A DNA stretch of 64,000 nucleotides from Marinomonas colpomeniae (GTDB lineage Bacteria; Pseudomonadota; Gammaproteobacteria; Pseudomonadales; Marinomonadaceae): assembly GCF_014803385.1 (NCBI RefSeq), contig NZ_JACYFC010000001.1:1-64000 (forward strand). The letters are read 5' to 3'. Position numbers and translations under genes: made by a program. Positions 1 to 64,000 of this stretch are shown here, one piece after another. The notes beneath the pieces were generated by a model, which saw only the letters and a program-made list of their open reading frames with translations, ran no database searches and was not told the DNA's origin. Every line of letters starts with the position of its first letter. The stretch's first letter is position 1.

Positions 1-22
1 GAGAGTAGGTCGTCGTCAAGCT
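1..22 (+). rRNA. rrf: 5S ribosomal RNA, 3' end only
   Basis: The first bases (GAGAGTAGGTCGTCGTCAAG) match the closing helix of gammaproteobacterial 5S rRNA; Pseudomonas 5S ends in almost the same way. The rest of the gene, and presumably 23S and 16S, lies before the window. The strong hairpin terminator directly after it supports the reading. The exact mature 3' end is uncertain by two or three bases. Confidence 0.85.
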
Positions 23-33
23 TGAATTAAGAG

Positions 34-68
34 AAGCCCCGTTCTGCTATGCAGGACGGGGTTTTTTC
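34..68 (+). terminator. Intrinsic terminator of the rRNA operon
   Basis: A GC-rich stem CCCCGT/ACGGGG, extended by CTGC/GCAG around a short loop, is followed by a run of six T. This is a textbook rho-independent terminator and closes the rRNA operon. Confidence 0.9.
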
Positions 69-189
69 GTTCTGGGTCATTAGGAAACGAGAGCATTTTA
101 TTGTTCATTTACTTGCGACTGTTTCGCAGGTTCAACGAGTCAGCGTAAATGGAAAACAACACCCTGTCGTTTCGTGAGTTCAAGAACAG
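69..189. other. Spacer between two terminators, no gene seen
   Basis: No open frame or complete tRNA fold is visible. A short hairpin (ACTTGCGA/TCGCAGGT, one G-U pair) lies near 110-130. Because the stretch is bracketed by terminators at 34-68 and 190-228 it could hold a small transcript, but nothing in the sequence proves one. Confidence 0.4.
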
Positions 190-228
190 AAAAAAGCCCT
201 AATAGGAGAATCTATCAGGGCTTTTTTA
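190..228. terminator. Bidirectional intrinsic terminator
   Basis: AAAAAAGCCCTAATA pairs with TATCAGGGCTTTTTT with one mismatch, giving a hairpin with an A-tract on one side and a T-tract on the other. It could stop transcription in both directions. Confidence 0.75.
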
Positions 229-321
229 GTTTTTATATAAGTATTTGTATAAGTGCAGAAATTATTTTGGGAGATGTCTAGTGGCTTTTGAGCGGTGATT
301 AAGACTGGATATTGCAGGTAC

Positions 322-346
322 AAAAAAGCCCTCTTGTGAGGGCTTT
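322..346 (-). terminator. Terminator of ppk
   Basis: The stem GCCCTC/GAGGGC with a four-base loop has six A on its left side, which read as a U-tract on the minus strand. It lies 16 bases after the ppk stop codon. Confidence 0.8.
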
Positions 347-361
347 AAAATATATACGTTA

Positions 362-2581
362 TTAACGAGTGCTGTCTGCGAGCTCGTTAAGTAAAACTCG
401 TTGGGCGCTACGGTAATCATCTTTTCTTGGTTTTGATAACTGATATGAGCCGTCACTTTGCAGTATCCAGCTTTGAGTATTATCCGCCAAATAGTATTCT
501 AGCTCTTTTTTCACTCGACGTGTTTGTTTGTAATCCTGTAAAGGAAAAGCTACTTCGATACGATTGTTTAGATTCCGGTCCATTCCATCAGCGCTGGATA
601 AGTATACTTGAGGGTTACGGTTGTTATAGAAATAATAAACACGAGTGTGTTCTAAGAATCGGCCAATGATACTCCGTACTCTGATATTCGAAGATATTCC
701 CTTAATGCCAGGGCGTAATGTACAAATACCACGAATGATAAGGTCTATTTTAACTCCAGCCTGCGAGGCTTTGTATAAAGCTTGAACCAGTCTTTGCTCA
801 GTTAGAGAATTGACTTTTATGATGATGCGCGCAGGGTCTCCATTAAGAGCATTTTGTGCCTCGCGATTAACCATCTCGAGTAAACGGTCTCTTAGAGTAA
901 AGGGTGCATGTAATAGCTTTTTAACCTTTAGTTCTTTACTCATTCCTGTTAATTGTTGGAAGACGCGATGCACATCGTCCCCGATTTCTTTGTTACAAGT
1001 AAGGAAACTGTAATCCGTATATAGTCTTGCGTTGCCTGCATGGTAGTTACCAGTTCCTAAGTGCACATAACGAGTGAGATCTACTCCTTCTCTACGGACA
1101 ATTAGAATCATTTTAGCGTGTGTTTTATGGCGTACTACGCCATAAACAACAATAGCTCCTGCGTCTTGTAAGCGGCTCGCTAATGCTAAGTTTTCAGCTT
1201 CATCAAAACGTGCACGCAATTCGATAACAACAGTTACTTCTTTTCCATTTCTGGCAGCTTCAACTAATGCATTCGCAATTGGTGAACGTGAGCCTGTTCT
1301 ATAGAGTGTTTGACGTATTGCAACCACATTTGGGTCTTTTGCTGCTTCACTTAAAAGATCTATTACAGGAGCGAAACTTTCAAATGGGTGCATGAGTAAG
1401 TAATCGCGTTGGCGAATAGCTTCGAATATACCTCCTGAACTGGCTAGTTTTCTTGGTAGCCCAGGTGAAAAAGGAGGGTACATAAGATCAGGGCGATCAA
1501 CCATTTCTAGTACAGCCATTAATCGACTGAGATTTACTGGGCCATCGATACGGTATAAATCTTGTTGTTCTAAATCAAATTGTTTTAGCAACGAATCTAC
1601 AATATGTAGAGGGCAGTTCTCTGCAATTTCAAGTCGTACAGAGCTACCATAATGTCGGCTTTGCAATTCTGTTCGTAAAGCACCTGCTAAATCAACACCA
1701 ATGTCATCAGAGTCGACTTCGAGATCTGCATTACGAGTTAATCTAAATTGAAAGCAACCTTTTACTGTCATGCCAGGGAAAAGTTGATCTGCATGTGCAT
1801 GAATAATAGACGAGAGGAAAACAAGATTGTCTCCGCCTTCGCAAACATCGTCAGGTAGTTTTACTAAACGAGGCAATGAGCTTGGTGCTGGTACAATAGC
1901 AAGCCCGTTTTCTCGGCCGAAGGCGTCTCTGCCTTCTAGCTCGACAACGAAGTTAAAGGTCTTATTAGCCAGCCTTGGGAAAGGGTGAGCAGGGTCTAGT
2001 CCGATAGGGCTGATAATGGGTAAAACATTGTCTCTAAAGTAGCGCTTAACCCAAACGGCTTGCTTCTCATTCCAAACAGTACGACGTATAAAGCTAACGT
2101 TTACTTCTGCTAGTTTAGGGAAAATAATGTCGTTTAGGATTTTATATTGGCGGCGGACTAATTTATGCGCTTGTTCGCTGATTAGGCTTAGCACTTTTTT
2201 AGGGTGCATGCCGTCAGGGCCATTTTTTTCACGATTATATTCTAACTGGCTTTTTAAGCCCGCCACTCGAATTTCAAAAAACTCATCCATGTTAGAGCTA
2301 AAAATACACAAGAACATCAGTCTGTTTAAAATTGGATGGTTTTCATCCATGGCTTGTTCAAGTACACGAGCGTTGAATTGTAAGTGACTTAATTCACGGT
2401 TGAAATAGAGTTCAGGGTCGCCCAGATCAATCTCTTCAGGCGGGCGCTCTTCTATAGCCACCTTAGTGCGATCTTGTGGTTGCTCTGGAATTGGCTCTAG
2501 AACTAGTTCGGCATCCAACTCTATTGTTGGTGCAGGTATTAGTTCTTTTTTTTCTATCTCGTTCACAGACTGCTCAGACAT
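362..2581 (-). CDS. ppk: Polyphosphate kinase 1
   Basis: PPK1 reversibly transfers the terminal phosphate of ATP onto inorganic polyphosphate, a store used in stress, motility and stationary phase. The 739-residue product has the family's usual length plus an acidic, proline-rich N-terminal extension of about 50 residues. The two family histidines are present: H488 in HKTHAK, corresponding to the autophosphorylated residue, and H507 in RYVHLGTGNYH. Their spacing of 19 equals that of the E. coli pair (441/460). The gene follows hemB on the same strand, about 150 bases on, as in Pseudomonas. The exopolyphosphatase ppx lies 10 kb away, so synthesis and breakdown genes share this segment. A terminator follows at 322-346. 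Confidence 0.97.
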   Translation of the reverse strand: MSEQSVNEIEKKELIPAPTIELDAELVLEPIPEQPQDRTKVAIEERPPEEIDLGDPELYFNRELSHLQFNARVLEQAMDENHPILNRLMFLCIFSSNMDEFFEIRVAGLKSQLEYNREKNGPDGMHPKKVLSLISEQAHKLVRRQYKILNDIIFPKLAEVNVSFIRRTVWNEKQAVWVKRYFRDNVLPIISPIGLDPAHPFPRLANKTFNFVVELEGRDAFGRENGLAIVPAPSSLPRLVKLPDDVCEGGDNLVFLSSIIHAHADQLFPGMTVKGCFQFRLTRNADLEVDSDDIGVDLAGALRTELQSRHYGSSVRLEIAENCPLHIVDSLLKQFDLEQQDLYRIDGPVNLSRLMAVLEMVDRPDLMYPPFSPGLPRKLASSGGIFEAIRQRDYLLMHPFESFAPVIDLLSEAAKDPNVVAIRQTLYRTGSRSPIANALVEAARNGKEVTVVIELRARFDEAENLALASRLQDAGAIVVYGVVRHKTHAKMILIVRREGVDLTRYVHLGTGNYHAGNARLYTDYSFLTCNKEIGDDVHRVFQQLTGMSKELKVKKLLHAPFTLRDRLLEMVNREAQNALNGDPARIIIKVNSLTEQRLVQALYKASQAGVKIDLIIRGICTLRPGIKGISSNIRVRSIIGRFLEHTRVYYFYNNRNPQVYLSSADGMDRNLNNRIEVAFPLQDYKQTRRVKKELEYYLADNTQSWILQSDGSYQLSKPRKDDYRSAQRVLLNELADSTR

Positions 2582-2729
2582 GTGCTTTTATTATCTCCAA
2601 ATACCTTTTAATTATGATGTTGGTATCTTTATTCCCTTTACCTATTTTTTAGATATAAAGAATAAACTACACCAATGCAGCCTGTGGGTCACCGATTCTT
2701 AGTTCTTATTTTAGCTAAAATATAAATGC

Positions 2730-3761
<1,032 letters not shown>

Positions 3762-3865
3762 TTATTACAATATTAAGTCAATCTCATCCTAATCACCTTG
3801 TGCTAAAGCATATAAATGATGAAATGATAGCGTTATTTAATGCAAGAATATTGGGATGGTATTAA

Positions 3866-5791
3866 CTAGTCCAATAATACTTCGGCTTCTTCTAACGCTT
3901 CTTGAGCCTCAAACCAAGCTTCTTCACTTTCAGCGAGTGCTTTCTTCCATTTAGCTTCATCACTTAATAAGCTTTGTAATGTTTCTCTCTGTTCTGCTTC
4001 GTACAAAGCGGTGTCAGACATAAGTTCTGATATTTGGTCTAGGTGTTCTTGTGCCTTTAGTACAGATTTTTCGAATTGCTCGATTCTCTTATGAAGAGGT
4101 CGCAACTTCTCTCTAGCTTCGGCTGCTTTTCGACGTTCTTCTTTACGGTCTATTTTTTCGACTTTGCCGACACTAAGTTCGTTCTTTTCAGCCTGATTAG
4201 TATTGGCTTGTCGTGCTTGTAACCATGAATGATAAGCAGGTAAGTCACCATCAAAAGATTGAATCGCATTGTCAGCAACAAGATAAAACTCATCGACAGT
4301 ACTGTTTAATAAATGACGATCATGTGACACCAATAAGATAGCGCCGGGAAACTCTTGTAATGCTTCTGTGAGAGCTTGTCGCATTTCAAGGTCTAAATGG
4401 TTTGTCGGCTCATCAAGCACTAATAGGTTGGGCTTTGTCCAAGAAATAAGAGATAAAGCTAGACGTGCTTTTTCGCCACCAGAGAAGCCTTTTACAGCGC
4501 GTAGTGCATCATCTCCAATAAACCCAAAGCCACCTAGGTAGCGACGAATTTCATTTTCTAATACTTTAGGCGAAAGGCGTTGAATATGGAGCAGTGGCGA
4601 CGCTTCCAAATCTAATGCGCTTAATTGATGCTGAGAAAAGTAACCTATCTTTAGGTTTTCGCCGAGTATTCGATCGCCCGATAAAACGTCAATTTCTCCA
4701 ACAATTGATTTTATTAAAGTTGATTTACCAGCACCATTCGGTCCAAGCAAACCAATACGTTGGCCGTCACGAAGGGCGAAGTTACTGTCCCCAAGCTGGA
4801 TGATTTTTTCACCCGATTCTAATGTATAACCTAAATCAGCTTGTGAGAGGTTTACCAATAGTTGAGATGTTTTTTCAGCCACTGGAATAGAGAACTCAAA
4901 TTGAGAGTCGATATGAGCGGGGCCGATGAGTTCCATTTTTTCGAGCATTCGCAAACGGCTCTGGGCTTGTTTTGCTTTGTCTGCCTTGAAGCGAAAGCGA
5001 TCAACGTATTGTTGCAAATGAGCACGTTTGGTTACTTGTTTCTCATGGCTAGCCTGTTGCTGAGCAAGGTGCTCGGCTCTTTGTCGCTCGTAATCTGAAT
5101 AGTTACCTTTATAGACAGTCAGTCTTTTTTGGTAAAAGTGGACGATATGGCTACAAATAGCGTCTAAGAAATCTCGGTCATGGGAGATCAATAACAAGGT
5201 GCCTGGGTACTGGCGCAGCCAGTTCTCTAACCACATAACGGCGTCTAAATCTAAATGGTTGGTTGGCTCATCCAACAAAAGTACGTCAGAGGGGCACATT
5301 AATGCTTTTGCAAGATTAAGGCGAATGCGCCAACCACCTGAAAAGTCAGATACAGGTTTGCGCATGTCTGTCATTTTGAAGCCTAAACCTTGAAGTAAGG
5401 TTTCGGCTCTTGATTCGGCGGTATAGCCTTGCGCGCTTTCAAATTCGCCTAACCAGTTGGCATGATCGTGATCGTTTCCGCGCTCTTGTGCTTGTGCTAT
5501 TTTGCTTTCAATCTTTCTGAGCCAATCATCGCCATCGAGACAATAATCTAATGCTGTGCGCTGAGTCTCTTCTACTTCCTGCGCCATAAAGGCAATACGG
5601 CGATTGCTTGGTAAAAAAATTTCACCGGTGTCCGCGTGTAATTCACCTTTTATCATAGCGAAGAGTGAGGACTTACCTGCACCATTTGCGCCTATAAGGC
5701 CAACCTTTTGACTTTCGAAAATGGTTAAGTCGGCGTCTTCAAGTAAAAACTGAGTGCCACGCTGTAAACTAACTTCAGAAAATTGGATCAT
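3866..5791 (-). CDS. yheS: ABC-F ATPase, YheS type
   Basis: Soluble ABC-F protein of 641 residues with two ATP-binding cassettes and no membrane segments. Such proteins act on the ribosome, not in transport. Walker A motifs are GANGAGKS (about 34-41) and GPNGAGKS with K356. Both halves carry an SGG signature and LLLDEPTNHLD or LVLDEPTNHLD Walker B motifs. Between the cassettes is the charged arm and linker region, and the last 120 residues form a charged coiled coil (RKEERRKAAEAREKL). Length and layout match E. coli YheS (637). It is a single gene, divergent from hslO. Confidence 0.9.
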   Translation of the reverse strand: MIQFSEVSLQRGTQFLLEDADLTIFESQKVGLIGANGAGKSSLFAMIKGELHADTGEIFLPSNRRIAFMAQEVEETQRTALDYCLDGDDWLRKIESKIAQAQERGNDHDHANWLGEFESAQGYTAESRAETLLQGLGFKMTDMRKPVSDFSGGWRIRLNLAKALMCPSDVLLLDEPTNHLDLDAVMWLENWLRQYPGTLLLISHDRDFLDAICSHIVHFYQKRLTVYKGNYSDYERQRAEHLAQQQASHEKQVTKRAHLQQYVDRFRFKADKAKQAQSRLRMLEKMELIGPAHIDSQFEFSIPVAEKTSQLLVNLSQADLGYTLESGEKIIQLGDSNFALRDGQRIGLLGPNGAGKSTLIKSIVGEIDVLSGDRILGENLKIGYFSQHQLSALDLEASPLLHIQRLSPKVLENEIRRYLGGFGFIGDDALRAVKGFSGGEKARLALSLISWTKPNLLVLDEPTNHLDLEMRQALTEALQEFPGAILLVSHDRHLLNSTVDEFYLVADNAIQSFDGDLPAYHSWLQARQANTNQAEKNELSVGKVEKIDRKEERRKAAEAREKLRPLHKRIEQFEKSVLKAQEHLDQISELMSDTALYEAEQRETLQSLLSDEAKWKKALAESEEAWFEAQEALEEAEVLLD

Positions 5792-6019
5792 AAAAACAAG
5801 AAATCTCTTACCTCTGTAGCGAGGAATAAAATGACGTACTTAAATTTTAAATAGAATGGCTTTCATTTTAGAGTGCTGATGACGTAAACGAAATAGCAAT
5901 AGCGCATATTCCAAGTTTATACACGGTTTAAAGTAGATGAATGACTGGTTCAAGGGTAAAATGGCGACAATTTCAATTTGAAAATTTTATCCGGCTTCGT
6001 GCTAGACAAAGGTGTGCTT

Positions 6020-6895
6020 GTGAATAATTTACCTATTAACGAAATTCAGCGTTTTTCATTTGATAATACGAATGTTCGTGGCGAGCGTGTGCTGTTGAAT
6101 GACGCTTACCAAGAAATAATTAAACGTAAAGAATATCCGTTGCCTTTGGAAAAACTACTGGGGGAGTTTGTGGCGGCGATTGCCTTACTAAGAGATATTA
6201 TAAAAATAGATGGTGTTTTGTCTATTCAAGCGAAAGGTAATGGCTTTTTATCAACATTGATGACGGAATGTGATGAGTTTCAAAACTTACGTGGCATTGT
6301 TCAATGGGATGAAACTCAAGATGTACCTGAAGAGCTACCATTAAAAGAGGTGTTAGCTGGCGGTTACTTAGCTATCACTATTCAACCTCGTAACGGACAG
6401 CGTTACCAAGGCATCGTTGAGATTATTGGCGATACATTATCAGAATGTTTAGAACAGTATTTTTTACAATCTGAACAGCTACCAAGTCGTGTGTGGTTGG
6501 CGGCAAATGGTTCTCAGTGTGGCGGTTTATTTCTACAGCGTTTACCTGCAGAACAAGCTCAATCAACGGATGAAGATGCATGGGAACGCCTTACTCATTT
6601 GGCTTCTACTGTTAAAGAAGAAGAGTTGCTAGGGCTTGAAACAATAGATCTATTGCATCGTTTGTATCATGAGGAAGAAGTTAGAATGTACGAAATGAAA
6701 ACCATGCAATTTGGTTGTTCATGCTCTAGAGAGCGTACATTTGGCGCTGTAATGTCACTTGGTGCTGAAGAAGTGCGTGAGATATTGATCGAGCAAGGTT
6801 GCGTTAAAGTGGACTGCCAATTTTGCGCTGAAAAATATGAGTTTGTTGAGGCCGATTTAATTGCAGCACTCGGTGATCAAGCTCAAACTCATTGA
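6020..6895 (+). CDS. hslO: Redox-regulated chaperone Hsp33
   Basis: Hsp33 is a cytoplasmic holdase that binds unfolding proteins when oxidants release zinc from its cysteine cluster. From the GTG start chosen here the product is 291 residues, against 292 in E. coli. The four redox cysteines fall at C233, C235 (CSCSRER) and C266, C269 (CQFC), each one residue from the E. coli numbers, which supports this start. An AAAGG ribosome site lies about seven bases before it. An upstream in-frame TTG at 5978 would add 14 residues that the family lacks. The substrate-binding half carries RYQGIVEIIGDTL and LHRLYHEEE. Confidence 0.95.
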   Translation: MNNLPINEIQRFSFDNTNVRGERVLLNDAYQEIIKRKEYPLPLEKLLGEFVAAIALLRDIIKIDGVLSIQAKGNGFLSTLMTECDEFQNLRGIVQWDETQDVPEELPLKEVLAGGYLAITIQPRNGQRYQGIVEIIGDTLSECLEQYFLQSEQLPSRVWLAANGSQCGGLFLQRLPAEQAQSTDEDAWERLTHLASTVKEEELLGLETIDLLHRLYHEEEVRMYEMKTMQFGCSCSRERTFGAVMSLGAEEVREILIEQGCVKVDCQFCAEKYEFVEADLIAALGDQAQTH

Positions 6896-6945
6896 ACTTG
6901 ATCATTTGGGCTAATACATAGTTTGAATCTAAAGCATATTTCAGG

Positions 6946-7347
6946 CTAAAACGTGGCGTGATTAATAAGGTCACGCCACGATATCATACCAATGACTTGC
7001 TCTTCATTGTCGATAACAGGAAGGCAGGAGATATCTACACGTTTAAACCAAGCAAGAATCTCTTCTATTGGCGTTTCTGCCTTCACTGAGATTGGCTGGC
7101 GTGTCATAACCTGATGGGCGGCACGGTTTAGTGTATCTAAATCTCTTGGTTGCTCTGATACTCGATCAATAAAAGGGCTAATGATTCGAAGCAAATCTCG
7201 GTCTGAAATGATACCTACCAGTTTACCATTTTCAATAACGGGTAAGTGATGGAATGCGTGGGTCTCTAATATTTTTTTTATTTCTGGAAGGCGTTCATCT
7301 ATGTCGACACTGATGACTGTTTTCGCCATGATATCTTGTGCTTTCAT
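6946..7347 (-). CDS. Two-CBS-domain protein
   Basis: Small stand-alone CBS pair of 133 residues. Each repeat has the usual end motif: GIISDRDLLR (about 54-63) and GMISWRDLIN (about 119-128). Such modules bind adenosine nucleotides and report energy or stress state to partners; the partner here is unknown. The ATG at 7347 is preferred because AGGAA lies just before it; upstream frame would add a hydrophobic stretch with no parallel in the family. A perfect 10-bp stem (6952-6961 with 6971-6980) covers the last codons and may end transcripts that meet those of hslO. Confidence 0.8.
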   Translation of the reverse strand: MKAQDIMAKTVISVDIDERLPEIKKILETHAFHHLPVIENGKLVGIISDRDLLRIISPFIDRVSEQPRDLDTLNRAAHQVMTRQPISVKAETPIEEILAWFKRVDISCLPVIDNEEQVIGMISWRDLINHATF

Positions 7348-7766
7348 CGTTGCGTTCCTCATTGTCTTAATTAGAGAATTCAGTGTGTTTATAGTGAATA
7401 TTGTTATATTAATATAAAAACAAAATCGGAACATGTTTTTTATTAATGTCGTTAAAATTTCTATTTATGCTATTAAAATCATCGAAATGGTTAATAAGTT
7501 AAAAACACATCTGTGAAAATAGCTACAGTCTTCGACTAAGGTCTCAAGACATTACTTTTAAAATCCGTATAATTGTCTCATACCTGCTCAGAATCCTTGA
7601 TAGGTTGTTCGCTATTTGGATTTGCAATATTAATATGCAAGCAAAAGCGTTCTGAGGAGAGGAGTAAGAAAGTAAAGCGGTCTTCTTAAAAGATAGGCTG
7701 TTGGCCAAAAGCCTGTTTTCTAAAACACTCTCAAATTCACAATTAGCTATGACACGGCGAAATTAT
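7348..7766. other. Upstream region of mqo
   Basis: This AT-rich region separates the divergent CBS gene and mqo. A strong purine-rich run GAGGAGAGGAG (7654-7664) looks like a ribosome site, but no good start codon follows at the right distance. An imperfect palindrome TTGCAATATTAATATGCAA lies just before it. I see no further gene here. The mqo frame is open from about 7668, so part of this region may be coding if a TTG (7701) or ATG (7749) is the true start. Confidence 0.4.
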
Positions 7767-9245
7767 ATGAGCTCAAATTCTGTAGACGTTTTACTAGTCG
7801 GTGGCGGTGCTATGAGCACAACGCTAGGAATGCTACTAAAGCAATTAGATCCTAGCATGACCATGATGATGGTTGAGCGTTTAAGTGGTATCGCAAAAGA
7901 AAGTACTGATGGTTGGAATAATGCTGGTACAGGCCATGCCGCGTATTGTGAACTGAACTATACATCTGAAAATAATGACGGCTCTGTCAATATAGATAAA
8001 GCAGTAAAAATTAATGCTGCTTTTGAGATTAGCCTTCAATTTTGGTCTTACCTTGTTGAACAAGGTCTAATGCCAGCTTCTAAAGAGTTTATACATCGCG
8101 TACCTCATCAGAGTTTTGTTTGGGGTGAACGAAATGTAGCAATGCTCAAAGCTCGACATGCGGCTATGAGCGCACATCCAGCTTTTAAAGAGATGCAATA
8201 CACTGAAGATTTGCAAACACTGAAAGAGTGGATGCCACTTGTTATGAATAACCGTGATAATAGTGAGCCACTTGCTGCAACACGTGTTGAACATGGTTCA
8301 GATGTGAATTTCGGTGCGATTGCTCGTAACATGAGTAAGCATCTAGAGAGCTTGGAAAATTTTGAACTGAGCTTAGAAACAGAAGTAAAAGATTTGAAAA
8401 AAAGAGCTGATGGCCGATGGGACGTTACCATTGAGCAAAACGGTTCTCGCAAAGTAGTAAGCGCTAAATTCGTTTTCTTAGGTGCTGGCGGTGGAGCTTT
8501 ACCTTTGCTACAAAAAGCAGAAGTTAAAGAAGGTAAAGGGTTCGGTGGCTTCCCTGTTAGTGGGCAATGGCTAGTGTGTGAGAAAACAGATCTAGTAGAT
8601 CAGCACTTTGCCAAAGTATATGGTGCAGCTCCAATTGGTGCGCCACCTATGTCTGTTCCACATTTGGATACACGTATCATCGATGGCAAAAAGGCTATTT
8701 TATTTGGTCCATTCGCCGGTTTTACGACAAAATTTTTAAAAACAGGGTCTTTTTTCGACCTGCCAAAAAGTATTCAGTTCGACAATATTAAACCAATGCT
8801 AAATGTTGGTAAAAATAATATGGATCTGACTCGTTATTTGATTAGCGAGGTGATGCAATCTCATAAAGATCGCTGCAAATCATTACGTCAATTTTTTCCT
8901 GATGCTCAGGATAAAGATTGGGAGCTGGCTTATGCAGGTCAACGTGTGCAAATAATTAAGAAAGACGAAAATGGTGTTGGAAGTTTGCAATTTGGTACCG
9001 AATCAATTGCTACAGAGGATGGATCTTTAGCGGCTTTACTTGGCGCTTCACCTGGTGCATCAACAACAGTAGATACCATGATAGGTATTCTGAAACGTTG
9101 TTTTCATGATCGCTTGGAGACCCCTGAGTGGCAAACGAAAATGAAAGAAATGGTGCCTTCTTACGGGGAATCATTAGTCGATGACACTGATTTGCTTCTT
9201 TCTATTCGAGAGCACACATTAGAAACGCTGCATTTAAAGCCTTAG
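7767..9245 (+). CDS. mqo: Malate:quinone oxidoreductase
   Basis: MQO is a membrane-associated FAD enzyme that oxidises malate to oxaloacetate and passes electrons to quinone, replacing or backing up soluble malate dehydrogenase in the TCA cycle. The N-terminal dinucleotide fold reads VDVLLVGGGAMS, followed by MVERL and the family signature DGWNNAGTGHAAYCELNYT. Near the C-terminus are VQIIKK and LLGASPGASTTVDTMI. From this ATG the protein has 492 residues, typical of the family. Upstream in-frame starts at 7749 (ATG) and 7701 (TTG) add 6 or 22 residues; none has a convincing ribosome site, so the start is uncertain. A terminator follows at 9272. Confidence 0.95.
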   Translation: MSSNSVDVLLVGGGAMSTTLGMLLKQLDPSMTMMMVERLSGIAKESTDGWNNAGTGHAAYCELNYTSENNDGSVNIDKAVKINAAFEISLQFWSYLVEQGLMPASKEFIHRVPHQSFVWGERNVAMLKARHAAMSAHPAFKEMQYTEDLQTLKEWMPLVMNNRDNSEPLAATRVEHGSDVNFGAIARNMSKHLESLENFELSLETEVKDLKKRADGRWDVTIEQNGSRKVVSAKFVFLGAGGGALPLLQKAEVKEGKGFGGFPVSGQWLVCEKTDLVDQHFAKVYGAAPIGAPPMSVPHLDTRIIDGKKAILFGPFAGFTTKFLKTGSFFDLPKSIQFDNIKPMLNVGKNNMDLTRYLISEVMQSHKDRCKSLRQFFPDAQDKDWELAYAGQRVQIIKKDENGVGSLQFGTESIATEDGSLAALLGASPGASTTVDTMIGILKRCFHDRLETPEWQTKMKEMVPSYGESLVDDTDLLLSIREHTLETLHLKP

Positions 9246-9271
9246 GGTTTAGACTAGTGACAGAGTGTTTA

Positions 9272-9302
9272 AAAAAAGGCTGGGTAATACCTAGCCTTTT
9301 TT
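9272..9302 (+). terminator. Terminator of mqo
   Basis: AAAGGCTGGGT pairs with ACCTAGCCTTT (one G-U pair) around a short AAT loop and is followed by a T-run. Confidence 0.85.
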
Positions 9303-9349
9303 ATGTTATTTAAACTATTAAAATGAACATATCAAGATAGAGATTTAAT

Positions 9350-9622
9350 ATGACAATGATGTTTGCTGAGCGCGCTGATCAATTATGTGACAGATTACGA
9401 GATATAGAGCATCAGGCTGAAGAGGGTGATCAGCTTTTTTATTGCGCTTATTTATTAGGGTTACTGGGTTTGCATAGTAGTATTGAAGGTGAAGGAAAGG
9501 TTGAATTTGACTTGATGTTTGATGGAATTCTAAGGGAAACCATTGAATCAGAAAATGTTACTGAAGAAGATCAGAAATATATTTTGACGTTATGGGAAAC
9601 GGTCTGTAAAAACGCAGCATAA
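9350..9622 (+). CDS. YfcL family protein
   Basis: A 90-residue acidic, mostly helical protein. Its pattern DQLFYCAYLLGLLGL, then an acidic break and TEEDQKYILTLWETV, follows E. coli YfcL (DELFASGYLRGHL and SPRDQALVTDMWENL) along its length. I judged the match by eye. The family has no established function. It has no signal peptide or membrane segment. It sits alone between two terminators, so it is probably transcribed on its own. Confidence 0.7.
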   Translation: MTMMFAERADQLCDRLRDIEHQAEEGDQLFYCAYLLGLLGLHSSIEGEGKVEFDLMFDGILRETIESENVTEEDQKYILTLWETVCKNAA

Positions 9623-9644
9623 GTTATTTTATCAGAATGCTTAT

Positions 9645-9682
9645 AAAAAAAGAGAGGCAATGAATATTGTCTCTCTTTTTTT
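9645..9682. terminator. Bidirectional terminator
   Basis: A 17-bp stem, AAAAAAAGAGAGGCAAT against ATTGTCTCTCTTTTTTT with one G-U pair, separates the convergent YfcL-like and flavin reductase genes. A- and T-tracts flank it on both sides. Confidence 0.9.
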
Positions 9683-9699
9683 GTTTCTAAATAGCGTCT

Positions 9700-10422
9700 T
9701 TATGGCTTGCTAGGTCGTGGCGCATAAGCAAACACATCAGAGTAACTGTTATCTTGGCTTAATCCTTTTAGCTCAAGTTGGTCAAGGGTTCCATATACCA
9801 TGGCAACGGATCCGCTTATAAATGCAACGCTTTTACTTAAGTCTGGATGATCTTCTAAAACTGTATTATACAGCCAGCCGGTTTTTCCCTTCCACTTTTC
9901 GCTGCCTTCATTTACGACAACTTCTAGTGAGAAAGGCGAGTGTTCGTGTGCGTGTTTTAGCCAAGACTGCGCGAATACATCTTCCTCACTTCTTACACCC
10001 CAATAAAAGGAAACTTTGCCAGTAAAATTGCTTTCCACTAGCTCACTGTAAAGGCTTTTGATTTGCGCAAAACCTGTACCACCTGCAATTAACAAAATAT
10101 GTTCAGGTGATGTGTCCAAAATACCATTTTGTAGGTGACAATCACCACCTGGCGCTTTGATGGTAATATTTTCATTTGATTTAATATGCTCAACTACTTT
10201 GTGGGCGAGTGATTCAGCATCTGAAACCAAAATATACAGCGTTAGGTTTGGTAGTTCATGTGGCGCGCTACCAATTGAATAAGGGACTTGTTCGCCTGTC
10301 GGTAAAACCACCATTAAGTATTGGCCAGCTATAAAAGACAGGTCATTTACCTGTAAGGTAATTTGATATACATCTTTGTTAATTAATTCAACAGTGTTTA
10401 CCTTCGCGGTAATGTCTTGCAT
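9700..10422 (-). CDS. fre: NAD(P)H-flavin reductase, Fre/LuxG type
   Basis: Ferredoxin-reductase-like protein of 240 residues that would reduce free flavin with NAD(P)H. The flavin-binding barrel is at about 1-100, with the PYSIGSAP motif. The nucleotide-binding half starts with LLIAGGTGFAQIKS (about 120-133), and the C-terminal region has FISGSVAMV in the place of the family's GPxxM motif. No iron-sulfur domain is present. Fre-type genes often neighbour ubiD and rho, and rho lies just upstream on the same strand, but ubiD is absent here. In vivo it may supply reduced flavin for prenyl-FMN or iron release; that is inference. Confidence 0.85.
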   Translation of the reverse strand: MQDITAKVNTVELINKDVYQITLQVNDLSFIAGQYLMVVLPTGEQVPYSIGSAPHELPNLTLYILVSDAESLAHKVVEHIKSNENITIKAPGGDCHLQNGILDTSPEHILLIAGGTGFAQIKSLYSELVESNFTGKVSFYWGVRSEEDVFAQSWLKHAHEHSPFSLEVVVNEGSEKWKGKTGWLYNTVLEDHPDLSKSVAFISGSVAMVYGTLDQLELKGLSQDNSYSDVFAYAPRPSKP

Positions 10423-10495
10423 AGAGCGACTCCGATATAAGCCTCACTCATTGGAGTGAAAAATTGGCTGACGATAATAGCGTATTAATATGAGT

Positions 10496-10529
10496 AAAAA
10501 AAAACCACTTTGGTAAAGTGGCTTTTTTA
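10496..10529 (-). terminator. Terminator of rho
   Basis: A 7-bp stem CCACTTT/AAAGTGG with loop GGT has a long A-run on its left, which is a U-tract on the minus strand. It lies just after the rho stop codon. T-rich flanks on the right make it possibly bidirectional. Confidence 0.85.
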
Positions 10530-10547
10530 CTTAACCAAAAGGCAAAG

Positions 10548-11813
10548 TTATTTGTTTTTACCTTTCATTGATTCAAAGAACTCATCATTTGTTTTAGTTA
10601 CTTTTAGACGGTCAATTAAAAACTCTGTCGCTGCAACATCTTCCATAGGATTCAATAGTTTACGTAGAATCCACATGCGTTGCAGTTCATCTTCTGACGT
10701 AAGTAAATCTTCACGACGAGTACCTGAACGACGAATATTAATTGCTGGGAAAGTTCTTTTCTCAGCAATTTTACGATCGAGGTGAAGTTCAGAGTTACCA
10801 GTACCTTTGAATTCCTCAAAGATAACTTCGTCCATTTTTGAACCGGTATCAACAAGTGCAGTGGCTATAATCGTTAAACTGCCGCCTTCCTCAATATTAC
10901 GTGCAGCACCAAAGAAACGTTTTGGACGCTCTAATGCGTTGGCATCGACACCACCTGTTAACACTTTTCCTGAAGATGGGATTACTGTGTTGTAGGCACG
11001 GGCCAAACGGGTAATAGAGTCGAGTAATATAACTACGTCACGTTTGTGCTCAACAAGGCGTTTTGCTTTTTCGATAACCATTTCGGCAACTTGAACATGT
11101 CGTGTTGGTGGCTCATCGAATGTCGATGCCACAACTTCACCACGAACAGTTCGAGACATCTCTGTTACTTCTTCAGGGCGTTCATCGATTAGCAAAACAA
11201 TTAAGTGGCAGTCTGGGCTGTTTCGAGTGATTGCGTTGGCGATGTTTTGCAGCATAAAGGTTTTACCCGCTTTTGGCGGAGAAACAACCAAGGCACGTTG
11301 ACCTTTACCCATAGGAGCAACAAGGTCGATGATACGAGAAGTAATATCTTCTGTAGAGCCGTTGCCTGCTTCCATTAACAAACGTTCATCAGGAAACAAA
11401 GGTGTTAAGTTTTCAAAAAGAATTTTATTACGAACACTTTCTGGCTTATCAAAGTTAATTTCATTCACTTTTAATAAGGCAAAGTATCGTTCACCGTCTT
11501 TTGGTGGACGGATTTTTCCGGCGATCGTATCACCAGTACGCAGATTAAAACGACGAATTTGGCTTGGCGACACATAAATGTCGTCTGGTCCTGCTAAGTA
11601 AGAACAGTCAGGAGAACGTAGGAAGCCAAAGCCATCTTGAAGAATCTCTAAGATACCGTCACCGTAAATGTCTTCTCCGCCTTTAGCATGACGCTTTAGG
11701 ATTGAGAAAATAACATCTTGTTTACGGGAGCGAGCCATATTTTCTAGGCCCATTTCCGATGCGATTTCTAAAAGTTCGTGTACTGATTTCTGTTTTAAGT
11801 CGGTAAGATTCAT
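10548..11813 (-). CDS. rho: Transcription termination factor Rho
   Basis: Hexameric RNA-dependent ATPase that ends transcription at rut sites. The 421-residue product has the usual domains: an N-terminal helical part (LTDLKQKSV), an OB-fold RNA-binding domain ([20 protein letters not shown]), the Walker A loop SPPKAGKTF with K184 exactly as in E. coli, Walker [14 protein letters not shown], and the Q- and R-loops ([18 protein letters not shown]). A terminator follows. The trxA gene that often precedes rho is not found in the 500 bases upstream. Confidence 0.98.
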
Positions 11814-12330
11814 AAATGGGTTTTGTATTAGCTCATTGGAAGAAATTGACGGAATTAGAGTTATTCAAATAAGTAACCATAATTTGTGTCTGGAAGTATT
11901 TAACAATGTATCAGCTACTCGGCACCAAAAACATAAAACAATATATTTGTTTTGTTTTAACGGCCCGGATAGGGCAAAGCCAATACAGCGCGAAACAATT
12001 TGATTGGGGTCAAAATTAAAACAATTTATTGCTTTGTTCTTATCTCAACGATTCATACTATAGTTCGACTTAAAGGCGAGGTCTATAGTGAAAACTCGTA
12101 AAAAAACACTTTTTGGTAATTTTTTGAGCAAAAACCATTTTAATTGACTTAAAATTCTGTTTTCTTCACTTTAATAAGTAAGTTGCGCTTGCTTTTCGTG
12201 AGAAGGGCTTAATGGTTACAAAAAATTCATATAATACGGGCTTGTTTCTGGTACTTTCTTAGCAATGAAATACCTTGGTAACTGATATACTCACCTTCTA
12301 TTAAGATTTCTGAGACATAAGGCTTTCTGA
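11814..12330. other. AT-rich region between rho and ppx
   Basis: These 517 bases must carry the divergent rho and ppx promoters and probably the long rho leader. No trxA or other long frame is present. One candidate mini-ORF (12088-12147) is listed separately. Several A/T runs and the repeated element AAAACAAT are visible (11934-11943 and 12020-12030), but no operator can be named. Confidence 0.4.
12088..12147 (+). CDS. Possible 19-residue leader peptide
   Basis: GTG-initiated frame encoding MKTRKKTLFGNFLSKNHFN, a basic peptide. The purine run AAAGGCGAGG ends seven bases before the GTG, a good ribosome site for so short a frame. It lies about 180 bases before ppx. No family is recognised, and a frame of this size could easily be chance. 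Confidence 0.2.
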   Translation: MKTRKKTLFGNFLSKNHFN

Positions 12331-13848
12331 ATGCAATCACTCTTTTTGCAACAATCTCACGACTTTCCTTTCGAAAAAATAGCAGCAATTGATCTAGGGT
12401 CAAACAGTTTCCATATGGTTGTTGCTCAAGTAACACATGGACAATTACGTATCATAGGGGAGTTTGGCGAAAAAGTTCAGTTGGCTGCAGGGTTAGTAAA
12501 TAGCCGCTTAGACGATGCTGCACAACAACGAGGCTTGGATTGTTTAGCGCAATTTTCTCAAGTTATTGAAGATATGCCATCAGGTTCTGTTCGTGTAGTC
12601 GGAACCAATGCTTTGCGAGTGGCCAAAAATCGATATGATTTTATTGGCAAGGCAATGGACATAATGAGTCACCCTATTGAGATTATTGCCGGTAGAGAAG
12701 AGGCTCGACTAATTTATGTTGGTGTTTCCAGAACGATGGATCATGGTGAGTCTAAAAGGTTGGTTGTTGATATTGGTGGTGGTAGTACAGAGCTTATTAT
12801 TGGACAGCAGCTTGAACCCATATTGACAGAAAGTCTTCATATGGGGTGTGTAAGCTTCAATCAGCGATTCTTTGCAGATGGTGCTATCAATAAATCAAAT
12901 TTTCAAAAAGCCGTTACTGCCGCACGATTGGAACTGCTAAGTATACAAGACGATTACCTTGACGAAACTTGGGATGTTGCACTGGGGTCATCAGGAACCG
13001 CTAAGGCCGCCTTCAATATTATTAAGGAAAATAATTGGAGTAAAAAAGGCATTACGATCAAAGCGCTTAAACAAATCCAGAAAGCGTTATTGTTAGCGGG
13101 GCATTCAGATAAAATTGATTTACTTGGCCTTAAACCTGAACGAAAAAGTACCTTTGCTGCAGGCATTGCAATATTAACGGCTGTATTTGAATGCTTTGAT
13201 ATTAAGCAGATGGATTTCTCTAATGGTGCATTAAGAGAAGGTGTGCTTTATGACATCATGGGACGATATGCGGAAACGGATATTCGAGAACGTACCGTCA
13301 ACTATATGCTTAATCAATATCATATTGATACAGAGCAAGCGAAATTAGTTACTCACACTGCATTATCTGCTTTAGCTCAAGTCAAAGATGATTGGAAACT
13401 TAATAGTATATCCAGTGAAGATCTACTTAGATGGGCTGGTCTGCTTCATGAGGTTGGTGCAGGGATTTCTCATAGTCGATATCACAAACATGGCGCTTAT
13501 ATTATTAGAGAGTCAGATATGCCTGGTTTCTCTCAACAAGAGCAGCAAGCATTAGCTAATTTGATTTTACGACATCGCCGAAAATTTACTCAGGCGTTAG
13601 ATTATCGATTTACTAAAAGTGATCAGCAAGATTTAGACGGCTTATCAATTTTGTTGCGCTTGTCCATATTATTGCATGACGGTAGAAAAGAAGGAGATAT
13701 GCCAATTTTCACTTTAAAAGCGGACAGTAAAAACCTGCATATTGAGTTTTTACCTGAATGGTTAGATGGCAGACCATTAACGTTAGCGAATTTACAAAGA
13801 GAAGCTGAGATATTAATAGCAAGTGGATATAACCTGACTTTTAGCTAA
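12331..13848 (+). CDS. ppx: Exopolyphosphatase (Ppx/GppA family)
   Basis: Releases orthophosphate from polyphosphate ends; related GppA enzymes also hydrolyse pppGpp. The 505-residue protein opens with the actin-fold phosphate loop AAIDLGSNSFHMVVAQ (about 18-33). It then has VVDIGGGSTELIIG (about 144-157), and a C-terminal HD-like domain (LLHEVGAGISHSRYHKHGAY, then LANLILRHRR). Length fits the family. It is transcribed away from rho and converges with a small unknown gene, overlapping it by four bases. Ppx versus GppA specificity cannot be decided by eye; the rho/ppk/hemB setting favours ppx. Confidence 0.93.
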   Translation: MQSLFLQQSHDFPFEKIAAIDLGSNSFHMVVAQVTHGQLRIIGEFGEKVQLAAGLVNSRLDDAAQQRGLDCLAQFSQVIEDMPSGSVRVVGTNALRVAKNRYDFIGKAMDIMSHPIEIIAGREEARLIYVGVSRTMDHGESKRLVVDIGGGSTELIIGQQLEPILTESLHMGCVSFNQRFFADGAINKSNFQKAVTAARLELLSIQDDYLDETWDVALGSSGTAKAAFNIIKENNWSKKGITIKALKQIQKALLLAGHSDKIDLLGLKPERKSTFAAGIAILTAVFECFDIKQMDFSNGALREGVLYDIMGRYAETDIRERTVNYMLNQYHIDTEQAKLVTHTALSALAQVKDDWKLNSISSEDLLRWAGLLHEVGAGISHSRYHKHGAYIIRESDMPGFSQQEQQALANLILRHRRKFTQALDYRFTKSDQQDLDGLSILLRLSILLHDGRKEGDMPIFTLKADSKNLHIEFLPEWLDGRPLTLANLQREAEILIASGYNLTFS

Positions 13849-14153
13849 GTTAGGTTCTCTATAGAGCGATATAAAGCAGCAACGTCTTCTCGTTGTAAGC
13901 CAGTAACGCGAGAAACACGACCTACACTCGATGATATTTGTACTGACTCTTTTCCTGTGTCATCTTCTTTTGCTTCTTTATTGGGCTGACTTTGTACTTT
14001 TTGTTCGACTAATAAATTTTTTGCATAGTCAGATAGCTGCACTGAATCTGCGTGTTTCTCAAAATTTGGACGTGAGTCTATATCTGTCTTTATTGAGACA
14101 GTAGGCTGATATGGAGTATTGTTAGATATGGACGTAATCGACAAAACAGCCAC
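13845..14153 (-). CDS. Small hypothetical protein
   Basis: Up to 102 residues, polar and probably disordered in the middle (lysine, glutamate and glutamine rich), with a C-terminal helical end DVAALYRSIEN. The phrase DSVQLSDYAKNLL resembles short motifs in flagellar and other secreted or motility proteins, but no family can be assigned. The GTG at 14153 overlaps its own AAGG; a TTG at 14144 with AAGGTGG before it is an equally good start. The stop overlaps that of ppx by four bases. There is no signal peptide. Confidence 0.5.
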   Translation of the reverse strand: MAVLSITSISNNTPYQPTVSIKTDIDSRPNFEKHADSVQLSDYAKNLLVEQKVQSQPNKEAKEDDTGKESVQISSSVGRVSRVTGLQREDVAALYRSIENLT

Positions 14154-14529
14154 CTTAGAGAGTTGCTCAAGATAGCTTTTATAATAGTATAAAAAATAGT
14201 CAGTGTGTCTTTTATTATTCCTATTTTATGACATCTTTATATAGGTGAGCGGTAGAGGGTTGATATCATTGTTTGACGTATTATTATTTTTGAAGACATT
14301 AGCTTGGGTAATTTAATGCTTGATAGGACAAAAACTGTACTTATTTTATATTCTCATTAAGCATATTAGTGTCATTGCTATATTAAGGATGATATTGTTT
14401 ACAAATTGTTTACATGGAATAAGACTGAAAAATCGTGTCTTTAATAGATTGAAAGTCTATTCAATATTGCCAATTTGATAACATGAATGATTATTTGTTG
14501 TAAGTAATTCGCTTCAAAAAGGATACCGC
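14154..14529. other. AT-rich divergent promoter region of the tubulin-like gene
   Basis: This 376-base gap separates the small unknown gene and the tubulin-like gene. It contains a tandem nine-base repeat (14395-14414) and AT-rich inverted repeats such as TTTTATAATAGTATAAAA near 14177. No further coding frame is supported. AAAAAGGA at 14516-14523 is the ribosome site for the downstream gene. Confidence 0.4.
14395..14414 (+). repeat. Direct repeat TTGTTTACA x2, 11-base period
   Basis: TTGTTTACA occurs at 14395-14403 and again at 14406-14414, one helical turn apart. Such phased repeats often bind a regulator on one face of DNA. It lies about 115 bases before the tubulin-like gene. No regulator is identified. 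Confidence 0.4.
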
Positions 14530-16557
14530 ATGAGCCAAGAAAATCTCCCAATAGAACATCTCTATTTCACTGAGACGAACCTTGAAAAAATCTTAGAGAA
14601 TTTAGATGTCGTTCGTAACCAAATTCATCCCGATTCTTTAGATGAAAATGGTGATAATGATCAAGTTTTTCCATCGGTTTGCCTGATTGGCTTAGGACGC
14701 TGTGGCTCTAATATTGCTCTGGACGTCGCGTCGTTAGTATACGAAGCAAGAGCGAATTACATGCGCGAAGTGGAAAGCCAAGAAATATTGGATGGCGAGA
14801 ATGAATTTCGTCCAATGCGTTGGATTCGAAAACATTTACCTATGGAAGGAAAAGATGGCTTCAAGCCAGTTTTCTTAATTGAGCCAATTGTTTTATTAGG
14901 TGACTTGGACAAAGATATTGAAGGACGAATTCGCTTCTCTAATCAAGAAGGAAGAATGCAGTTTTTAGACGAATACAAAAAACTGCAAATAATGGATTTG
15001 TCTGAAGTGCATGCTGGTGGTGCTGGTAATGCTCCTATTCTAGGACAATATTTAGCTAAAATTATTTTGAACAAAGATGCGACGACCTTCCAAAATGAAA
15101 ACTGGAAGCAACAGCATTCTTACCTTGTCGATTCTTGCGGCATCAAAGCTAACCAATCGCGTTTATATTTTTATATTTTTAGTGCTGGTGGTGGTACAGG
15201 TTCTGGTATGGCATCTGAATTTGGCCTTGCACAGCAGTTTTCATATTTGAGCAAAACGTTTGACTATCGTTCAGACCAAGCCCAGCTTGCAGATAAGCGT
15301 CACAGCTTTGTTTTTGAGCCTATCTTTACATCTGGTATTTGTATTTTACCAAACATCTCTGGCAAAGGTGTCGAAATTTCAGAAGCGTTGCATATAAATG
15401 CAGGCCGACTGCTAACGAAATACATTTCCGAAGAATGGAATTTTTCGTATAACGAAGAGCGAGACGATGAGCAAGCTCCTGAAGATATGATGGAACGAAT
15501 TCGCCCTTGGAATTCTATGATGTTGATCTCTAATGACATCATGCGTTATGCAGAAGAAGCAAATGGCGGAGATGCGGAGAATATAGATGTAAATACAATG
15601 GAGAAATATGCGAACCAATATATTTCTCAACAAATATTTAACATCCTAACCGCGCAAGCAGTTACAACCGATTATGATAAAGATTACTTCCGCCGCGCAG
15701 GCATTGATATATCAGAAACTATTCGCCTAGATGCGAATGACTTGTTTATGAGTTTAGCAGGCCCAGTCGCTGTTGCGTATGCGGAGAGCGTCGTGAGTGA
15801 AGGTACTCATCAGGACAATGTAGATATTGATGATTTGTTTTGTCGATCTATTGAATTGCCACATTTTAATAACGATACATCTGCAATTGAAGGTGTGAGC
15901 GTATTACCTATTGAGTCTGGTCGATACCGAGAATACATTAAGAACTACCGTAAGAGTGGTTATGATGCGAGTACCTTGAATCATCTGCACTTTTTCAAAA
16001 ACTGTTCCTCTATTGTATCAATTATTTCCTTGCCGAGAGATTACAAACTGTCTTTCACCGCATTGAATCGTCTTAAAATGCATTTGAACCGTTTATGCCC
16101 TAATACAACATTGAAGCGTTATGCTTTGGTGATTGGTGCGTCGGCTAACTTGTCGTTAACAACGCTTATCGCGAAAAGTCCTTGTTTAAGTGATGACTTT
16201 TTAACCTTGATGGTTGCTTATATGAAGCGCTGTTTTGCTCGTGATGAGTATCGATATACGGATGAAATTGATAGCGCTATCATTCAAATGATTCAAGATG
16301 ATGAGTTTGATGAGTCACTGATTGATAAGTACTTTACGGCTTATGAAAATCCAGCAAAAATCCTAGATACGAACTGGTATGCAATTAAGCCGATGTATGA
16401 GAAAAAATATCGTGAATTGATTGATAACAGCAAACGTTTTGTTTCGATTAATGATATTCGCTTAGATATTAATAATGTTAAAAACGCAGTTAAATATCTA
16501 CGAGAAATTTATCGTCATCGCATTAGTAAAACAAGTGTACTTACATTAAATGATTGA
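14530..16557 (+). CDS. Tubulin/FtsZ-superfamily GTPase, large stand-alone type
   Basis: A 675-residue soluble protein distinct from FtsZ. Three superfamily elements appear in order: the nucleotide-binding T1 loop LIGLGRCGSNIA (about 52-63), the glycine-rich T4 signature SAGGGTGSG (218-226), and LDANDLF (400-406). The last fits the catalytic T7 loop, with aspartates 401 and 404 spaced like D209/D212 of E. coli FtsZ. T1 to T4 is about 165 residues, twice the FtsZ distance, so there is a large insertion, and the remaining 270 residues have no recognised domain. No membrane segment is seen. It probably belongs to a bacterial tubulin-like family whose role is unknown. It is a single gene with its own upstream region and terminator. 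AAAAAGGA precedes the ATG. Confidence 0.8.
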   Translation: MSQENLPIEHLYFTETNLEKILENLDVVRNQIHPDSLDENGDNDQVFPSVCLIGLGRCGSNIALDVASLVYEARANYMREVESQEILDGENEFRPMRWIRKHLPMEGKDGFKPVFLIEPIVLLGDLDKDIEGRIRFSNQEGRMQFLDEYKKLQIMDLSEVHAGGAGNAPILGQYLAKIILNKDATTFQNENWKQQHSYLVDSCGIKANQSRLYFYIFSAGGGTGSGMASEFGLAQQFSYLSKTFDYRSDQAQLADKRHSFVFEPIFTSGICILPNISGKGVEISEALHINAGRLLTKYISEEWNFSYNEERDDEQAPEDMMERIRPWNSMMLISNDIMRYAEEANGGDAENIDVNTMEKYANQYISQQIFNILTAQAVTTDYDKDYFRRAGIDISETIRLDANDLFMSLAGPVAVAYAESVVSEGTHQDNVDIDDLFCRSIELPHFNNDTSAIEGVSVLPIESGRYREYIKNYRKSGYDASTLNHLHFFKNCSSIVSIISLPRDYKLSFTALNRLKMHLNRLCPNTTLKRYALVIGASANLSLTTLIAKSPCLSDDFLTLMVAYMKRCFARDEYRYTDEIDSAIIQMIQDDEFDESLIDKYFTAYENPAKILDTNWYAIKPMYEKKYRELIDNSKRFVSINDIRLDINNVKNAVKYLREIYRHRISKTSVLTLND

Positions 16558-16600
16558 TCTAAAAGTTAAAATTTAATCTGAACTAAGCATTTGTATTAAA

Positions 16601-16628
16601 AGGCCACCCAATAGGGTGGCTTTTTTTT
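16601..16628 (+). terminator. Terminator of the tubulin-like gene
   Basis: A perfect 7-bp stem GCCACCC/GGGTGGC with loop AATA is followed by eight T. Confidence 0.92.
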
Positions 16629-16808
16629 GCTTATTTTAAAATGCTAATTTAGTAAAAGTTGGCGTAACTATTGAATGAATATAAGACACAATTCTTTTAT
16701 CGACTTTTTGTAGTATTTCTACCTCAATTTTGTTGTAACCTGATCTTCATTTGTGCAAATTTAATCTGACAAGAATTTTTTGGTGCGATTTTACTAACTA
16801 GGGTATAT

Positions 16809-19800
16809 ATGTCTGAATTTTATTGGTTATTGGTCGCTTCCGTTCTTGTCTTTATGATGCAGGCTGGTTTTTTATGTTTAGAAAGTGGCCGTATACGCAG
16901 TAAAAATAGTATTAATGTCGCAGCGAAAAACATATCTGATTTTATTATATCGACAATTTTATTTTGGACCTTTGGATTTGGAATCATGTTTGGTGATTCT
17001 GTTTTTGGTCTATTTGGTTCCAGTGATTTCCTTTTTGATGAATTACATACACCTTGGCAAATTAGCTTCTTTATTTTCCAGATGATGTTCTGTGGTACCG
17101 CCGCAACATTAACATCAGGTGCTGTTGCTGAACGAATGACATTTATAGGTTACTTAGCCATCACGGTTGTACTAAGTGCTTTTATCTATCCAGTTGTAGG
17201 GCATTGGGTGTGGTCTGGTGCTTATCTTGCTGGTGAGTCTAAAGGTTGGCTGGAAAACCTTGGTTTTGTTGATTTTGCAGGTTCTACTGTGGTTCATTCT
17301 GTTGGCGGTTGGATGGCTTTGTCTGCCATTATGATAATTGGTCCACGCATAGGGCGTTTTGAGCAAGGAATTCGATTATCACCTGGAAATAATCTTCCAC
17401 TGTCCGCATTAGGTGTTTTATTGATTTGGTTTGGTTGGATTGGTTTCAACGGCGGCAGTACTTTAGCATTAACCAACGATGTTCCCATGATCATTCTAAA
17501 TACATTTATTTCTGCTGCATGGGGTGGGCTAATTGCGGCCGGTATTAATTATTATCGTGATGGTTTCATAGATGTTAGTTTCGTACTTAATGGTGCAATT
17601 GCTGGCCTAGTTGGTATAACAGCCTCTTGTCATGTGGTTTCTCCTGGTGCTTCTATCATAATTGGTTCTGTGTCTGGTGTAATAGTATATTACGGTAGTT
17701 TATTGATGGAGCGGTGGCAGTTAGACGATGCTCTTGATGTTGTTCCTGCGCATTTATTTGCGGGTGTATGGGGAACGTTGAGTGTGGCCCTATTTGGTAA
17801 TGCAGAGAGAATTGGTAATGGCTTAGGTTTCTGGAACCAGCTTTGGATTCAGGGTTTTGGGATCGTTGTTATTGGCCTATATTGTTTCTTGGTTGGCTAT
17901 TCTTGTATGTGGTTACTAAATCGTTTCATGCCCTTACGAGCAAGCAAAGAACAAGAAGAGCTAGGGTTAAATGTTGCTGAACATAAAGCGACAACAGAAC
18001 TGCTCGATTTACTTACATCAATGCAGTATCAGCAAAGTAATGCTGATTTTTCTCGGCCTGTACCAGAGGAACCTTTTACTGAAGTTGGACAAATCGCTCG
18101 AAAATATAATCAGGTTATAGATCGTGTGGTTAGTGAAATTGAAAAGCGTGATAATGCGTTAACTTGCTTTCAAGAAAGTGAAATGCGCAAATCCGCCATT
18201 TTAAACTCCTCAATGGACTGCATTGTAACGATTAGCCGATATGGTTCTATTATTGAGTTTAATCCAGCTGCAGAGCGAACTTTTGGGTGTTTGAAAACAC
18301 AGGTTGAAGGTAAAAACTTCATCGATTTGTTTATTCTAGAAGAAGATCAGCAAAGAGTATTTGAAAGCTTAAATTCTGGGTTTGCGTCTTCAGAGGGACT
18401 AATACTTAATCGACGTAACCCCTTTCGTTTACAACGAGATTCAAATAACTGCTTCCCAGCAGAAATAGCGATTACAAAAGTAAATGTTAAGTCATCGCAA
18501 AGCAGTGAATTTACGCTTCATATTAAAGATATGGCTCGCCATGTAAAGTTACAGGAGAGGTTGAGATTACTAGCTTATAGCGACCCCCTAACCAATTTAT
18601 ACAATCGTACATACCTCATGGATGCTCTGGTTAATGCACTGTTGTTTGCTAGCAAGCAAAAAACAGTAGTAGGCTTGTTATTTTTAGATTTAGATAACTT
18701 CAAAATTATTAATGATACGTTAGGGCATAAAGCAGGAGATGAGCTTTTGTGTGAAGTGGCACAACGTTTGAAAGCCGTATCTGACGAGTTTGACATTATT
18801 TCTCGTTGGGGAGGGGATGAATTTGTCTTTTTAATAACAAAGGATGTTACTGCTGAAAGCTTAGAGAAACGCGCCCAGCAAATATTAGAATCAATGCGAG
18901 CCCCAGTTCATCTTAGCGGACAATATCTAACTATCCCGACAAGTATCGGTGTTTCATTTACTGATCAAAAAGATATAGACGCCGAAAAACTTATTCAACA
19001 AGCAGATATTGCAATGTATTGGGCTAAAGACAAAGGGCGTGATAATGCTCAATTTTTCACGCCAAAAATGGCGAGTATTGTGTCGAAAAAGTTCGGCTTT
19101 GAAAAAGAGATTAATGAAGCGCTATTACTCGAACAGTTTCACTTGGTTTTTCAGCCTCAAGCCTTTATGGGAAAAGAAAATATCGTGGCGTTAGAGGCCC
19201 TAATTCGATGGGACCATCCAACTAAAGGAATCATTTCACCTGCTGAATTTATTCCTATTGCGGAAGAATCTAGCTTGATAATGAAAATTGATGAATGGGT
19301 TATTGATCAAGCTTTGAAACAACAGAAATCATGGCAAGATCAGGGCTTAGCGTTAGTTCCTGTTGCAATTAACCTTTCTGGGCGCCACTTAGTTTCTGAC
19401 TCTCTAGTACCTTATATATCTAAGAAATTAAAGGACTATGGTATTAAAGGAGGTCTATTAGAAATCGAAATTACAGAGGGCGTTTTACTACAAGATATTG
19501 AGCGCTGTATTGATGTCATGGCCGAGTTGAAAATATTAAATATAAAAATATCTGTGGATGATTTTGGAACGGGATATTCTTCTCTAAGTTATTTAAAGCG
19601 CTTATCGCTTGATACACTAAAAATCGATAAATCGTTTGTTGAAGAATGTGACCTTCATACGGAAGACACTAGCATCTGTGAGGCGATTATTCATCTGGCT
19701 CGAAACTTAAATCTCACCGTTGTAGCAGAAGGTGTGGAAACAGTCTCTCAAGTTAGGGTATTGAAGTCTTTAGGCTGTGAGATTTTTCAGGGATATTATT

Positions 19801-19865
19801 ATTACAAGCCCATGAAAAATGATCAGATTGTTTGCTTGCTTGCTAAGACTCACTCGGAGGCTTAG
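16809..19865 (+). CDS. Ammonium transporter fused to PAS, GGDEF and EAL domains
   Basis: A 1018-residue membrane protein. Residues 1 to about 385 are a complete Amt channel: FWTFGFGIMFG, the GAVAERM stretch, and the pore twin histidines H163 (VVHSVGG) and H315 (PAHLFAGVWGT), spaced as in AmtB. A linker helix follows, then PAS (about 455-570), GGDEF with intact WGGDEF (668-672) and EAL with EALIRWDHP (796 on), so cyclase and phosphodiesterase sites both look usable. The product-inhibition RxxD site before GGDEF is DEFD, so that feedback is probably lost. Amt fusions to signalling domains are known; here ammonium binding or flux presumably adjusts cyclic-di-GMP. No glnK neighbour. Its end overlaps mrpG by 23 bases. 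Confidence 0.93.
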   Translation: MSEFYWLLVASVLVFMMQAGFLCLESGRIRSKNSINVAAKNISDFIISTILFWTFGFGIMFGDSVFGLFGSSDFLFDELHTPWQISFFIFQMMFCGTAATLTSGAVAERMTFIGYLAITVVLSAFIYPVVGHWVWSGAYLAGESKGWLENLGFVDFAGSTVVHSVGGWMALSAIMIIGPRIGRFEQGIRLSPGNNLPLSALGVLLIWFGWIGFNGGSTLALTNDVPMIILNTFISAAWGGLIAAGINYYRDGFIDVSFVLNGAIAGLVGITASCHVVSPGASIIIGSVSGVIVYYGSLLMERWQLDDALDVVPAHLFAGVWGTLSVALFGNAERIGNGLGFWNQLWIQGFGIVVIGLYCFLVGYSCMWLLNRFMPLRASKEQEELGLNVAEHKATTELLDLLTSMQYQQSNADFSRPVPEEPFTEVGQIARKYNQVIDRVVSEIEKRDNALTCFQESEMRKSAILNSSMDCIVTISRYGSIIEFNPAAERTFGCLKTQVEGKNFIDLFILEEDQQRVFESLNSGFASSEGLILNRRNPFRLQRDSNNCFPAEIAITKVNVKSSQSSEFTLHIKDMARHVKLQERLRLLAYSDPLTNLYNRTYLMDALVNALLFASKQKTVVGLLFLDLDNFKIINDTLGHKAGDELLCEVAQRLKAVSDEFDIISRWGGDEFVFLITKDVTAESLEKRAQQILESMRAPVHLSGQYLTIPTSIGVSFTDQKDIDAEKLIQQADIAMYWAKDKGRDNAQFFTPKMASIVSKKFGFEKEINEALLLEQFHLVFQPQAFMGKENIVALEALIRWDHPTKGIISPAEFIPIAEESSLIMKIDEWVIDQALKQQKSWQDQGLALVPVAINLSGRHLVSDSLVPYISKKLKDYGIKGGLLEIEITEGVLLQDIERCIDVMAELKILNIKISVDDFGTGYSSLSYLKRLSLDTLKIDKSFVEECDLHTEDTSICEAIIHLARNLNLTVVAEGVETVSQVRVLKSLGCEIFQGYYYYKPMKNDQIVCLLAKTHSEA

Positions 19866-20217
19866 GTGATTCTCTATCGCGTATCGTTTCCATCAGTTCT
19901 TGTCCGTGCGTCCTGTCTAACGCTTTCGTGCGGTAGTGCAGAGCTGTTTTAGCTATCATGTTTGCAGCAACAGGAGCTGTAATTAATAGGAAGAGCGTGA
20001 TCAATAACTCCTGAACAGAAAATGCGCCTTTTAAATGGCTTTGATAAACCATCGAGGCTACTAAAACTCCAGTAATACCAAGAGTTGATGCCTTTGTTGG
20101 AGCGTGTAAACGCATATAAATATCAGGTAGGCGAGCTAGACCATAAGAACCTATTAGCAAAAAAATACCGCCAATAAGTAAACAAATACAAATAATAATT
20201 TCGAGATAAAATGGCAT
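19843..20217 (-). CDS. mrpG: Mrp Na+/H+ antiporter subunit G
   Basis: MrpG is a small subunit of the multi-gene cation/proton antiporter. The 124-residue protein has three hydrophobic segments (about 5-25, 40-58, 65-90), and the family stretch LPDIYMRLHAPTKASTLG lies at about 30-47. The charged C-terminal tail reads into the end of the convergent Amt-fusion gene, a 23-base overlap with no terminator visible. It is the last gene of the mrp operon. Confidence 0.9.
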   Translation of the reverse strand: MPFYLEIIICICLLIGGIFLLIGSYGLARLPDIYMRLHAPTKASTLGITGVLVASMVYQSHLKGAFSVQELLITLFLLITAPVAANMIAKTALHYRTKALDRTHGQELMETIRDRESPKPPSES

Positions 20218-20225
20218 AACTTATC

Positions 20226-20495
20226 CTATTCTATGATGTCGCCACGTAGTAAGTACTTACAAAGTGCTGCAGTGCTCACAAACCCTAACATGGCTATTAA
20301 TAGTGCTGCTTCAAAATATAAAACGCTTTCCGCATATATTCCGTAAAGTAAAATAAGTGCTATAGCATTAATGTACATAGTGTCCAAAGCAAGAATTCTA
20401 TCTGCGACTGTAGGGCCTATTAGTAGTCGCCATAAATTAAGAATTAAGGCAACACAAAGGCAAGCAGCTACAATGATGATGGTTAAACTTAGCAT
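20226..20495 (-). CDS. mrpF: Mrp Na+/H+ antiporter subunit F
   Basis: An 89-residue protein with three membrane helices. The family core GPTVADRILALDTMYINA (about 28-45) includes the conserved aspartate pair region. It overlaps the end of mrpE by seven bases, showing translational coupling. Confidence 0.92.
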   Translation of the reverse strand: MLSLTIIIVAACLCVALILNLWRLLIGPTVADRILALDTMYINAIALILLYGIYAESVLYFEAALLIAMLGFVSTAALCKYLLRGDIIE

Positions 20496-20971
20496 CCAAA
20501 AATCTCCTTAATCGGCTTTTCGTAGCGTTGTTTAATAGAGTCGATAAGCTCAGCTTCGTTTGTTAAATGTAAGGCATGTATATAAAGCCAAGCTTTGTCT
20601 TTTGAGACCTCTGTACTTACTGTGCCAGGAGTTAGTGAGACTGTACTAGCTAAAATAGTAATGCCTAAATCAGTGCTTAAATGAATTGGTACAGCGACAA
20701 ACGCAGGGTTCAATTTTCTAGTAGGTCCAATTATCAATAAAGCTACTTCAACATTAGCGACTAAAATATCTTTCAGTACCATGCATATATAGCGAATAGC
20801 GAGCCAAGGTTTGCGTATTTTTGGATGCTCGTCGCGCATTCCTGTAACTAACCAAGGAATGGTAATTGCAAAAAAAACAGCCAATACAATGTGACCGGCA
20901 CTAATGGAGTTATTTAACAGTAGCCAAACTACAAAAAGCAGAAAGCTATGAAAAGGCATAGGGAATAACAT
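20489..20971 (-). CDS. mrpE: Mrp Na+/H+ antiporter subunit E
   Basis: A 160-residue membrane protein with N-terminal helices and a cytoplasmic C-terminal part. The family stretch ASTVSLTPGTVSTEVSKD (about 108-125) is clear. Start and stop codons overlap with mrpD by one base and with mrpF by seven. MrpE is required for full activity of the complex, as known from the family. Confidence 0.92.
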   Translation of the reverse strand: MLFPMPFHSFLLFVVWLLLNNSISAGHIVLAVFFAITIPWLVTGMRDEHPKIRKPWLAIRYICMVLKDILVANVEVALLIIGPTRKLNPAFVAVPIHLSTDLGITILASTVSLTPGTVSTEVSKDKAWLYIHALHLTNEAELIDSIKQRYEKPIKEIFGC

Positions 20972-22482
20972 TATTGGGTTACTCCTGGTAATAAATCATA
21001 CGCGGAAGATTGAATGTCATGCAGATAATAGGCTGCTTGTTGAGTGAATTCACTAACATCGCTACCAAATAATACCAATAAAGGAGACGCGGATAAAAGC
21101 AATGCAATACCTGCTATTTCTAGTTTTTTAGCAGGCTCAGCCTCGGCTGCTACAGAGCCATTGTGGCGCCAAAATAAAGTAGTACCTGCTCTGGATAGTG
21201 CAATTAATGCCGCAAGGCTCCCAATAAGAATTAATGGCCAAATCCATATGGTTTGAGCTGTAGATTGTGTGGCTTGTAGAATCATTACTTTTCCTACAAA
21301 ACCAGAGAATGGCGGCATACCAATTAATGACATTGCTGAAATCGCAAAGGCAAAACCAAGTAATCTTGGCTGTACAAAAGGTCGTGAGTGTACAAAGCGG
21401 TCTTCTGCTTTACCTCGCTGACGAGCAATAACATCTGCCAGTAAAAACAATCCAGCTGAAGCTAAGGTGCTGTGAACCATGTAATACAAAGCCGCAGAAG
21501 TTGCTTCTTCAGAATTAATTGCAGCGCATGCTAATAAGCTACCACTAGATACAATCACCAAGTTAGCACTTAGTATTCTTATATTTGGACTAGCGAATAC
21601 GCCAATGCTACCTATTGTGATGGTTAATAGCGCTAGAGGCCATAACCAAGGTGTTGCAATGTTGGCCAATTCTCCTGCATCGTCACCAAAAATCACAGTG
21701 TAAACACGGAAAATGCTATAAATTCCTACCTTGGTCATAATGGCAAACATAGCTGCTACAGGTGCACTGGCGCTAGCGTAGGTTTTAGGTAGCCAGAAAT
21801 GCATTGGAAGCATGGCGGCTTTTAAACCAAAGACGACCAACAATAAAAGTGCGCCAGTTTTTGCTAGCGTTGCTGTTTCTCCTTCAAGTTGGGCGACTTT
21901 AATCGCCATATCAGCCATATTCAACGTACCAAGTGTGCCGTATAAAATCCCAAGACCAAATAAGAATAAACTAGAGCCAACAAGATTTAGAATGACATAG
22001 TGCATGGCAGCTTGGGTTTTCTGTTTACCACCTGCATGCAGTAATAAAGCGTAAGAAGCGATTAATAAGACTTCAAAGAAGACGAATAAGTTAAATATGT
22101 CGCCTGTTAAAAAAGCACCATTAATCCCCATAACCTGAAACATGAATAAGGGGTGGAAATGAGCGCCACCTTTGTCTCTGCCTGCTACGGCATAAAGCAT
22201 AATAGAGAAAGCTAAAAATGAGGTTAGTAATACCAATAAACTGGAGACTTTATCTGCAATCAAAGCAATACCGAATGGTGCTTGCCAGCCGCCTAATGCA
22301 TATATTTGAAGGCCATCACTTTCTACTTGAAACAATAAAGTGGCAGATGAAATAAGTAAGAAGAACATACCAATGATTGAACTAATTCGCTGTGAATTTA
22401 AATCACGGGAAATAGGCGGCAGCAACATAATTGCGCCAAATAACAAAGGGATCAGGATTGGGAAAATGCTCAAGTGCTGCAT
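20971..22482 (-). CDS. mrpD: Mrp Na+/H+ antiporter subunit D
   Basis: A 503-residue member of the antiporter-like family shared with NuoL/M/N of complex I, with about 14 helices. The proton-channel motif GLKAAMLPMHFWLPKTYASASAP holds the key lysine and is followed by AAMFAIMTKVGIYSIFR. With MrpA it forms the ion-moving core. It starts directly after mrpC. Confidence 0.95.
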   Translation of the reverse strand: MQHLSIFPILIPLLFGAIMLLPPISRDLNSQRISSIIGMFFLLISSATLLFQVESDGLQIYALGGWQAPFGIALIADKVSSLLVLLTSFLAFSIMLYAVAGRDKGGAHFHPLFMFQVMGINGAFLTGDIFNLFVFFEVLLIASYALLLHAGGKQKTQAAMHYVILNLVGSSLFLFGLGILYGTLGTLNMADMAIKVAQLEGETATLAKTGALLLLVVFGLKAAMLPMHFWLPKTYASASAPVAAMFAIMTKVGIYSIFRVYTVIFGDDAGELANIATPWLWPLALLTITIGSIGVFASPNIRILSANLVIVSSGSLLACAAINSEEATSAALYYMVHSTLASAGLFLLADVIARQRGKAEDRFVHSRPFVQPRLLGFAFAISAMSLIGMPPFSGFVGKVMILQATQSTAQTIWIWPLILIGSLAALIALSRAGTTLFWRHNGSVAAEAEPAKKLEIAGIALLLSASPLLVLFGSDVSEFTQQAAYYLHDIQSSAYDLLPGVTQ

Positions 22483-22848
22483 TTAGTTATTTCCTCCTGA
22501 TTTGTGTGACGATTCGCCTTCTTGGTCTGGTAAAACCCCATCAACATGATCATTACCTAAGTCTGCTCGTGCACGCATTGCAAGAATGACGACAAAAGCG
22601 GTCATCGCAAAGCCAATCACAATAGCTGTTAATACCAAAGCTTGAGGGAGCGGGTCACTATACTGTTCTGATTGGCCCAGTACAGCGGCTGCATTTAATT
22701 TAAGTCGACCGCTGGCAAACAAGAATAAATTCACCGCGTAAGACAATAATGTAAGCCCAATAACAACCGAAAAACTGCGGCCTCTTAATGTCAAAAAAAT
22801 ACCACAGGCGGTTAATAAACCGACGCAAAATGCGTACATACCTTCCAT
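22483..22848 (-). CDS. mrpC: Mrp Na+/H+ antiporter subunit C
   Basis: A 121-residue NuoK-like protein with three helices. It carries GLTLLSYAVNLFLF and the conserved PLPQALVLTAIVIGFAMTA stretch that is typical of MrpC. Its start overlaps the stop of the fused mrpAB gene by one base. Confidence 0.94.
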   Translation of the reverse strand: MEGMYAFCVGLLTACGIFLTLRGRSFSVVIGLTLLSYAVNLFLFASGRLKLNAAAVLGQSEQYSDPLPQALVLTAIVIGFAMTAFVVILAMRARADLGNDHVDGVLPDQEGESSHKSGGNN

Positions 22849-25646
22849 TAATCATGCTCCTTTTGTACAGGGCGCTCACTGGTTGTTAGCTGACCGAGAT
22901 TGGCGAGAATTAACATGGTTGCGCCAACAACCGTAAGGAAAACACCAAGGTCAAACATCATCGCGCTAGCAAGCTCAAATTTCCCTATGACAGGCAAGTA
23001 AAAATAATCGAACCAAGATGACAAAAAGGTGTAACCAAATGCCCAGCTACCTAAACCACTGAGTGTCGCAATACCAATACCAGAACCTATCATAATCTGA
23101 TAATCCAGCTTGACGCGTGTCTTAATCCACTGAACACCGTGAGCTACATATTGTTGAATGATAGCAACAGAGGTGATCAAGCCAGCGATAAAACCACCAC
23201 CAGGCATATTGTGCCCGCGTAAGAAAATATAGGCAGAGACAAGTAAGGCCAGAGGCAACAAACTTTGAGAAATAACCGATAGCATAATAGGGTATCTATC
23301 TTCCGACCAAGGTCTACCGTCACCGTCACTAGATGGCATATACAATCGCATTCTCGAGATGAGTTTATAAATACCCAGCGCGGCTATACCTAGCACCGTA
23401 ATTTCACCCAAAGTATCGAAACCACGAAAATCCACCAAGATGACATTAACAATATTGGTACCACCGCCGCCCGTTTTGCTGTTCTCTGTAAAAAATGTCG
23501 AGATAGTATCGAGAGGGCGAGTCATCAAGGCATAACAGATAGTGCCAATAACGCCACCAATAAAGGCCGCCAAACTCAAGTCACGAACAACGCGACGAGG
23601 AGATGATTCTTTTGGTGTCTTCTGAGGTAAGAAGAACAATGCCAAAATTAATAATATAACAGTGACAACTTCGACAGATAATTGTGTAAGTGCCAAATCA
23701 GGAGCTGAGAACTTAGCGAAAGCCAAAGACACAATTAGGCCCACAACAGACAAGGTTATTAGTGCGATAATACGTCGTCTGTGCCACAAAACAGTAGCAA
23801 GAGCAGAGATACACAACAAAACGGCTGCTGTAATAGACATTGCATCCACTGGGATTTCAGGACGTTGTCCCGCAGTGGCGTTTAACTTCATTAGAGACGA
23901 TGCTGTCATAACGACCGCTAAGCCTAAAGCAAAGAAAATGTAGCGTTGTAAAGAGCCGTTTTCAGTAATGCTAATGAAGCGTTGAGCTTTAACGGTTAGA
24001 GACTGTATAACACCTTCAAATGCTAACTTAGGGTCATTTTTTGGAAACTGAGCCTGAAATTTAAATAAATGTGAGCGGTTGTGATACATAAGCAAGCCGC
24101 CAATCAAAGCAATGACACTCATTAACAAAGGGAAGTTAAATCCATGCCATATTGCCAAACTGTAACTGGGTGCTTGAGCATTTAATGTAGCACTCGCTGC
24201 AGCGAACAGTAGGTCGCCAACCATGAAGCCAGGAAAGATACCAACAAGTAAGCAGAGTGCGACTAATATTTCTACAGGAACACGCATGTAGCGAGGTGGC
24301 TCATGAGGTGTTTTAGGTAGATTAATCGGTTCACCGTTGAAAAAGACATCGTGTATAAAACGCATAGAATAAGCGACAGCGAAGACGCCGCCTAAAGTAG
24401 CTAGCACTGGAATAAACCAAGACAGTGAACCAAGAGAAGCCTGATGTAGTGTTTCTGTAAAAAACATCTCTTTTGATAAAAATCCGTTCATCAATGGCAC
24501 ACCCGCCATAGAAGCTGAAGCCACCATAGCGAGAGTGGCTGTATAAGGCATGTACTTCCACAATCCATTCAACTGACGCATATCACGCGAACCAGATTCA
24601 TGATCTATAATACCCGCCGCCATAAATAAAGAGGCTTTGAAAATTGCGTGGTTAATAATATGAAAAATTGCTGCAACCGCAGCTAAGTCTGTTCCCATAC
24701 CTAATAATAAAGTAATAAGACCCAGATGACTGATTGTAGAGTTTGCTAAAAGCCCTTTTAAGTCATGTTGGAATAACGCGATATAGGCGCCCATTAAGAA
24801 GGTTGCAAGGCCAGTCAAACTGACAATTAAAAACCATAAATCCGTATCTGCTAACGCAGGATAAAAACGCGCCATTAAGAAAATACCAGCTTTTACCATA
24901 GTCGCAGAATGTAAATAGGCACTAACTGGCGTTGGGGCTGCCATGGCATTTGGTAGCCAAAAATGAAAAGGAAATTGAGCAGATTTGGTAAAAGCACCAA
25001 GTAGAATTAACACGACAATAACAGGGTAGTTTGAACTGGCTTTTATGAAGGCACCACTGTCTAAAATATCTTGAAGACTAAAACTACCAACAGTATTCCC
25101 TAAGATTAGTAAGCCTGCTAATAAGGCTAAACCGCCAGCACCAGTGACTGTTAGCGCCATACGTGCGCCTTTTCTTGCTTCGGTTTTATGCCCCCAAAAA
25201 CTGATGAGTAAAAAAGAGCTAATGCTCGTAAGTTCCCAGAAAAACCAAAGTTGGATCAAGTTATCAGATAGCACAACGCCCAACATGGCAAACATAAACA
25301 ATATTAGGTATGCGTAAAATTTTCCGATCGAGTCTTTAGCTGACAAGTAATAGCGGGCATATAAAATAACCAGTAAACCAATGCCTAGAATTAAAATAGA
25401 AAACAACAAGGCTAAGCCGTCTAGACGGAAAGCAAGTTCTAGCCCAATCGCAGGAATCCATGGAATTGCCGATTGAAAAAGTTCTCCTTGGAAAATATCT
25501 CCAGCGTGGGAAAGTATCAAAAACAAGGTTAAAGCGGGTAATGCAGCGGTTAAAAAGGCACAAGCAGTACGGCTATAGCGAGCGGAGATAAGAGGGATTA
25601 ACGTACCTAATAAGGGAAGGAACGGCAGCCAAGTAAGCGAGTTCAA
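22848..25646 (-). CDS. mrpA: Fused Mrp Na+/H+ antiporter subunits A and B
   Basis: A 932-residue protein of the group-2 Mrp form. The NuoL-like MrpA part includes [21 protein letters not shown] with the functional lysine, then [18 protein letters not shown]. From about residue 790 an MrpB domain follows ([31 protein letters not shown]). The complex exchanges Na+ (or K+/Li+) for protons and suits a marine, alkaline habitat. The start is a TTG with AAAGGAG upstream. It is first in a six-gene operon whose neighbours touch or overlap. Confidence 0.95.
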
Positions 25647-26298
25647 AAAGTCGGCTCCTTTACGATTGATGAAAGTACATCATGAACAGTATGTACGCTC
25701 ATGATCATTGTGCTAACAAGCGATATCATATGTGCTTCTTTCTATATAGTTAAGTTGAAATACGTGTCGAATTAGATGTTACCAAGCATAGCCTTTTAGT
25801 AATCGAATCAATAGTCTAAAACCAAAGACAGAGAAAAAATATTATAAATAGTTTGAAAAATATTACTCCTAAGAATGAAAATAACCCAAAAAGTTCCTCT
25901 TCATAGTACAGAGTGCGAATTTGTTTGTTTTTTTTGCTTCATGAGGGCGTTATCGAATCAGGCTTCAAGTCTATTTGCTCCGTTAATAGGCAATGTAGGA
26001 ACTATTTCGATAATTACTGTCTGAGCTATTAACTCAAGTCATTGCCTTGATCTTGTTATGAGTCGTTTACATTTTTATACGGTTAGCCTATCTGTCATAC
26101 GCTATTATTTGCCAGATAATCAATCTACTTACAATGGATGTTTAAAGCTTACCATTTTAGAAAACCGTGTGCTTGTTTCTAAAATATTTTGGTTTAATTG
26201 TAATATTTCTGTTCTTTGTTACGACTAATGTTTTAGAACTCAATGACAGAAGTATAAGACAATAAACGATAAACACTGCTTTATTAAAGGAATTCAAC
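25647..26298. other. 650-base divergent intergenic region
   Basis: Very AT-rich gap between the mrp operon and the DedA gene. It must carry the mrp promoter. AAAGGAG just before mrpA and AAAGGA just before dedA are ribosome sites. I see no conserved coding frame: open frames here lack ribosome sites and plausible composition. No tRNA or repeat was found. Confidence 0.4.
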
Positions 26299-26880
26299 TT
26301 GATTGCTGAGCTACAAGCCTTTCTCGCTAACGGAGAATCGTCAATACTATTATTGTCTTTGGGTATCATCTTCCTGTCTTATTTACTGGAAGATTTAGCA
26401 ATAGTAACCGCTGCTACTTTGGCTACTCAAGGTGTTCTCTCTCCTACTGTGGGGCTGATTGCTATTTTTATAGGTATTGCGACTGGAGATCTTGGGCTGT
26501 ATGCCTTAGGTCGATATGGGCGAAAGGTACGTTTTTTACGCTATAAAGCATTAACCAATAAACACTTTAAAGCAGTACGTGATCGTCTTCATCAAGGGGC
26601 ATTTCTAAACCTTTTCATTATTCGCTTTGTACCAGGATTAAGGAGTGTTGGGTTCACCATGAGTGGCTTCTTTTCGATTCCATTGCCTTTGTTTCTCTGT
26701 GCAGTGCTATCTGCAACGGCATTATGGACTGCATTAATCTTTTTGGTTATCTACTACTTAGGCAGTCAAGTATGGCTGCAAGCCGCTCAATATCAATGGC
26801 TTATTATTCCTATCGCAATTGGCGTACTTTTTATTATTAATCGTGTACTTAACAAATCATTATCCAAAGGTCTCTCATGA
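26299..26880 (+). CDS. DedA family membrane protein
   Basis: A 193-residue DedA/SNARE-associated protein with about five membrane segments. Family landmarks are LLEDLAIVTAATLATQG (about 30-47), the glycine-rich GIATGDLGLYALGRYGRK, and FIIRFVPGLRSVGFTMSGFF (about 110-129) with the conserved arginines. DedA proteins help keep membrane potential and recycle lipid carriers. It starts at TTG with AAAGGA seven bases upstream. Its stop overlaps the next start (ATGA), so the two are translationally coupled. Confidence 0.85.
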   Translation: MIAELQAFLANGESSILLLSLGIIFLSYLLEDLAIVTAATLATQGVLSPTVGLIAIFIGIATGDLGLYALGRYGRKVRFLRYKALTNKHFKAVRDRLHQGAFLNLFIIRFVPGLRSVGFTMSGFFSIPLPLFLCAVLSATALWTALIFLVIYYLGSQVWLQAAQYQWLIIPIAIGVLFIINRVLNKSLSKGLS

Positions 26881-28010
26881 GTTTGATGTCAGGCGTTCAA
26901 TTAATACCTCCTCATAAAATAAATGCTGGCATGCCAACATTAGAAGTAGACAGTAAACGCAGTATTTCGCGTTATGAATTTTTCCCAGCATGGTTTTTTT
27001 ATACGCCAGTTGTCATACAAAGCTTATGTCAGGGTATGTATTATGGCGATTTCCGTTTACCGCTGGTGGTTAATCCCAGTATCAAACTAAGCGGTATGGT
27101 TGGTGAGTCTAAGCATGAAATTATGAGCTTAGCTGGCGATATTGCAAAGCCTTGGGTTTCGCCTTTTATCACACGCACCAAAAATAATGATTCGGTCGAA
27201 AGCCAAGCCCAAGCAGCGTTGGCGGTAATGAATGAAAATGGTTTGTTTTTTCCTTTAGTTGCTAAGCCTGATCTAGGGTGTCGAGGTGTTGGAGTTAAGT
27301 TGCTGCAAGATGAAGGTCAATTAGAGCAATATATTCGTGATTTTCCTGATGAGGCACGTTTTTTATTACAAGAAAAAGCGCCTTATCAAGCGGAAGCGGG
27401 TGTTTTTTATGTTCGTCAGCCCGGTGAAGCGCAAGGGGAAATTATTTCTATCACCTTAAAATATGCACCGTCTGTACTAGGTGATGGTCTCCATACCCTT
27501 AAGCAACTCATTGAACTTAGTCCACGAGCAGGCCAACTTAGCCACCTTTACCTCCCAAGACATACTGAAAAATTGAACTGGATACCCGAAAAAGACGAAG
27601 AGTTTCAACTTGCCTTTGCGGGCAGCCACAGCCGTGGTTCGATTTTTCGTGATGGTAACCAATACATTACTGCTGAACTGACTAAAAAACTCGATGCCAT
27701 TCTTCATGATGTTGATGGTTATCATTATGGGCGTTTAGACATTAAGTTCGACAATCTAGATGATTTCATGAAAGGTGAAAAATTCACCATTTTAGAACTC
27801 AATGGTGCGAGCAGTGAAGCCGCTCATATTTGGGACAGAAATACACCGCTTAAGGCTATTTTTAGTATGTTGCTCAAGCAATACCGGTTGCTGTACGCAA
27901 TTGGAGCTAAACAAAAAAAGCGAGGCCATAAACCGCCACCTTTAAGCAGTCTGTTAGCTGCTTGGCGTGAAGAGAAAGCTCTAACCGAGCGTTACCCAAG
28001 TACGGATTAG
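26877..28010 (+). CDS. ATP-grasp ligase-like protein
   Basis: A 377-residue soluble protein with an ATP-grasp fold. The nucleotide loop reads VAKPDLGCRGVGVKLL (about 125-140). The metal-binding end is YGRLDIKF (about 285-292) followed by FTILELNGASSEAAHIWD, with the expected aspartate, glutamate and asparagine. It resembles D-alanine-D-alanine ligase and other carboxylate-amine ligases, but the substrate cannot be read from sequence. The N-terminal domain (about 1-100) is not recognised. It is coupled to the upstream DedA gene by a four-base overlap, so its product may act on a membrane or envelope component. Confidence 0.75.
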   Translation: MSLMSGVQLIPPHKINAGMPTLEVDSKRSISRYEFFPAWFFYTPVVIQSLCQGMYYGDFRLPLVVNPSIKLSGMVGESKHEIMSLAGDIAKPWVSPFITRTKNNDSVESQAQAALAVMNENGLFFPLVAKPDLGCRGVGVKLLQDEGQLEQYIRDFPDEARFLLQEKAPYQAEAGVFYVRQPGEAQGEIISITLKYAPSVLGDGLHTLKQLIELSPRAGQLSHLYLPRHTEKLNWIPEKDEEFQLAFAGSHSRGSIFRDGNQYITAELTKKLDAILHDVDGYHYGRLDIKFDNLDDFMKGEKFTILELNGASSEAAHIWDRNTPLKAIFSMLLKQYRLLYAIGAKQKKRGHKPPPLSSLLAAWREEKALTERYPSTD

Positions 28011-28100
28011 TCCTATGTTTTAATTGGTTCATAAATCCAGATCGGCTAAAGCGAATAAAAACGAATCGACATTACCACCGAATAAATCAAAGAGAATTGT

Positions 28101-28664
28101 ATGTTTGCTACATCAAAGAATACAAAAAAGGTGTCACAAGGTCAGGCGCTTGCTGTCATACAAGGTTGTATAGAAGCTTTAGATCAGGGTCGTGAATGTT
28201 TAGACGTTTTAACGGATGAACAATATTTAGAGACGGCAAAACCTCATGTTAACAGTGCAATAGGAGAGCATTTCAGACACCTCCTTGATTTGTTTCATGC
28301 TGTTTATAATGCACATAACCATAATACAAGCAGCGTTATTGATTATAACTTGCGTAGACGTGGCCATGCGGTTGAAACATCTCGACTTCGTGCTATGGAT
28401 GAAATTGCTCACTTTATTCATTGGCTGGAAGGCTTGAATCAAGATGAACTAAAAGCGTCTGTGAGTATTTTAACCGAAGTGTCTTTAACACAAAAAAAAG
28501 CTCAGCTAATGACTTCGACACTAGAGCGAGAATTAACGTTTGTTTCTTTGCATGCGAATCATCATTTTGCCATGGCAAGAGTCACCATTAGCTTATTAAA
28601 TATTCATATTAACGAGACGTTTGGGTTAGCGCCAGCGACGTTGTCCTATTTGAGAGGGCAATAA
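28101..28664 (+). CDS. DinB-like four-helix metalloprotein
   Basis: A 187-residue helical protein with histidine sets in DinB positions: GEHFRHLLDLFHAVY (about 53-67) and LHANHHFAMARV (about 151-162). DinB-superfamily proteins use a metal held by three histidines for thiol-linked transferase or isomerase chemistry, or are uncharacterised stress proteins. The next gene begins two bases after its stop, so they form one unit. Confidence 0.7.
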   Translation: MFATSKNTKKVSQGQALAVIQGCIEALDQGRECLDVLTDEQYLETAKPHVNSAIGEHFRHLLDLFHAVYNAHNHNTSSVIDYNLRRRGHAVETSRLRAMDEIAHFIHWLEGLNQDELKASVSILTEVSLTQKKAQLMTSTLERELTFVSLHANHHFAMARVTISLLNIHINETFGLAPATLSYLRGQ

Positions 28665-28666
28665 AA

Positions 28667-29422
28667 ATGTGCTCAGTTTCCTGGTTAATTGACGACAATC
28701 ACTACCAAATTTTTTTTAATCGCGATGAACAAAAAACAAGAGCTAAAGCCTTACCGCCAAGAGTTCAGCACATGGATGGTATGAAAATTTTAATGCCCAT
28801 TGATCCCGTTGGGCAGGGTAGTTGGATCAGCACTAACGAATTGGGTGTTACTTTGTGCTTATTGAATAACTACCAAGGTAGCATGCCAAGTAATGTCTTA
28901 TTTAGTCGAGGCCTGCTGTTAAAAAGTTTGTCTAAAGAAGAAAGTATAAAAGGGGTTTGTGAGGCGTTTGAAAGACTCACTTTGTCGCAATTTGCACCTT
29001 TTGTATTACTAGCATTCGATTTAAGTGTTTGTCGCAAAGGAGATCCTGTCGTAGCACTTACTTGGGATGGCATTAAATCTTTTATTAAAGCAGCGGAAGC
29101 TCCGTTATTTTCTTCTGGTGTCGATTTACTGCAAGTCTCTGATTACCGAAAAGCAGCATTTGAACAGATCGTCGGTGAAAATCGGACCCCAGATAGTTTG
29201 TTGGCGTTTCACCAACATCACCATCCTACACATCCACATATGTCAGTTTGTATGCATCGTGACGATGCTGAAACGGTTAGCTTTACTCAGGTTATCGTGA
29301 CAGAAGAACAACAAGAAATGCGTTATATCGATGGCTTATCTTGCGTGCAACTCACACAAGATGCGCTACAAAAAAATACTACTTTATTGCCAAGCCGAAG
29401 TGCTTTGGCTCTAAGTGTTTAA
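28667..29422 (+). CDS. NRDE/TANGO2 family protein
   Basis: A 251-residue protein of the NRDE family, called TANGO2 in animals. Cysteine follows the initiator methionine (MCSVSW), a possible N-terminal nucleophile. The motif NRDE is at 18-21, followed by the conserved proline and glycine-tryptophan region (PIDPVGQGSWI, about 45-55). Biochemical function is unsettled; links to heme handling and lipid metabolism have been suggested. It lies directly behind the DinB-like gene. Confidence 0.85.
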   Translation: MCSVSWLIDDNHYQIFFNRDEQKTRAKALPPRVQHMDGMKILMPIDPVGQGSWISTNELGVTLCLLNNYQGSMPSNVLFSRGLLLKSLSKEESIKGVCEAFERLTLSQFAPFVLLAFDLSVCRKGDPVVALTWDGIKSFIKAAEAPLFSSGVDLLQVSDYRKAAFEQIVGENRTPDSLLAFHQHHHPTHPHMSVCMHRDDAETVSFTQVIVTEEQQEMRYIDGLSCVQLTQDALQKNTTLLPSRSALALSV

Positions 29423-29457
29423 TATTCTTATTTAAAACAATTGTTAAGGAAAAGATT

Positions 29458-29898
29458 ATGAAAAAAATAATGGCACTAACATTACTTTTAATGAGTCATT
29501 TAAGTTTTGCAGCTGATGCAGTTTATACAGGATATTTCAGTAACAAAGCCCTAGGCGGATACGATACAGTGTCCTATTTCACGGATAACGAACCTGCTAA
29601 GGGTAGCTCTAAATACACTACTAAATATAAGGGGGCTGATTGGTACTTCGTATCTCAGACGCACCTAGATTTATTTAAAGCGGAACCAGAAAAGTACGCA
29701 CCTCAATACGGTGGATATTGTGCTTGGGCGCTTTCTGCTAACAATAGTTTTGCATCAGGTGATCCAACACAATGGGCTATTGTCGATAATAAACTATACT
29801 TAAATTATGATAAAAGCGTCAAAGCTAAGTGGGATGCAAAACGTGCATTTCATATAGTTCAAGCAGATAAAAACTGGCCAGCTCTTATTGCTGAATAA
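29458..29898 (+). CDS. Exported YHS-domain protein
   Basis: A 146-residue periplasmic protein. A signal peptide is clear (MKKIMALTLLLMSHLSFAADA, cut near 19). The YHS domain follows: KALGGYDTVSYF, TTKYKGADWYFVSQTHLDLF and KYAPQYGGYCAWAL with a single cysteine near residue 88. YHS domains are usually thought to bind metal. AAGGA lies eight bases before the ATG. It is followed by a DoxX-like gene. Confidence 0.85.
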   Translation: MKKIMALTLLLMSHLSFAADAVYTGYFSNKALGGYDTVSYFTDNEPAKGSSKYTTKYKGADWYFVSQTHLDLFKAEPEKYAPQYGGYCAWALSANNSFASGDPTQWAIVDNKLYLNYDKSVKAKWDAKRAFHIVQADKNWPALIAE

Positions 29899-29948
29899 TC
29901 TATTAATTAGATTCTATTAATTGAATAAAAGAACTAGAGGTTCACCGT

Positions 29949-30419
29949 ATGAAATTTCAACCACTTAAGCACTTACCTTCTATCTTTATCGGATTTGTGT
30001 TTGTTCAATCTTTGTTTTTTAAGTTTAGCGGATCTTATGAAACAGATTATATTTTCAGCACATTAGGTGATTGGTCAGGCCTAGCTTGGTTTGGCACATA
30101 CGGTGCTTATATGGTGGGTACAGGCGAATTAATTGCAACGATACTGTTGTTTTCTCGTTGGCATGGTCTTGGTGCGTTGTTCAGTGTTGGCGTGATGTCA
30201 GGCGCAATTGTTTTTCATCTATTCACTCCGTTAGGCATCATTATGCCTGAATTTAATGCAGCTGGTGAAATCGTTGCTTATGATGGTGGCTTGTTGTTCG
30301 GTATGGCATGTTTAGTTTGGTTATCTGCTGCCTTCCTTACGATTCGTGATTTAAAAAGTGAAACAGGCGTTTTGAATAAATTGTTTAATGCCGTATTTAA
30401 TAAAGGCAACGCACTATGA
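29949..30419 (+). CDS. DoxX-like membrane protein
   Basis: A 156-residue integral membrane protein with four hydrophobic segments. Landmarks are FVFVQSLFFKFSG (about 17-29), the glycine-rich VGTGELIATILLF, and AIVFHLFTPLGI, which together fit the DoxX/DoxD-like superfamily. Its specific partner is unknown. The stop overlaps the start of the acyltransferase gene (ATGA). Confidence 0.75.
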   Translation: MKFQPLKHLPSIFIGFVFVQSLFFKFSGSYETDYIFSTLGDWSGLAWFGTYGAYMVGTGELIATILLFSRWHGLGALFSVGVMSGAIVFHLFTPLGIIMPEFNAAGEIVAYDGGLLFGMACLVWLSAAFLTIRDLKSETGVLNKLFNAVFNKGNAL

Positions 30420-32170
30420 TCACTAGTCCTTTTCGATTGCCTAGAGTTACGCCGTTTGGCTTAGGTGAATCTATGCTGGAATGGGCTACAGGACTGTCTA
30501 AGCTGGATCGTTTGTATCAACAACGACCAGCCACAAATTCCAGTTTTGAATTTATGCGTTACACGTTAAACGCACTAAAGGTCGACTATGAAGTAGTGCT
30601 TGGTTCACAAGATACTATTCCAAAAAATGGACCAGTTGTCATAGTCGCAAACCATCCATTAGGAGCAATCGAAGGTGTCATATTGGCAGACTTGGTTGGT
30701 GCCGTTCGTTCGGATGTGAAGGTGCTTGCCAATGAAATGCTCAAGCGTTTACCAGAAATTGCAGACCTATTTATTGGTGTTGATGTTTTCGGTGGTGCCT
30801 CAGCTAAACGTACAAATGGATTGGCGATACGTGAAGCTAATCAACATCTTACCGATGGTGGGGTTTTGATTATTTTCCCAGCAGGCGAAGTGTCTACTTA
30901 CGCTAAAGGCGAGAAGTCTTTATCAGACATTGAGTGGCGTAATTCTGTTGCGAAGTTTATAAAACACAGTGAAGCAACAACGGTTCCAATTTTTATTAAC
31001 GGCAAAAACAGTACGTTGTTTTATCAGGCTGGACGAGTGCACCCCTTACTTCGTACTGCCATGTTAGGGCGAGAGTTGCTCAATAAACAATCATCTAATA
31101 TTGAAATATCTATCGGTACACCGATTGAATTTTCAGAGCTAAACAGTTTTGAACACGATAAAGACTTAGTTAATTATTTGCGTCTTAATACCTACCTGAT
31201 GAGCCCGCAGAGAGACCTGGTAAAGAAAGAACTAACATCCAACTTTAGCGTTCCTATTATTTCGCCTATCAGCACAGACCTATTAGAACAAGAAGTCACC
31301 TCTTTACCTGAAGACGCCTTATTGTTCGAGCAAAGTGAGTTTGCTGTGTACTGCATACCTTCTCAAACTATTCCTAACTTGATGCAAGAAATAGGAAGAA
31401 TTAGAGAAGAAAGCTTTCGTGCTGTTGGTGAAGGCAGTGGGTTAGCATGCGATTTAGACGAATACGACAAGTACTATCATCAACTCTTTGTTTGGCATAA
31501 AGCAAACAAAGAGATTGTTGGCGCATATCGCCTTGGATTAGTAGATAAACTGATTGAAGAACATGGCATAGACGGCTTGTATTCTAGAAGTCTGTTTAAT
31601 TATGATCAGGCGTTTATTAACAGTTTGGGTAATAGTTTAGAGATGGGGCGCTCTGTTGTTGCAATCCCTTACCAAAGAAATCTAAACGCCTTGCTGATGC
31701 TTTGGAAGGGTATTGCAAATTTTGCCTCTCGTAACCCTGAGTACACACATTTATATGGGCCTGTGAGTATAAGTAACGATTACAGCGATAACGCTAGACA
31801 ACTGATGGCTGAAACTTTATCAATCCATTATTACGATAATGCGAAAGCCAACCTGGTTTCTCCATCCACCCCGTTACGTAATAATGGGTCACAGTTTTGG
31901 CAGTCTAACTTGTTGTCTTCTCTAGCAAGTGTTGCGCTTTTGTCTAAAGTGCTAGCTCGCATGGAAAAGGGAAAAGGTCTTCCTGTTATGTTACGTCAAT
32001 ACTTAAAAATGAATGGTAAGCTTGTCTGTTTCAATGTCGACCCTGCGTTCAACGATACACTAGATGGTCTGATCGTCGTTGATCTGCCAAGTGTACCGCT
32101 AAAAACATTAGGTAAATATATGGGAAGACCAGAAGCTGAAATCTATTTGGCAAGTCACCAAAAAGATTAA
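30416..32170 (+). CDS. olsF: Two-domain acyltransferase, OlsF-like
   Basis: A 584-residue fusion. The N-terminal half is a PlsC-type O-acyltransferase with ANHPLGAIEG (H80) and FPAGEVS (154-160). The C-terminal half (about 300-560) is an OlsB-type N-acyltransferase of the GNAT class (FAVYCIPSQ, GSGLACDLDEYD, YRLGLVDK, LEMGRSVVA). This order matches OlsF proteins, which make ornithine or glutamine aminolipids in two steps: N-acylation of the amino acid, then O-acylation. Such lipids replace phospholipids under phosphate stress. The amino acid used cannot be told here. It is the last gene of the plus-strand run. Confidence 0.8.
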   Translation: MITSPFRLPRVTPFGLGESMLEWATGLSKLDRLYQQRPATNSSFEFMRYTLNALKVDYEVVLGSQDTIPKNGPVVIVANHPLGAIEGVILADLVGAVRSDVKVLANEMLKRLPEIADLFIGVDVFGGASAKRTNGLAIREANQHLTDGGVLIIFPAGEVSTYAKGEKSLSDIEWRNSVAKFIKHSEATTVPIFINGKNSTLFYQAGRVHPLLRTAMLGRELLNKQSSNIEISIGTPIEFSELNSFEHDKDLVNYLRLNTYLMSPQRDLVKKELTSNFSVPIISPISTDLLEQEVTSLPEDALLFEQSEFAVYCIPSQTIPNLMQEIGRIREESFRAVGEGSGLACDLDEYDKYYHQLFVWHKANKEIVGAYRLGLVDKLIEEHGIDGLYSRSLFNYDQAFINSLGNSLEMGRSVVAIPYQRNLNALLMLWKGIANFASRNPEYTHLYGPVSISNDYSDNARQLMAETLSIHYYDNAKANLVSPSTPLRNNGSQFWQSNLLSSLASVALLSKVLARMEKGKGLPVMLRQYLKMNGKLVCFNVDPAFNDTLDGLIVVDLPSVPLKTLGKYMGRPEAEIYLASHQKD

Positions 32171-32215
32171 TGTCTAAAAAATATACCTTTAGAAAGCTTG
32201 AAAGGTAGTTCGCCT

Positions 32216-32252
32216 TAAAAAGGAGTGAATGATTAAATTCACTCCTTTTTTG
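32216..32252. terminator. Bidirectional terminator
   Basis: A 14-bp stem (AAAAAGGAGTGAAT with ATTCACTCCTTTTT) separates the acyltransferase and the convergent AI-2E gene. Its right arm overlaps the last codons of the AI-2E gene. Confidence 0.9.
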
Positions 32253-33297
32253 TTTCTGGTGTTCGTAATACTTGGTAGAAATTACCAAACATCGAGAGGC
32301 GTTCTAAAATAATGTTTAGGCAGACCAGAAGTGGAACACCGATGAACATGCCCATCGCTCCCCACAACCAACCCCATATGACCAACCAAATGAAGATAAT
32401 AAGAGGGTTTAAGTTAAAACGTTTACCTAGTGACGTTGGTGTCACAAATTGACTTTCAATCATGTTGATTACAATGAATGTTCCCATGATGATAAAAGCA
32501 TAGCTGGATGAGTCGAATTGAATGAATCCTACTAGGCCAAGACATACCATAGAAATCATAGGGCCGAGATATGGGGCAAAATTTAACAATCCTGCGAATA
32601 TGCCCCACAAGAAAGGGTCCTCGACTCCTAGAGCCAGTAGTGCAAAACCGACAGCAATACCTAAGCCGATATTAACAATAGTGATGGTTGCCAAATAACG
32701 AGACAAGTCTTGTTGAATAGCTTGTACTAGTTCAACCGCTTTTCTTTTAATGGAAAAATTACTTAACAGCTTTAAGCTTTGGCGAAAAAGAGTGCGTCCA
32801 TAATTGAGCATAAAATACGCCATTAACAGCGCGATAAACAATTGAGAAAATATTGTTGGGGTTTCGGTAATAACAGATTTGGTTAATGATAAAGCCGTAT
32901 TGGTCTGCATTTCACCCAGGCTTATGTCTTCCGCCATCTCTAAAATTGACCCTTGTTCTTTGGACGCGTCTGAGGTTACTTTACTGATTTCTTGGGAAAT
33001 ATTTTTCACCAAGTCGGGAAGTTTTGACCACCACTGTTGTGCAGGTTCAGTCAGCATACTGAGGGCAAGAAAAATAACGCCCATCATCAAACTTAATACC
33101 ACTATGACATTAATGACTCGCGGAATACCGAGCTTTACCAAAGCGTTAATTGCTGGTCCACAAAGTAGTGAAATAAAGGCCGCAAAGATGATGGGTAGCA
33201 CTAGCGATTTTGCGACATAAAGAGCGCAAATAAGAATAGCCAGGGTAAGGAAACCTGCGAACAGCGCGGTAGGCGTGGAGAATTTTTTGTATGGCAT
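32239..33297 (-). CDS. AI-2E family transporter (YdiK/PerM-like)
   Basis: A 352-residue membrane protein with about eight helices. The family's C-terminal signature is clear: GLLNFAPYLGPMISM (about 238-252), then TSLGKRFNLNPLIIFIWLVIWGWLWGAMGMFIGVPL. Members have been described as AI-2 exporters or Na+/H+ antiporters, and most are uncharacterised, so the substrate is unknown. It ends a minus-strand series that starts with the YqjD-like gene; ten bases separate it from the gene upstream, so it is likely co-transcribed. Confidence 0.88.
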   Translation of the reverse strand: MPYKKFSTPTALFAGFLTLAILICALYVAKSLVLPIIFAAFISLLCGPAINALVKLGIPRVINVIVVLSLMMGVIFLALSMLTEPAQQWWSKLPDLVKNISQEISKVTSDASKEQGSILEMAEDISLGEMQTNTALSLTKSVITETPTIFSQLFIALLMAYFMLNYGRTLFRQSLKLLSNFSIKRKAVELVQAIQQDLSRYLATITIVNIGLGIAVGFALLALGVEDPFLWGIFAGLLNFAPYLGPMISMVCLGLVGFIQFDSSSYAFIIMGTFIVINMIESQFVTPTSLGKRFNLNPLIIFIWLVIWGWLWGAMGMFIGVPLLVCLNIILERLSMFGNFYQVLRTPETKKE

Positions 33298-33306
33298 GAG
33301 GTGTCC

Positions 33307-33636
33307 TTATTTTATGGTGTCAGAGTTTGGCGAAAAAGGACTGTCTGTTTTGTCATTATTGGCAGGTTTTTCAGATTGAGCTTGTATTGCTTCCATCACA
33401 GGCCTCGCTAAAAAACTCAGATTACGCGCCAAGGGAATAAGAGACTTTTTATTTAAGCGTTGCGTTGTAAATATTCCTAATGCCAACACACAACCAATTT
33501 GGAGCGGATGGGATTTTGCATAAGTCGTTGTTTGACTTATGAAGAGGTCCAACGATTTTCTGTATTCTCGTGCTATACGTTGGCCTTCTGAACGTTTTCT
33601 CTTAATGATCTTTTGGTTTTTGTTGAAGAATAACAT
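33307..33636 (-). CDS. Small membrane protein, YqjK-like position
   Basis: A 109-residue basic protein with one hydrophobic segment (about 48-62, HPLQIGCVLALGIF). The start lies inside the preceding gene, a 35-base overlap, and AAGGAGGG ends about five bases before the ATG, which fixes the start. It occupies the place of yqjK in the yqjD-yqjE-yqjK order, but sequence resemblance is weak. Confidence 0.65.
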   Translation of the reverse strand: MLFFNKNQKIIKRKRSEGQRIAREYRKSLDLFISQTTTYAKSHPLQIGCVLALGIFTTQRLNKKSLIPLARNLSFLARPVMEAIQAQSEKPANNDKTDSPFSPNSDTIK

Positions 33637-34102
33637 CCAATCCCTCCTTAACTTGTTCTATGGTATGGCGAAATCCAATCAACTTTCGTAAATAGCGTTG
33701 CCAACAAAGTAAGAGCACCAGTACCAAACCAAGAGAAGCGACGAAGCCCATGTAGCTAAGTAAAATGACATGAGTGTAGTGATAGGTTAAAAAACCTAAC
33801 CCGGCGCAAAGGCTTAATAGAAAAAACACAGACAGAACAACGAACAGGATATTTAATAACAGGCTTTGTTTAAGCGCCGATAGGCTGGTTCGTAGTTCAA
33901 TAAAAAATAGGTCGATGGAAGCCTGTGACCATTGTTTCACTGGGTCTTTTAAAAGAAGGAGTTGATTCCATAGGCTCTTTAATTCCTTAATGGACTGCTC
34001 AGCATTTGATTCGGAATGATGCGCCCCAGCTTCTTCATTGTGTTCTTTGGTAGACTGGCCTCCATCCTTAGAGGCCGTGATGCTGTCTTCATTAATAGGC
34101 AT
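33602..34102 (-). CDS. Phage-holin-like membrane protein (YqjE type)
   Basis: A 166-residue protein. The first 50 residues are polar and acidic, then an amphipathic stretch, and two long hydrophobic segments (about 80-105 and 110-130) followed by a basic tail. This is the YqjE/holin-superfamily III pattern. The ATG at 34102 has GGAG about eight bases before it; upstream frame would read into the intergenic region. It follows the YqjD-like gene by 19 bases. Confidence 0.75.
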   Translation of the reverse strand: MPINEDSITASKDGGQSTKEHNEEAGAHHSESNAEQSIKELKSLWNQLLLLKDPVKQWSQASIDLFFIELRTSLSALKQSLLLNILFVVLSVFFLLSLCAGLGFLTYHYTHVILLSYMGFVASLGLVLVLLLCWQRYLRKLIGFRHTIEQVKEGLDVILQQKPKDH

Positions 34103-34121
34103 GGTAGCCACTCCAGAGAGG

Positions 34122-34370
34122 TTATTTAATGAGCTTAGACACCGCCCAACCTGCCAAGAAAGCACAACCTATACTTAATAAAGGTCGTTCCTTGATTACA
34201 TTTTCTGCTTTAGCCGTTGCTGTCTTAATATTTTCTGAGCTGACTTCAATGCCATCTTTCACTTGAGTTTTAATTTTCTCAACCGCTTCCATTGTTGCTT
34301 CTTCTGCTTTGGCGCGAGTTTCTTCTACTTTAGCTTGTGTCGTATTTTGCGGTTTCTTTTCAGTAGCCAT
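34122..34370 (-). CDS. YqjD/ElaB-like ribosome or membrane-anchored protein (DUF883)
   Basis: An 82-residue protein with a charged alpha-helical N-terminal part rich in Ala, Glu and Lys, and a C-terminal membrane anchor RPLLSIGCAFLAGWAVSKLIK with the glycine pattern of DUF883. E. coli YqjD and ElaB bind stationary-phase ribosomes and attach them to the inner membrane. The ATG at 34370 follows a GGAGG site. A sigma-54-type promoter lies 60-80 bases upstream (34431-34450). First gene of the yqjDE(K)/AI-2E series. Confidence 0.85.
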   Translation of the reverse strand: MATEKKPQNTTQAKVEETRAKAEEATMEAVEKIKTQVKDGIEVSSENIKTATAKAENVIKERPLLSIGCAFLAGWAVSKLIK

Positions 34371-34430
34371 GTTGTCCTCCAAGATTATATTTAAATATCT
34401 AACTCAATATTTATTGAGTACATAAAGACT

Positions 34431-34450
34431 ATAGCGATTATTATGCCAAC
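34431..34450 (-). promoter_or_regulatory. Candidate sigma-54 promoter for the yqjD-like operon
   Basis: On the minus strand the site reads TTGGCATAATAATCGCT: GG, ten bases, GC, with TGGCA at -24 and TCGC at -12. It differs from the ideal TGGCAC-N5-TTGC at two bases. Transcription would begin near 34422, about 50 bases before the ATG. Confidence 0.55.
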
Positions 34451-34616
34451 TTTTTAAAACCCCATTATTAAAGGGGTTGAGCTAAATGATGGTTTTTGTT
34501 GTTGTAATAATTTCATGGTTCAGTCGTTATTATTGTAAAAAATTCTCAGTGATAAGTTATTTGGAGGGAATAATTTTTTTCATTGTTGATTTTTAAAGGA
34601 GGAAAAAAAATTATAG

Positions 34617-34635
34617 AGTGGCATAAAACCTGCTG
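34617..34635 (+). promoter_or_regulatory. Candidate sigma-54 promoter for the 34683 gene
   Basis: AGTGGCATAAAACCTGCTG has GG, ten bases, GC, with TGGCA at -24 and CTGC at -12. Transcription would start near 34645, some 38 bases before the ATG at 34683. Confidence 0.5.
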
Positions 34636-34682
34636 TCTTATATTAGATTTTATAAATTTTATAATTCGTATTGGTGTATAAA

Positions 34683-35066
34683 ATGATATTGACTCAAAAT
34701 AAGAATGAATTAATAGAAATTATGGTGAGAGTAAGGGCACACTATGATTCTTGCTTGGCGGTGATCAATAAACGTTTTAATGAGAATATTGCTCGCTCAG
34801 CACTAAAGTTTGCAAAGGTGGAGAAATCCATGTTGAGCAAGCTAGAAGTGTTTTTTGATAATGACGAATCAATTAAAGAAGCCAGTGATAAACAAAAAGT
34901 AAATTTCAAAACATACCCAGAAATGTATGAAAATAATATTCGTCTTATTGAATTTTTAAAACTAAAGATAAAAGAAATAAAGCATGAAGAGGTTTGTACG
35001 CTACTTTCTTATTGGGTCGCGGCTTTACAAATGGAAAATGATGATATGAAAAAGTATTTGCCTTAG
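34683..35066 (+). CDS. Hypothetical helical protein
   Basis: A 127-residue soluble, lysine-rich and almost wholly helical protein; no signal peptide or membrane segment. Two long amphipathic helices with heptad-like spacing (about 8-45 and 75-125) suggest a helical bundle, perhaps ferritin- or DUF2383-like, but I cannot assign a family. No strong ribosome site is visible; an upstream TTG (34671) is the alternative start. Its sigma-54-type promoter and position among YqjD, BON and lipoprotein genes suggest a stress role. Confidence 0.55.
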   Translation: MILTQNKNELIEIMVRVRAHYDSCLAVINKRFNENIARSALKFAKVEKSMLSKLEVFFDNDESIKEASDKQKVNFKTYPEMYENNIRLIEFLKLKIKEIKHEEVCTLLSYWVAALQMENDDMKKYLP

Positions 35067-35094
35067 CTTCTTATAAAAATTTTCCATTAAACAT

Positions 35095-35128
35095 AAAAAT
35101 GGGACGATGTTTCCACCGTCCCATTTAA
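35095..35128. terminator. Terminator between the 34683 gene and the lipoprotein gene
   Basis: AAATGGGACG pairs with CGTCCCATTT around a ten-base loop. A- and T-rich flanks suit termination from both convergent sides. Confidence 0.75.
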
Positions 35129-35151
35129 ACTATTCATTCGAGTTAAACCTA

Positions 35152-35349
35152 TTAACAGTCTGTGTCCTCGGTATTAAGATCTTCTTTTACTGCTTCGCAC
35201 TTGTCTTCAATCGCATTCTTTGTGTCTGTGGCTGCGTTATCTATCGATTCGCCTGCCTTTTCCATTGGGCCTTCTTCACTACAGGCCGCCAAAAGAAAAA
35301 CCACACTGAATACTGTAAATAATTTAATCATTTTTGAACGTGTAAACAT
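35152..35349 (-). CDS. Small lipoprotein
   Basis: A 65-residue lipoprotein. A basic start and hydrophobic core lead to the lipobox LLAAC, with the modified cysteine at residue 23. The mature part is a 43-residue acidic helix ending in cysteine, with another cysteine 15 residues earlier. AGGAG lies six bases before the ATG at 35349. It lies 19 bases behind the DUF1328 gene and shares that transcript. No function is known; entericidin-like or stress lipoproteins of this size are common. Confidence 0.8.
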   Translation of the reverse strand: MFTRSKMIKLFTVFSVVFLLAACSEEGPMEKAGESIDNAATDTKNAIEDKCEAVKEDLNTEDTDC

Positions 35350-35368
35350 AACTTACTCCTATTTTAGG

Positions 35369-35536
35369 TTATTTGGATTTGCCGATAACAATCATGATCA
35401 AAGAAATTACCAACGACAGAACGAAAATGTAAAACAAAAATTGTGCAATGGTAGTTGCCGCGCCAGCGATACCAGTAAAGCCAAATAGCGCTGATACAAT
35501 GGCAACGACGAGAAATATAAGTGCCCACTTAATCAT
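35369..35536 (-). CDS. DUF1328 small membrane protein (YtjA-like)
   Basis: A 55-residue protein, [20 protein letters not shown] at its start, with two hydrophobic helices and the internal GFTGIAGAA turn typical of the UPF0391/DUF1328 family. Its function is unknown; relatives are often induced by envelope or osmotic stress. It lies 41 bases after the BON gene and 19 bases before the lipoprotein gene, so the three form an operon. It is short enough to be missed by automatic calling. Confidence 0.9.
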
Positions 35537-35577
35537 AATTTTTTCTCTCTCTAACTAATTTCATGTATAAAAAAGGA

Positions 35578-36126
35578 TTATTCGACAATGCTAAGCTTAT
35601 CCACGACTTTGCTTACGTCGTTGGCGTTGCTAGCAATGGCAATAGCAAGGTCACGTTCAATATCGGACTCAACATGCCCTGTTAGTGTGACCACACCTTT
35701 TTTTGCATCGACATCAATGTCACTACCACTTACATCACTGTTCATCAGTAGTTTTGTTTTAACAACGGTAGATACTTTAGTGTCTGTTAAAGCGTCTAGA
35801 GTAGAGTGCTTGTTACTGCTTTCCTGATCTAAAACGGTTAGCTCATTATTGACAGACTCAATGCCTTTTAAGCCAATGATCAACTCTTCTGCTAAATCTT
35901 TCTCTACCGTGTTATTCACAGAGCCAGTTAAGGTAACCACCTTATTTTCTACGTCTGTATTAATATCAAAGGAATTGAGGTTGGCATTTAATAACAAGGT
36001 TGTTTCTGCTTTACCATCTAGCCACGCGTCCATTGTTTCTTGTTTCCACTTATCTGCAGCCAGCACGGTCGCTGATGAAGTAAAGAGAACAGAGGTCAAT
36101 ACGATTTTTGCAGTGATGTTTTTCAT
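35578..36126 (-). CDS. Periplasmic two-BON-domain protein, OsmY-like
   Basis: A 182-residue exported protein. The signal peptide MKNITAKIVLTSVLFTSSATVLA ends near residue 23. Two BON domains follow (about 40-100 and 112-180), each with VVTLTG in its middle. OsmY-type proteins bind envelope lipids or act as periplasmic chaperones under osmotic stress. AAGGAG lies just before the ATG, and a near-ideal sigma-54 promoter lies 45-65 bases upstream. It is first in the operon with the DUF1328 and lipoprotein genes; the sigma-54 activator gene lies divergently 300 bases away. Confidence 0.9.
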   Translation of the reverse strand: MKNITAKIVLTSVLFTSSATVLAADKWKQETMDAWLDGKAETTLLLNANLNSFDINTDVENKVVTLTGSVNNTVEKDLAEELIIGLKGIESVNNELTVLDQESSNKHSTLDALTDTKVSTVVKTKLLMNSDVSGSDIDVDAKKGVVTLTGHVESDIERDLAIAIASNANDVSKVVDKLSIVE

Positions 36127-36170
36127 TTCAGTCTCCTTTTTACTGTTTAGTATTTTGAGCGTACCAAGAT

Positions 36171-36190
36171 AATTGCAACGGCTGTGCCAA
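36171..36190 (-). promoter_or_regulatory. Sigma-54 promoter of the BON operon
   Basis: The minus strand reads TTGGCACAGCCGTTGCAATT. TGGCAC and TTGCA are exact matches to the -24 and -12 elements with the required five-base gap (GG-N10-GC). Predicted start of transcription near 36164, leaving a leader of about 38 bases with a good ribosome site. Confidence 0.85.
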
Positions 36191-36426
36191 AAATATAAGA
36201 CTATGATTTTTAAGCTTAATTTTTTATTTCAGGCGCTTTTTGTAGTTTTTAATCAATAGGAGTGTGAACAATTTACATGGCAAAATTGAAAAAACTATCG
36301 GATTATGGGGCGTAATAGCAAAAGCGACTCAAGCTTTTCATAGTACTGACAATAAACGCCATGGATTTTGAAGGCTCTATGGTATGCTTCATATATTCCT
36401 TTTATTGATTTTAAGAGACACGCTTT

Positions 36427-37770
36427 ATGCTGTTGCCAAGCCTACTTGTACAGATACAAGACACAGCCCTAAGCAGTAAAATTTTAGGTTTAGATGCTGT
36501 TAAAAGCTTCTCTTTGCAATCGAATGACACCTTATTGGATTGGATTGATGCCATTGAAGAAGGTCGTCCGGATGTGGCTATTATAGAAGTGACCGACTTT
36601 TCAGAAAGTGATTACCAACGACTCACACATTCTGAAGCTCTACAGAACATGGACCTTATCGTAATTAGTTCTGGCTTTCCTAATCAAAATCTTGATCAGC
36701 TGATGGGCGTTGGCGCCATATTTCATTATCGAACACCTGTAGATATGAATGTAGTGTCAGACACCTTGATCGATTTTGGTTTGTACTATCAAGAACACAA
36801 AGTTAAAGGTCAAAGAATCTCCACAAGTAATTTAGATCAGTTCGTGATGTTAGTTGGGTCTTCTGCTCCCATGCACAAGCTTTATAGAGTAATTCGACGC
36901 GTTGCCAAAACAGAAGCCAATGTACTTATTGTTGGTGAAAGTGGTGCAGGTAAAGAGCTTGTGGCGCAAAGTATTCATCTCGCCAGCGACCGTAACCAAG
37001 AGCCTTTTATAGCCATTAACTGTGGCGCGATTGCTCCAGAGCTGGTGGACAGTGAATTGTTTGGGCATGAAAAAGGTGCTTTTACTGGCGCGAATCAAGC
37101 ACATCAAGGGGTATTCGACCAAGCCAAAGGCGGAACCTTATTTTTAGATGAAATTACCGAAATGCCAATGGAGCACCAAGTAAAACTGCTTAGAGTACTG
37201 GAAACGGGAGAATACCGACCAGTGGGGAGTAATCAGGTGAAAATAGCTGACACGCGTATTGTGGCAGCGACTAACCGAGACCCACAAGTCGCCATTGAAG
37301 AGCAGTTTTTACGAGAAGATCTGTATTTTAGATTGGCTCATTTCCCTGTGAATATCCCACCATTAAGAGAAAGAGGCAGTGACATAGTTGGCCTAGCGAA
37401 GCACTTTATTGCCCATCGTAATGCGGCTGAAGCTCAAAGCAAATCTATCTTGGATTCTGCCCTAGATAAGATCGCAAGTCACAATTGGCCTGGTAACGTA
37501 CGAGAATTAAAACACTCAATTGAACGCGCTTTTATCCTCGCGGATGATGTTATTAAAGATGAGCACCTTATTTTTGATACCCCGCCATTAGAAACGGGTA
37601 CCAGCCTTGAGGACATGGTACCAGCAGGCGTTACTCTAGAAGACATTGAAAAAGCTGCTATCATCAATACGTTAGAAGAAAACGATGGTAACAAAACAGA
37701 AACAGCTCAAGACTTGGGTATCAGCGTAAAAACCCTCTACAATAAACTAGATAAATACCAAGGCGAATAA
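36427..37770 (+). CDS. Sigma-54-dependent activator with degenerate receiver domain
   Basis: A 447-residue NtrC-family activator. Residues 1 to about 120 resemble a receiver domain, but the usual phosphorylated aspartate position reads E54 (PDVAIIEVTD) and the acidic pocket is not evident, so it may be constitutive or not phosphate-driven. The AAA+ domain has Walker A GESGAGKE (170-177), the sigma-54 loop GAFTGA (217-222) and GGTLFLDEI. A Fis-type helix-turn-helix ends it (NKTETAQDLGISVKTLYNKL). No sensor kinase gene is nearby. It is divergent from the BON operon, which has a strong sigma-54 promoter, so it is the natural candidate regulator. Confidence 0.93.
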   Translation: MLLPSLLVQIQDTALSSKILGLDAVKSFSLQSNDTLLDWIDAIEEGRPDVAIIEVTDFSESDYQRLTHSEALQNMDLIVISSGFPNQNLDQLMGVGAIFHYRTPVDMNVVSDTLIDFGLYYQEHKVKGQRISTSNLDQFVMLVGSSAPMHKLYRVIRRVAKTEANVLIVGESGAGKELVAQSIHLASDRNQEPFIAINCGAIAPELVDSELFGHEKGAFTGANQAHQGVFDQAKGGTLFLDEITEMPMEHQVKLLRVLETGEYRPVGSNQVKIADTRIVAATNRDPQVAIEEQFLREDLYFRLAHFPVNIPPLRERGSDIVGLAKHFIAHRNAAEAQSKSILDSALDKIASHNWPGNVRELKHSIERAFILADDVIKDEHLIFDTPPLETGTSLEDMVPAGVTLEDIEKAAIINTLEENDGNKTETAQDLGISVKTLYNKLDKYQGE

Positions 37771-37867
37771 CCGACCGGCCGTGTCATGTAAAAACACCAG
37801 ACAATGAACCATGAAGGTGTTTGATACGTAATTAAGAGTCGAATCACTGACTAAATAAGAGGCTTTT

Positions 37868-38290
37868 ATGGTTAGGCTTATTTATACCAGCACCATTACC
37901 GATAAATTTGAAGTGAGCGACATCGCTCGCATTCTAAAAATTGCACGAGAGAAAAATAAAGCGATAGACGTAACTGGCCTACTTTCATTTAATCGTCGTT
38001 TCTTCCTTCAGTGTTTAGAAGGCGAACGTGATCAGGTAAATCAGATTTACCATAAAATCGCCACAGACCCACGACACAAAATCCCCGTTATTATCGACTA
38101 TCAAGAAATCACCCACAGAGAGTTTGACGTCTGGAGTATGGGCTACTTGCAAGATGTAGAAAGCTTAAGAGAGCTTTTTTACAAACACACCAAAAGCATC
38201 AACTTTGATCCCTACAAAATGAATGGTGACACCGCAAAAGCGTTGTTGATCGATATCCGTGATGAAATAAAGAAAGCGGAACAGGCTTGA
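37868..38290 (+). CDS. BLUF-domain blue-light receptor
   Basis: A 140-residue single BLUF domain (about 1-100) plus two short helices. The flavin-binding residues are present: Y6 (RLIYTS), N30 (KNKAIDVTG), Q48 (FFLQCLEGE), and W89/M91 (VWSMGYL). BLUF proteins use FAD to sense blue light and change partner binding. No effector domain is attached, so it must act on another protein. It lies between the sigma-54 activator and the S24 fragment. Its TGA stop is followed in the same frame by the S24 fragment, 18 bases on. Confidence 0.93.
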   Translation: MVRLIYTSTITDKFEVSDIARILKIAREKNKAIDVTGLLSFNRRFFLQCLEGERDQVNQIYHKIATDPRHKIPVIIDYQEITHREFDVWSMGYLQDVESLRELFYKHTKSINFDPYKMNGDTAKALLIDIRDEIKKAEQA

Positions 38291-38308
38291 TTTGAGTGTT
38301 TTAAATCT

Positions 38309-38719
38309 ATGATTTTCCAATGCAGTATTGAAGCCAGCGCAGGACAGGGCGCTCTAGTCGAAGCGGAAACCATAGACCAGCATTTAGCATTTAAAGAATC
38401 ATGGCTTAGAAAATTAGGTATCACTCCTGTTAATTTGATTGCCATTTATGCCCATGGTGATTCTATGGAACCGACTATTTTTAGTGGTGATTCATTAGTG
38501 ATTGATAAAAGCATGAACTCCGTGACCAGTGACGGCGGCGTGTATGTCATCAACTACGATGGTGAATTGTTCGTTAAACGAGTGCAAAAACAGTTAGACG
38601 GTTTGGTTGCTATCACGTCAGACAATAAGAACTATCAGCCAATGACGATACCGCTAGAAGGTTTATCTAAACTAAAAATAATTGGCCGTGTTGTGTGGTC
38701 AGGTCATCCGATGATATAG
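38309..38719 (+). CDS. LexA/S24-type protease domain without DNA-binding head
   Basis: A 136-residue protein with the C-terminal domain of phage repressors and LexA. The serine is S52 in AHGDSMEPTI, followed by SGDSLVIDK and the lysine region LFVKRVQ (about 91-97). Repressors of this type normally have about 80-100 more residues with a helix-turn-helix at the N-terminus; only about 35 unrelated-looking residues precede the protease here. It may be a truncated prophage repressor or a free-standing S24 peptidase. No clear ribosome site precedes the ATG. The frame is open back to the BLUF stop codon. Confidence 0.75.
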   Translation: MIFQCSIEASAGQGALVEAETIDQHLAFKESWLRKLGITPVNLIAIYAHGDSMEPTIFSGDSLVIDKSMNSVTSDGGVYVINYDGELFVKRVQKQLDGLVAITSDNKNYQPMTIPLEGLSKLKIIGRVVWSGHPMI

Positions 38720-38738
38720 GGAAGGGAGTAAGCGAAAT

Positions 38739-39596
38739 ATGAAGATTTTAGACAATTTAATTGTACAAAGTTTAGATGATTTACTTCCTAAAAAAATCAT
38801 TTCCACTATATATAAAATCTGTGACTTAAGAAACAAAGAGCTTTCTGAAGTAGGAGTAAAACTAACAGTAATATACTTTGTTTCTGTAATTATAATAATT
38901 TTATTCCTTGATGCGAAAAGACCCGCAGAGTTAAGTGGATATGGTGATTTTTTAGCTGGATTCTTTAGTCCTGTAGCTTTTGGGTGGCTAGTTATTGGCT
39001 ACCTAATGCAAAACAGAGAATTAGTGAATCAACTCCACGAGTATCAAAACAACCTTTTGATAACTAAAAGTCAATTAGAACATCAAAAAAATATTGAAAT
39101 AAATAGAATAAAAGAAAGAAAATTGTTTGCCAGGCCTTATTTTAGATTTGAAAATGTAAGAATAATAAAAACTCATAAAATAACAGGGATTGAAACTGAA
39201 ATAAAAAATAAAGAAATTGGAATTTACGAGGATCACACGCTAAAAATAGTTACAGAGCTATCAGCGGTGAAAAATGAGATTTACAACTTGGAATTAATAA
39301 AAGAGACATCTAACAGAGGGCTAAGTAAAATAGGAAAATATTCAATGAGTACAGTGGGGTTTCCGTCCATAATTACTATGGACTATATATTGAGAAGAAC
39401 GCATTTAACTTTAAATCAAAAAAATCCATTGTCTATTGATTTAAAATATGAAGACATAGATATGTTAAACCATAAAAGAAAAATCATGCTTTTTATGGAA
39501 TATGCTGATATTAATGGAGATCATCACTCTTCTGTTTTAGAAATCAGATTGTACGAATCTTATATAGGGTTTTCGGTAATTCACGATGACGATTAA
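38739..39596 (+). CDS. Unknown membrane-anchored protein
   Basis: A 285-residue protein of AT-rich composition unlike its chromosomal neighbours. Two membrane helices occupy about 40-57 and 73-90 with GYGDFLAGFFSPVAFGW between, then a coiled coil (about 95-128) and a basic, mixed C-terminal domain of about 150 residues without known motif. Two-helix proteins of the form GDFxxGxxxP are frequent in phage and defence islands. GGGAGT lies about ten bases before the ATG. It follows the S24 fragment by 19 bases and precedes the integrase. Function unknown. Confidence 0.6.
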   Translation: MKILDNLIVQSLDDLLPKKIISTIYKICDLRNKELSEVGVKLTVIYFVSVIIIILFLDAKRPAELSGYGDFLAGFFSPVAFGWLVIGYLMQNRELVNQLHEYQNNLLITKSQLEHQKNIEINRIKERKLFARPYFRFENVRIIKTHKITGIETEIKNKEIGIYEDHTLKIVTELSAVKNEIYNLELIKETSNRGLSKIGKYSMSTVGFPSIITMDYILRRTHLTLNQKNPLSIDLKYEDIDMLNHKRKIMLFMEYADINGDHHSSVLEIRLYESYIGFSVIHDDD

Positions 39597-39690
39597 AAAA
39601 GGTTTCCACAGCCTACGAAGTCCGATTTCTCGTCAGCGGCTGTAGTAGTCGTAAATTCAATTTCCTCTTAGGGTAAGGGAAGGTTAATGG

Positions 39691-40698
39691 ATGGCAATCG
39701 CTCAAACTAAGACAGGCTGGCAAGTAGAGTTTCGTGTAAATGGCCGAGGCTCACGAAAGTATAAACGTGTGTTCCCGACTAAAGCAGAGTGTGATCGTTT
39801 CCAACGTTTTACTATTGCTCAACATGAAACCCAATCGGACGCTAAGCCATGGCTGGAAAGACCTAAAGACACACGTAAGTTAAGCGAGTTAATAGAGTTG
39901 TGGGACGATTCACACGGCCACTTCTTGCGAGACGGTAAACGGCGTAAAAGTAAATTACTTATGATTGCCGAGCAATTAGGTGACCCTGTAGGTTCCAATC
40001 TTACGCGCTTGGAGTACACCCGATGGCGTGCCCAACGATCCAAGGAAGGTAAAAGCCCCAAGACGTTAAATAACGATCTAGGTTATGTGTCGTCTATGTT
40101 TAATACCTTAATCAAAGCCGAAGAAATTCATTATCCCAACACATTAACCACCGTCGATAATGTGAAAGTGCCAGAAAATGAACTTTCGTATCTAATGCAC
40201 GACCAGATAACAGAACTATTAGAAGAAACTAAGGAAGGCGATAATCCGCACGTTTACCTGATAACGAAGATTTCACTATCAACAGGTGCAAGATGGAGCG
40301 AGGCCGAAGGATTAACCGTACAGCGTGTACGAAACAATCAAGTAAGCTTTACCGATACGAAAAGTGGCAAAAATAGAAGCGTACCAATTACGCCAGAACT
40401 GTTTGAAGAAATTCACGAACACGCAAAGTTAACCAGGGGGAATAGTATCTTTACTGCCTCTATTTCCAGCTTTAGACGTGCCCTAAAAAGAACAACAATC
40501 GAACTACCAAAAGGACAAGCCGCCCATGTATTAAGGCACTCATTTGCTAGCCACTTCATAATGAACGGCGGAAACATATTGTCATTGCAAAAAATACTCG
40601 GTCATAGCGATATCAAAATGACCATGCGTTATGCACACCTATCGCCAGACTTCCTAGAAGAAGCGGTTAGGTTGAATCCTTTATCAAGTGGAATATGA
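39691..40698 (+). CDS. Tyrosine site-specific integrase
   Basis: A 335-residue phage-type recombinase. An arm-binding domain (about 1-50, WQVEFRVNGRGSRKY) and a core-binding helical domain (about 60-155) precede the catalytic domain. All catalytic residues are visible: R201 (TGARWSEAEG), K224 (TDTKSGKNRS), H279 and R282 (HVLRHSFASH), H305 (LGHSDIKM) and the nucleophile Y314 (MRYAHLS). It seems intact. It points toward ssrA, whose 3' end is 850 bases away, a common insertion target. No excisionase or other phage gene is found. Confidence 0.95.
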   Translation: MAIAQTKTGWQVEFRVNGRGSRKYKRVFPTKAECDRFQRFTIAQHETQSDAKPWLERPKDTRKLSELIELWDDSHGHFLRDGKRRKSKLLMIAEQLGDPVGSNLTRLEYTRWRAQRSKEGKSPKTLNNDLGYVSSMFNTLIKAEEIHYPNTLTTVDNVKVPENELSYLMHDQITELLEETKEGDNPHVYLITKISLSTGARWSEAEGLTVQRVRNNQVSFTDTKSGKNRSVPITPELFEEIHEHAKLTRGNSIFTASISSFRRALKRTTIELPKGQAAHVLRHSFASHFIMNGGNILSLQKILGHSDIKMTMRYAHLSPDFLEEAVRLNPLSSGI

Positions 40699-40843
40699 TA
40701 TAATGCATTCCGATCTATAGGTCTAATTGTTTTTATTTATCGATTTGTTGGTTTCTATATTGATATTCTATCGATCATAAAATATACTCCTTCTAAGGTG
40801 TTTAATTTCAAGCGCCTTTCAAACGACTTTTGGAAGATTTTTT

Positions 40844-41473
40844 ATGGCTAGATCAAAGAATATGCATGACGTTAAGAAGGCAGATGGTGGTGGAAATAAG
40901 GGTTTGGTTATAGGTGGTAGGGGTTATGTGCCGCTTTTTATGTCTTCTATGGTGTTTATTGTGGCTCTTGTCTGGGCTGTTGCAGAAGGAGGAAAAGAGA
41001 ACTTAGAGCCTTATGTTGCTCTTTTTGGAGGGGCTGCAGCACTTCTCAGTTTTATTTTTATTAATACTAAAAAGACTAGACCTGAACTAGCTATCAATCT
41101 TACACATGTTTTGGCATTCCCCCAGGACAATGAGCCGGAAGAGCTGTTTAGTATAAATATTGCAAATCACTCTAAAGAGCGTGTTTATATAAAAAGTCTC
41201 AACTTTAATCTTAATGATGCTGCCAAGTCTGATTTAGTGCATGCCACTGATAGGTTGGGAAAAAGTATTGGAGGGGCTTTAATTGATGCAGGGCAATCTA
41301 TTAGTTTTAAATTTTTAAAAGCCAGACTTACAAAACAACTCATTGAAACATCACATGAGCTGGAGTCGATATGTGTTTATGATCAATTAGGATATAAGTT
41401 TGACTTAAAAGACAAATACGTAAAGACCATTAGAGAAGAAATAGAAAAAAGAAAAGGCCACTCAATTGAGTGA
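40844..41473 (+). CDS. Unknown two-helix membrane protein
   Basis: A 209-residue protein. After a glycine-rich basic start, two hydrophobic helices (about 29-47 and 57-74) are followed by a 130-residue soluble domain with beta-like pattern (ELAINLTHVLAF, FSINIANHSKERVYIKSLNF). Charged helices end it. GGAAG precedes the ATG. It lies between integrase and ssrA, so it is probably cargo of the same element. The stop codon is inside a terminator hairpin. No family recognised. Confidence 0.6.
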   Translation: MARSKNMHDVKKADGGGNKGLVIGGRGYVPLFMSSMVFIVALVWAVAEGGKENLEPYVALFGGAAALLSFIFINTKKTRPELAINLTHVLAFPQDNEPEELFSINIANHSKERVYIKSLNFNLNDAAKSDLVHATDRLGKSIGGALIDAGQSISFKFLKARLTKQLIETSHELESICVYDQLGYKFDLKDKYVKTIREEIEKRKGHSIE

Positions 41474-41485
41474 CCTTTTATTTTT
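41452..41485. terminator. Terminator between the 40844 gene and ssrA
   Basis: The core is a perfect palindrome CACTCAATTGAGTG, extended by AAAAGG/CCTTTT with one mismatch. T-rich flanks on both sides suit termination of the plus-strand gene and of the minus-strand tmRNA transcript. Confidence 0.75.
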
Positions 41486-41551
41486 GGTGCCTCGTATGTG
41501 CACCCAGCCCATTTTAAAAAGTGCAAACCCCTTTAAAATCAACCGTTTAAG

Positions 41552-41913
41552 TGGTGGAGACGGGGGGGATCGAACCCCCGTCCGTCAGCCCTCTGCCATC
41601 GGCTCTACATGCATAGTCACTTCTACTATTTGACCACGAACCGCCCGAAGGACAGGGTGTTAATGGCGAGCCTACTTAGTCTTAGAACCTTATCCCTAGG
41701 CGGGGCATCGGTTAGCATCTCGTAATTTATGATACTGCAGATTCTCTGGCTACGGGCAACCTAAGTGCAGCACACTAGCAGCGGTTTAGGCTGCTAAAGC
41801 GTAGTTTTCGTCGTTTGCGACTATAAAATTGATGCGGGGGATTAACGAGATCACGCATCACTCTCGACATGCACCTTTGGGTTTGTTACCGACGTCGAAA
41901 CCATGTCGTCCCC
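41552..41913 (-). ncRNA. ssrA: Transfer-messenger RNA (tmRNA)
   Basis: A 362-base tmRNA that rescues stalled ribosomes together with SmpB. The 5' end GGGGAC pairs with GUCUCC before the encoded CCA at the 3' end, and the T-arm GGGUUCGAUCCCCC is clear. The tag reading frame lies at 41786-41818 and encodes ANDENYALAA followed by TAA, with the usual GCA resume codon. The gene lies about 140 bases behind smpB on the same strand. An integrase-bearing element borders its 3' end. Confidence 0.97.
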
Positions 41914-42055
41914 AAAAAGTAACGCAATTCTAGCTCAAACAATGCGCTTAGGCTAGAGATAACGTGGAATTGCTTTGTTTCTTCACTATTTGATCGTAGT
42001 GCTTGTAATAGTGTTTGTATCTTAACGCTTTTACTTTAATTCATTGATCTAGGTG

Positions 42056-42532
42056 TTAAGCGTGTTTCATTAATCGTTCTTTGTCTCGCGACCAATCACG
42101 ATCTCGTTCGGTATCACGTTTATCGTGTTCTTTCTTACCGGTTACGAGTGCCACTTCACATTTGATCTTGTTGCCTTTCCAGTACAGCGCCATGGCTGCA
42201 CAGGTCTTGCCTTTCTGTTCAGTGATTTGGATTATTTTTTCCAGCTCTTTTCGGTTCAGCAAAAGTTTTCGCTGACGCATAGGCTCACAAACAACATGTG
42301 TTGATGCTGCTAATAGTGGCGTAATGCGCGCGCCGACAAGCCATGCTTCATTCTGGTGAATGATAACAAAGGCGTCTACTAATTGGGCTTTACCTTCACG
42401 CAAACTTTTCACTTCCCAACCAGATAAAACAAGTCCTGCTTCGAACTTCTGGTCAACAAAGTAGTCATATTTTGCACGTTTATTGAGCGCGATTGTGCCC
42501 GTACTGTTGGATTTTTTCTTTACTTTACTCAT
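42056..42532 (-). CDS. smpB: tmRNA-binding protein SmpB
   Basis: A 158-residue basic OB-fold protein that delivers tmRNA to stalled ribosomes. It has the family start ([12 protein letters not shown]), [17 protein letters not shown] (about 35-51), [10 protein letters not shown], and the flexible basic C-terminal tail [15 protein letters not shown] that enters the mRNA channel. Length matches E. coli SmpB (160). The gene lies just upstream of ssrA. Confidence 0.97.
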
Positions 42533-42713
42533 AGTTGGAAATTATACGGTCGATAGAGGGAAAAACCTATGCTTTTCTTGAGGTATGCCTCTGAATGTAA
42601 GAAAATTCATACTTGTTAAATAATTTTTCTGGTTAGGTGTTGTGAAGGTATTGGTTACGTTCACATTTTTTACCTATCCTTAAACATGTGTTGTGTATTT
42701 AGAGCCTAAATTT

Positions 42714-44072
42714 ATGCCCGAAAGTCGATGTTTACAAGGTATTTGGTCAAGTCCCTGGATTTTTATTTTTGCGGCCAGCGGTTCGGCTGTGGGGCTGGGA
42801 AACATTTGGCGGTTTCCTTACGTATTAGGACAAAACGGCGGCGGTGCATTTTTGTTAGTGTATTGCTTATGTTTGCTGTTAGTTGGCTTGCCAGTCCTAA
42901 TGGCGGAAGTGGCATTGGGGCGTACCGTTCGTTCTAATCCTATTGATACAGTTAATGATTTGAGTGAGCGCCGTATTGTGCATCCTGCTTGGGTGTTCGT
43001 ACCTTGGTTAGCGGGTGTGACTGGATTTCTGATTTTGGCGTTTTACAGTGTTATTGCTGGTTGGTCGTTAGCGTATTTACAACGTGCAATTTCTGGTGAT
43101 TTCATGGGGATTAGCCAATCTGGCGCGTCCGATATGTTTAATGCTTTGTTGGCAACGCCATCTGAAATGTTACTGTGGCATTCTATGTTTATGCTGCTGG
43201 TAGTGATTACTGTTGGTCAATCTGTCACCCGTGGGCTTTCGGCTGTAGTACGTTTTTTATTACCTGTTTTGGTTGTCTCTCTCGGCTTACTGGCTATTTA
43301 TTCCGTGTCTGTTGGTGATATGCCTGCGACTCTACAGTTTATGTTTCAGTGGGCATGGAAAGACATCACGTTTGATGTGGTATTGGCCGCCGTTGGAATG
43401 GCTTTATTTAGTTTGAGTGTGGGCATGGGGGCAATGTTTGCCTACGGTGCTTATATTAATAAACGTATGTCTATCGCTCGTGCTTGTTCAATTGTTGTTG
43501 GCGTAGACTTGCTGGTGGCATTATTGGCAGGTTTAGTGATATTTCCTTTGGTATTTGCTTCTCAAATTGATGTGCAAGCTGGGCCGAGTTTGACCTTTGT
43601 ATCCTTGCCTCTTATTTTTGGCAATTTGTTCGGTGGCCAGTTTTTTGCGAGTGTGTTCTTTTTGTTGTTAGTGGTTGCTGCGTTAACGTCAGCCATTTCG
43701 ATGTTGGAGTTGTTTGTTGCTTGGTTACATGAACGCTTCTATATTGCGCGATTAAAAGCAGCATTCTTAATGGGTATTGTTGTTTGGTTTATTGGTATCG
43801 CTGTGTTGTTGTCTTTTAACCAGTGGGATATCTCGATTGCATTTGGACTGAATTTCTTTGAGTTGCTAGATAAGGTAACGTCGCTGATTCTCTTACCTGT
43901 TGGGGCAATTTTATTATCTATATTGGTCGCGTGGTTTATTCCTCATTCTATGTTGCAGAATGAGATGATTACAAAAAATGTAAACCATTTTCAATGGTGG
44001 TATAAGGTATTGAAATACATAAGTATTCCAGCAATGGTTGTGATTACACTTGCTGGTTGGATAGGAGTTTAG
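42714..44072 (+). CDS. Neurotransmitter:sodium symporter family transporter
   Basis: A 452-residue membrane transporter of the NSS/LeuT class, with about eleven helices. The family signature is at the N-terminus: AASGSAVGLGNIWRFPYVLGQNGGG is recognisable at about 22-46, followed by GLPVLMAEVALG. These proteins take up amino acids or related amines with Na+; the substrate is unknown. An in-frame GTG at 42693 could add seven residues; neither start has a good ribosome site. It stands between smpB and ratA, where it is not part of the usual conserved set. ratA follows after one base. Confidence 0.88.
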   Translation: MPESRCLQGIWSSPWIFIFAASGSAVGLGNIWRFPYVLGQNGGGAFLLVYCLCLLLVGLPVLMAEVALGRTVRSNPIDTVNDLSERRIVHPAWVFVPWLAGVTGFLILAFYSVIAGWSLAYLQRAISGDFMGISQSGASDMFNALLATPSEMLLWHSMFMLLVVITVGQSVTRGLSAVVRFLLPVLVVSLGLLAIYSVSVGDMPATLQFMFQWAWKDITFDVVLAAVGMALFSLSVGMGAMFAYGAYINKRMSIARACSIVVGVDLLVALLAGLVIFPLVFASQIDVQAGPSLTFVSLPLIFGNLFGGQFFASVFFLLLVVAALTSAISMLELFVAWLHERFYIARLKAAFLMGIVVWFIGIAVLLSFNQWDISIAFGLNFFELLDKVTSLILLPVGAILLSILVAWFIPHSMLQNEMITKNVNHFQWWYKVLKYISIPAMVVITLAGWIGV

Positions 44073-44073
44073 T

Positions 44074-44505
44074 TTGAGTCATATAGAGCGTTTTGCTCAT
44101 GTTAATTACAGTTGCGAGCAGATGTTTGCCTTGGTAAATGATATTGATGGTTATCCCGAGTTTTTACCTGGGTGCTTAGATGCGACATTAGTATCACAAA
44201 CTGACACTGAAATTATTGCTTCTTTAGACGTAGGTAAGGGGCCAATGAAACAATCTTTTACAACTAAAAATACGTTAGAAAGTTATAATCGTATTGAAAT
44301 GGATTTAGTAAAAGGGCCTTTTAAGCGTTTGCATGGTGTATGGACTTTTACTGAATTGTCGCCGACGAGTTGTAAAATCATGCTTAGTGTTGATTTTGAG
44401 TTAAGCGGTATGCTGAAGTTGGCTTTTGGTGGTGTGTTTAGTCAAATTGCCAATGCCATGGTAGATTCCTTCAGTAAACGTGCAAAAGTAGTATACGGTG
44501 AATAA
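44074..44505 (+). CDS. ratA: Ribosome-association toxin RatA / START-like protein
   Basis: A 143-residue START/SRPBCC-fold protein (Coq10/Pasteurella-type cyclase family). Landmarks are MFALVNDIDGYPEFLPGC (about 17-34), the PFKRLHGVWTF stretch and the last helix NAMVDSFSKRAKVVYG. E. coli RatA blocks 70S ribosome formation, while eukaryotic Coq10 carries ubiquinone; which holds here is unknown. The TTG start follows AGGAG at five bases. The pair ratA-rnfH is widely conserved. Confidence 0.92.
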   Translation: MSHIERFAHVNYSCEQMFALVNDIDGYPEFLPGCLDATLVSQTDTEIIASLDVGKGPMKQSFTTKNTLESYNRIEMDLVKGPFKRLHGVWTFTELSPTSCKIMLSVDFELSGMLKLAFGGVFSQIANAMVDSFSKRAKVVYGE

Positions 44506-44528
44506 TATTAAAGTGTACGGAGAATAGT

Positions 44529-44813
44529 ATGAGAGTAGAAGTAGCTTATGCTGAACCTCTAAAGCAAAAAATTATTGCTTTAGAGGTGGAAGAAGGTTGT
44601 TCTGTTCGAGACGCTGTACGTCGTTCAAATATTACGACGTTTTTCCCTAATGTTGATGTGGAAACTGTGAAAGTGGGGATTTTTGGCAAAGCTGTTCGTA
44701 ATCCCGATGATCAAGAATTGAAAGAAGGCGAGCGAGTTGAACTATATCGTGAGCTGATTGTTGACCCTAAACAAGCTAGGGCCAACCGCGCAGCGAAAAC
44801 AGCGAAAGACTAG
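44529..44813 (+). CDS. rnfH: RnfH-like ubiquitin-fold protein
   Basis: A 94-residue beta-grasp protein of the RnfH family. Landmarks are EVAYAEPLKQ (about 3-12), VEEGCSVRDAVRRS and GIFGKAVRNPDDQELKEGERVELYREL (about 51-77), with a short basic tail. It has no known enzymatic residue. It lies just behind ratA (toxin-antitoxin pairing has been proposed) and its stop overlaps that of bamE by four bases. Confidence 0.93.
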   Translation: MRVEVAYAEPLKQKIIALEVEEGCSVRDAVRRSNITTFFPNVDVETVKVGIFGKAVRNPDDQELKEGERVELYRELIVDPKQARANRAAKTAKD

Positions 44814-45127
44814 TTGTTTTCAATCTGTATTAGAACGCCGTTGCTAAACGTTAGCATTAGATCGTTTACATCGCTTTTTTGAGTGTCTGGGGCAGCGTGT
44901 AGAATTGTATAAACATAATGCCACTCGTTTGGTTTAAAAGTGTCTCTTAGCATTGGGGTTCCCAATAGGTAAGTAACTTGAGATTCAGACATACCGACTT
45001 CTAACTGTGATAGTTGTTCCTGTGTTATAAGGTTTCCTTGCGATACTGGAACCTTGTAAGCGTCTGGCAATATACCGCATGCACTAAGTGAAAGTGCGGT
45101 GCATAGAATTAAAACTGATTTTTTCAT
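44810..45127 (-). CDS. bamE: Outer-membrane assembly lipoprotein BamE
   Basis: A 105-residue lipoprotein of the BAM complex, which folds outer-membrane beta-barrels. Lipobox LSAC places the lipid cysteine at residue 17. The SmpA/OmlA fold carries the typical LEVGMSESQVTYLLGTPMLRD (about 42-62) and NEWHYVYT. It diverges from fur with 69 bases between, the same order as in Pseudomonas. Confidence 0.94.
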   Translation of the reverse strand: MKKSVLILCTALSLSACGILPDAYKVPVSQGNLITQEQLSQLEVGMSESQVTYLLGTPMLRDTFKPNEWHYVYTILHAAPDTQKSDVNDLMLTFSNGVLIQIENN

Positions 45128-45196
45128 TTGTATTATCCTTACTCTGGTATGCTAATGATAAAGTAATTATCGACAATATCGAATAGAGAATGACTC

Positions 45197-45607
45197 ATGA
45201 CTAGCGAAAATCAAGAGCTAAAGAAAGCAGGACTCAAGGTAACTTTACCACGAGTGAAAATTTTACAGATCCTTGAGGGGGCGGGCGACCGTCATATGAG
45301 TGCTGACGATGTGTATCGTACACTGCTTGATCAAGGTGAAGATGTTGGTTTGGCAACCGTTTATCGTGTATTAACTCAGTTTGAAACAGCTGGATTAGTG
45401 CAGCGTCACCACTTTGAAGCTGGCACCGCCGTTTTTGAGCTTGCAAAAGGCGACCACCACGATCATATGATTTGTTTGGAAAGCGGTAATGTGATTGAAT
45501 TTGTTGATCCTATTATTGAAAAACGCCAACACGAAATCGCAGAGGAGCATGGTTTTGAAATTGAAGACCACAGTTTGATTTTGTACGTGCGTCCAAAGAA
45601 AAAATAA
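45197..45607 (+). CDS. fur: Ferric uptake regulator Fur
   Basis: Fe2+-responsive repressor of iron-uptake genes, 136 residues. The winged-helix domain has LKVTLPRVKILQIL and the recognition region GLATVYRVLTQFE (about 51-63). The metal-site stretch is GDHHDHMIC (H87, H88, H90, C93). The second cysteine of the usual CxxC is missing (CLESG) and the C-terminal CxxxC is absent, as in P. aeruginosa Fur, so the structural zinc site of the E. coli protein is not present. Two hairpins follow the stop codon. Confidence 0.97.
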   Translation: MTSENQELKKAGLKVTLPRVKILQILEGAGDRHMSADDVYRTLLDQGEDVGLATVYRVLTQFETAGLVQRHHFEAGTAVFELAKGDHHDHMICLESGNVIEFVDPIIEKRQHEIAEEHGFEIEDHSLILYVRPKKK

Positions 45608-45632
45608 AAATTCATTGTATTTACAATGAATG

Positions 45633-45668
45633 AAAAGGGATTAAGTTGCAGAGCTTAATCCCTTTTTT
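45633..45668. terminator. Terminator after fur
   Basis: A 13-bp stem AAAAGGGATTAAG/CTTAATCCCTTTT is followed by a T-run. A smaller hairpin, TTCATTGTA/ACAATGAA, precedes it at 45611-45630. It also lies at the end of the convergent recN. Confidence 0.88.
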
Positions 45669-45721
45669 ATTTTTTAGCTTTCAATGTTTGTGTTTTATAT
45701 AAAAAATAAACGTATCGATGT

Positions 45722-47392
45722 TTATTGAAGCTGAACATTTCCGAGCATTTCTCTGGCGTGCGCTAGGGTTTGCTCAGTTAACTCTAAACCGCCAAGTAGG
45801 CGGGCGATTTCTTGTGTACGGTCTTGGTCTTTTAGTAAGTCTACTTTTGATGACGTAGCTTGGTCTGCGACTTTCTTGCTGACACGAAGATGTTGGTCGC
45901 CTTGGGCTGCAACTTGCGCCAAATGAGTAACGCAAAATACTTGGCCCCGTTGACCAACGGAACGCAGCATGCGGCCAACCACTTCAGCAATACCACCACT
46001 AATACCCACGTCTACTTCATCAAATACCAAGGTTGGAATAATTGATGTGTGAGCGGTAACCACTTGAATGCCTAAGCTGATCCGAGACAGCTCACCACCA
46101 GACGCCACTTTACGTAATGGTTGAGCAGGTTGGCCTGGGTTAGAGGCAATCATGTATTCAATGTCTTCAAAGCCATTTGCAGTAACTTGGTTAAGCGGTT
46201 GGCATTGAATGAAGAAACGCGCATGTGGCATGCCTAGCCCATGAATTTGTTCCTCGACTTTTTGCGCCAAATCATCTTTTGTCGTGATACGTTTTTCCGT
46301 TAGGGTAGTCGCAATGGCGGTTAGTTTTTCGTACGCTTGCTCTTCTTTTTCTTTTAGAGATTCTAAACTTTCTTCACTGCCTTGCAGTCCGGCTAATTCT
46401 TCTTCAACGCTTTCTCTGAGTATCAAGAGTGCGGCCGGTAAGAGTTTGTGTTTACGTGCAGTATCGTATATCTCTGTTAGTCGCTGCTCTACATCGGTCA
46501 AGCGCTCAGGGTTTTGTTCAAGTGTGTCTTGGTAGTGGTGTAAACTGTCTGCCGCTTCTTGTGCTTGGATTAAAGCCGCATTCATCATCTCTAATGCACT
46601 TTCTAGTTCTTTAGTGGCAGGGCGAATTTGGCTAGCACTATTAAGCGCTTGATTCAGTAATGAACAAACATTGCCTTCGTCGCTGTCTATCAAAATGTTA
46701 CTGGCGTCGTAAGCTTTTAGTTGAGAGTCCGCAATATTGGATAAGAATGCTTGTTCGTTCTCTAGTGACTCAATTTCACCTTCTTTTAAATCTAATTGCT
46801 GTAGCTCTTGAGCTTGATAGGATAAAAGCTGAATTTTTGCATTTTGTTCAGAAGAGCGATTTTGTTGTGCTGAAAGCTCTTCTTTTAGGTGCCGCCAAAC
46901 GCTGAATTGCTGACTGACACTCTTACTTAATTCAGTTAATTGACCGTATTCATCTAGTAATTGTCTTTGTGCGTTCTTTTTAAGTAAGGATTGATGTTCG
47001 TGTTGACCATGAATATCAACAAGGTAACTTCCAACTTCTTTTAAATCACTAAGAGTGCAAGGACGACCATTTATGTAGGCTTTTGATCTGCCTTCTTTGC
47101 TAATGACTCGACGTAGGATGCAGTTGTTTTCTTGTTCTAAGTCTCTTTCTTCCAGCCACTCATATACGTGAGGGTATTGGTGTATATCAAAACTAGCACT
47201 GATATCTGCTTTCTTTTCACCATGTCTGACAACGGCAGCATCCGTTCGGTTACCTAAACAAATTGACAAGGCATCTACCATGATAGATTTGCCTGCACCG
47301 GTTTCACCGGAAATCACGGTCATGCCTTTTTTGAACTCTAGTTCTAAAGAGTCAACAATGGCGAAATTGGATATAGCAATGCTAGTCAGCAT
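45722..47392 (-). CDS. recN: DNA repair protein RecN
   Basis: A 556-residue SMC-like ATPase that holds sister chromatids together in double-strand-break repair. Walker A is SGETGAGKSIMVDAL (about 28-42). The middle is coiled coil with the family motif SYLVDIHGQHEHQSLL (about 125-140). The C-terminal half carries the SGGELSRISLG signature and LVFDEVDVGISGG Walker B. It is usually under LexA control, but no clear SOS box is visible upstream. Confidence 0.96.
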   Translation of the reverse strand: MLTSIAISNFAIVDSLELEFKKGMTVISGETGAGKSIMVDALSICLGNRTDAAVVRHGEKKADISASFDIHQYPHVYEWLEERDLEQENNCILRRVISKEGRSKAYINGRPCTLSDLKEVGSYLVDIHGQHEHQSLLKKNAQRQLLDEYGQLTELSKSVSQQFSVWRHLKEELSAQQNRSSEQNAKIQLLSYQAQELQQLDLKEGEIESLENEQAFLSNIADSQLKAYDASNILIDSDEGNVCSLLNQALNSASQIRPATKELESALEMMNAALIQAQEAADSLHHYQDTLEQNPERLTDVEQRLTEIYDTARKHKLLPAALLILRESVEEELAGLQGSEESLESLKEKEEQAYEKLTAIATTLTEKRITTKDDLAQKVEEQIHGLGMPHARFFIQCQPLNQVTANGFEDIEYMIASNPGQPAQPLRKVASGGELSRISLGIQVVTAHTSIIPTLVFDEVDVGISGGIAEVVGRMLRSVGQRGQVFCVTHLAQVAAQGDQHLRVSKKVADQATSSKVDLLKDQDRTQEIARLLGGLELTEQTLAHAREMLGNVQLQ

Positions 47393-47651
47393 AAATGGCT
47401 CCGAAAGAGAGAATATATTTATATGGTTATTTATACAGTAGTTTGAGGTTTTTTGACAAGTCTAGAGTGTATATTTAATTTTTTGCTTGATAGTAGAATT
47501 AGTTGAAAAGAGACTATATTCAATATAATGAGGGAAATACTGAATACCAATTCTATAAGGATAAAAGAAGTAAGCGCGTCATCTTGTAATCAATATTTTC
47601 AAATATGTTACCTATTTTATAATGTTAGACGTTTCTGCTCAGAGGAAAAAT

Positions 47652-48077
47652 ATGAAGTTTTGGTCTAGATTTAAACGTCAATATGCACTGAATTACTTGA
47701 TTTTTCGTAATGGTCTTTGTGTAATTTTTGGACTTAAAAGGACACATCTAAAGAACCCATTCTTATTGAAAATTTCCATCCAAGAAGAAGTAAATGCTTT
47801 ATTGGATGGTCAATTTAAAGATGCAAAACTTAAGAAGATGTCCCCTCAGTGGAAGGATGTTGGTTGGCAGGTTGAAAACGCCGCGAAGCAGAGCGCTTTA
47901 ATAATGCAATGGTGTGATGAAGAGGATTTAGAAGAATATTTCAATCGCGTATTACTTGAAATTGCAAATTTAGCTGAGTTTTATCGAAAAAATGAAAGTG
48001 AGGAAAGTGGATACGCATTAGGGACAGTGAGAGAGATTGAAAATTTTTTCATTGCTATGGCTAAGAAGAATCGATAA
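47652..48077 (+). CDS. Hypothetical protein
   Basis: A 141-residue soluble protein. A basic, aromatic start (MKFWSRFKRQYALNYLIFRN) could bind membrane or nucleic acid. The rest is acidic and helical, with EYFNRVLLEIANLAEFYRKNE and a final EIENFFIAMAKKNR. The ATG at 47652 follows AGAGGAA, which favours it over the GTG/TTG alternatives upstream near 47622. No family recognised. It is a single gene between recN and the next minus-strand gene. Confidence 0.6.
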   Translation: MKFWSRFKRQYALNYLIFRNGLCVIFGLKRTHLKNPFLLKISIQEEVNALLDGQFKDAKLKKMSPQWKDVGWQVENAAKQSALIMQWCDEEDLEEYFNRVLLEIANLAEFYRKNESEESGYALGTVREIENFFIAMAKKNR

Positions 48078-48117
48078 AAATTTGATGTACATCTCTTGAT
48101 GTAAACAGAAGCATTTT

Positions 48118-48648
48118 TTAACTACAACCTTCGAGTAAAAAAATGGCGTCACTGCCTGCATGTATAGCGGTAATGCGATTATCCATATCTGTTTCAAAAC
48201 GAATGCCACGATTTTTGTCTTCATTCCACCATGTTAAATATCGTGCATTTGGACCTAGATATTCATGGGGGTCGTCATTAAGGCCAATAGGGTAAAGCTT
48301 GTGTACGAGCGCTGCACTATCACCAACTCGTAACCCTGTATCCGTAATGATTTCTATAATTTTATGGTTATCAACATCCTCGTAAATAGAGAGGCGCTCA
48401 ATAATGCCATCTAACAGCATAACGGTTAATTCTTTGGGGTGATTGTTTAAGGTGAAGGTTTGGCACTCATTACCGGTATTGTAAGACGTTTCTTTATTAG
48501 TGTGATTAAAAGAGATAGATGATTTCACTTCATTTAATGTCATACCAACTTGAATAACACCATAACCATATGGGCTTAACACGTTATTATCGGCCTTACA
48601 CGCCCAACTTAGAGTGAGTGTTATGGCTATTATGAAGAAGGTTTTCAT
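48118..48648 (-). CDS. Hypothetical exported protein
   Basis: A 176-residue protein with a signal peptide (MKTFFIIAITLTLSWACKA, cleavage near 19; the cysteine makes a lipoprotein possible but the lipobox is poor). The mature part begins LSPYGYGVIQVGMTLNEVKS, a GMTxxEV phrase also seen in BamE-like and other small periplasmic folds, and ends with FLLEGC. Three further cysteines may form disulfides. The start is ATG 48648; a TTG two codons earlier is possible. Function unknown. Confidence 0.65.
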   Translation of the reverse strand: MKTFFIIAITLTLSWACKADNNVLSPYGYGVIQVGMTLNEVKSSISFNHTNKETSYNTGNECQTFTLNNHPKELTVMLLDGIIERLSIYEDVDNHKIIEIITDTGLRVGDSAALVHKLYPIGLNDDPHEYLGPNARYLTWWNEDKNRGIRFETDMDNRITAIHAGSDAIFLLEGCS

Positions 48649-48789
48649 GCTCAATTTGTCCCTCTTGATGCTACTGATTAGTGTTGACGATATGTTTTGA
48701 CAGTTGGATTTTAGTATAGCAATTTTTAGGTATTAGAAAGATATACGAAGAATAACCTTAATCAAAAGGACATATTTCTTTTCATATAA

Positions 48790-49023
48790 TTATTCTAGCC
48801 ATTCTTTTACTTGTGATGTTTGAGGTATTGAACCTGTATGAACGAGTGTTTCATCAATCACGACGGCAGGTGTGCTCATTACGCCATAAGACATAATGGC
48901 CTCTGGACTGGCTTCTTTGTAGACAGAAACAGAGACGCCTTGCTCATTTGCTATCTTTTCAATTAATTCAGCTGTTTTAATACATTTCGCACAACCGCTA
49001 CCAAGTACCTTGATGATTTTCAT
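48790..49023 (-). CDS. Thioredoxin-like small redox protein
   Basis: A 77-residue minimal thioredoxin fold of the archaeal MTH895/redox-active-disulfide type. The active site is GCAKC (C11, C14), followed by YGVMSTPAVVID with the cis-proline. It starts 11 bases after the ArsP-like permease stop on the same strand. This pairing is common and suggests that it handles a thiol-binding metalloid or reduces the permease; that is inference. Confidence 0.88.
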   Translation of the reverse strand: MKIIKVLGSGCAKCIKTAELIEKIANEQGVSVSVYKEASPEAIMSYGVMSTPAVVIDETLVHTGSIPQTSQVKEWLE

Positions 49024-49034
49024 GTATTTATCCT

Positions 49035-50033
49035 TTATAGAAATGGAGTGAAGAAGTTAAATAACCAACCGATTAATGTAAAAGCAATCAAAAGTAATGC
49101 AAATAATATAGCGAGTAATTTCCACTGCATTACTTGCTTAAGTAAAATGAATTCAGGGAAACTGGCTGCAACCGTACTCATGCAGAACGCTAATGTTGTA
49201 CCAACAGGTAAGCCATTAACAATGAGGCTTTCCATAACCGGAATAACACCGGTTGCATTAGAGTAAAGTGGTATCCCAAGTAATACTGCAGCAGGTACAG
49301 ACCACCATTGACCATCACCTAAATGTTCCTGAATCCATCCATCCGGAACAAAACCATGTAGAGCAGCGCCTAAACCAACACCTATAATTACCCACTTCCA
49401 AACGCGACCAAAAATTTCAAACGATTCCGTTTTTGCAAACTGATGGCGTTCTTTCAATGACAACTTTTTGGCTTCAGAGGTTGTATCGGTTAATTCTTGT
49501 GAGTTTTTTTGCCCTTTGGCTAATGCTTTCGCTGCAAAAGATTGTAGCCATCTTTCTGCTTTAATCGTGTCTAGGAATAAGCCACCTAAAATACCAACAG
49601 CCATACCTATAAGAATATAGAGTGCTGTGAATTTCCATCCTAATAACCCTATCAATAATAGTATCGCTACTTCGTTAATTAGTGGCGAAGTGATGAGAAA
49701 TGACATGGTAATCCCGAGTGGGATGCCGGCAGAAGTGAATCCTAAAAAAATAGGAATGCTTGAACAGGAGCAAAATGGTGTGATAGCTCCAAAACTTGAT
49801 CCCATGAAGTAGCCTATTCCACGATGCTTTCTCGCTAAGTAATCACGCACGGTTTCTACATTGAGTGAGGCTCTCATCAGGGCTATCACGTAAATCATAA
49901 AAATGAGTAAAGCGAAAATTTTGCTCACATCTTCAACAAAGAAGTGTATGGCATCACCTAGCTTTGTATCGGGCGATAACCCTAGAATGTTATAGGTTAA
50001 CCAACTGGCAAAATCAGTAAAAATGCCTAGCAT
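49035..50033 (-). CDS. Permease of the ArsP/DUF318 family
   Basis: A 332-residue membrane protein with eight predicted helices. The family hallmark AITPFCSCSSIPIFLGF carries the cysteines C88 and C90; a second half-repeat has IPLYSNATGVIPVMESL. Members export trivalent organoarsenicals (ArsP) or are linked to metals and thioredoxins. No arsenic regulator or reductase is nearby, so the substrate is open. It leads the two-gene operon with the thioredoxin-like gene. Confidence 0.85.
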   Translation of the reverse strand: MLGIFTDFASWLTYNILGLSPDTKLGDAIHFFVEDVSKIFALLIFMIYVIALMRASLNVETVRDYLARKHRGIGYFMGSSFGAITPFCSCSSIPIFLGFTSAGIPLGITMSFLITSPLINEVAILLLIGLLGWKFTALYILIGMAVGILGGLFLDTIKAERWLQSFAAKALAKGQKNSQELTDTTSEAKKLSLKERHQFAKTESFEIFGRVWKWVIIGVGLGAALHGFVPDGWIQEHLGDGQWWSVPAAVLLGIPLYSNATGVIPVMESLIVNGLPVGTTLAFCMSTVAASFPEFILLKQVMQWKLLAILFALLLIAFTLIGWLFNFFTPFL

Positions 50034-50473
50034 GATTTTGGTTCCCTTAATGAGAAGTAGCGTTTTAATATGTCATTAAACAGATTTATTTTCATTGATC
50101 TATGTGACCTTTTTTTAAATAAAATTATTTAATTTAAGCCTAGTCTATAGCGGCTTCTCTGGTGGGGAAAGGCGTGGTCATAAGATGCTAGAAAATATTG
50201 ATCTATTCATTTTTTAGTGTTTTTTTCGAATATGAGTCAATGGGTAGGATTCTGGCGAAAGAGGTGTTTCATCTTATATTGGTTATTCTTGATTAACTAA
50301 AACGAAATTTAAGATCAAGTAAATGTGGTATAATTTAAAACTTAGTTATTGATATTGTTAGATTTTTTTGAAAAGGAAGTGGTTTTTTTAAACCAGATGT
50401 ATGGTTTTCTTGTTGAAATTAGGGAGTTGTTTTCAATGAGTATATATTTTTTATTAATTAAGAGTAGGTAAAT
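50034..50473. other. AT-rich intergenic region, 440 bases
   Basis: This divergent gap separates the permease and the 50474 gene. It contains a possible 11-codon frame (50436-50471, MSIYFLLIKSR) with AGGGAG nine bases before it, ending just before the next ATG, which could act as a leader. The evidence is weak. Apart from long A/T runs I see no recognisable site. Confidence 0.35.
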
Positions 50474-51487
50474 ATGGCTTCATTTTTAGATAGTGTTCAA
50501 ATCGGATTTGATATGGCGACTAGCCTGACGATTGTCGGTGCTGCAGTAACTTGGTTTATCAGGCAAAAAAAGCAAGCAGCAATAGATAAAGAACGGGGTA
50601 TAAGTCAGCAGGTTAAATCAACAGGTTTGCAAAAAGTGCAGACTGTTTTGCTTGAGACTGAAAATAGCTTTTCTTCGTTAGTGACTAATACTCAAAAATT
50701 CGAAAAAATGATTGATAATAGATTTCAGAAGCATGCTGAAAAGCCATATAGAAAATTGAATTTAGCACTCACTAATGACGAAGGATTTTTCGATAAATCT
50801 GTTGATTTATTAGAGGGCATTAGAAAAGAGCTCGGTGGTTTCTATGAAATGATTCAGGTAAGACGATATAGCTTGATACCGTTATTAGACTCTATTAATG
50901 ATGGTGAAAACTATGTTTCTATATTTCAGAAAAATATAGACGATGTAGGCGAGGCTCATAATAACGTTGGATCTAGTAACCTCTCTTTGCTAAAAGAGTT
51001 GAAAGGGCTTATTGATATGATTAATGAAAAATATGACTTTAAGCCAGATTCCATTGACGATGAGCAACTAAAGTCTCTATATAGTTCAGCTATCGATGAC
51101 TCTGATATTTTGGATAAGATTAAGTCGATTTTATTTGATGAAGATTATTTTGAATGGTTATCAAGCTTTGTTAGTGAAGGAAGTGAGACTGCGTATCTTG
51201 AGAAAGTTATTCGATCAAATGAAATAGAAGATCGTGAACTGTTCCACAATGTATTAACAAACTTTATCGTTGCTCTTTTTAAAAGAAATATTGAGTTGAT
51301 TTCGACTGTTTTAGTTTCTGCTAGCTACAATGTTATGAATGCAAGAATTGAGTGTAAGGATATATTGATATCTTTAAGTGCAATGTCTCATAAGTTAGTA
51401 GTGAACAATGATGTTGAACCTTTGATTGCCGTCATTGAAAAATATAATTCAAATGAGTATTTTTCTAGAGATAGATCTATTCGATAA
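50474..51487 (+). CDS. Unknown protein with N-terminal membrane helix
   Basis: A 337-residue protein, AT-rich in composition. One membrane helix near the start (about 15-30, SLTIVGAAVTWFI) is followed by a basic segment and about 290 residues of helical, acidic sequence with coiled-coil tendency. There is no known domain or enzymatic motif. The ATG follows GAGTAGG at six bases. It stands alone with its own terminator, in the variable stretch between recN and grpE. Confidence 0.55.
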   Translation: MASFLDSVQIGFDMATSLTIVGAAVTWFIRQKKQAAIDKERGISQQVKSTGLQKVQTVLLETENSFSSLVTNTQKFEKMIDNRFQKHAEKPYRKLNLALTNDEGFFDKSVDLLEGIRKELGGFYEMIQVRRYSLIPLLDSINDGENYVSIFQKNIDDVGEAHNNVGSSNLSLLKELKGLIDMINEKYDFKPDSIDDEQLKSLYSSAIDDSDILDKIKSILFDEDYFEWLSSFVSEGSETAYLEKVIRSNEIEDRELFHNVLTNFIVALFKRNIELISTVLVSASYNVMNARIECKDILISLSAMSHKLVVNNDVEPLIAVIEKYNSNEYFSRDRSIR

Positions 51488-51523
51488 AAATGACTAAAAA
51501 CTAATTTTTAGTCATTTTTTAGA
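51487..51523 (+). terminator. Terminator of the 50474 gene
   Basis: AATGACTAAAAA pairs with TTTTTAGTCATT around CTAA and is followed by T6. Confidence 0.85.
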
Positions 51524-51529
51524 ATGATA

Positions 51530-51559
51530 AAAAAAGCAGACTTAACAGTCTGCTTTTTT
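51530..51559. terminator. Terminator of purU, bidirectional
   Basis: A perfect 8-bp stem AGCAGACT/AGTCTGCT has loop TAAC, with A- and T-tracts on either side. It closes purU on the minus strand and backs up the terminator just before it. Confidence 0.88.
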
Positions 51560-51603
51560 GTTTATTGCTGAACTTTTCTTGTCCTAGCGTGCGGACTATA
51601 AGG

Positions 51604-52488
51604 TTAACCCATACGTTGGGCGGAATAGCTACCAGGTGACGCTGGGAATACGACGGTTTTTGCACCATTCTGAAAAACACGACGACGCACGTGTGCATGA
51701 ACTGCTCGAGCCAGAACGGAGGATTCAACTTCACGCCCCATACTTACGTAATCTTCAATAGATTGAGCATGCGTCACACGTATTGTTTCTTGTTCAATAA
51801 TTGGGCCTTCATCAAGATCCGCTGTTACATAATGGGATGTTGCGCCAATTAACTTCACGCCTTTCTCAAACGCTTGTTTGTAAGGGTTTGCGCCTTTGAA
51901 AGAGGGTAGGAAAGAGTGGTGAATATTAATGATACGACCAGACATTTTTTGACACAAAGTGTCAGACAAAATTTGCATGTAACGAGCGAGTACAACAAGC
52001 TCTGCGCCGCTTTCCTCTACCAAATTAAGTAATTGGGCTTCTGCTTGTATTTTATTGTCTTTAGTCACATTAATGTGATGAAACGGTATGTCATTGTTCA
52101 CAACAAGCTTTTGATAATCCAAGTGATTAGACACCACGGCGACGATCTCGATTGGTAATGTACCGATGCGACTACGATATAGTAAATCGTTTAGACAGTG
52201 CCCGTAGCGTGACACCATGATCAGAACTTTCATTTTTTCTTCTTCGCCGCGGAAATCCCATTCCATACCGAAGTCATCAGCAATTTTACGAAAATCACTT
52301 TCAATTTCTTCTCGTCCAACACCTGTTTCGCTAATTAGGCTAATACGAGTGAAGAAGCGATCGGTGTTTGTATCATCGAACTGAGCACTGTCTGTAATAG
52401 TGCAGCCTTTCTCAGCTAAAAAACCAGAAACGGCGGCAACAATTCCGCGTCGAGAAGGGCAGGTAATGGTCAAACAAAATTTAGACAT
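51604..52488 (-). CDS. purU: Formyltetrahydrofolate deformylase
   Basis: PurU hydrolyses 10-formyl-tetrahydrofolate to formate and tetrahydrofolate, balancing one-carbon and glycine metabolism. The 294-residue enzyme has an N-terminal ACT domain (about 1-80, LTITCPSRRGIVAAVSGFLAE) and a formyltransferase-fold domain. The catalytic residues are N188 and H190 (IINIHHSFLPSF) and D226 (ADLDEGPI). Alone of the catabolic cluster it is a widespread gene. It lies about 190 bases behind the aminotransferase on the same strand and may or may not share its transcript. Confidence 0.95.
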   Translation of the reverse strand: MSKFCLTITCPSRRGIVAAVSGFLAEKGCTITDSAQFDDTNTDRFFTRISLISETGVGREEIESDFRKIADDFGMEWDFRGEEEKMKVLIMVSRYGHCLNDLLYRSRIGTLPIEIVAVVSNHLDYQKLVVNNDIPFHHINVTKDNKIQAEAQLLNLVEESGAELVVLARYMQILSDTLCQKMSGRIINIHHSFLPSFKGANPYKQAFEKGVKLIGATSHYVTADLDEGPIIEQETIRVTHAQSIEDYVSMGREVESSVLARAVHAHVRRRVFQNGAKTVVFPASPGSYSAQRMG

Positions 52489-52677
52489 TTAAATGTTTCC
52501 AAAAAATCAGATTGGATAGTAGTGTTGAAGCGAATACCACGGTATCTTTTGTATAAGTATGAGCAATAGATACGGTGTAATTGCATTCCAACATCAATTG
52601 TATCATTGGTTGTCTGATAATGTTTGAGCTACCAACGACAGACACTCCCTTGTCTTTCAAGTCCTCGATCAGAATTT

Positions 52678-54003
52678 TTATTTAGGTAATGTAGCTTCAA
52701 GAGCACGGCTTAACATTTCGACCATTTCAGTTAGTTGCTCTTCTGTTGCAATAAACGGAGGCGCTAAGAGTATGTGATCACCATGCTTTCCATCACGAGT
52801 TCCACTACCCGGGTAACAAATTAAGCCTTCAGCCAATACTGCTTTTTTGAATTTAGCAGAAATGGCCAGACCTGGTGAGAATGGCGTTTTGGTTTTCTTA
52901 TCCGCAACTATTTCGATACCACGGAATAAGCCACGGCCGCGAAGATCACCAATGTTTGGGTGATCACCAAATTTAGCTTCTAAGGCATTTGCTAGAAATT
53001 TACCACGAAGCTTTACTTGGTTAATAAGGTTGTTATCAAGCATTTCTCTAACAACGGCGACACCTGCTGCTGCAGCAATTGGGTGGCCTAAGTAGGTGTG
53101 ACCATGTTGAAAGAATCCGGAACCATTTTTTATTGTGTCGTAAATGTGGCTGGTACATAGCATGGCGCCAATTGGTTGGTAACCTGCGCCTAGGCCTTTT
53201 GCGATACACACTATGTCGGCTTTTATGTCTTCTGCTTCATGGGCAAATAAATGCCCAGTGCGACCCATACCACACATTACCTCATCAAGAATAAGTAAAA
53301 TTCCGTGTTGATCGCAAATTTCACGAACACGTTTGAAGTAACCCGGTACTGCAGGGACCGCGCCTAGAGTAGCGCCTACAACAGGCTCTGCCATAAAAGC
53401 AATTACCGATTCCGGCCCAAGGCGTTGGATTTCAGTTTCTAGATCATTTGCGACTCGTTGTCCGTATGCTTCAAGGCTTTCATCGTTTGGGCGTTCTGCG
53501 TATTCGTAGCAAGGTGCGATGTGGCTCATCTCAACAAGCATCGGTGCGAACTTTTCACGACGCAATGCATTGCCGCCAGCAGACAATGCACCTAATGTGT
53601 TGCCATGATAACTTTGGCGACGAGCAATGATATGACGGCGTTCTGGTTGGCCTAATTCGACAAAATATTGACGAGCCAGTTTTATTGCAGATTCAACCGC
53701 TTCAGACCCACCTGATACAAGGTAAACACGATCAAGATCACCCGGTGCATTCTCAATTAATAGATCCGCAAGTGCTTCTGCGGGCTCGGTTGTGAAAAAA
53801 CCTGTATGAGCAAAAGCAAGTTTACCTGCTTGATCTTGGATGGCTTTAATTACGCGAGCATTTGAATGGCCAAGGCAAGAAACAGCAGCACCACCGGAAC
53901 CATCAAAATAGCGTTTGCCATCTTTATCTATTAAATAACAACCATCGCCAGCAACCGTAGTTGGAAGTGTTACGTGACAGTGTCGTGGAAAAACGTGACT
54001 CAT
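52678..54003 (-). CDS. Class III pyridoxal-phosphate aminotransferase
   Basis: A 441-residue omega-aminotransferase-like enzyme. The PLP lysine is K269 in CIAKGLGAGYQPIGAM. Other family marks are VSGGSEAVESAIKLARQY (about 97-114), RRQSYHGNTLGA, and ILDEVMCGMGRTG with the aspartate that binds the ring nitrogen. Class III members act on omega-amino acids, diamines or amino alcohols; the substrate is not readable from sequence. It lies 19 bases behind the BKACE gene on the same strand, so the two likely work in one pathway. Confidence 0.9.
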   Translation of the reverse strand: MSHVFPRHCHVTLPTTVAGDGCYLIDKDGKRYFDGSGGAAVSCLGHSNARVIKAIQDQAGKLAFAHTGFFTTEPAEALADLLIENAPGDLDRVYLVSGGSEAVESAIKLARQYFVELGQPERRHIIARRQSYHGNTLGALSAGGNALRREKFAPMLVEMSHIAPCYEYAERPNDESLEAYGQRVANDLETEIQRLGPESVIAFMAEPVVGATLGAVPAVPGYFKRVREICDQHGILLILDEVMCGMGRTGHLFAHEAEDIKADIVCIAKGLGAGYQPIGAMLCTSHIYDTIKNGSGFFQHGHTYLGHPIAAAAGVAVVREMLDNNLINQVKLRGKFLANALEAKFGDHPNIGDLRGRGLFRGIEIVADKKTKTPFSPGLAISAKFKKAVLAEGLICYPGSGTRDGKHGDHILLAPPFIATEEQLTEMVEMLSRALEATLPK

Positions 54004-54022
54004 ACAAAAGACCTCTAAGCGG

Positions 54023-54784
54023 TTAGGCTTGTTTAAGTTGTTCTATCGTTCTAATTAAAGCAGTGATTGATGCTGCGTTATCTGCGTGTTGTATTCCGTC
54101 GGATGTAACCAGGCTGTTTTCAAAACCTACTCGAACGGAACCACCTTGAACTGCTGCGTTTGCTAAGCAGGCATGTTCTTGTGGACCGAAGGAACAAACC
54201 ATCCAGTCGGTAATATCAGGCAATGCTTTTCGAAACGGAATAAGGTCATCAGGGGTGGATACTTGGCCTTCAGTGTAACGCCCAAGAACAAATAAAACGC
54301 TGTTTTGTGTGGCTTTTACAATACCTTGCTTTTGCCATTCAAGAAGTAGCTCAATATCGTCTGTGTTGTAAAGAATGTGCTGAACTTTTGTATTGTTCTC
54401 CGCGCAAATGTCGTAAACCTTTGGTGCAAGGATTAAGTCTCGTGCCATTTCACGTACAGAAATAGAAGCCCATTTAGGTTGCAGTTCTTGTAAGCATTTG
54501 AATTGATGTGGAACATCAAAAATACCTGCGGCTTCTGTCGTTATTTGTACTTGCAGATTAGGCAGTTGTATTGCTAATTCGCTGGTGGCCTCTCGGTAAA
54601 GTCCCACATCTAATGAGTGATCACCTTTGGCGTCTCGTACATGAAGATGTAAACCGTCGGCACCTGCCGCATAGCAGCTAGCGGCTGTGATGATGAGTTC
54701 TGGAACGGTTACTGGTAAAGCTGAATGATCTCCTTTACCACGTCTTGCGCCGTTAGGTGCCACCATAATAAATGGACGAGTCAT
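54023..54784 (-). CDS. Beta-keto acid cleavage enzyme (BKACE, DUF849)
   Basis: A 253-residue TIM-barrel zinc enzyme; the family condenses a beta-keto acid with acetyl-CoA and splits it into acetoacetate and a new CoA ester. The zinc histidines are H46 and H48 (GLHLHVRD). APNGAR near the start and VRVGFENS near the end follow the family pattern. It is somewhat shorter than many members (270-310). Substrate is unknown; the adjacent aminotransferase could supply a keto acid. It is divergent from the first RpiR gene. Confidence 0.88.
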   Translation of the reverse strand: MTRPFIMVAPNGARRGKGDHSALPVTVPELIITAASCYAAGADGLHLHVRDAKGDHSLDVGLYREATSELAIQLPNLQVQITTEAAGIFDVPHQFKCLQELQPKWASISVREMARDLILAPKVYDICAENNTKVQHILYNTDDIELLLEWQKQGIVKATQNSVLFVLGRYTEGQVSTPDDLIPFRKALPDITDWMVCSFGPQEHACLANAAVQGGSVRVGFENSLVTSDGIQHADNAASITALIRTIEQLKQA

Positions 54785-54968
54785 AATGTTAGACCTTCAT
54801 ATGTGAGCTGGTTGAATCGCATAAAGCCCCAATCGTTATAGTAACGCTATAAAACGTTTGAGCAATGTCATTATGACCCAGAGTAATGTATCTCAATCGG
54901 TCAAAATCATGTTGGCGATGTTGGTATTAATTAAGAGTATTAATTTTGCATTAATTACATTCTTAGTC

Positions 54969-55010
54969 AATAATCCATATAAATAACATTTGTTATTTAT
55001 ATGGATTATT
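54969..55010. promoter_or_regulatory. Perfect 20-bp inverted repeat, likely operator
   Basis: Arms 54969-54988 and 54991-55010 are exactly complementary around two bases; each arm begins or ends with AATAATCC / GGATTATT. The repeat ends 13 bases before the first RpiR start codon. A symmetric site of this size fits a dimeric regulator such as RpiR itself, controlling its own gene and the divergent BKACE gene. A smaller palindrome TTATAG-N5-CTATAA lies near 54835-54855. Confidence 0.6.
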
Positions 55011-55023
55011 AGGGAACCGTATT

Positions 55024-55911
55024 ATGGATCCAACGCTAAAAAATAAAATTCTTACGAATCTTAATAAAATGATACCTGAGTTACCAAAAGGTCTTCGAAC
55101 CATAGCCAAATACATTATAGATCACCCATCGGATTTTGGATTAGATCCAATCAGAGAAACCGCTCAAAAGGCTGGTGTTAGCACTTATACGTTAATTCGC
55201 TTGGCTGAAAGGGTCGGTGTGGCCAGCTATGATGAATTGAGAGAGCCTTTTCGTTTGTCATTGGTTTCTGCTGCGGCCAGTGTCGATCAACCGCTTTGGA
55301 TTGAAGGATTAAGGGAACGAGGTGAGCTTGGTAAAATTCAGGCGGATGCTACGGTTAATAGTATGGCAATCGTTCAGCGCTCGTTAGAGCATTTAGATTT
55401 AGACCGAATGCAACGAGTGATAGATTTACTTTTGGGGGCTAAGGGCGTTTATTTAACCGCTGTGCGGGCAAGTTATGCAATGGCGTTTTATTTGCATTAT
55501 GTTGGGCGAATGGTGTTGCCTTCATTACAGCTGATTCCTAGGCACATGGGCAGTGCTATTGATGATCTGCATATGGCGGGAAAAGGGGATGTAATGATTG
55601 CTATCACGCTGACGCCTTGCTCACGGGAAACGATTGAGGCTTGTCAGTTCGCCCAAAGTAAAGGTATCAAACTCATACTTATTTCAGATACCGAAATCGT
55701 ATCACCAGAATTTAGAGCGGATGAAACCCTAATAGCATCTATTTTATCGACGCATCATTTTGGCTGCTATACCGGCATGATGGCGGTTATAGAGACGCTG
55801 TTGGCAATGTTGATGGCTCAGGGTGGGGATGACGCACAAGAGCGGATCGACTCTTATGAAAAACTTCGAAATGAAACGAATGCCTATTGGGTAGCCCCAA
55901 AAAAACATTAG
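55024..55911 (+). CDS. RpiR family transcriptional regulator (first of two)
   Basis: A 295-residue regulator with an N-terminal helix-turn-helix of the RpiR class (about 15-75; LPKGLRTIAKYIIDHPSDFG, then AGVSTYTLIRLAERVGV) and a C-terminal SIS domain (about 125-260) that binds a phosphorylated sugar or related ligand. AGGGA is the ribosome site. It is divergent from the BKACE-aminotransferase genes and precedes a paralogue, so it probably controls that catabolic unit. Confidence 0.9.
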   Translation: MDPTLKNKILTNLNKMIPELPKGLRTIAKYIIDHPSDFGLDPIRETAQKAGVSTYTLIRLAERVGVASYDELREPFRLSLVSAAASVDQPLWIEGLRERGELGKIQADATVNSMAIVQRSLEHLDLDRMQRVIDLLLGAKGVYLTAVRASYAMAFYLHYVGRMVLPSLQLIPRHMGSAIDDLHMAGKGDVMIAITLTPCSRETIEACQFAQSKGIKLILISDTEIVSPEFRADETLIASILSTHHFGCYTGMMAVIETLLAMLMAQGGDDAQERIDSYEKLRNETNAYWVAPKKH

Positions 55912-55986
55912 TTTTTATTTTTATAGTGATTCGATAGAATCATGATGATTAATAATAAGTTAGCCTGTTTGGAGGGCGTTTTTAAT

Positions 55987-56895
55987 ATGTCTTCATTGCC
56001 AATAAAGCACCAGCCTGCACAAAATTTGGATACGGTACTCAAAGCGATTTCTGACATATATACGACCCTAACGCCGCAACTAAAAAAAGCCGCAGATTAC
56101 GTATTGGAAAACCCTATCGACATCGCACTTTTACCAATACGAAAAAGCAGTGAGGCAGCGGGAGTAACCCCTTCGGCTATGACTCGCTTAGCTAAAGTGC
56201 TGGGTTTTGAACGTTACAACAATTTTAAAAATATCTTTAAACAGGCTGTTCATACAAAAGCGCCTGTTAATTACGGTAGTCGAGCGCAGTTATTACAAGA
56301 AGTATCTGAGGCTAACCCTAGTAATAAAGTATTTCAAGAATTCGCAGAATGTGCTTTTAAAGACCTTGAGCACCTTTTTAATGACGAAACATTAACAAAG
56401 CTACAATTGGCAGCGGCAATGATTCTGAAAGCTAAGAATGTTTTCGCTTTAGGCTTTAGAGACGCATTTGCTTGTGCTCACCACTTTGCCTATGTAGGGA
56501 GTATGGCGTTTCCTAACTTCCGTCTTATTCGGGGTTATGACGGTAATTTACTCAGTGATTTAGTGAAAATAACACCGGATGATATTGTTGTTGTTTTTGG
56601 GTCTGATTCGTATGCAATTGAAACCGTAAATTCTATTGAAATGATTAAGGGGCAAGGAGCTCATATCATTGCTATTACTGATGACCTACGTTCCCCTCTA
56701 GCAGCAGGCGCGGACGAAGTCTTTATCGTAGAGACAGATACACCTCACTTTTTTCCGACTATTTTATCTGTGATTGCTTTAGCAGAAGCCTTATTGTCTG
56801 AATGTGTGACACTGGGTGGTCCTCCAATAGTTAAAAACATTAGCAAATTTGAAAATGACCTTCGTCGAGTTGGTGCCTACTATTCTTTGAAGTAG
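55987..56895 (+). CDS. RpiR family transcriptional regulator (second of two)
   Basis: A 302-residue paralogue of the preceding gene with the same layout. The helix-turn-helix has LTPQLKKAADYVLENPIDIA and AAGVTPSAMTRLAKVLGF, and the SIS domain follows from about 130. GGAGG lies about ten bases before the ATG at 55987; an upstream ATG at 55942 has no ribosome site. The two regulators differ enough to bind different ligands or sites. It converges with the uspA-like gene and is separated from it by a terminator. Confidence 0.9.
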   Translation: MSSLPIKHQPAQNLDTVLKAISDIYTTLTPQLKKAADYVLENPIDIALLPIRKSSEAAGVTPSAMTRLAKVLGFERYNNFKNIFKQAVHTKAPVNYGSRAQLLQEVSEANPSNKVFQEFAECAFKDLEHLFNDETLTKLQLAAAMILKAKNVFALGFRDAFACAHHFAYVGSMAFPNFRLIRGYDGNLLSDLVKITPDDIVVVFGSDSYAIETVNSIEMIKGQGAHIIAITDDLRSPLAAGADEVFIVETDTPHFFPTILSVIALAEALLSECVTLGGPPIVKNISKFENDLRRVGAYYSLK

Positions 56896-56936
56896 TCATT
56901 GGTTGATGGCAAGGTAATCATGCCATAAAAATATAC

Positions 56937-56970
56937 GAAAAGGCCGACTTATGTTAAGTCGGCCTTTTTT
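56937..56970. terminator. Bidirectional terminator
   Basis: AAAAGGCCGACTTA pairs with TAAGTCGGCCTTTT around TGT and is followed by T-runs. It separates the second RpiR gene from the convergent UspA gene. Confidence 0.92.
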
Positions 56971-56997
56971 ATTCAGAAACAGAAAAACTAATAACGA

Positions 56998-57429
56998 TTA
57001 TTTCAATCTTACTATCATGGTTGAGGCTGGCGATGTACGTGCAATTCGTGAGGCATTTGGCCCCATCAAATTATCCAATACATTGGGTTTATGCGCGCCC
57101 AGTACCACTAGGTCAACATTAAGTTTTTCAATATTTTTTAATACTTGTTCGTAAACGACACCGACCTTTATCACCGTATCTACGTCTTCTCTGTCAGGCA
57201 GAGTGTCTTTTATAAGCGTATTGAGTGTTGTGTTTGCTAGCTCTACCGCTTTACGTAAGGTTCCTTCTTTGAAAAAAGAACCAACCCAAGACGAACCGTA
57301 ATCAGGTATGACTGTAATAACAGTAAGCTTAGCGTTATTAAGGCTGGCCTGTTGATCGGCCTCAAGCAATACTCCCGCTGAGTCTATAGGATGAGTCAAA
57401 TCTATGGAGCAAAGAACGTGTTTCTTCAT
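56998..57429 (-). CDS. UspA-like universal stress protein
   Basis: A 143-residue protein with the Rossmann-like Usp fold: VLCSIDLTHP at the start, DLVVLGAHKP (about 107-116) and NASRIARTSPASTMIV at the end. The nucleotide motif G-x2-G-x9-G is only partly kept (GAHK). Its ATG overlaps the stop of the TRAP permease gene (ATGA). A Usp protein tied to a TRAP operon is known from Halomonas TeaABCD, where TeaD tunes transport; the same role is plausible here. Confidence 0.88.
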   Translation of the reverse strand: MKKHVLCSIDLTHPIDSAGVLLEADQQASLNNAKLTVITVIPDYGSSWVGSFFKEGTLRKAVELANTTLNTLIKDTLPDREDVDTVIKVGVVYEQVLKNIEKLNVDLVVLGAHKPNVLDNLMGPNASRIARTSPASTMIVRLK

Positions 57430-60026
57430 GCTGAAACCTCTGTTGTTACTAGCTCTAGTTTACGTCGACGGCGCACTTGAAGGGCAATTACGCCCATAAC
57501 AAGTAACAGAGCGGGAATGTAAAAAAGCTCTTTTGGTGGGCGATCAGTTGCCACTTCAAGCTCAACTACTTCCCAATCAAAGTCGATGCCTAGAGATTCT
57601 GATGGGCCGCCAAAACTGATGTCATCGACATAGAATGTGCCTTGTTCATTCCGAAGCGATATACCTGCTTCATCTAGTAAACGAGTCTCTCCACTTTCGC
57701 CTTTAGGTCCCATCGGTAAAAGGTAACGAGCGTCAATCTTTTCACCATATAGATCTTCACCTAGTAAGCGTACTCGTAGCGAGCTATCGCTGTTCGCTTC
57801 TGTTGCCATTTCAATGACAGTGTTACCCGGGCGAGTCTCGAATTCTGGCGCCAGTTGATTTAAGAAAAAACCTGGCTGGAATAACATGAAGGCAGCAAAT
57901 AATAATGCAGCACTTTCCCATATTTTAGACTTGATTACGAAGTAGTTCATCGTACCCGCTGCAAACAATAGCATGGCAATCAAAGCAAAGACGAAGACGA
58001 AAATAGCTTGTATTGGCCCAACGTTAATCAGTAGCAGATCTGTGTTGAAGATGAACAAGAAAGGCAATAACGCGGTACGAATCGAATAAAAGAAAGCTTG
58101 GAAGCCTGTTTTTAAAGGATCACCCTTAGAGATTGCTGCCGCTGCAAAACTTGCTAAACCAACAGGAGGTGTTACATCGGCCATAATACCGAAGTAAAAA
58201 ACAAACATGTGGACGGCGATTAATGGAACAATCAAACCATTCTGAGCACCTAACTCCACAACTACGCCAGCCATTAAAGATGAAACGACGATGTAGTTTG
58301 CTGTTGTTGGCAACCCCATTCCCAAGACGATGGAAATAAGTGCAACAAAGAACAGCATGGCTAATAGGTTACCACCAGAGAGAAATTCAACGAATTCCGC
58401 CATGACTTGTCCAATACCTGTCAGTGTTACCGCGCCAACGATAATGCCTGCAACACCCATTGCCGCGGCGAGTCCTATCATGTTACGAGCGCCAGCAATC
58501 ATGCCTTCTGAAATATCGACTAGACCTTCTTTTACGTGGCGAACAATGTCTGTTTGGCCGCGAAAGTAGGCTTTCAATGGGTTCTGTGTGAGCAAGATAA
58601 ATAACATGAATATAGTTGACCAGAAAGCGGACAAGCCTGGTGACTTACGCTCAACCATAAGTAAGTACATCAGCAACATAATTGGCATTAAATAATGAAT
58701 GCCTGTTTTGAAGATTTCTTTAGTTGGCGGTAAATTCTCAATAGCGTCCAGACTCATGTCTAAATCTGGGCCTTTTGCAGCGAATCGCACAGCGGCGATG
58801 TAGCCTATTAGCATTAACCCCAAAATTATCCAAATGGATAGACCTCCAACTGCGGCACCTAATGCTCCAACGGCTAGGCCGGCGAGATAGAGTGAGCCAC
58901 CGAAGAAAATAATTGACAAGGCAATAATCAATATTGCAGCCAAGATGATTTTCACAGGGTGAGTCGTCGATGTGGTTGTCATGCCCATTTTTAATGCTTC
59001 TAAATGGACGATATAAACCAATGCTATATATGAAATAGCGGCAGGAATAATGGCTGTTTTCACTACTTCAACATAAGAAATGCCGACATATTCTGTCATT
59101 AAGAAAGCAACAGCGCCCATAACAGGAGGCGTCAGTACACCATTGATAGAAGAAGACACCTCGATTGCACCTGCTTTGGTTGCAGGGAAACCAACTTTCT
59201 TCATCAAGGGGATTGTAAAGGTACCTGTAGTAACAACATTGGCAATAGAAGAGCCAGACACCAAACCTGTTGCTGCAGACGCAATAACAGCCGCTTTCGC
59301 TGGACCACCACGTAGATGACCTAAAGAGGCGAAAGCAAGTTGTAGAAAATAGTTACCAGCACCGGCTTGATTTAACAAAGAACCAAATAAAACAAATAAG
59401 AATACAAAGCCTGAAGAAACGCCCAGAGCGACACCGAAAACGCCTTCACTGGTAAGCCACATGTGGCTCATTGCTTTTTCAAAAGACGCGCCTTTCCACT
59501 GAACTATTTCAGGTAAGCCACTCCAAGATCCAAAAAATACGTATGCTAAGAAGAAAAGAGCAACACCCATTAAAGGGAAGCCTAATGATCGTCTTGCAGC
59601 TTCAAGTAATAAAACAATACCAATACCAGCGATGACTAAGTCAGTCATATTGGGTGCGCCAGTACGATTCGCAATCCCTCTGTAGTCCCACCATAAATAA
59701 GACGCAGCGACGGCGCCAACAATGGCAATTAGCCAAGTGATTTTTCGAATATGCAGGCGTGGACTGGATTTAAACGCGGGAAAAGCAAGGAATGCCAAAA
59801 TAACGGCAAAACCAAGGTGGATAGAGCGTGTTTGGGTGTCATTTAAAACACCGACGCCGATCATGTAAGGTAATGGCGAAGCGATCCATAATTGATAGAC
59901 AGCCCAAATAAGAGGTAAATACCATAAAACGGCCTTACCAAAAGGATCTTGAGGTTTACGACCACCGACGTCGGAATCACCGACTATATCGTCGAGTTCG
60001 TTATTGTCTAACGTTTTTTCAGACAT
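57426..60026 (-). CDS. Fused TRAP transporter permease (4TM/12TM)
   Basis: An 866-residue membrane protein joining the small DctQ-like (first about 180 residues) and large DctM-like parts, the usual form for TAXI-type TRAP systems. The large part has SGSSIANVVTTGTFTIPLMKK and GLPTTANYIVVSS, typical of DctM. A C-terminal extension of about 120 residues is predicted to lie partly in the periplasm, ending with one more helix and a basic tail (VRRRRKLELV). It imports an organic acid or amino acid with Na+; the substrate is unknown. Confidence 0.93.
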   Translation of the reverse strand: MSEKTLDNNELDDIVGDSDVGGRKPQDPFGKAVLWYLPLIWAVYQLWIASPLPYMIGVGVLNDTQTRSIHLGFAVILAFLAFPAFKSSPRLHIRKITWLIAIVGAVAASYLWWDYRGIANRTGAPNMTDLVIAGIGIVLLLEAARRSLGFPLMGVALFFLAYVFFGSWSGLPEIVQWKGASFEKAMSHMWLTSEGVFGVALGVSSGFVFLFVLFGSLLNQAGAGNYFLQLAFASLGHLRGGPAKAAVIASAATGLVSGSSIANVVTTGTFTIPLMKKVGFPATKAGAIEVSSSINGVLTPPVMGAVAFLMTEYVGISYVEVVKTAIIPAAISYIALVYIVHLEALKMGMTTTSTTHPVKIILAAILIIALSIIFFGGSLYLAGLAVGALGAAVGGLSIWIILGLMLIGYIAAVRFAAKGPDLDMSLDAIENLPPTKEIFKTGIHYLMPIMLLMYLLMVERKSPGLSAFWSTIFMLFILLTQNPLKAYFRGQTDIVRHVKEGLVDISEGMIAGARNMIGLAAAMGVAGIIVGAVTLTGIGQVMAEFVEFLSGGNLLAMLFFVALISIVLGMGLPTTANYIVVSSLMAGVVVELGAQNGLIVPLIAVHMFVFYFGIMADVTPPVGLASFAAAAISKGDPLKTGFQAFFYSIRTALLPFLFIFNTDLLLINVGPIQAIFVFVFALIAMLLFAAGTMNYFVIKSKIWESAALLFAAFMLFQPGFFLNQLAPEFETRPGNTVIEMATEANSDSSLRVRLLGEDLYGEKIDARYLLPMGPKGESGETRLLDEAGISLRNEQGTFYVDDISFGGPSESLGIDFDWEVVELEVATDRPPKELFYIPALLLVMGVIALQVRRRRKLELVTTEVSA

Positions 60027-60056
60027 GAATTTGTTCCTGGAGGTAGGGGATAAAAT

Positions 60057-60089
60057 AAATGCCTGCCAGCATAGTGCTGGCAGGCATTT
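60057..60089. promoter_or_regulatory. 15-bp stem-loop between the TAXI and permease genes
   Basis: AAATGCCTGCCAGCA and TGCTGGCAGGCATTT are exactly complementary around TAG. On the minus strand it follows the binding-protein stop by 29 bases and is followed by a T-rich but broken run. It probably acts as a partial terminator or mRNA stabiliser, giving more binding protein than permease. Confidence 0.75.
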
Positions 60090-60117
60090 ATCAGGATGAA
60101 CTAATTATAAGGTTGAA

Positions 60118-61095
60118 TTATAACCAGCCACGTTCCTTGTAGTATTTTACAGCACCTGGGTGTAGTGGAGCGCTCAGGCCATCTTTAACCATGTTCTCTT
60201 CTTGCAACGTTTTGAAAGCTGGGTGTAGCTTTTTGAAATCAGTGAAGTTGTCGAAGATAGATTTAACAAGAACGTATACAACTTCATCAGAAGTGCTTGC
60301 GTCTGTTACGAATGTCGCTTTTGGTCCCCATGAAGCAACATCTACTTCATTACCAGGGTATAAACCTGCTGGGATTGTTGCAGCAGCATAGGCCGCATTT
60401 TGGCTTAGTACTTTATCTGTGCCTGATGTGGTCAAATCAAGGATTTTAACATCACAAGTAGATGTTGCTTCCATAGTTGAACCGTTTGGTAAACCAGCAG
60501 CCCAGATTGCAGCGTCGATTTTACCATCACATAAAGCAGAAGCTTGTTCTGATGATTTAAGCTCAGCAGCTAAAGAAAGGTCAGAAGGTGTAATTCCAGC
60601 GGCATCCATTAATACTGCAGCTAATACGCTAGTACCAGAACCAGGGTTACCAATGTTTACACGTTTACCTTTCATGTCAGCAACAGAATTGATGTTTGCA
60701 TCTTTACGAACCATAACGTGCATTGGCTCTGAGTGAACAGAGAAAACTGCGCGTAGATCGCTATAAGGCTCGTCGTCTTTAAATGCACGAACGCCTTCAA
60801 TTGCTGCAGACTGTACATCAGACTGAACAATACCAAAATCTAACTCACCGCCACGAATAGTTCGAGTGTTATAGACAGAGCCACCAGTAGATTCTACTGA
60901 ACAACGAACACCGTGGTCTTTACGTCCTTTATTTACTAAACGGCAAATCGCGCCGCCAGTAGGATAATAAACACCTGTTACGCCACCAGTACCGATAGTA
61001 ATAAATTGTGAATCGGCAGCTTGAGCTGGAAGAGATGCCGTTAATCCAATTGATGCCGCTATAATTGCTGTGGCAAATGTGCTTGATTTCAACAT
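60118..61095 (-). CDS. TAXI-type TRAP solute-binding protein
   Basis: A 325-residue periplasmic protein. A signal peptide ends at AQA-AD (about residue 26). The TAXI family start is clear: ITIGTGGVTGVYYPTGGAIC, then VESTGGSVYN and FGIVQSDV. GKRVNIGNPGSGTSV is the middle family motif, and the C-terminal LHPGAVKYYKERGWL is typical. It delivers the substrate to the TRAP permease encoded next on the strand. Confidence 0.94.
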   Translation of the reverse strand: MLKSSTFATAIIAASIGLTASLPAQAADSQFITIGTGGVTGVYYPTGGAICRLVNKGRKDHGVRCSVESTGGSVYNTRTIRGGELDFGIVQSDVQSAAIEGVRAFKDDEPYSDLRAVFSVHSEPMHVMVRKDANINSVADMKGKRVNIGNPGSGTSVLAAVLMDAAGITPSDLSLAAELKSSEQASALCDGKIDAAIWAAGLPNGSTMEATSTCDVKILDLTTSGTDKVLSQNAAYAAATIPAGLYPGNEVDVASWGPKATFVTDASTSDEVVYVLVKSIFDNFTDFKKLHPAFKTLQEENMVKDGLSAPLHPGAVKYYKERGWL

Positions 61096-61587
61096 TGTTA
61101 GTAACTCCTAGTTTGCATTTTTTGAACGCTTTAAAAAGATGGCTTATGACATCTTTTTTCACATTGTAGTTTAGTATTAATAACACCGTTAGTAAAATTA
61201 ATGTATTTAATTCACATTGTTGATAATACAAATGTATCAGTTAAGAGTGGAAAATACTTATTTCCGCTTCTTATTAGTGCGATGTGTTTCTTTATTCTCT
61301 TTTTATAGAGATAAAAAGGTTTCGCAGGTATGAATAGACTTTTTTAATTAATGGCGTAAATGAGTAAATAGTATTCGTTATTTATAGCGGCGTTGTGCTG
61401 TTTATTTTTCCACGTTTTTGGATAAAAACTAGACCCAAAAAACACTGGCTATAACCTAATATCCCAACGGATTTAATCGACTTAATTTATTCCATGAAAA
61501 TAATATGGATTTAGTGTTGAAAGGCAAAAAGCAGCCCCCATATAACCAGCACAGAGAAAGAATAGTTTCTGTTATTTGGAGTGCACG
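61096..61587. other. Divergent region between TAXI gene and grpE
   Basis: This 490-base AT-rich gap carries a sigma-32 promoter for grpE (61515-61542). AGGAG just before the TAXI start is its ribosome site. No further gene or repeat was recognised. Confidence 0.5.
61515..61542 (+). promoter_or_regulatory. Sigma-32 heat-shock promoter of grpE-dnaK
   Basis: GTTGAAA (61515-61521) and CCCCATAT (61535-61542) are separated by 13 bases, an almost exact match to CTTGAAA-N13-CCCCATNT. Transcription would begin near 61550. Confidence 0.88.
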
Positions 61588-62166
61588 ATGAGTGAACAGC
61601 AAAAAAATCCTAACCTAGAAACGGAGCAAGATTTGAAAAGCGAAACGCAAAATGAATCAGTAGAAGGTCTTTTGGAGCCAGAAGTAGACGCTTTAGAAGA
61701 TGTTGTTGAAAACGACGAGTTAACCAAAGCATTAGAAGACGTGGCTCAATATAAAGAAGCCGCACTTCGTGCACAGGCAGATTCACAGAATGTGCGTCGC
61801 CGTGCAGAGCAAGACGTTGAAAAAGCCCATAAGTTCGGTGTCGAAAAATTCGCAAAATCAATTGTGAACGTAGCTGACAATCTTGAACGTGCTTTAGCGT
61901 CAGAAGAAGCGACAGGTGAAGCCGATCCCCTTCGTGAAGGTGTTGAGTTAACTCTAAAAGATTTAATTGAGACCTTGGCGCGTTTTGAGGTGAAAGCAGT
62001 CGACCCACATGGCGAACCTTTCAACCCTGAATTGCATCAAGCTATCACTATGGTACCTAACCCAGAGTTAGAACCTAATACAGTAATGGATGTTGTTCAA
62101 AAAGGTTATACGCTTCATGGCCGTATTTTGCGTCCGGCAATGGTAGTGGTTTCAAGCGCTGCATAA
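61588..62166 (+). CDS. grpE: Nucleotide exchange factor GrpE
   Basis: GrpE frees ADP from DnaK. The 192-residue protein has an acidic N-terminal tail, a long coiled coil (about 55-100; [27 protein letters not shown]), then [16 protein letters not shown] and the C-terminal beta-domain with [13 protein letters not shown] and [18 protein letters not shown]. The ATG at 61588 follows GGAG at six bases; a TTG at 61576 is less likely. It is driven by the sigma-32 promoter and followed by dnaK after 101 bases. Confidence 0.96.
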
Positions 62167-62267
62167 TAAGATGTCATTTTTTTGACACCTAGCGCTTGAA
62201 ATGCTCAGAAGCGTACCCAAATATAGAAACATCAACGAAACAAACGAACTAATTGGAGATACAAACC

Positions 62268-64000
62268 ATGGGTAGAATCATTGGTATTGACTTAGGTACA
62301 ACGAACTCTTGTGTTGCTGTACTAGATGGCGAAAAAGCACGAGTTATTGAAAATGCAGAAGGTGATCGTACTACTCCTTCTATTGTAGCTTTCGCAGAAG
62401 ACGGAGAGGTGTTAGTAGGTCAATCTGCTAAACGTCAGGCTGTTACTAACCCAACAAATACTTTGTTTGCGGTTAAGCGTTTGATCGGTCGTAAATTTAA
62501 AGATGATGTTGTACAAAAAGACATCTCTATGGTGCCGTACAAAATTGTTGCCGCTGATAACGGTGATGCATGGGTAGAAGTAAAAGGCGAGAAGAAAGCG
62601 CCACCACAAATTTCAGCTGAAGTTCTTAAGAAAATGAAGAAAACAGCAGAAGACTTCTTGGGTGAGAGTGTAACTGAAGCGGTTATCACTGTTCCTGCCT
62701 ACTTTAATGACTCTCAGCGTCAAGCAACAAAAGATGCTGGTAAAATTGCTGGTCTAGAAGTTAAACGTATTATCAATGAGCCAACGGCTGCTGCTTTGGC
62801 TTACGGATTAGATAAAAGTACTGGTGATTCTACTATTGCAGTTTTTGACCTTGGTGGTGGTACATTTGATATCTCTATCATTGAAATCGCTGATGTTGAT
62901 GGTGAAAAACAATTCGAAGTATTGTCTACAAATGGTGATACGTTCCTAGGCGGTGAAGATTTCGATATGCGCGTTATCGAATTCTTAGCGAGCGAATTTA
63001 AGAAGCAATCTGGCATCGATCTACATAATGATCCATTGGCTCTACAGCGTTTGAAAGAAGCGGGTGAAAAAGCAAAAGTTGAGTTGTCTTCTTCTACTCA
63101 AACAGAAGTTAACTTACCTTACATCACGGCGGATGCAACTGGCCCTAAACACTTGAACGTTAAATTGACTCGTTCTAAGTTAGAGTCTTTGGTTGAAGAT
63201 CTTGTGATTAAATCTCTTGAACCATGCCGTCAAGCGTTGAAAGATGCAGACCTAACTGCTGCAGACATCGACGACGTTATCTTGGTTGGTGGTCAAACAC
63301 GTATGCCATTGGTTCAAGCGAAAGTAACTGAATTCTTCGGTAAAGAGCCACGTAAAGATGTAAACCCTGATGAAGCTGTTGCGATTGGCGCATCTATTCA
63401 AGGTGCTGTATTGGCTGGTGACGTAAAAGACGTACTTCTTCTTGATGTAACGCCTTTGTCTCTAGGTATCGAAACAATGGGTGGTGTTATGACTGCCTTG
63501 ATTGAGAAAAATACAACGATTCCGACTAAGAAATCTCAGACCTTCTCTACTGCTGAAGATAATCAGAATGCAGTAACTATTCACGCAGTACAGGGTGAGC
63601 GTAAACAAGCGTCTCAGAATAAATCTCTAGGTCGTTTTGATTTGGCTGAGATTCCACCAGCACCACGTGGTGTTCCACAAATCGAAGTAAGTTTCGATAT
63701 TGATGCGAATGGTATCTTGAGCGTATCTGCAAAAGATAAAGCAACTGGTAAAGAGCAGTCTATCGTGATTAAAGCGTCTTCAGGTCTTAGCGACGAAGAA
63801 GTGGAAAAAATGGTTCAAGACGCTGAAGCGAACGCTGAAGAAGATCGTAAGTTTGAAGAGCTTGTACAAGTTCGCAATACAGCTGACGGCATGATTCACG
63901 CAACTCGTAAAACTTTGACTGATGCCGGTGATAAAGCGACAGAAGAAGAGAAAGCAGCGATTGAAACAGCGATTACTGAACTTGAAGAAGCGCTAACATC
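62268..64000 (+). CDS. dnaK: Chaperone DnaK (Hsp70), 3' end beyond window
   Basis: Hsp70 chaperone, with 577 of about 640 residues visible. The ATPase domain has [13 protein letters not shown] (about 4-16), [17 protein letters not shown], the phosphate-2 loop [12 protein letters not shown], and [14 protein letters not shown]. The interdomain linker [15 protein letters not shown] is followed by the substrate-binding domain and the first lid helices ([22 protein letters not shown]). TTGGAG lies before the ATG. Heat-shock control comes from the promoter before grpE. Confidence 0.98.

Follow-up and report, generated by a model that had tools for sequence, protein, structure and literature searches.

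What is the large, free-standing gene of Marinomonas colpomeniae that encodes a tubulin-superfamily protein but is not ftsZ? The gene lies in a 64,000-nucleotide stretch of DNA (positions 1 to 64,000 of contig NZ_JACYFC010000001.1; hereafter the window), and its features are collected in Table 1. In a 2010 survey, Makarova and Koonin named a proteobacterial family of the type of PFL_1302 as FtsZl2 (PMC2875224). As described there, these proteins display a GGGTG(S/T)G loop, inserts between T1 and T4, the T1, T4, T6 and T7 motifs together with H7, and a C-terminal region of ca. 300 amino acids with mixed alpha/beta structure and no known domain; they coexist with FtsZ, have no linked genes and had their role left open, and the species of the alignment (Figure 1 of the survey) include Chromobacterium, Marinomonas and Pseudomonas fluorescens (PMC2875224). 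By its sequence, the window gene fits this published description and would belong to the already described FtsZl2 rather than to a new family. The FtsZl2 of this genome could hardly be any other gene because no protein matches Pfam Tubulin_2 (at E<=0.001), a single one, FtsZ itself, matches Pfam Tubulin, and a third GGGTG[ST]G site is absent. No functional study of FtsZl2 or PFL_1302 was found in a search of the open literature.

Table 1. Features of the FtsZl2 locus, with positions in the window (A1, alignment of 35 rows).
Feature	Position	Strand	Basis or remark
FtsZl2-type tubulin-superfamily gene, 675 aa, ATG start	14530..16557	+	ORF and homologues
T1 loop GLGRCGSN, residues 54-61	14689..14712	+	Invariant except L55 (A1)
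T2-like VLLGDLDKDIEGRIR, residues 121-135	14890..14934	+	Beta-tubulin counterpart AILVDLEPGTMDSVR
T3-like GGAGNAPILGQYL (contains GAGNAP), residues 163-175	15016..15054	+	Beta-tubulin counterpart SGAGNNWAKGHYT
T4 glycine-rich loop GGGTGSG, residues 220-226 (AGGGTGSG 219-226)	15187..15207	+	Invariant G220-G226 (A1)
SNDIM, residues 334-338	15529..15543	+	Invariant (A1); may correspond to where FtsZ strand S6 ends
Probable H7 region VNTMEKYANQYISQQIFNILT, residues 354-374	15589..15651	+	Nearly invariant (A1)
T7-like RLDANDLF, residues 399-406, with D401 and D404	15724..15747	+	Invariance and position
C-terminal region, residues 407-675	15748..16554	+	Mixed alpha/beta followed by helices in the model; no domain recognised
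Shine-Dalgarno-like AGGA	14520..14523	+	Sequence; kept in most aligned Marinomonas upstream regions
Conserved upstream element catattagtgtcattg...aaggatgatattgtt	14362..14402	+	Possible promoter or operator
Intrinsic terminator	16598..16625	+	12-pair stem and T-run

The original prediction, made from the DNA letters alone, had placed T1, T4 and a T7-like loop in this order along the protein, and all three were located in the ORF accordingly, invariant but for L55 in T1. Conservation was read from two alignments of 35 rows (A1; 58-91% identity to the window protein) and 66 rows (A2), and the full homologue set comprises ca. 150 loci, many of which are one gene fetched twice from two collections. 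Invariant blocks in A1 are G54, G56-N61, G220-G226 and R399-M407. In a loop scan with the family profile, residues 54-61 are the top position for both tubulin T1 (5.4 SD) and FtsZ T1 (4.7 SD); the T2-like segment, with G124, D125, L126 and D127 invariant in A1, is the top position for tubulin T2 (4.0 SD), and the T3-like segment is that for tubulin T3 and FtsZ T3 alike (4.8 SD each). The T4 loop scores 8.1 SD to tubulin T4 and 7.5 SD to FtsZ T4. Its signature is not a chance occurrence because the pattern GGGTG[ST]G is found at only two sites of the whole 3.7-Mb genome, the FtsZl2 gene and ftsZ, while the same pattern read backwards gives none in the whole-genome scan. The predicted doubling of the T1-T4 distance holds relative to FtsZ (166 residues vs. 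ca. 88 in the genome's own FtsZ) but not relative to tubulin, where the factor is ca. 1.3.

In profile searches, the window protein itself stays below both relevant cut-offs, with 12.0 bits against Pfam Tubulin (E 0.26; cut-off 33) and 12.3 bits against Tubulin_2 (cut-off 27; a weak match around T3-T4), whereas at a loose threshold 35/35 members match Tubulin (best E 1.9e-4) as well as Tubulin_2 (best E 1.7e-3). No family of Pfam, NCBIfam, PADLOC or PHROGs matches the window protein above cut-off, and sequence searches of the PDB returned nothing for the single query and only chance matches to ribosomal L23 for the profile query. An hhalign comparison with FtsZ (E ca. 0.012) spans T3-T4 only, and narrow HMMs could not tell FtsZ from chance when run on a decoy set.

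The best profile sites for the T1, T2, T3 and T4 loops of alpha/beta-tubulin fall at 53, 121, 163 and 216, i.e., in the correct order. With T4 excluded, the T1-T2-T3 chain over residues 1-212 gave Z values of 6.5 (0/500 shuffles) and 7.3 (0/200) against tubulin, compared to 4.3 and 4.7 against FtsZ, with some bias possible in that the loop windows were chosen from general tubulin knowledge after the resemblance had been noticed; over the full length, the values were 5.1 and 3.7, respectively. A control set of 41 unrelated families reached maxima of 2.6 with tubulin loops and 4.2 with FtsZ loops, so the tubulin-loop match stands out while the FtsZ-loop match alone does not, and FtsZ itself scored with tubulin loops attained a Z of only 0.8. 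With single subunits scored on the family profile in narrower and wider windows, Z ranged from 3.5 to 8.6 for beta/gamma-tubulin and from 1.2 to 3.2 for alpha-tubulin (the beta-tubulin letters used are 100% identical to PDB chain 6i2i_B). The T1-T2-T3 loops of FtsZl2 look more like those of beta/gamma-tubulin than like those of FtsZ. Judged by these loops, FtsZl2 is a member of the tubulin superfamily, with the predicted nucleotide-binding loops T1-T4 present in tubulin order. The original assignment to this superfamily but not to FtsZ is upheld.

A complete GTPase signature had been claimed, which goes too far: its T1-T4 part is solid, but similarity across T6-T7 does not rise above shuffles: the score of the T6-H7-T7 chain was reached by 214/500 shuffled sequences against tubulin and by 405/500 against FtsZ. 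Measured by the motifs described for FtsZl2, T1 is clear, and the T6, H7 and T7 segments are invariant with similarity not above chance. SNDIM ranks just second among the sites for the FtsZ S6 motif, without statistical support, and the H7 region is a helix in both AlphaFold models at low confidence. The weak point is the T7 assignment of RLDANDLF, which would follow from position and invariance and not from above-chance similarity. Lack of conservation of its two acidic residues in homologues had been set beforehand as a refuting outcome, and the claim withstood this test, D401 and D404 being invariant in 35/35 rows of A1 and 66/66 rows of A2; a second such stretch, NVDIDDLF at residues 430-437, is less conserved.

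For the C-terminal ca. 270 residues, the original prediction of no recognised domain agrees with our searches, in which no Pfam domain was above cut-off over 407-675 of the window protein or in the 35 members. Against the FtsZ C-domain chain, this region gave a Z of 4.1, but in a register split over a wide span, and Z in local alignments ranged from ca. 1.6 to 3.2; chain scoring, local alignment and Foldseek yielded no convincing counterpart of the second FtsZ or tubulin domain. Residues 485-560 had seemed to align well by hand with the C-terminal domain of FtsZ, but this alignment was dropped since scoring finds another register. AlphaFold modelled the whole protein with a pLDDT of 45 (shallow alignment, mean column identity 73-78%) and residues 352-675 with a pLDDT of 65.8 and a pTM of 0.66 as mixed alpha/beta (shallow alignment as well). 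A predicted structure without the two-domain tubulin fold had been the other refuting outcome; with Foldseek, neither of these weak models has a PDB match at E<=0.001, and with alignments so shallow this does not amount to evidence against that fold.

The protein could also bind GTP through a tubulin-type pocket as a monomeric or dimeric switch that does not polymerise, with the inserts and the C-terminal part in place of filament contacts, and such a switch would be in keeping with support for T1-T4 but not for the T6-T7 half and the second domain, with the large inserts and with the failure to find a tubulin-like fold for residues 352-675. However, RLDANDLF with its two acidic residues does not vary in any homologue, as for a catalytic interface loop, and most known members of the tubulin superfamily polymerise. 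We regard a non-polymerising switch as a rather unlikely alternative to the GTP-dependent polymer that we favour.

The FtsZl2 gene is located between ppx and a gene encoding an Amt-GGDEF-EAL protein. As originally proposed, it is a single gene with its own control region and terminator (Table 1), and it lies apart from cell-division and plasmid genes: ftsZ lies on this contig at a distance of ca. 1.08 Mb, the locus is chromosomal, and plasmids gave no matches. The upstream element is kept in most Marinomonas upstream regions despite diverging flanks, and terminator-like stems of differing letters follow the gene in the Marinomonas relatives shown. The GC content of the gene is about that of its neighbours. 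The survey of relatives also bore out its stand-alone nature, as neighbours are common within each lineage but differ between lineages and none is fixed. The product of the adjoining Amt-GGDEF-EAL gene (16809-19865; 1018 aa) resembles an ammonium transporter and carries fused GGDEF and EAL parts. We rejected a functional link to GGDEF/EAL neighbours since most matches are one syntenic Marinomonas Amt-GGDEF-EAL gene, which also occupies the site in two genus-mates without FtsZl2 (L149 and L151). As a separate observation, a pfkA-like gene lies beside or near FtsZl2 in Aliagarivorans, Agarivorans, Celerinatantimonas and genome G786 (L039, L040, L104 and L146), a setting common to this lineage.

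FtsZl2 is confirmed as a single-copy, chromosomal gene that is patchy among gammaproteobacteria, has been transferred between genera and is sometimes broken. Within the genus, it is present in 22/36 genus-mates and absent from 14/36 (23/37 with the gene when the window's own genome is counted). Beyond the genus, it was found in 2/369 genomes of a class sample (single-protein query), 9/398 of a phylum sample (profile), 31/395 genomes of the order of G786 and 8/119 of the family of G663, and genomes from another family of the order carry full-length homologues; each intact genome has a single copy. A scan of genome contigs with six exact peptides hit only Pseudomonadota, and the whole-genome searches were confined to this phylum. 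Searches of plasmids, phages and viral contigs gave no matches that would indicate an origin there.

Every one of the 14 genus-mates lacking the gene has the ppx anchor. The ppx regions of 13 of them were inspected (G023 was left out), and FtsZl2 occurs nowhere in these. At one empty site (L148), ppx is followed by a small flgM-like gene and then Mnh genes; at two others (L149 and L151), the Amt-GGDEF-EAL gene and then Mnh genes follow; and at the remaining ten, rho and ppx are the sole anchor proteins with a match and the region downstream of ppx differs. FtsZl2 is dispensable, as indicated by its absence from these 14 genomes, by intact flanks at three empty sites and by its disruption in G786 and G914, the latter containing fragments. 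The broken copy of G786 (L146, ca. 4900-7600) has an SGNH-hydrolase-like ORF between its pieces and is flanked by sucCD-like and pfkA-like genes. In the tree, most genera hold together, but a Paraglaciecola copy falls within the fully supported placement in the Marinomonas clade, and next to it, less well supported, is a Celerinatantimonas copy. The Paraglaciecola marina copy (L033) is 88% identical to the window protein, pointing to interfamily transfer or a mislabelled record. Compared to the M. profundimaris copy, dN is 0.045 and dS ca. 2 (near saturation), and FtsZl2 is, on the evidence of its sequence, functional where present and under strong purifying selection.

Two further explanations were weighed. 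A second division-related protein working directly with the FtsZ ring would be of the same superfamily and share its genome with FtsZ, but FtsZl2 is absent from many close relatives and far from ftsZ, and a direct division role was also judged unlikely by Makarova and Koonin (PMC2875224); we consider it very unlikely. Likewise very unlikely is a role of this one gene in defence, or another mobile accessory role, with a tubulin-like fold, which would suit a patchy, horizontally transferred, dispensable single gene but is at odds with the lack of matches in PADLOC and on plasmids, phages and viral contigs, the same position of most Marinomonas copies and 58-74% identity across distant genera.

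FtsZl2 is probably an accessory, dispensable and self-contained GTP-dependent polymer beside FtsZ, with GTPase activity and polymerisation both inferred. Its loop sequences suggest that GTP is most likely bound in a tubulin-type pocket formed by T1-T4. By analogy to the superfamily, subunits would assemble head to tail, with the acidic residues in RLDANDLF probably reaching into the pocket of the neighbouring subunit to trigger hydrolysis, while the inserts and the C-terminal extension may set filament geometry and partners. Because its gains and losses involve this one gene and no fixed neighbours, FtsZl2 most likely works by itself or with proteins that the majority of its hosts possess, as an accessory cytoskeletal element. 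More speculatively, and in our view rather doubtful, FtsZl2 might be a bacterial branch with a beta/gamma-tubulin-type pocket, i.e., a so far unplaced protein that is closer to tubulin proper and works as a free-standing gammaproteobacterial filament system. The tubulin-like loops together with a wide, patchy and selected distribution make FtsZl2 worth an experiment, and since Marinomonas, Aeromonas, Rheinheimera and the other genera that have it include culturable members, it is a convenient starting point for studying what may be an unexplored bacterial filament. With these loops, it would also be well suited to testing ideas on the separation of tubulin and FtsZ.

How does FtsZl2 compare to known systems? 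TubZ and PhuZ are plasmid- or phage-borne, a setting in which our searches found no FtsZl2. With FtsZl1 (Pfam Tubulin_2), it shares a weak sub-cut-off match around T3-T4, and no operon of the FtsZl1 type (vWA, GTPase, OmpA or kinase genes) is present in the window and no neighbours are shared across lineages. Like FtsZ, the window protein has the T1, T3 and T4 pattern in order and a T7-like loop, but it differs by its length of 675 aa, by GLGRCGSN in T1 where FtsZ has GVGGGGGN, by an FtsZ C-terminal domain not above cut-off, and by being encoded by a dispensable gene outside the division cluster. Beta/gamma-tubulin shares T1 GxCG, T2 DL[E/D], T3 GAGN and T4 GGGTGSG with it, whereas long inserts, an R replacing the T7 asparagine, a second domain that is not recognised and the lack of whole-length similarity set the window protein apart, and alpha-tubulin matches weakly. 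From FtsZl2, compared by the published family description, we found no difference: the window protein has the GGGTG(S/T)G loop, the T1-T4 inserts, T1, T4, T7-like and H7-like regions and a C-terminal part of ca. 270-300 aa without known domain, and its gene has unconserved neighbours in a genome that also encodes FtsZ.
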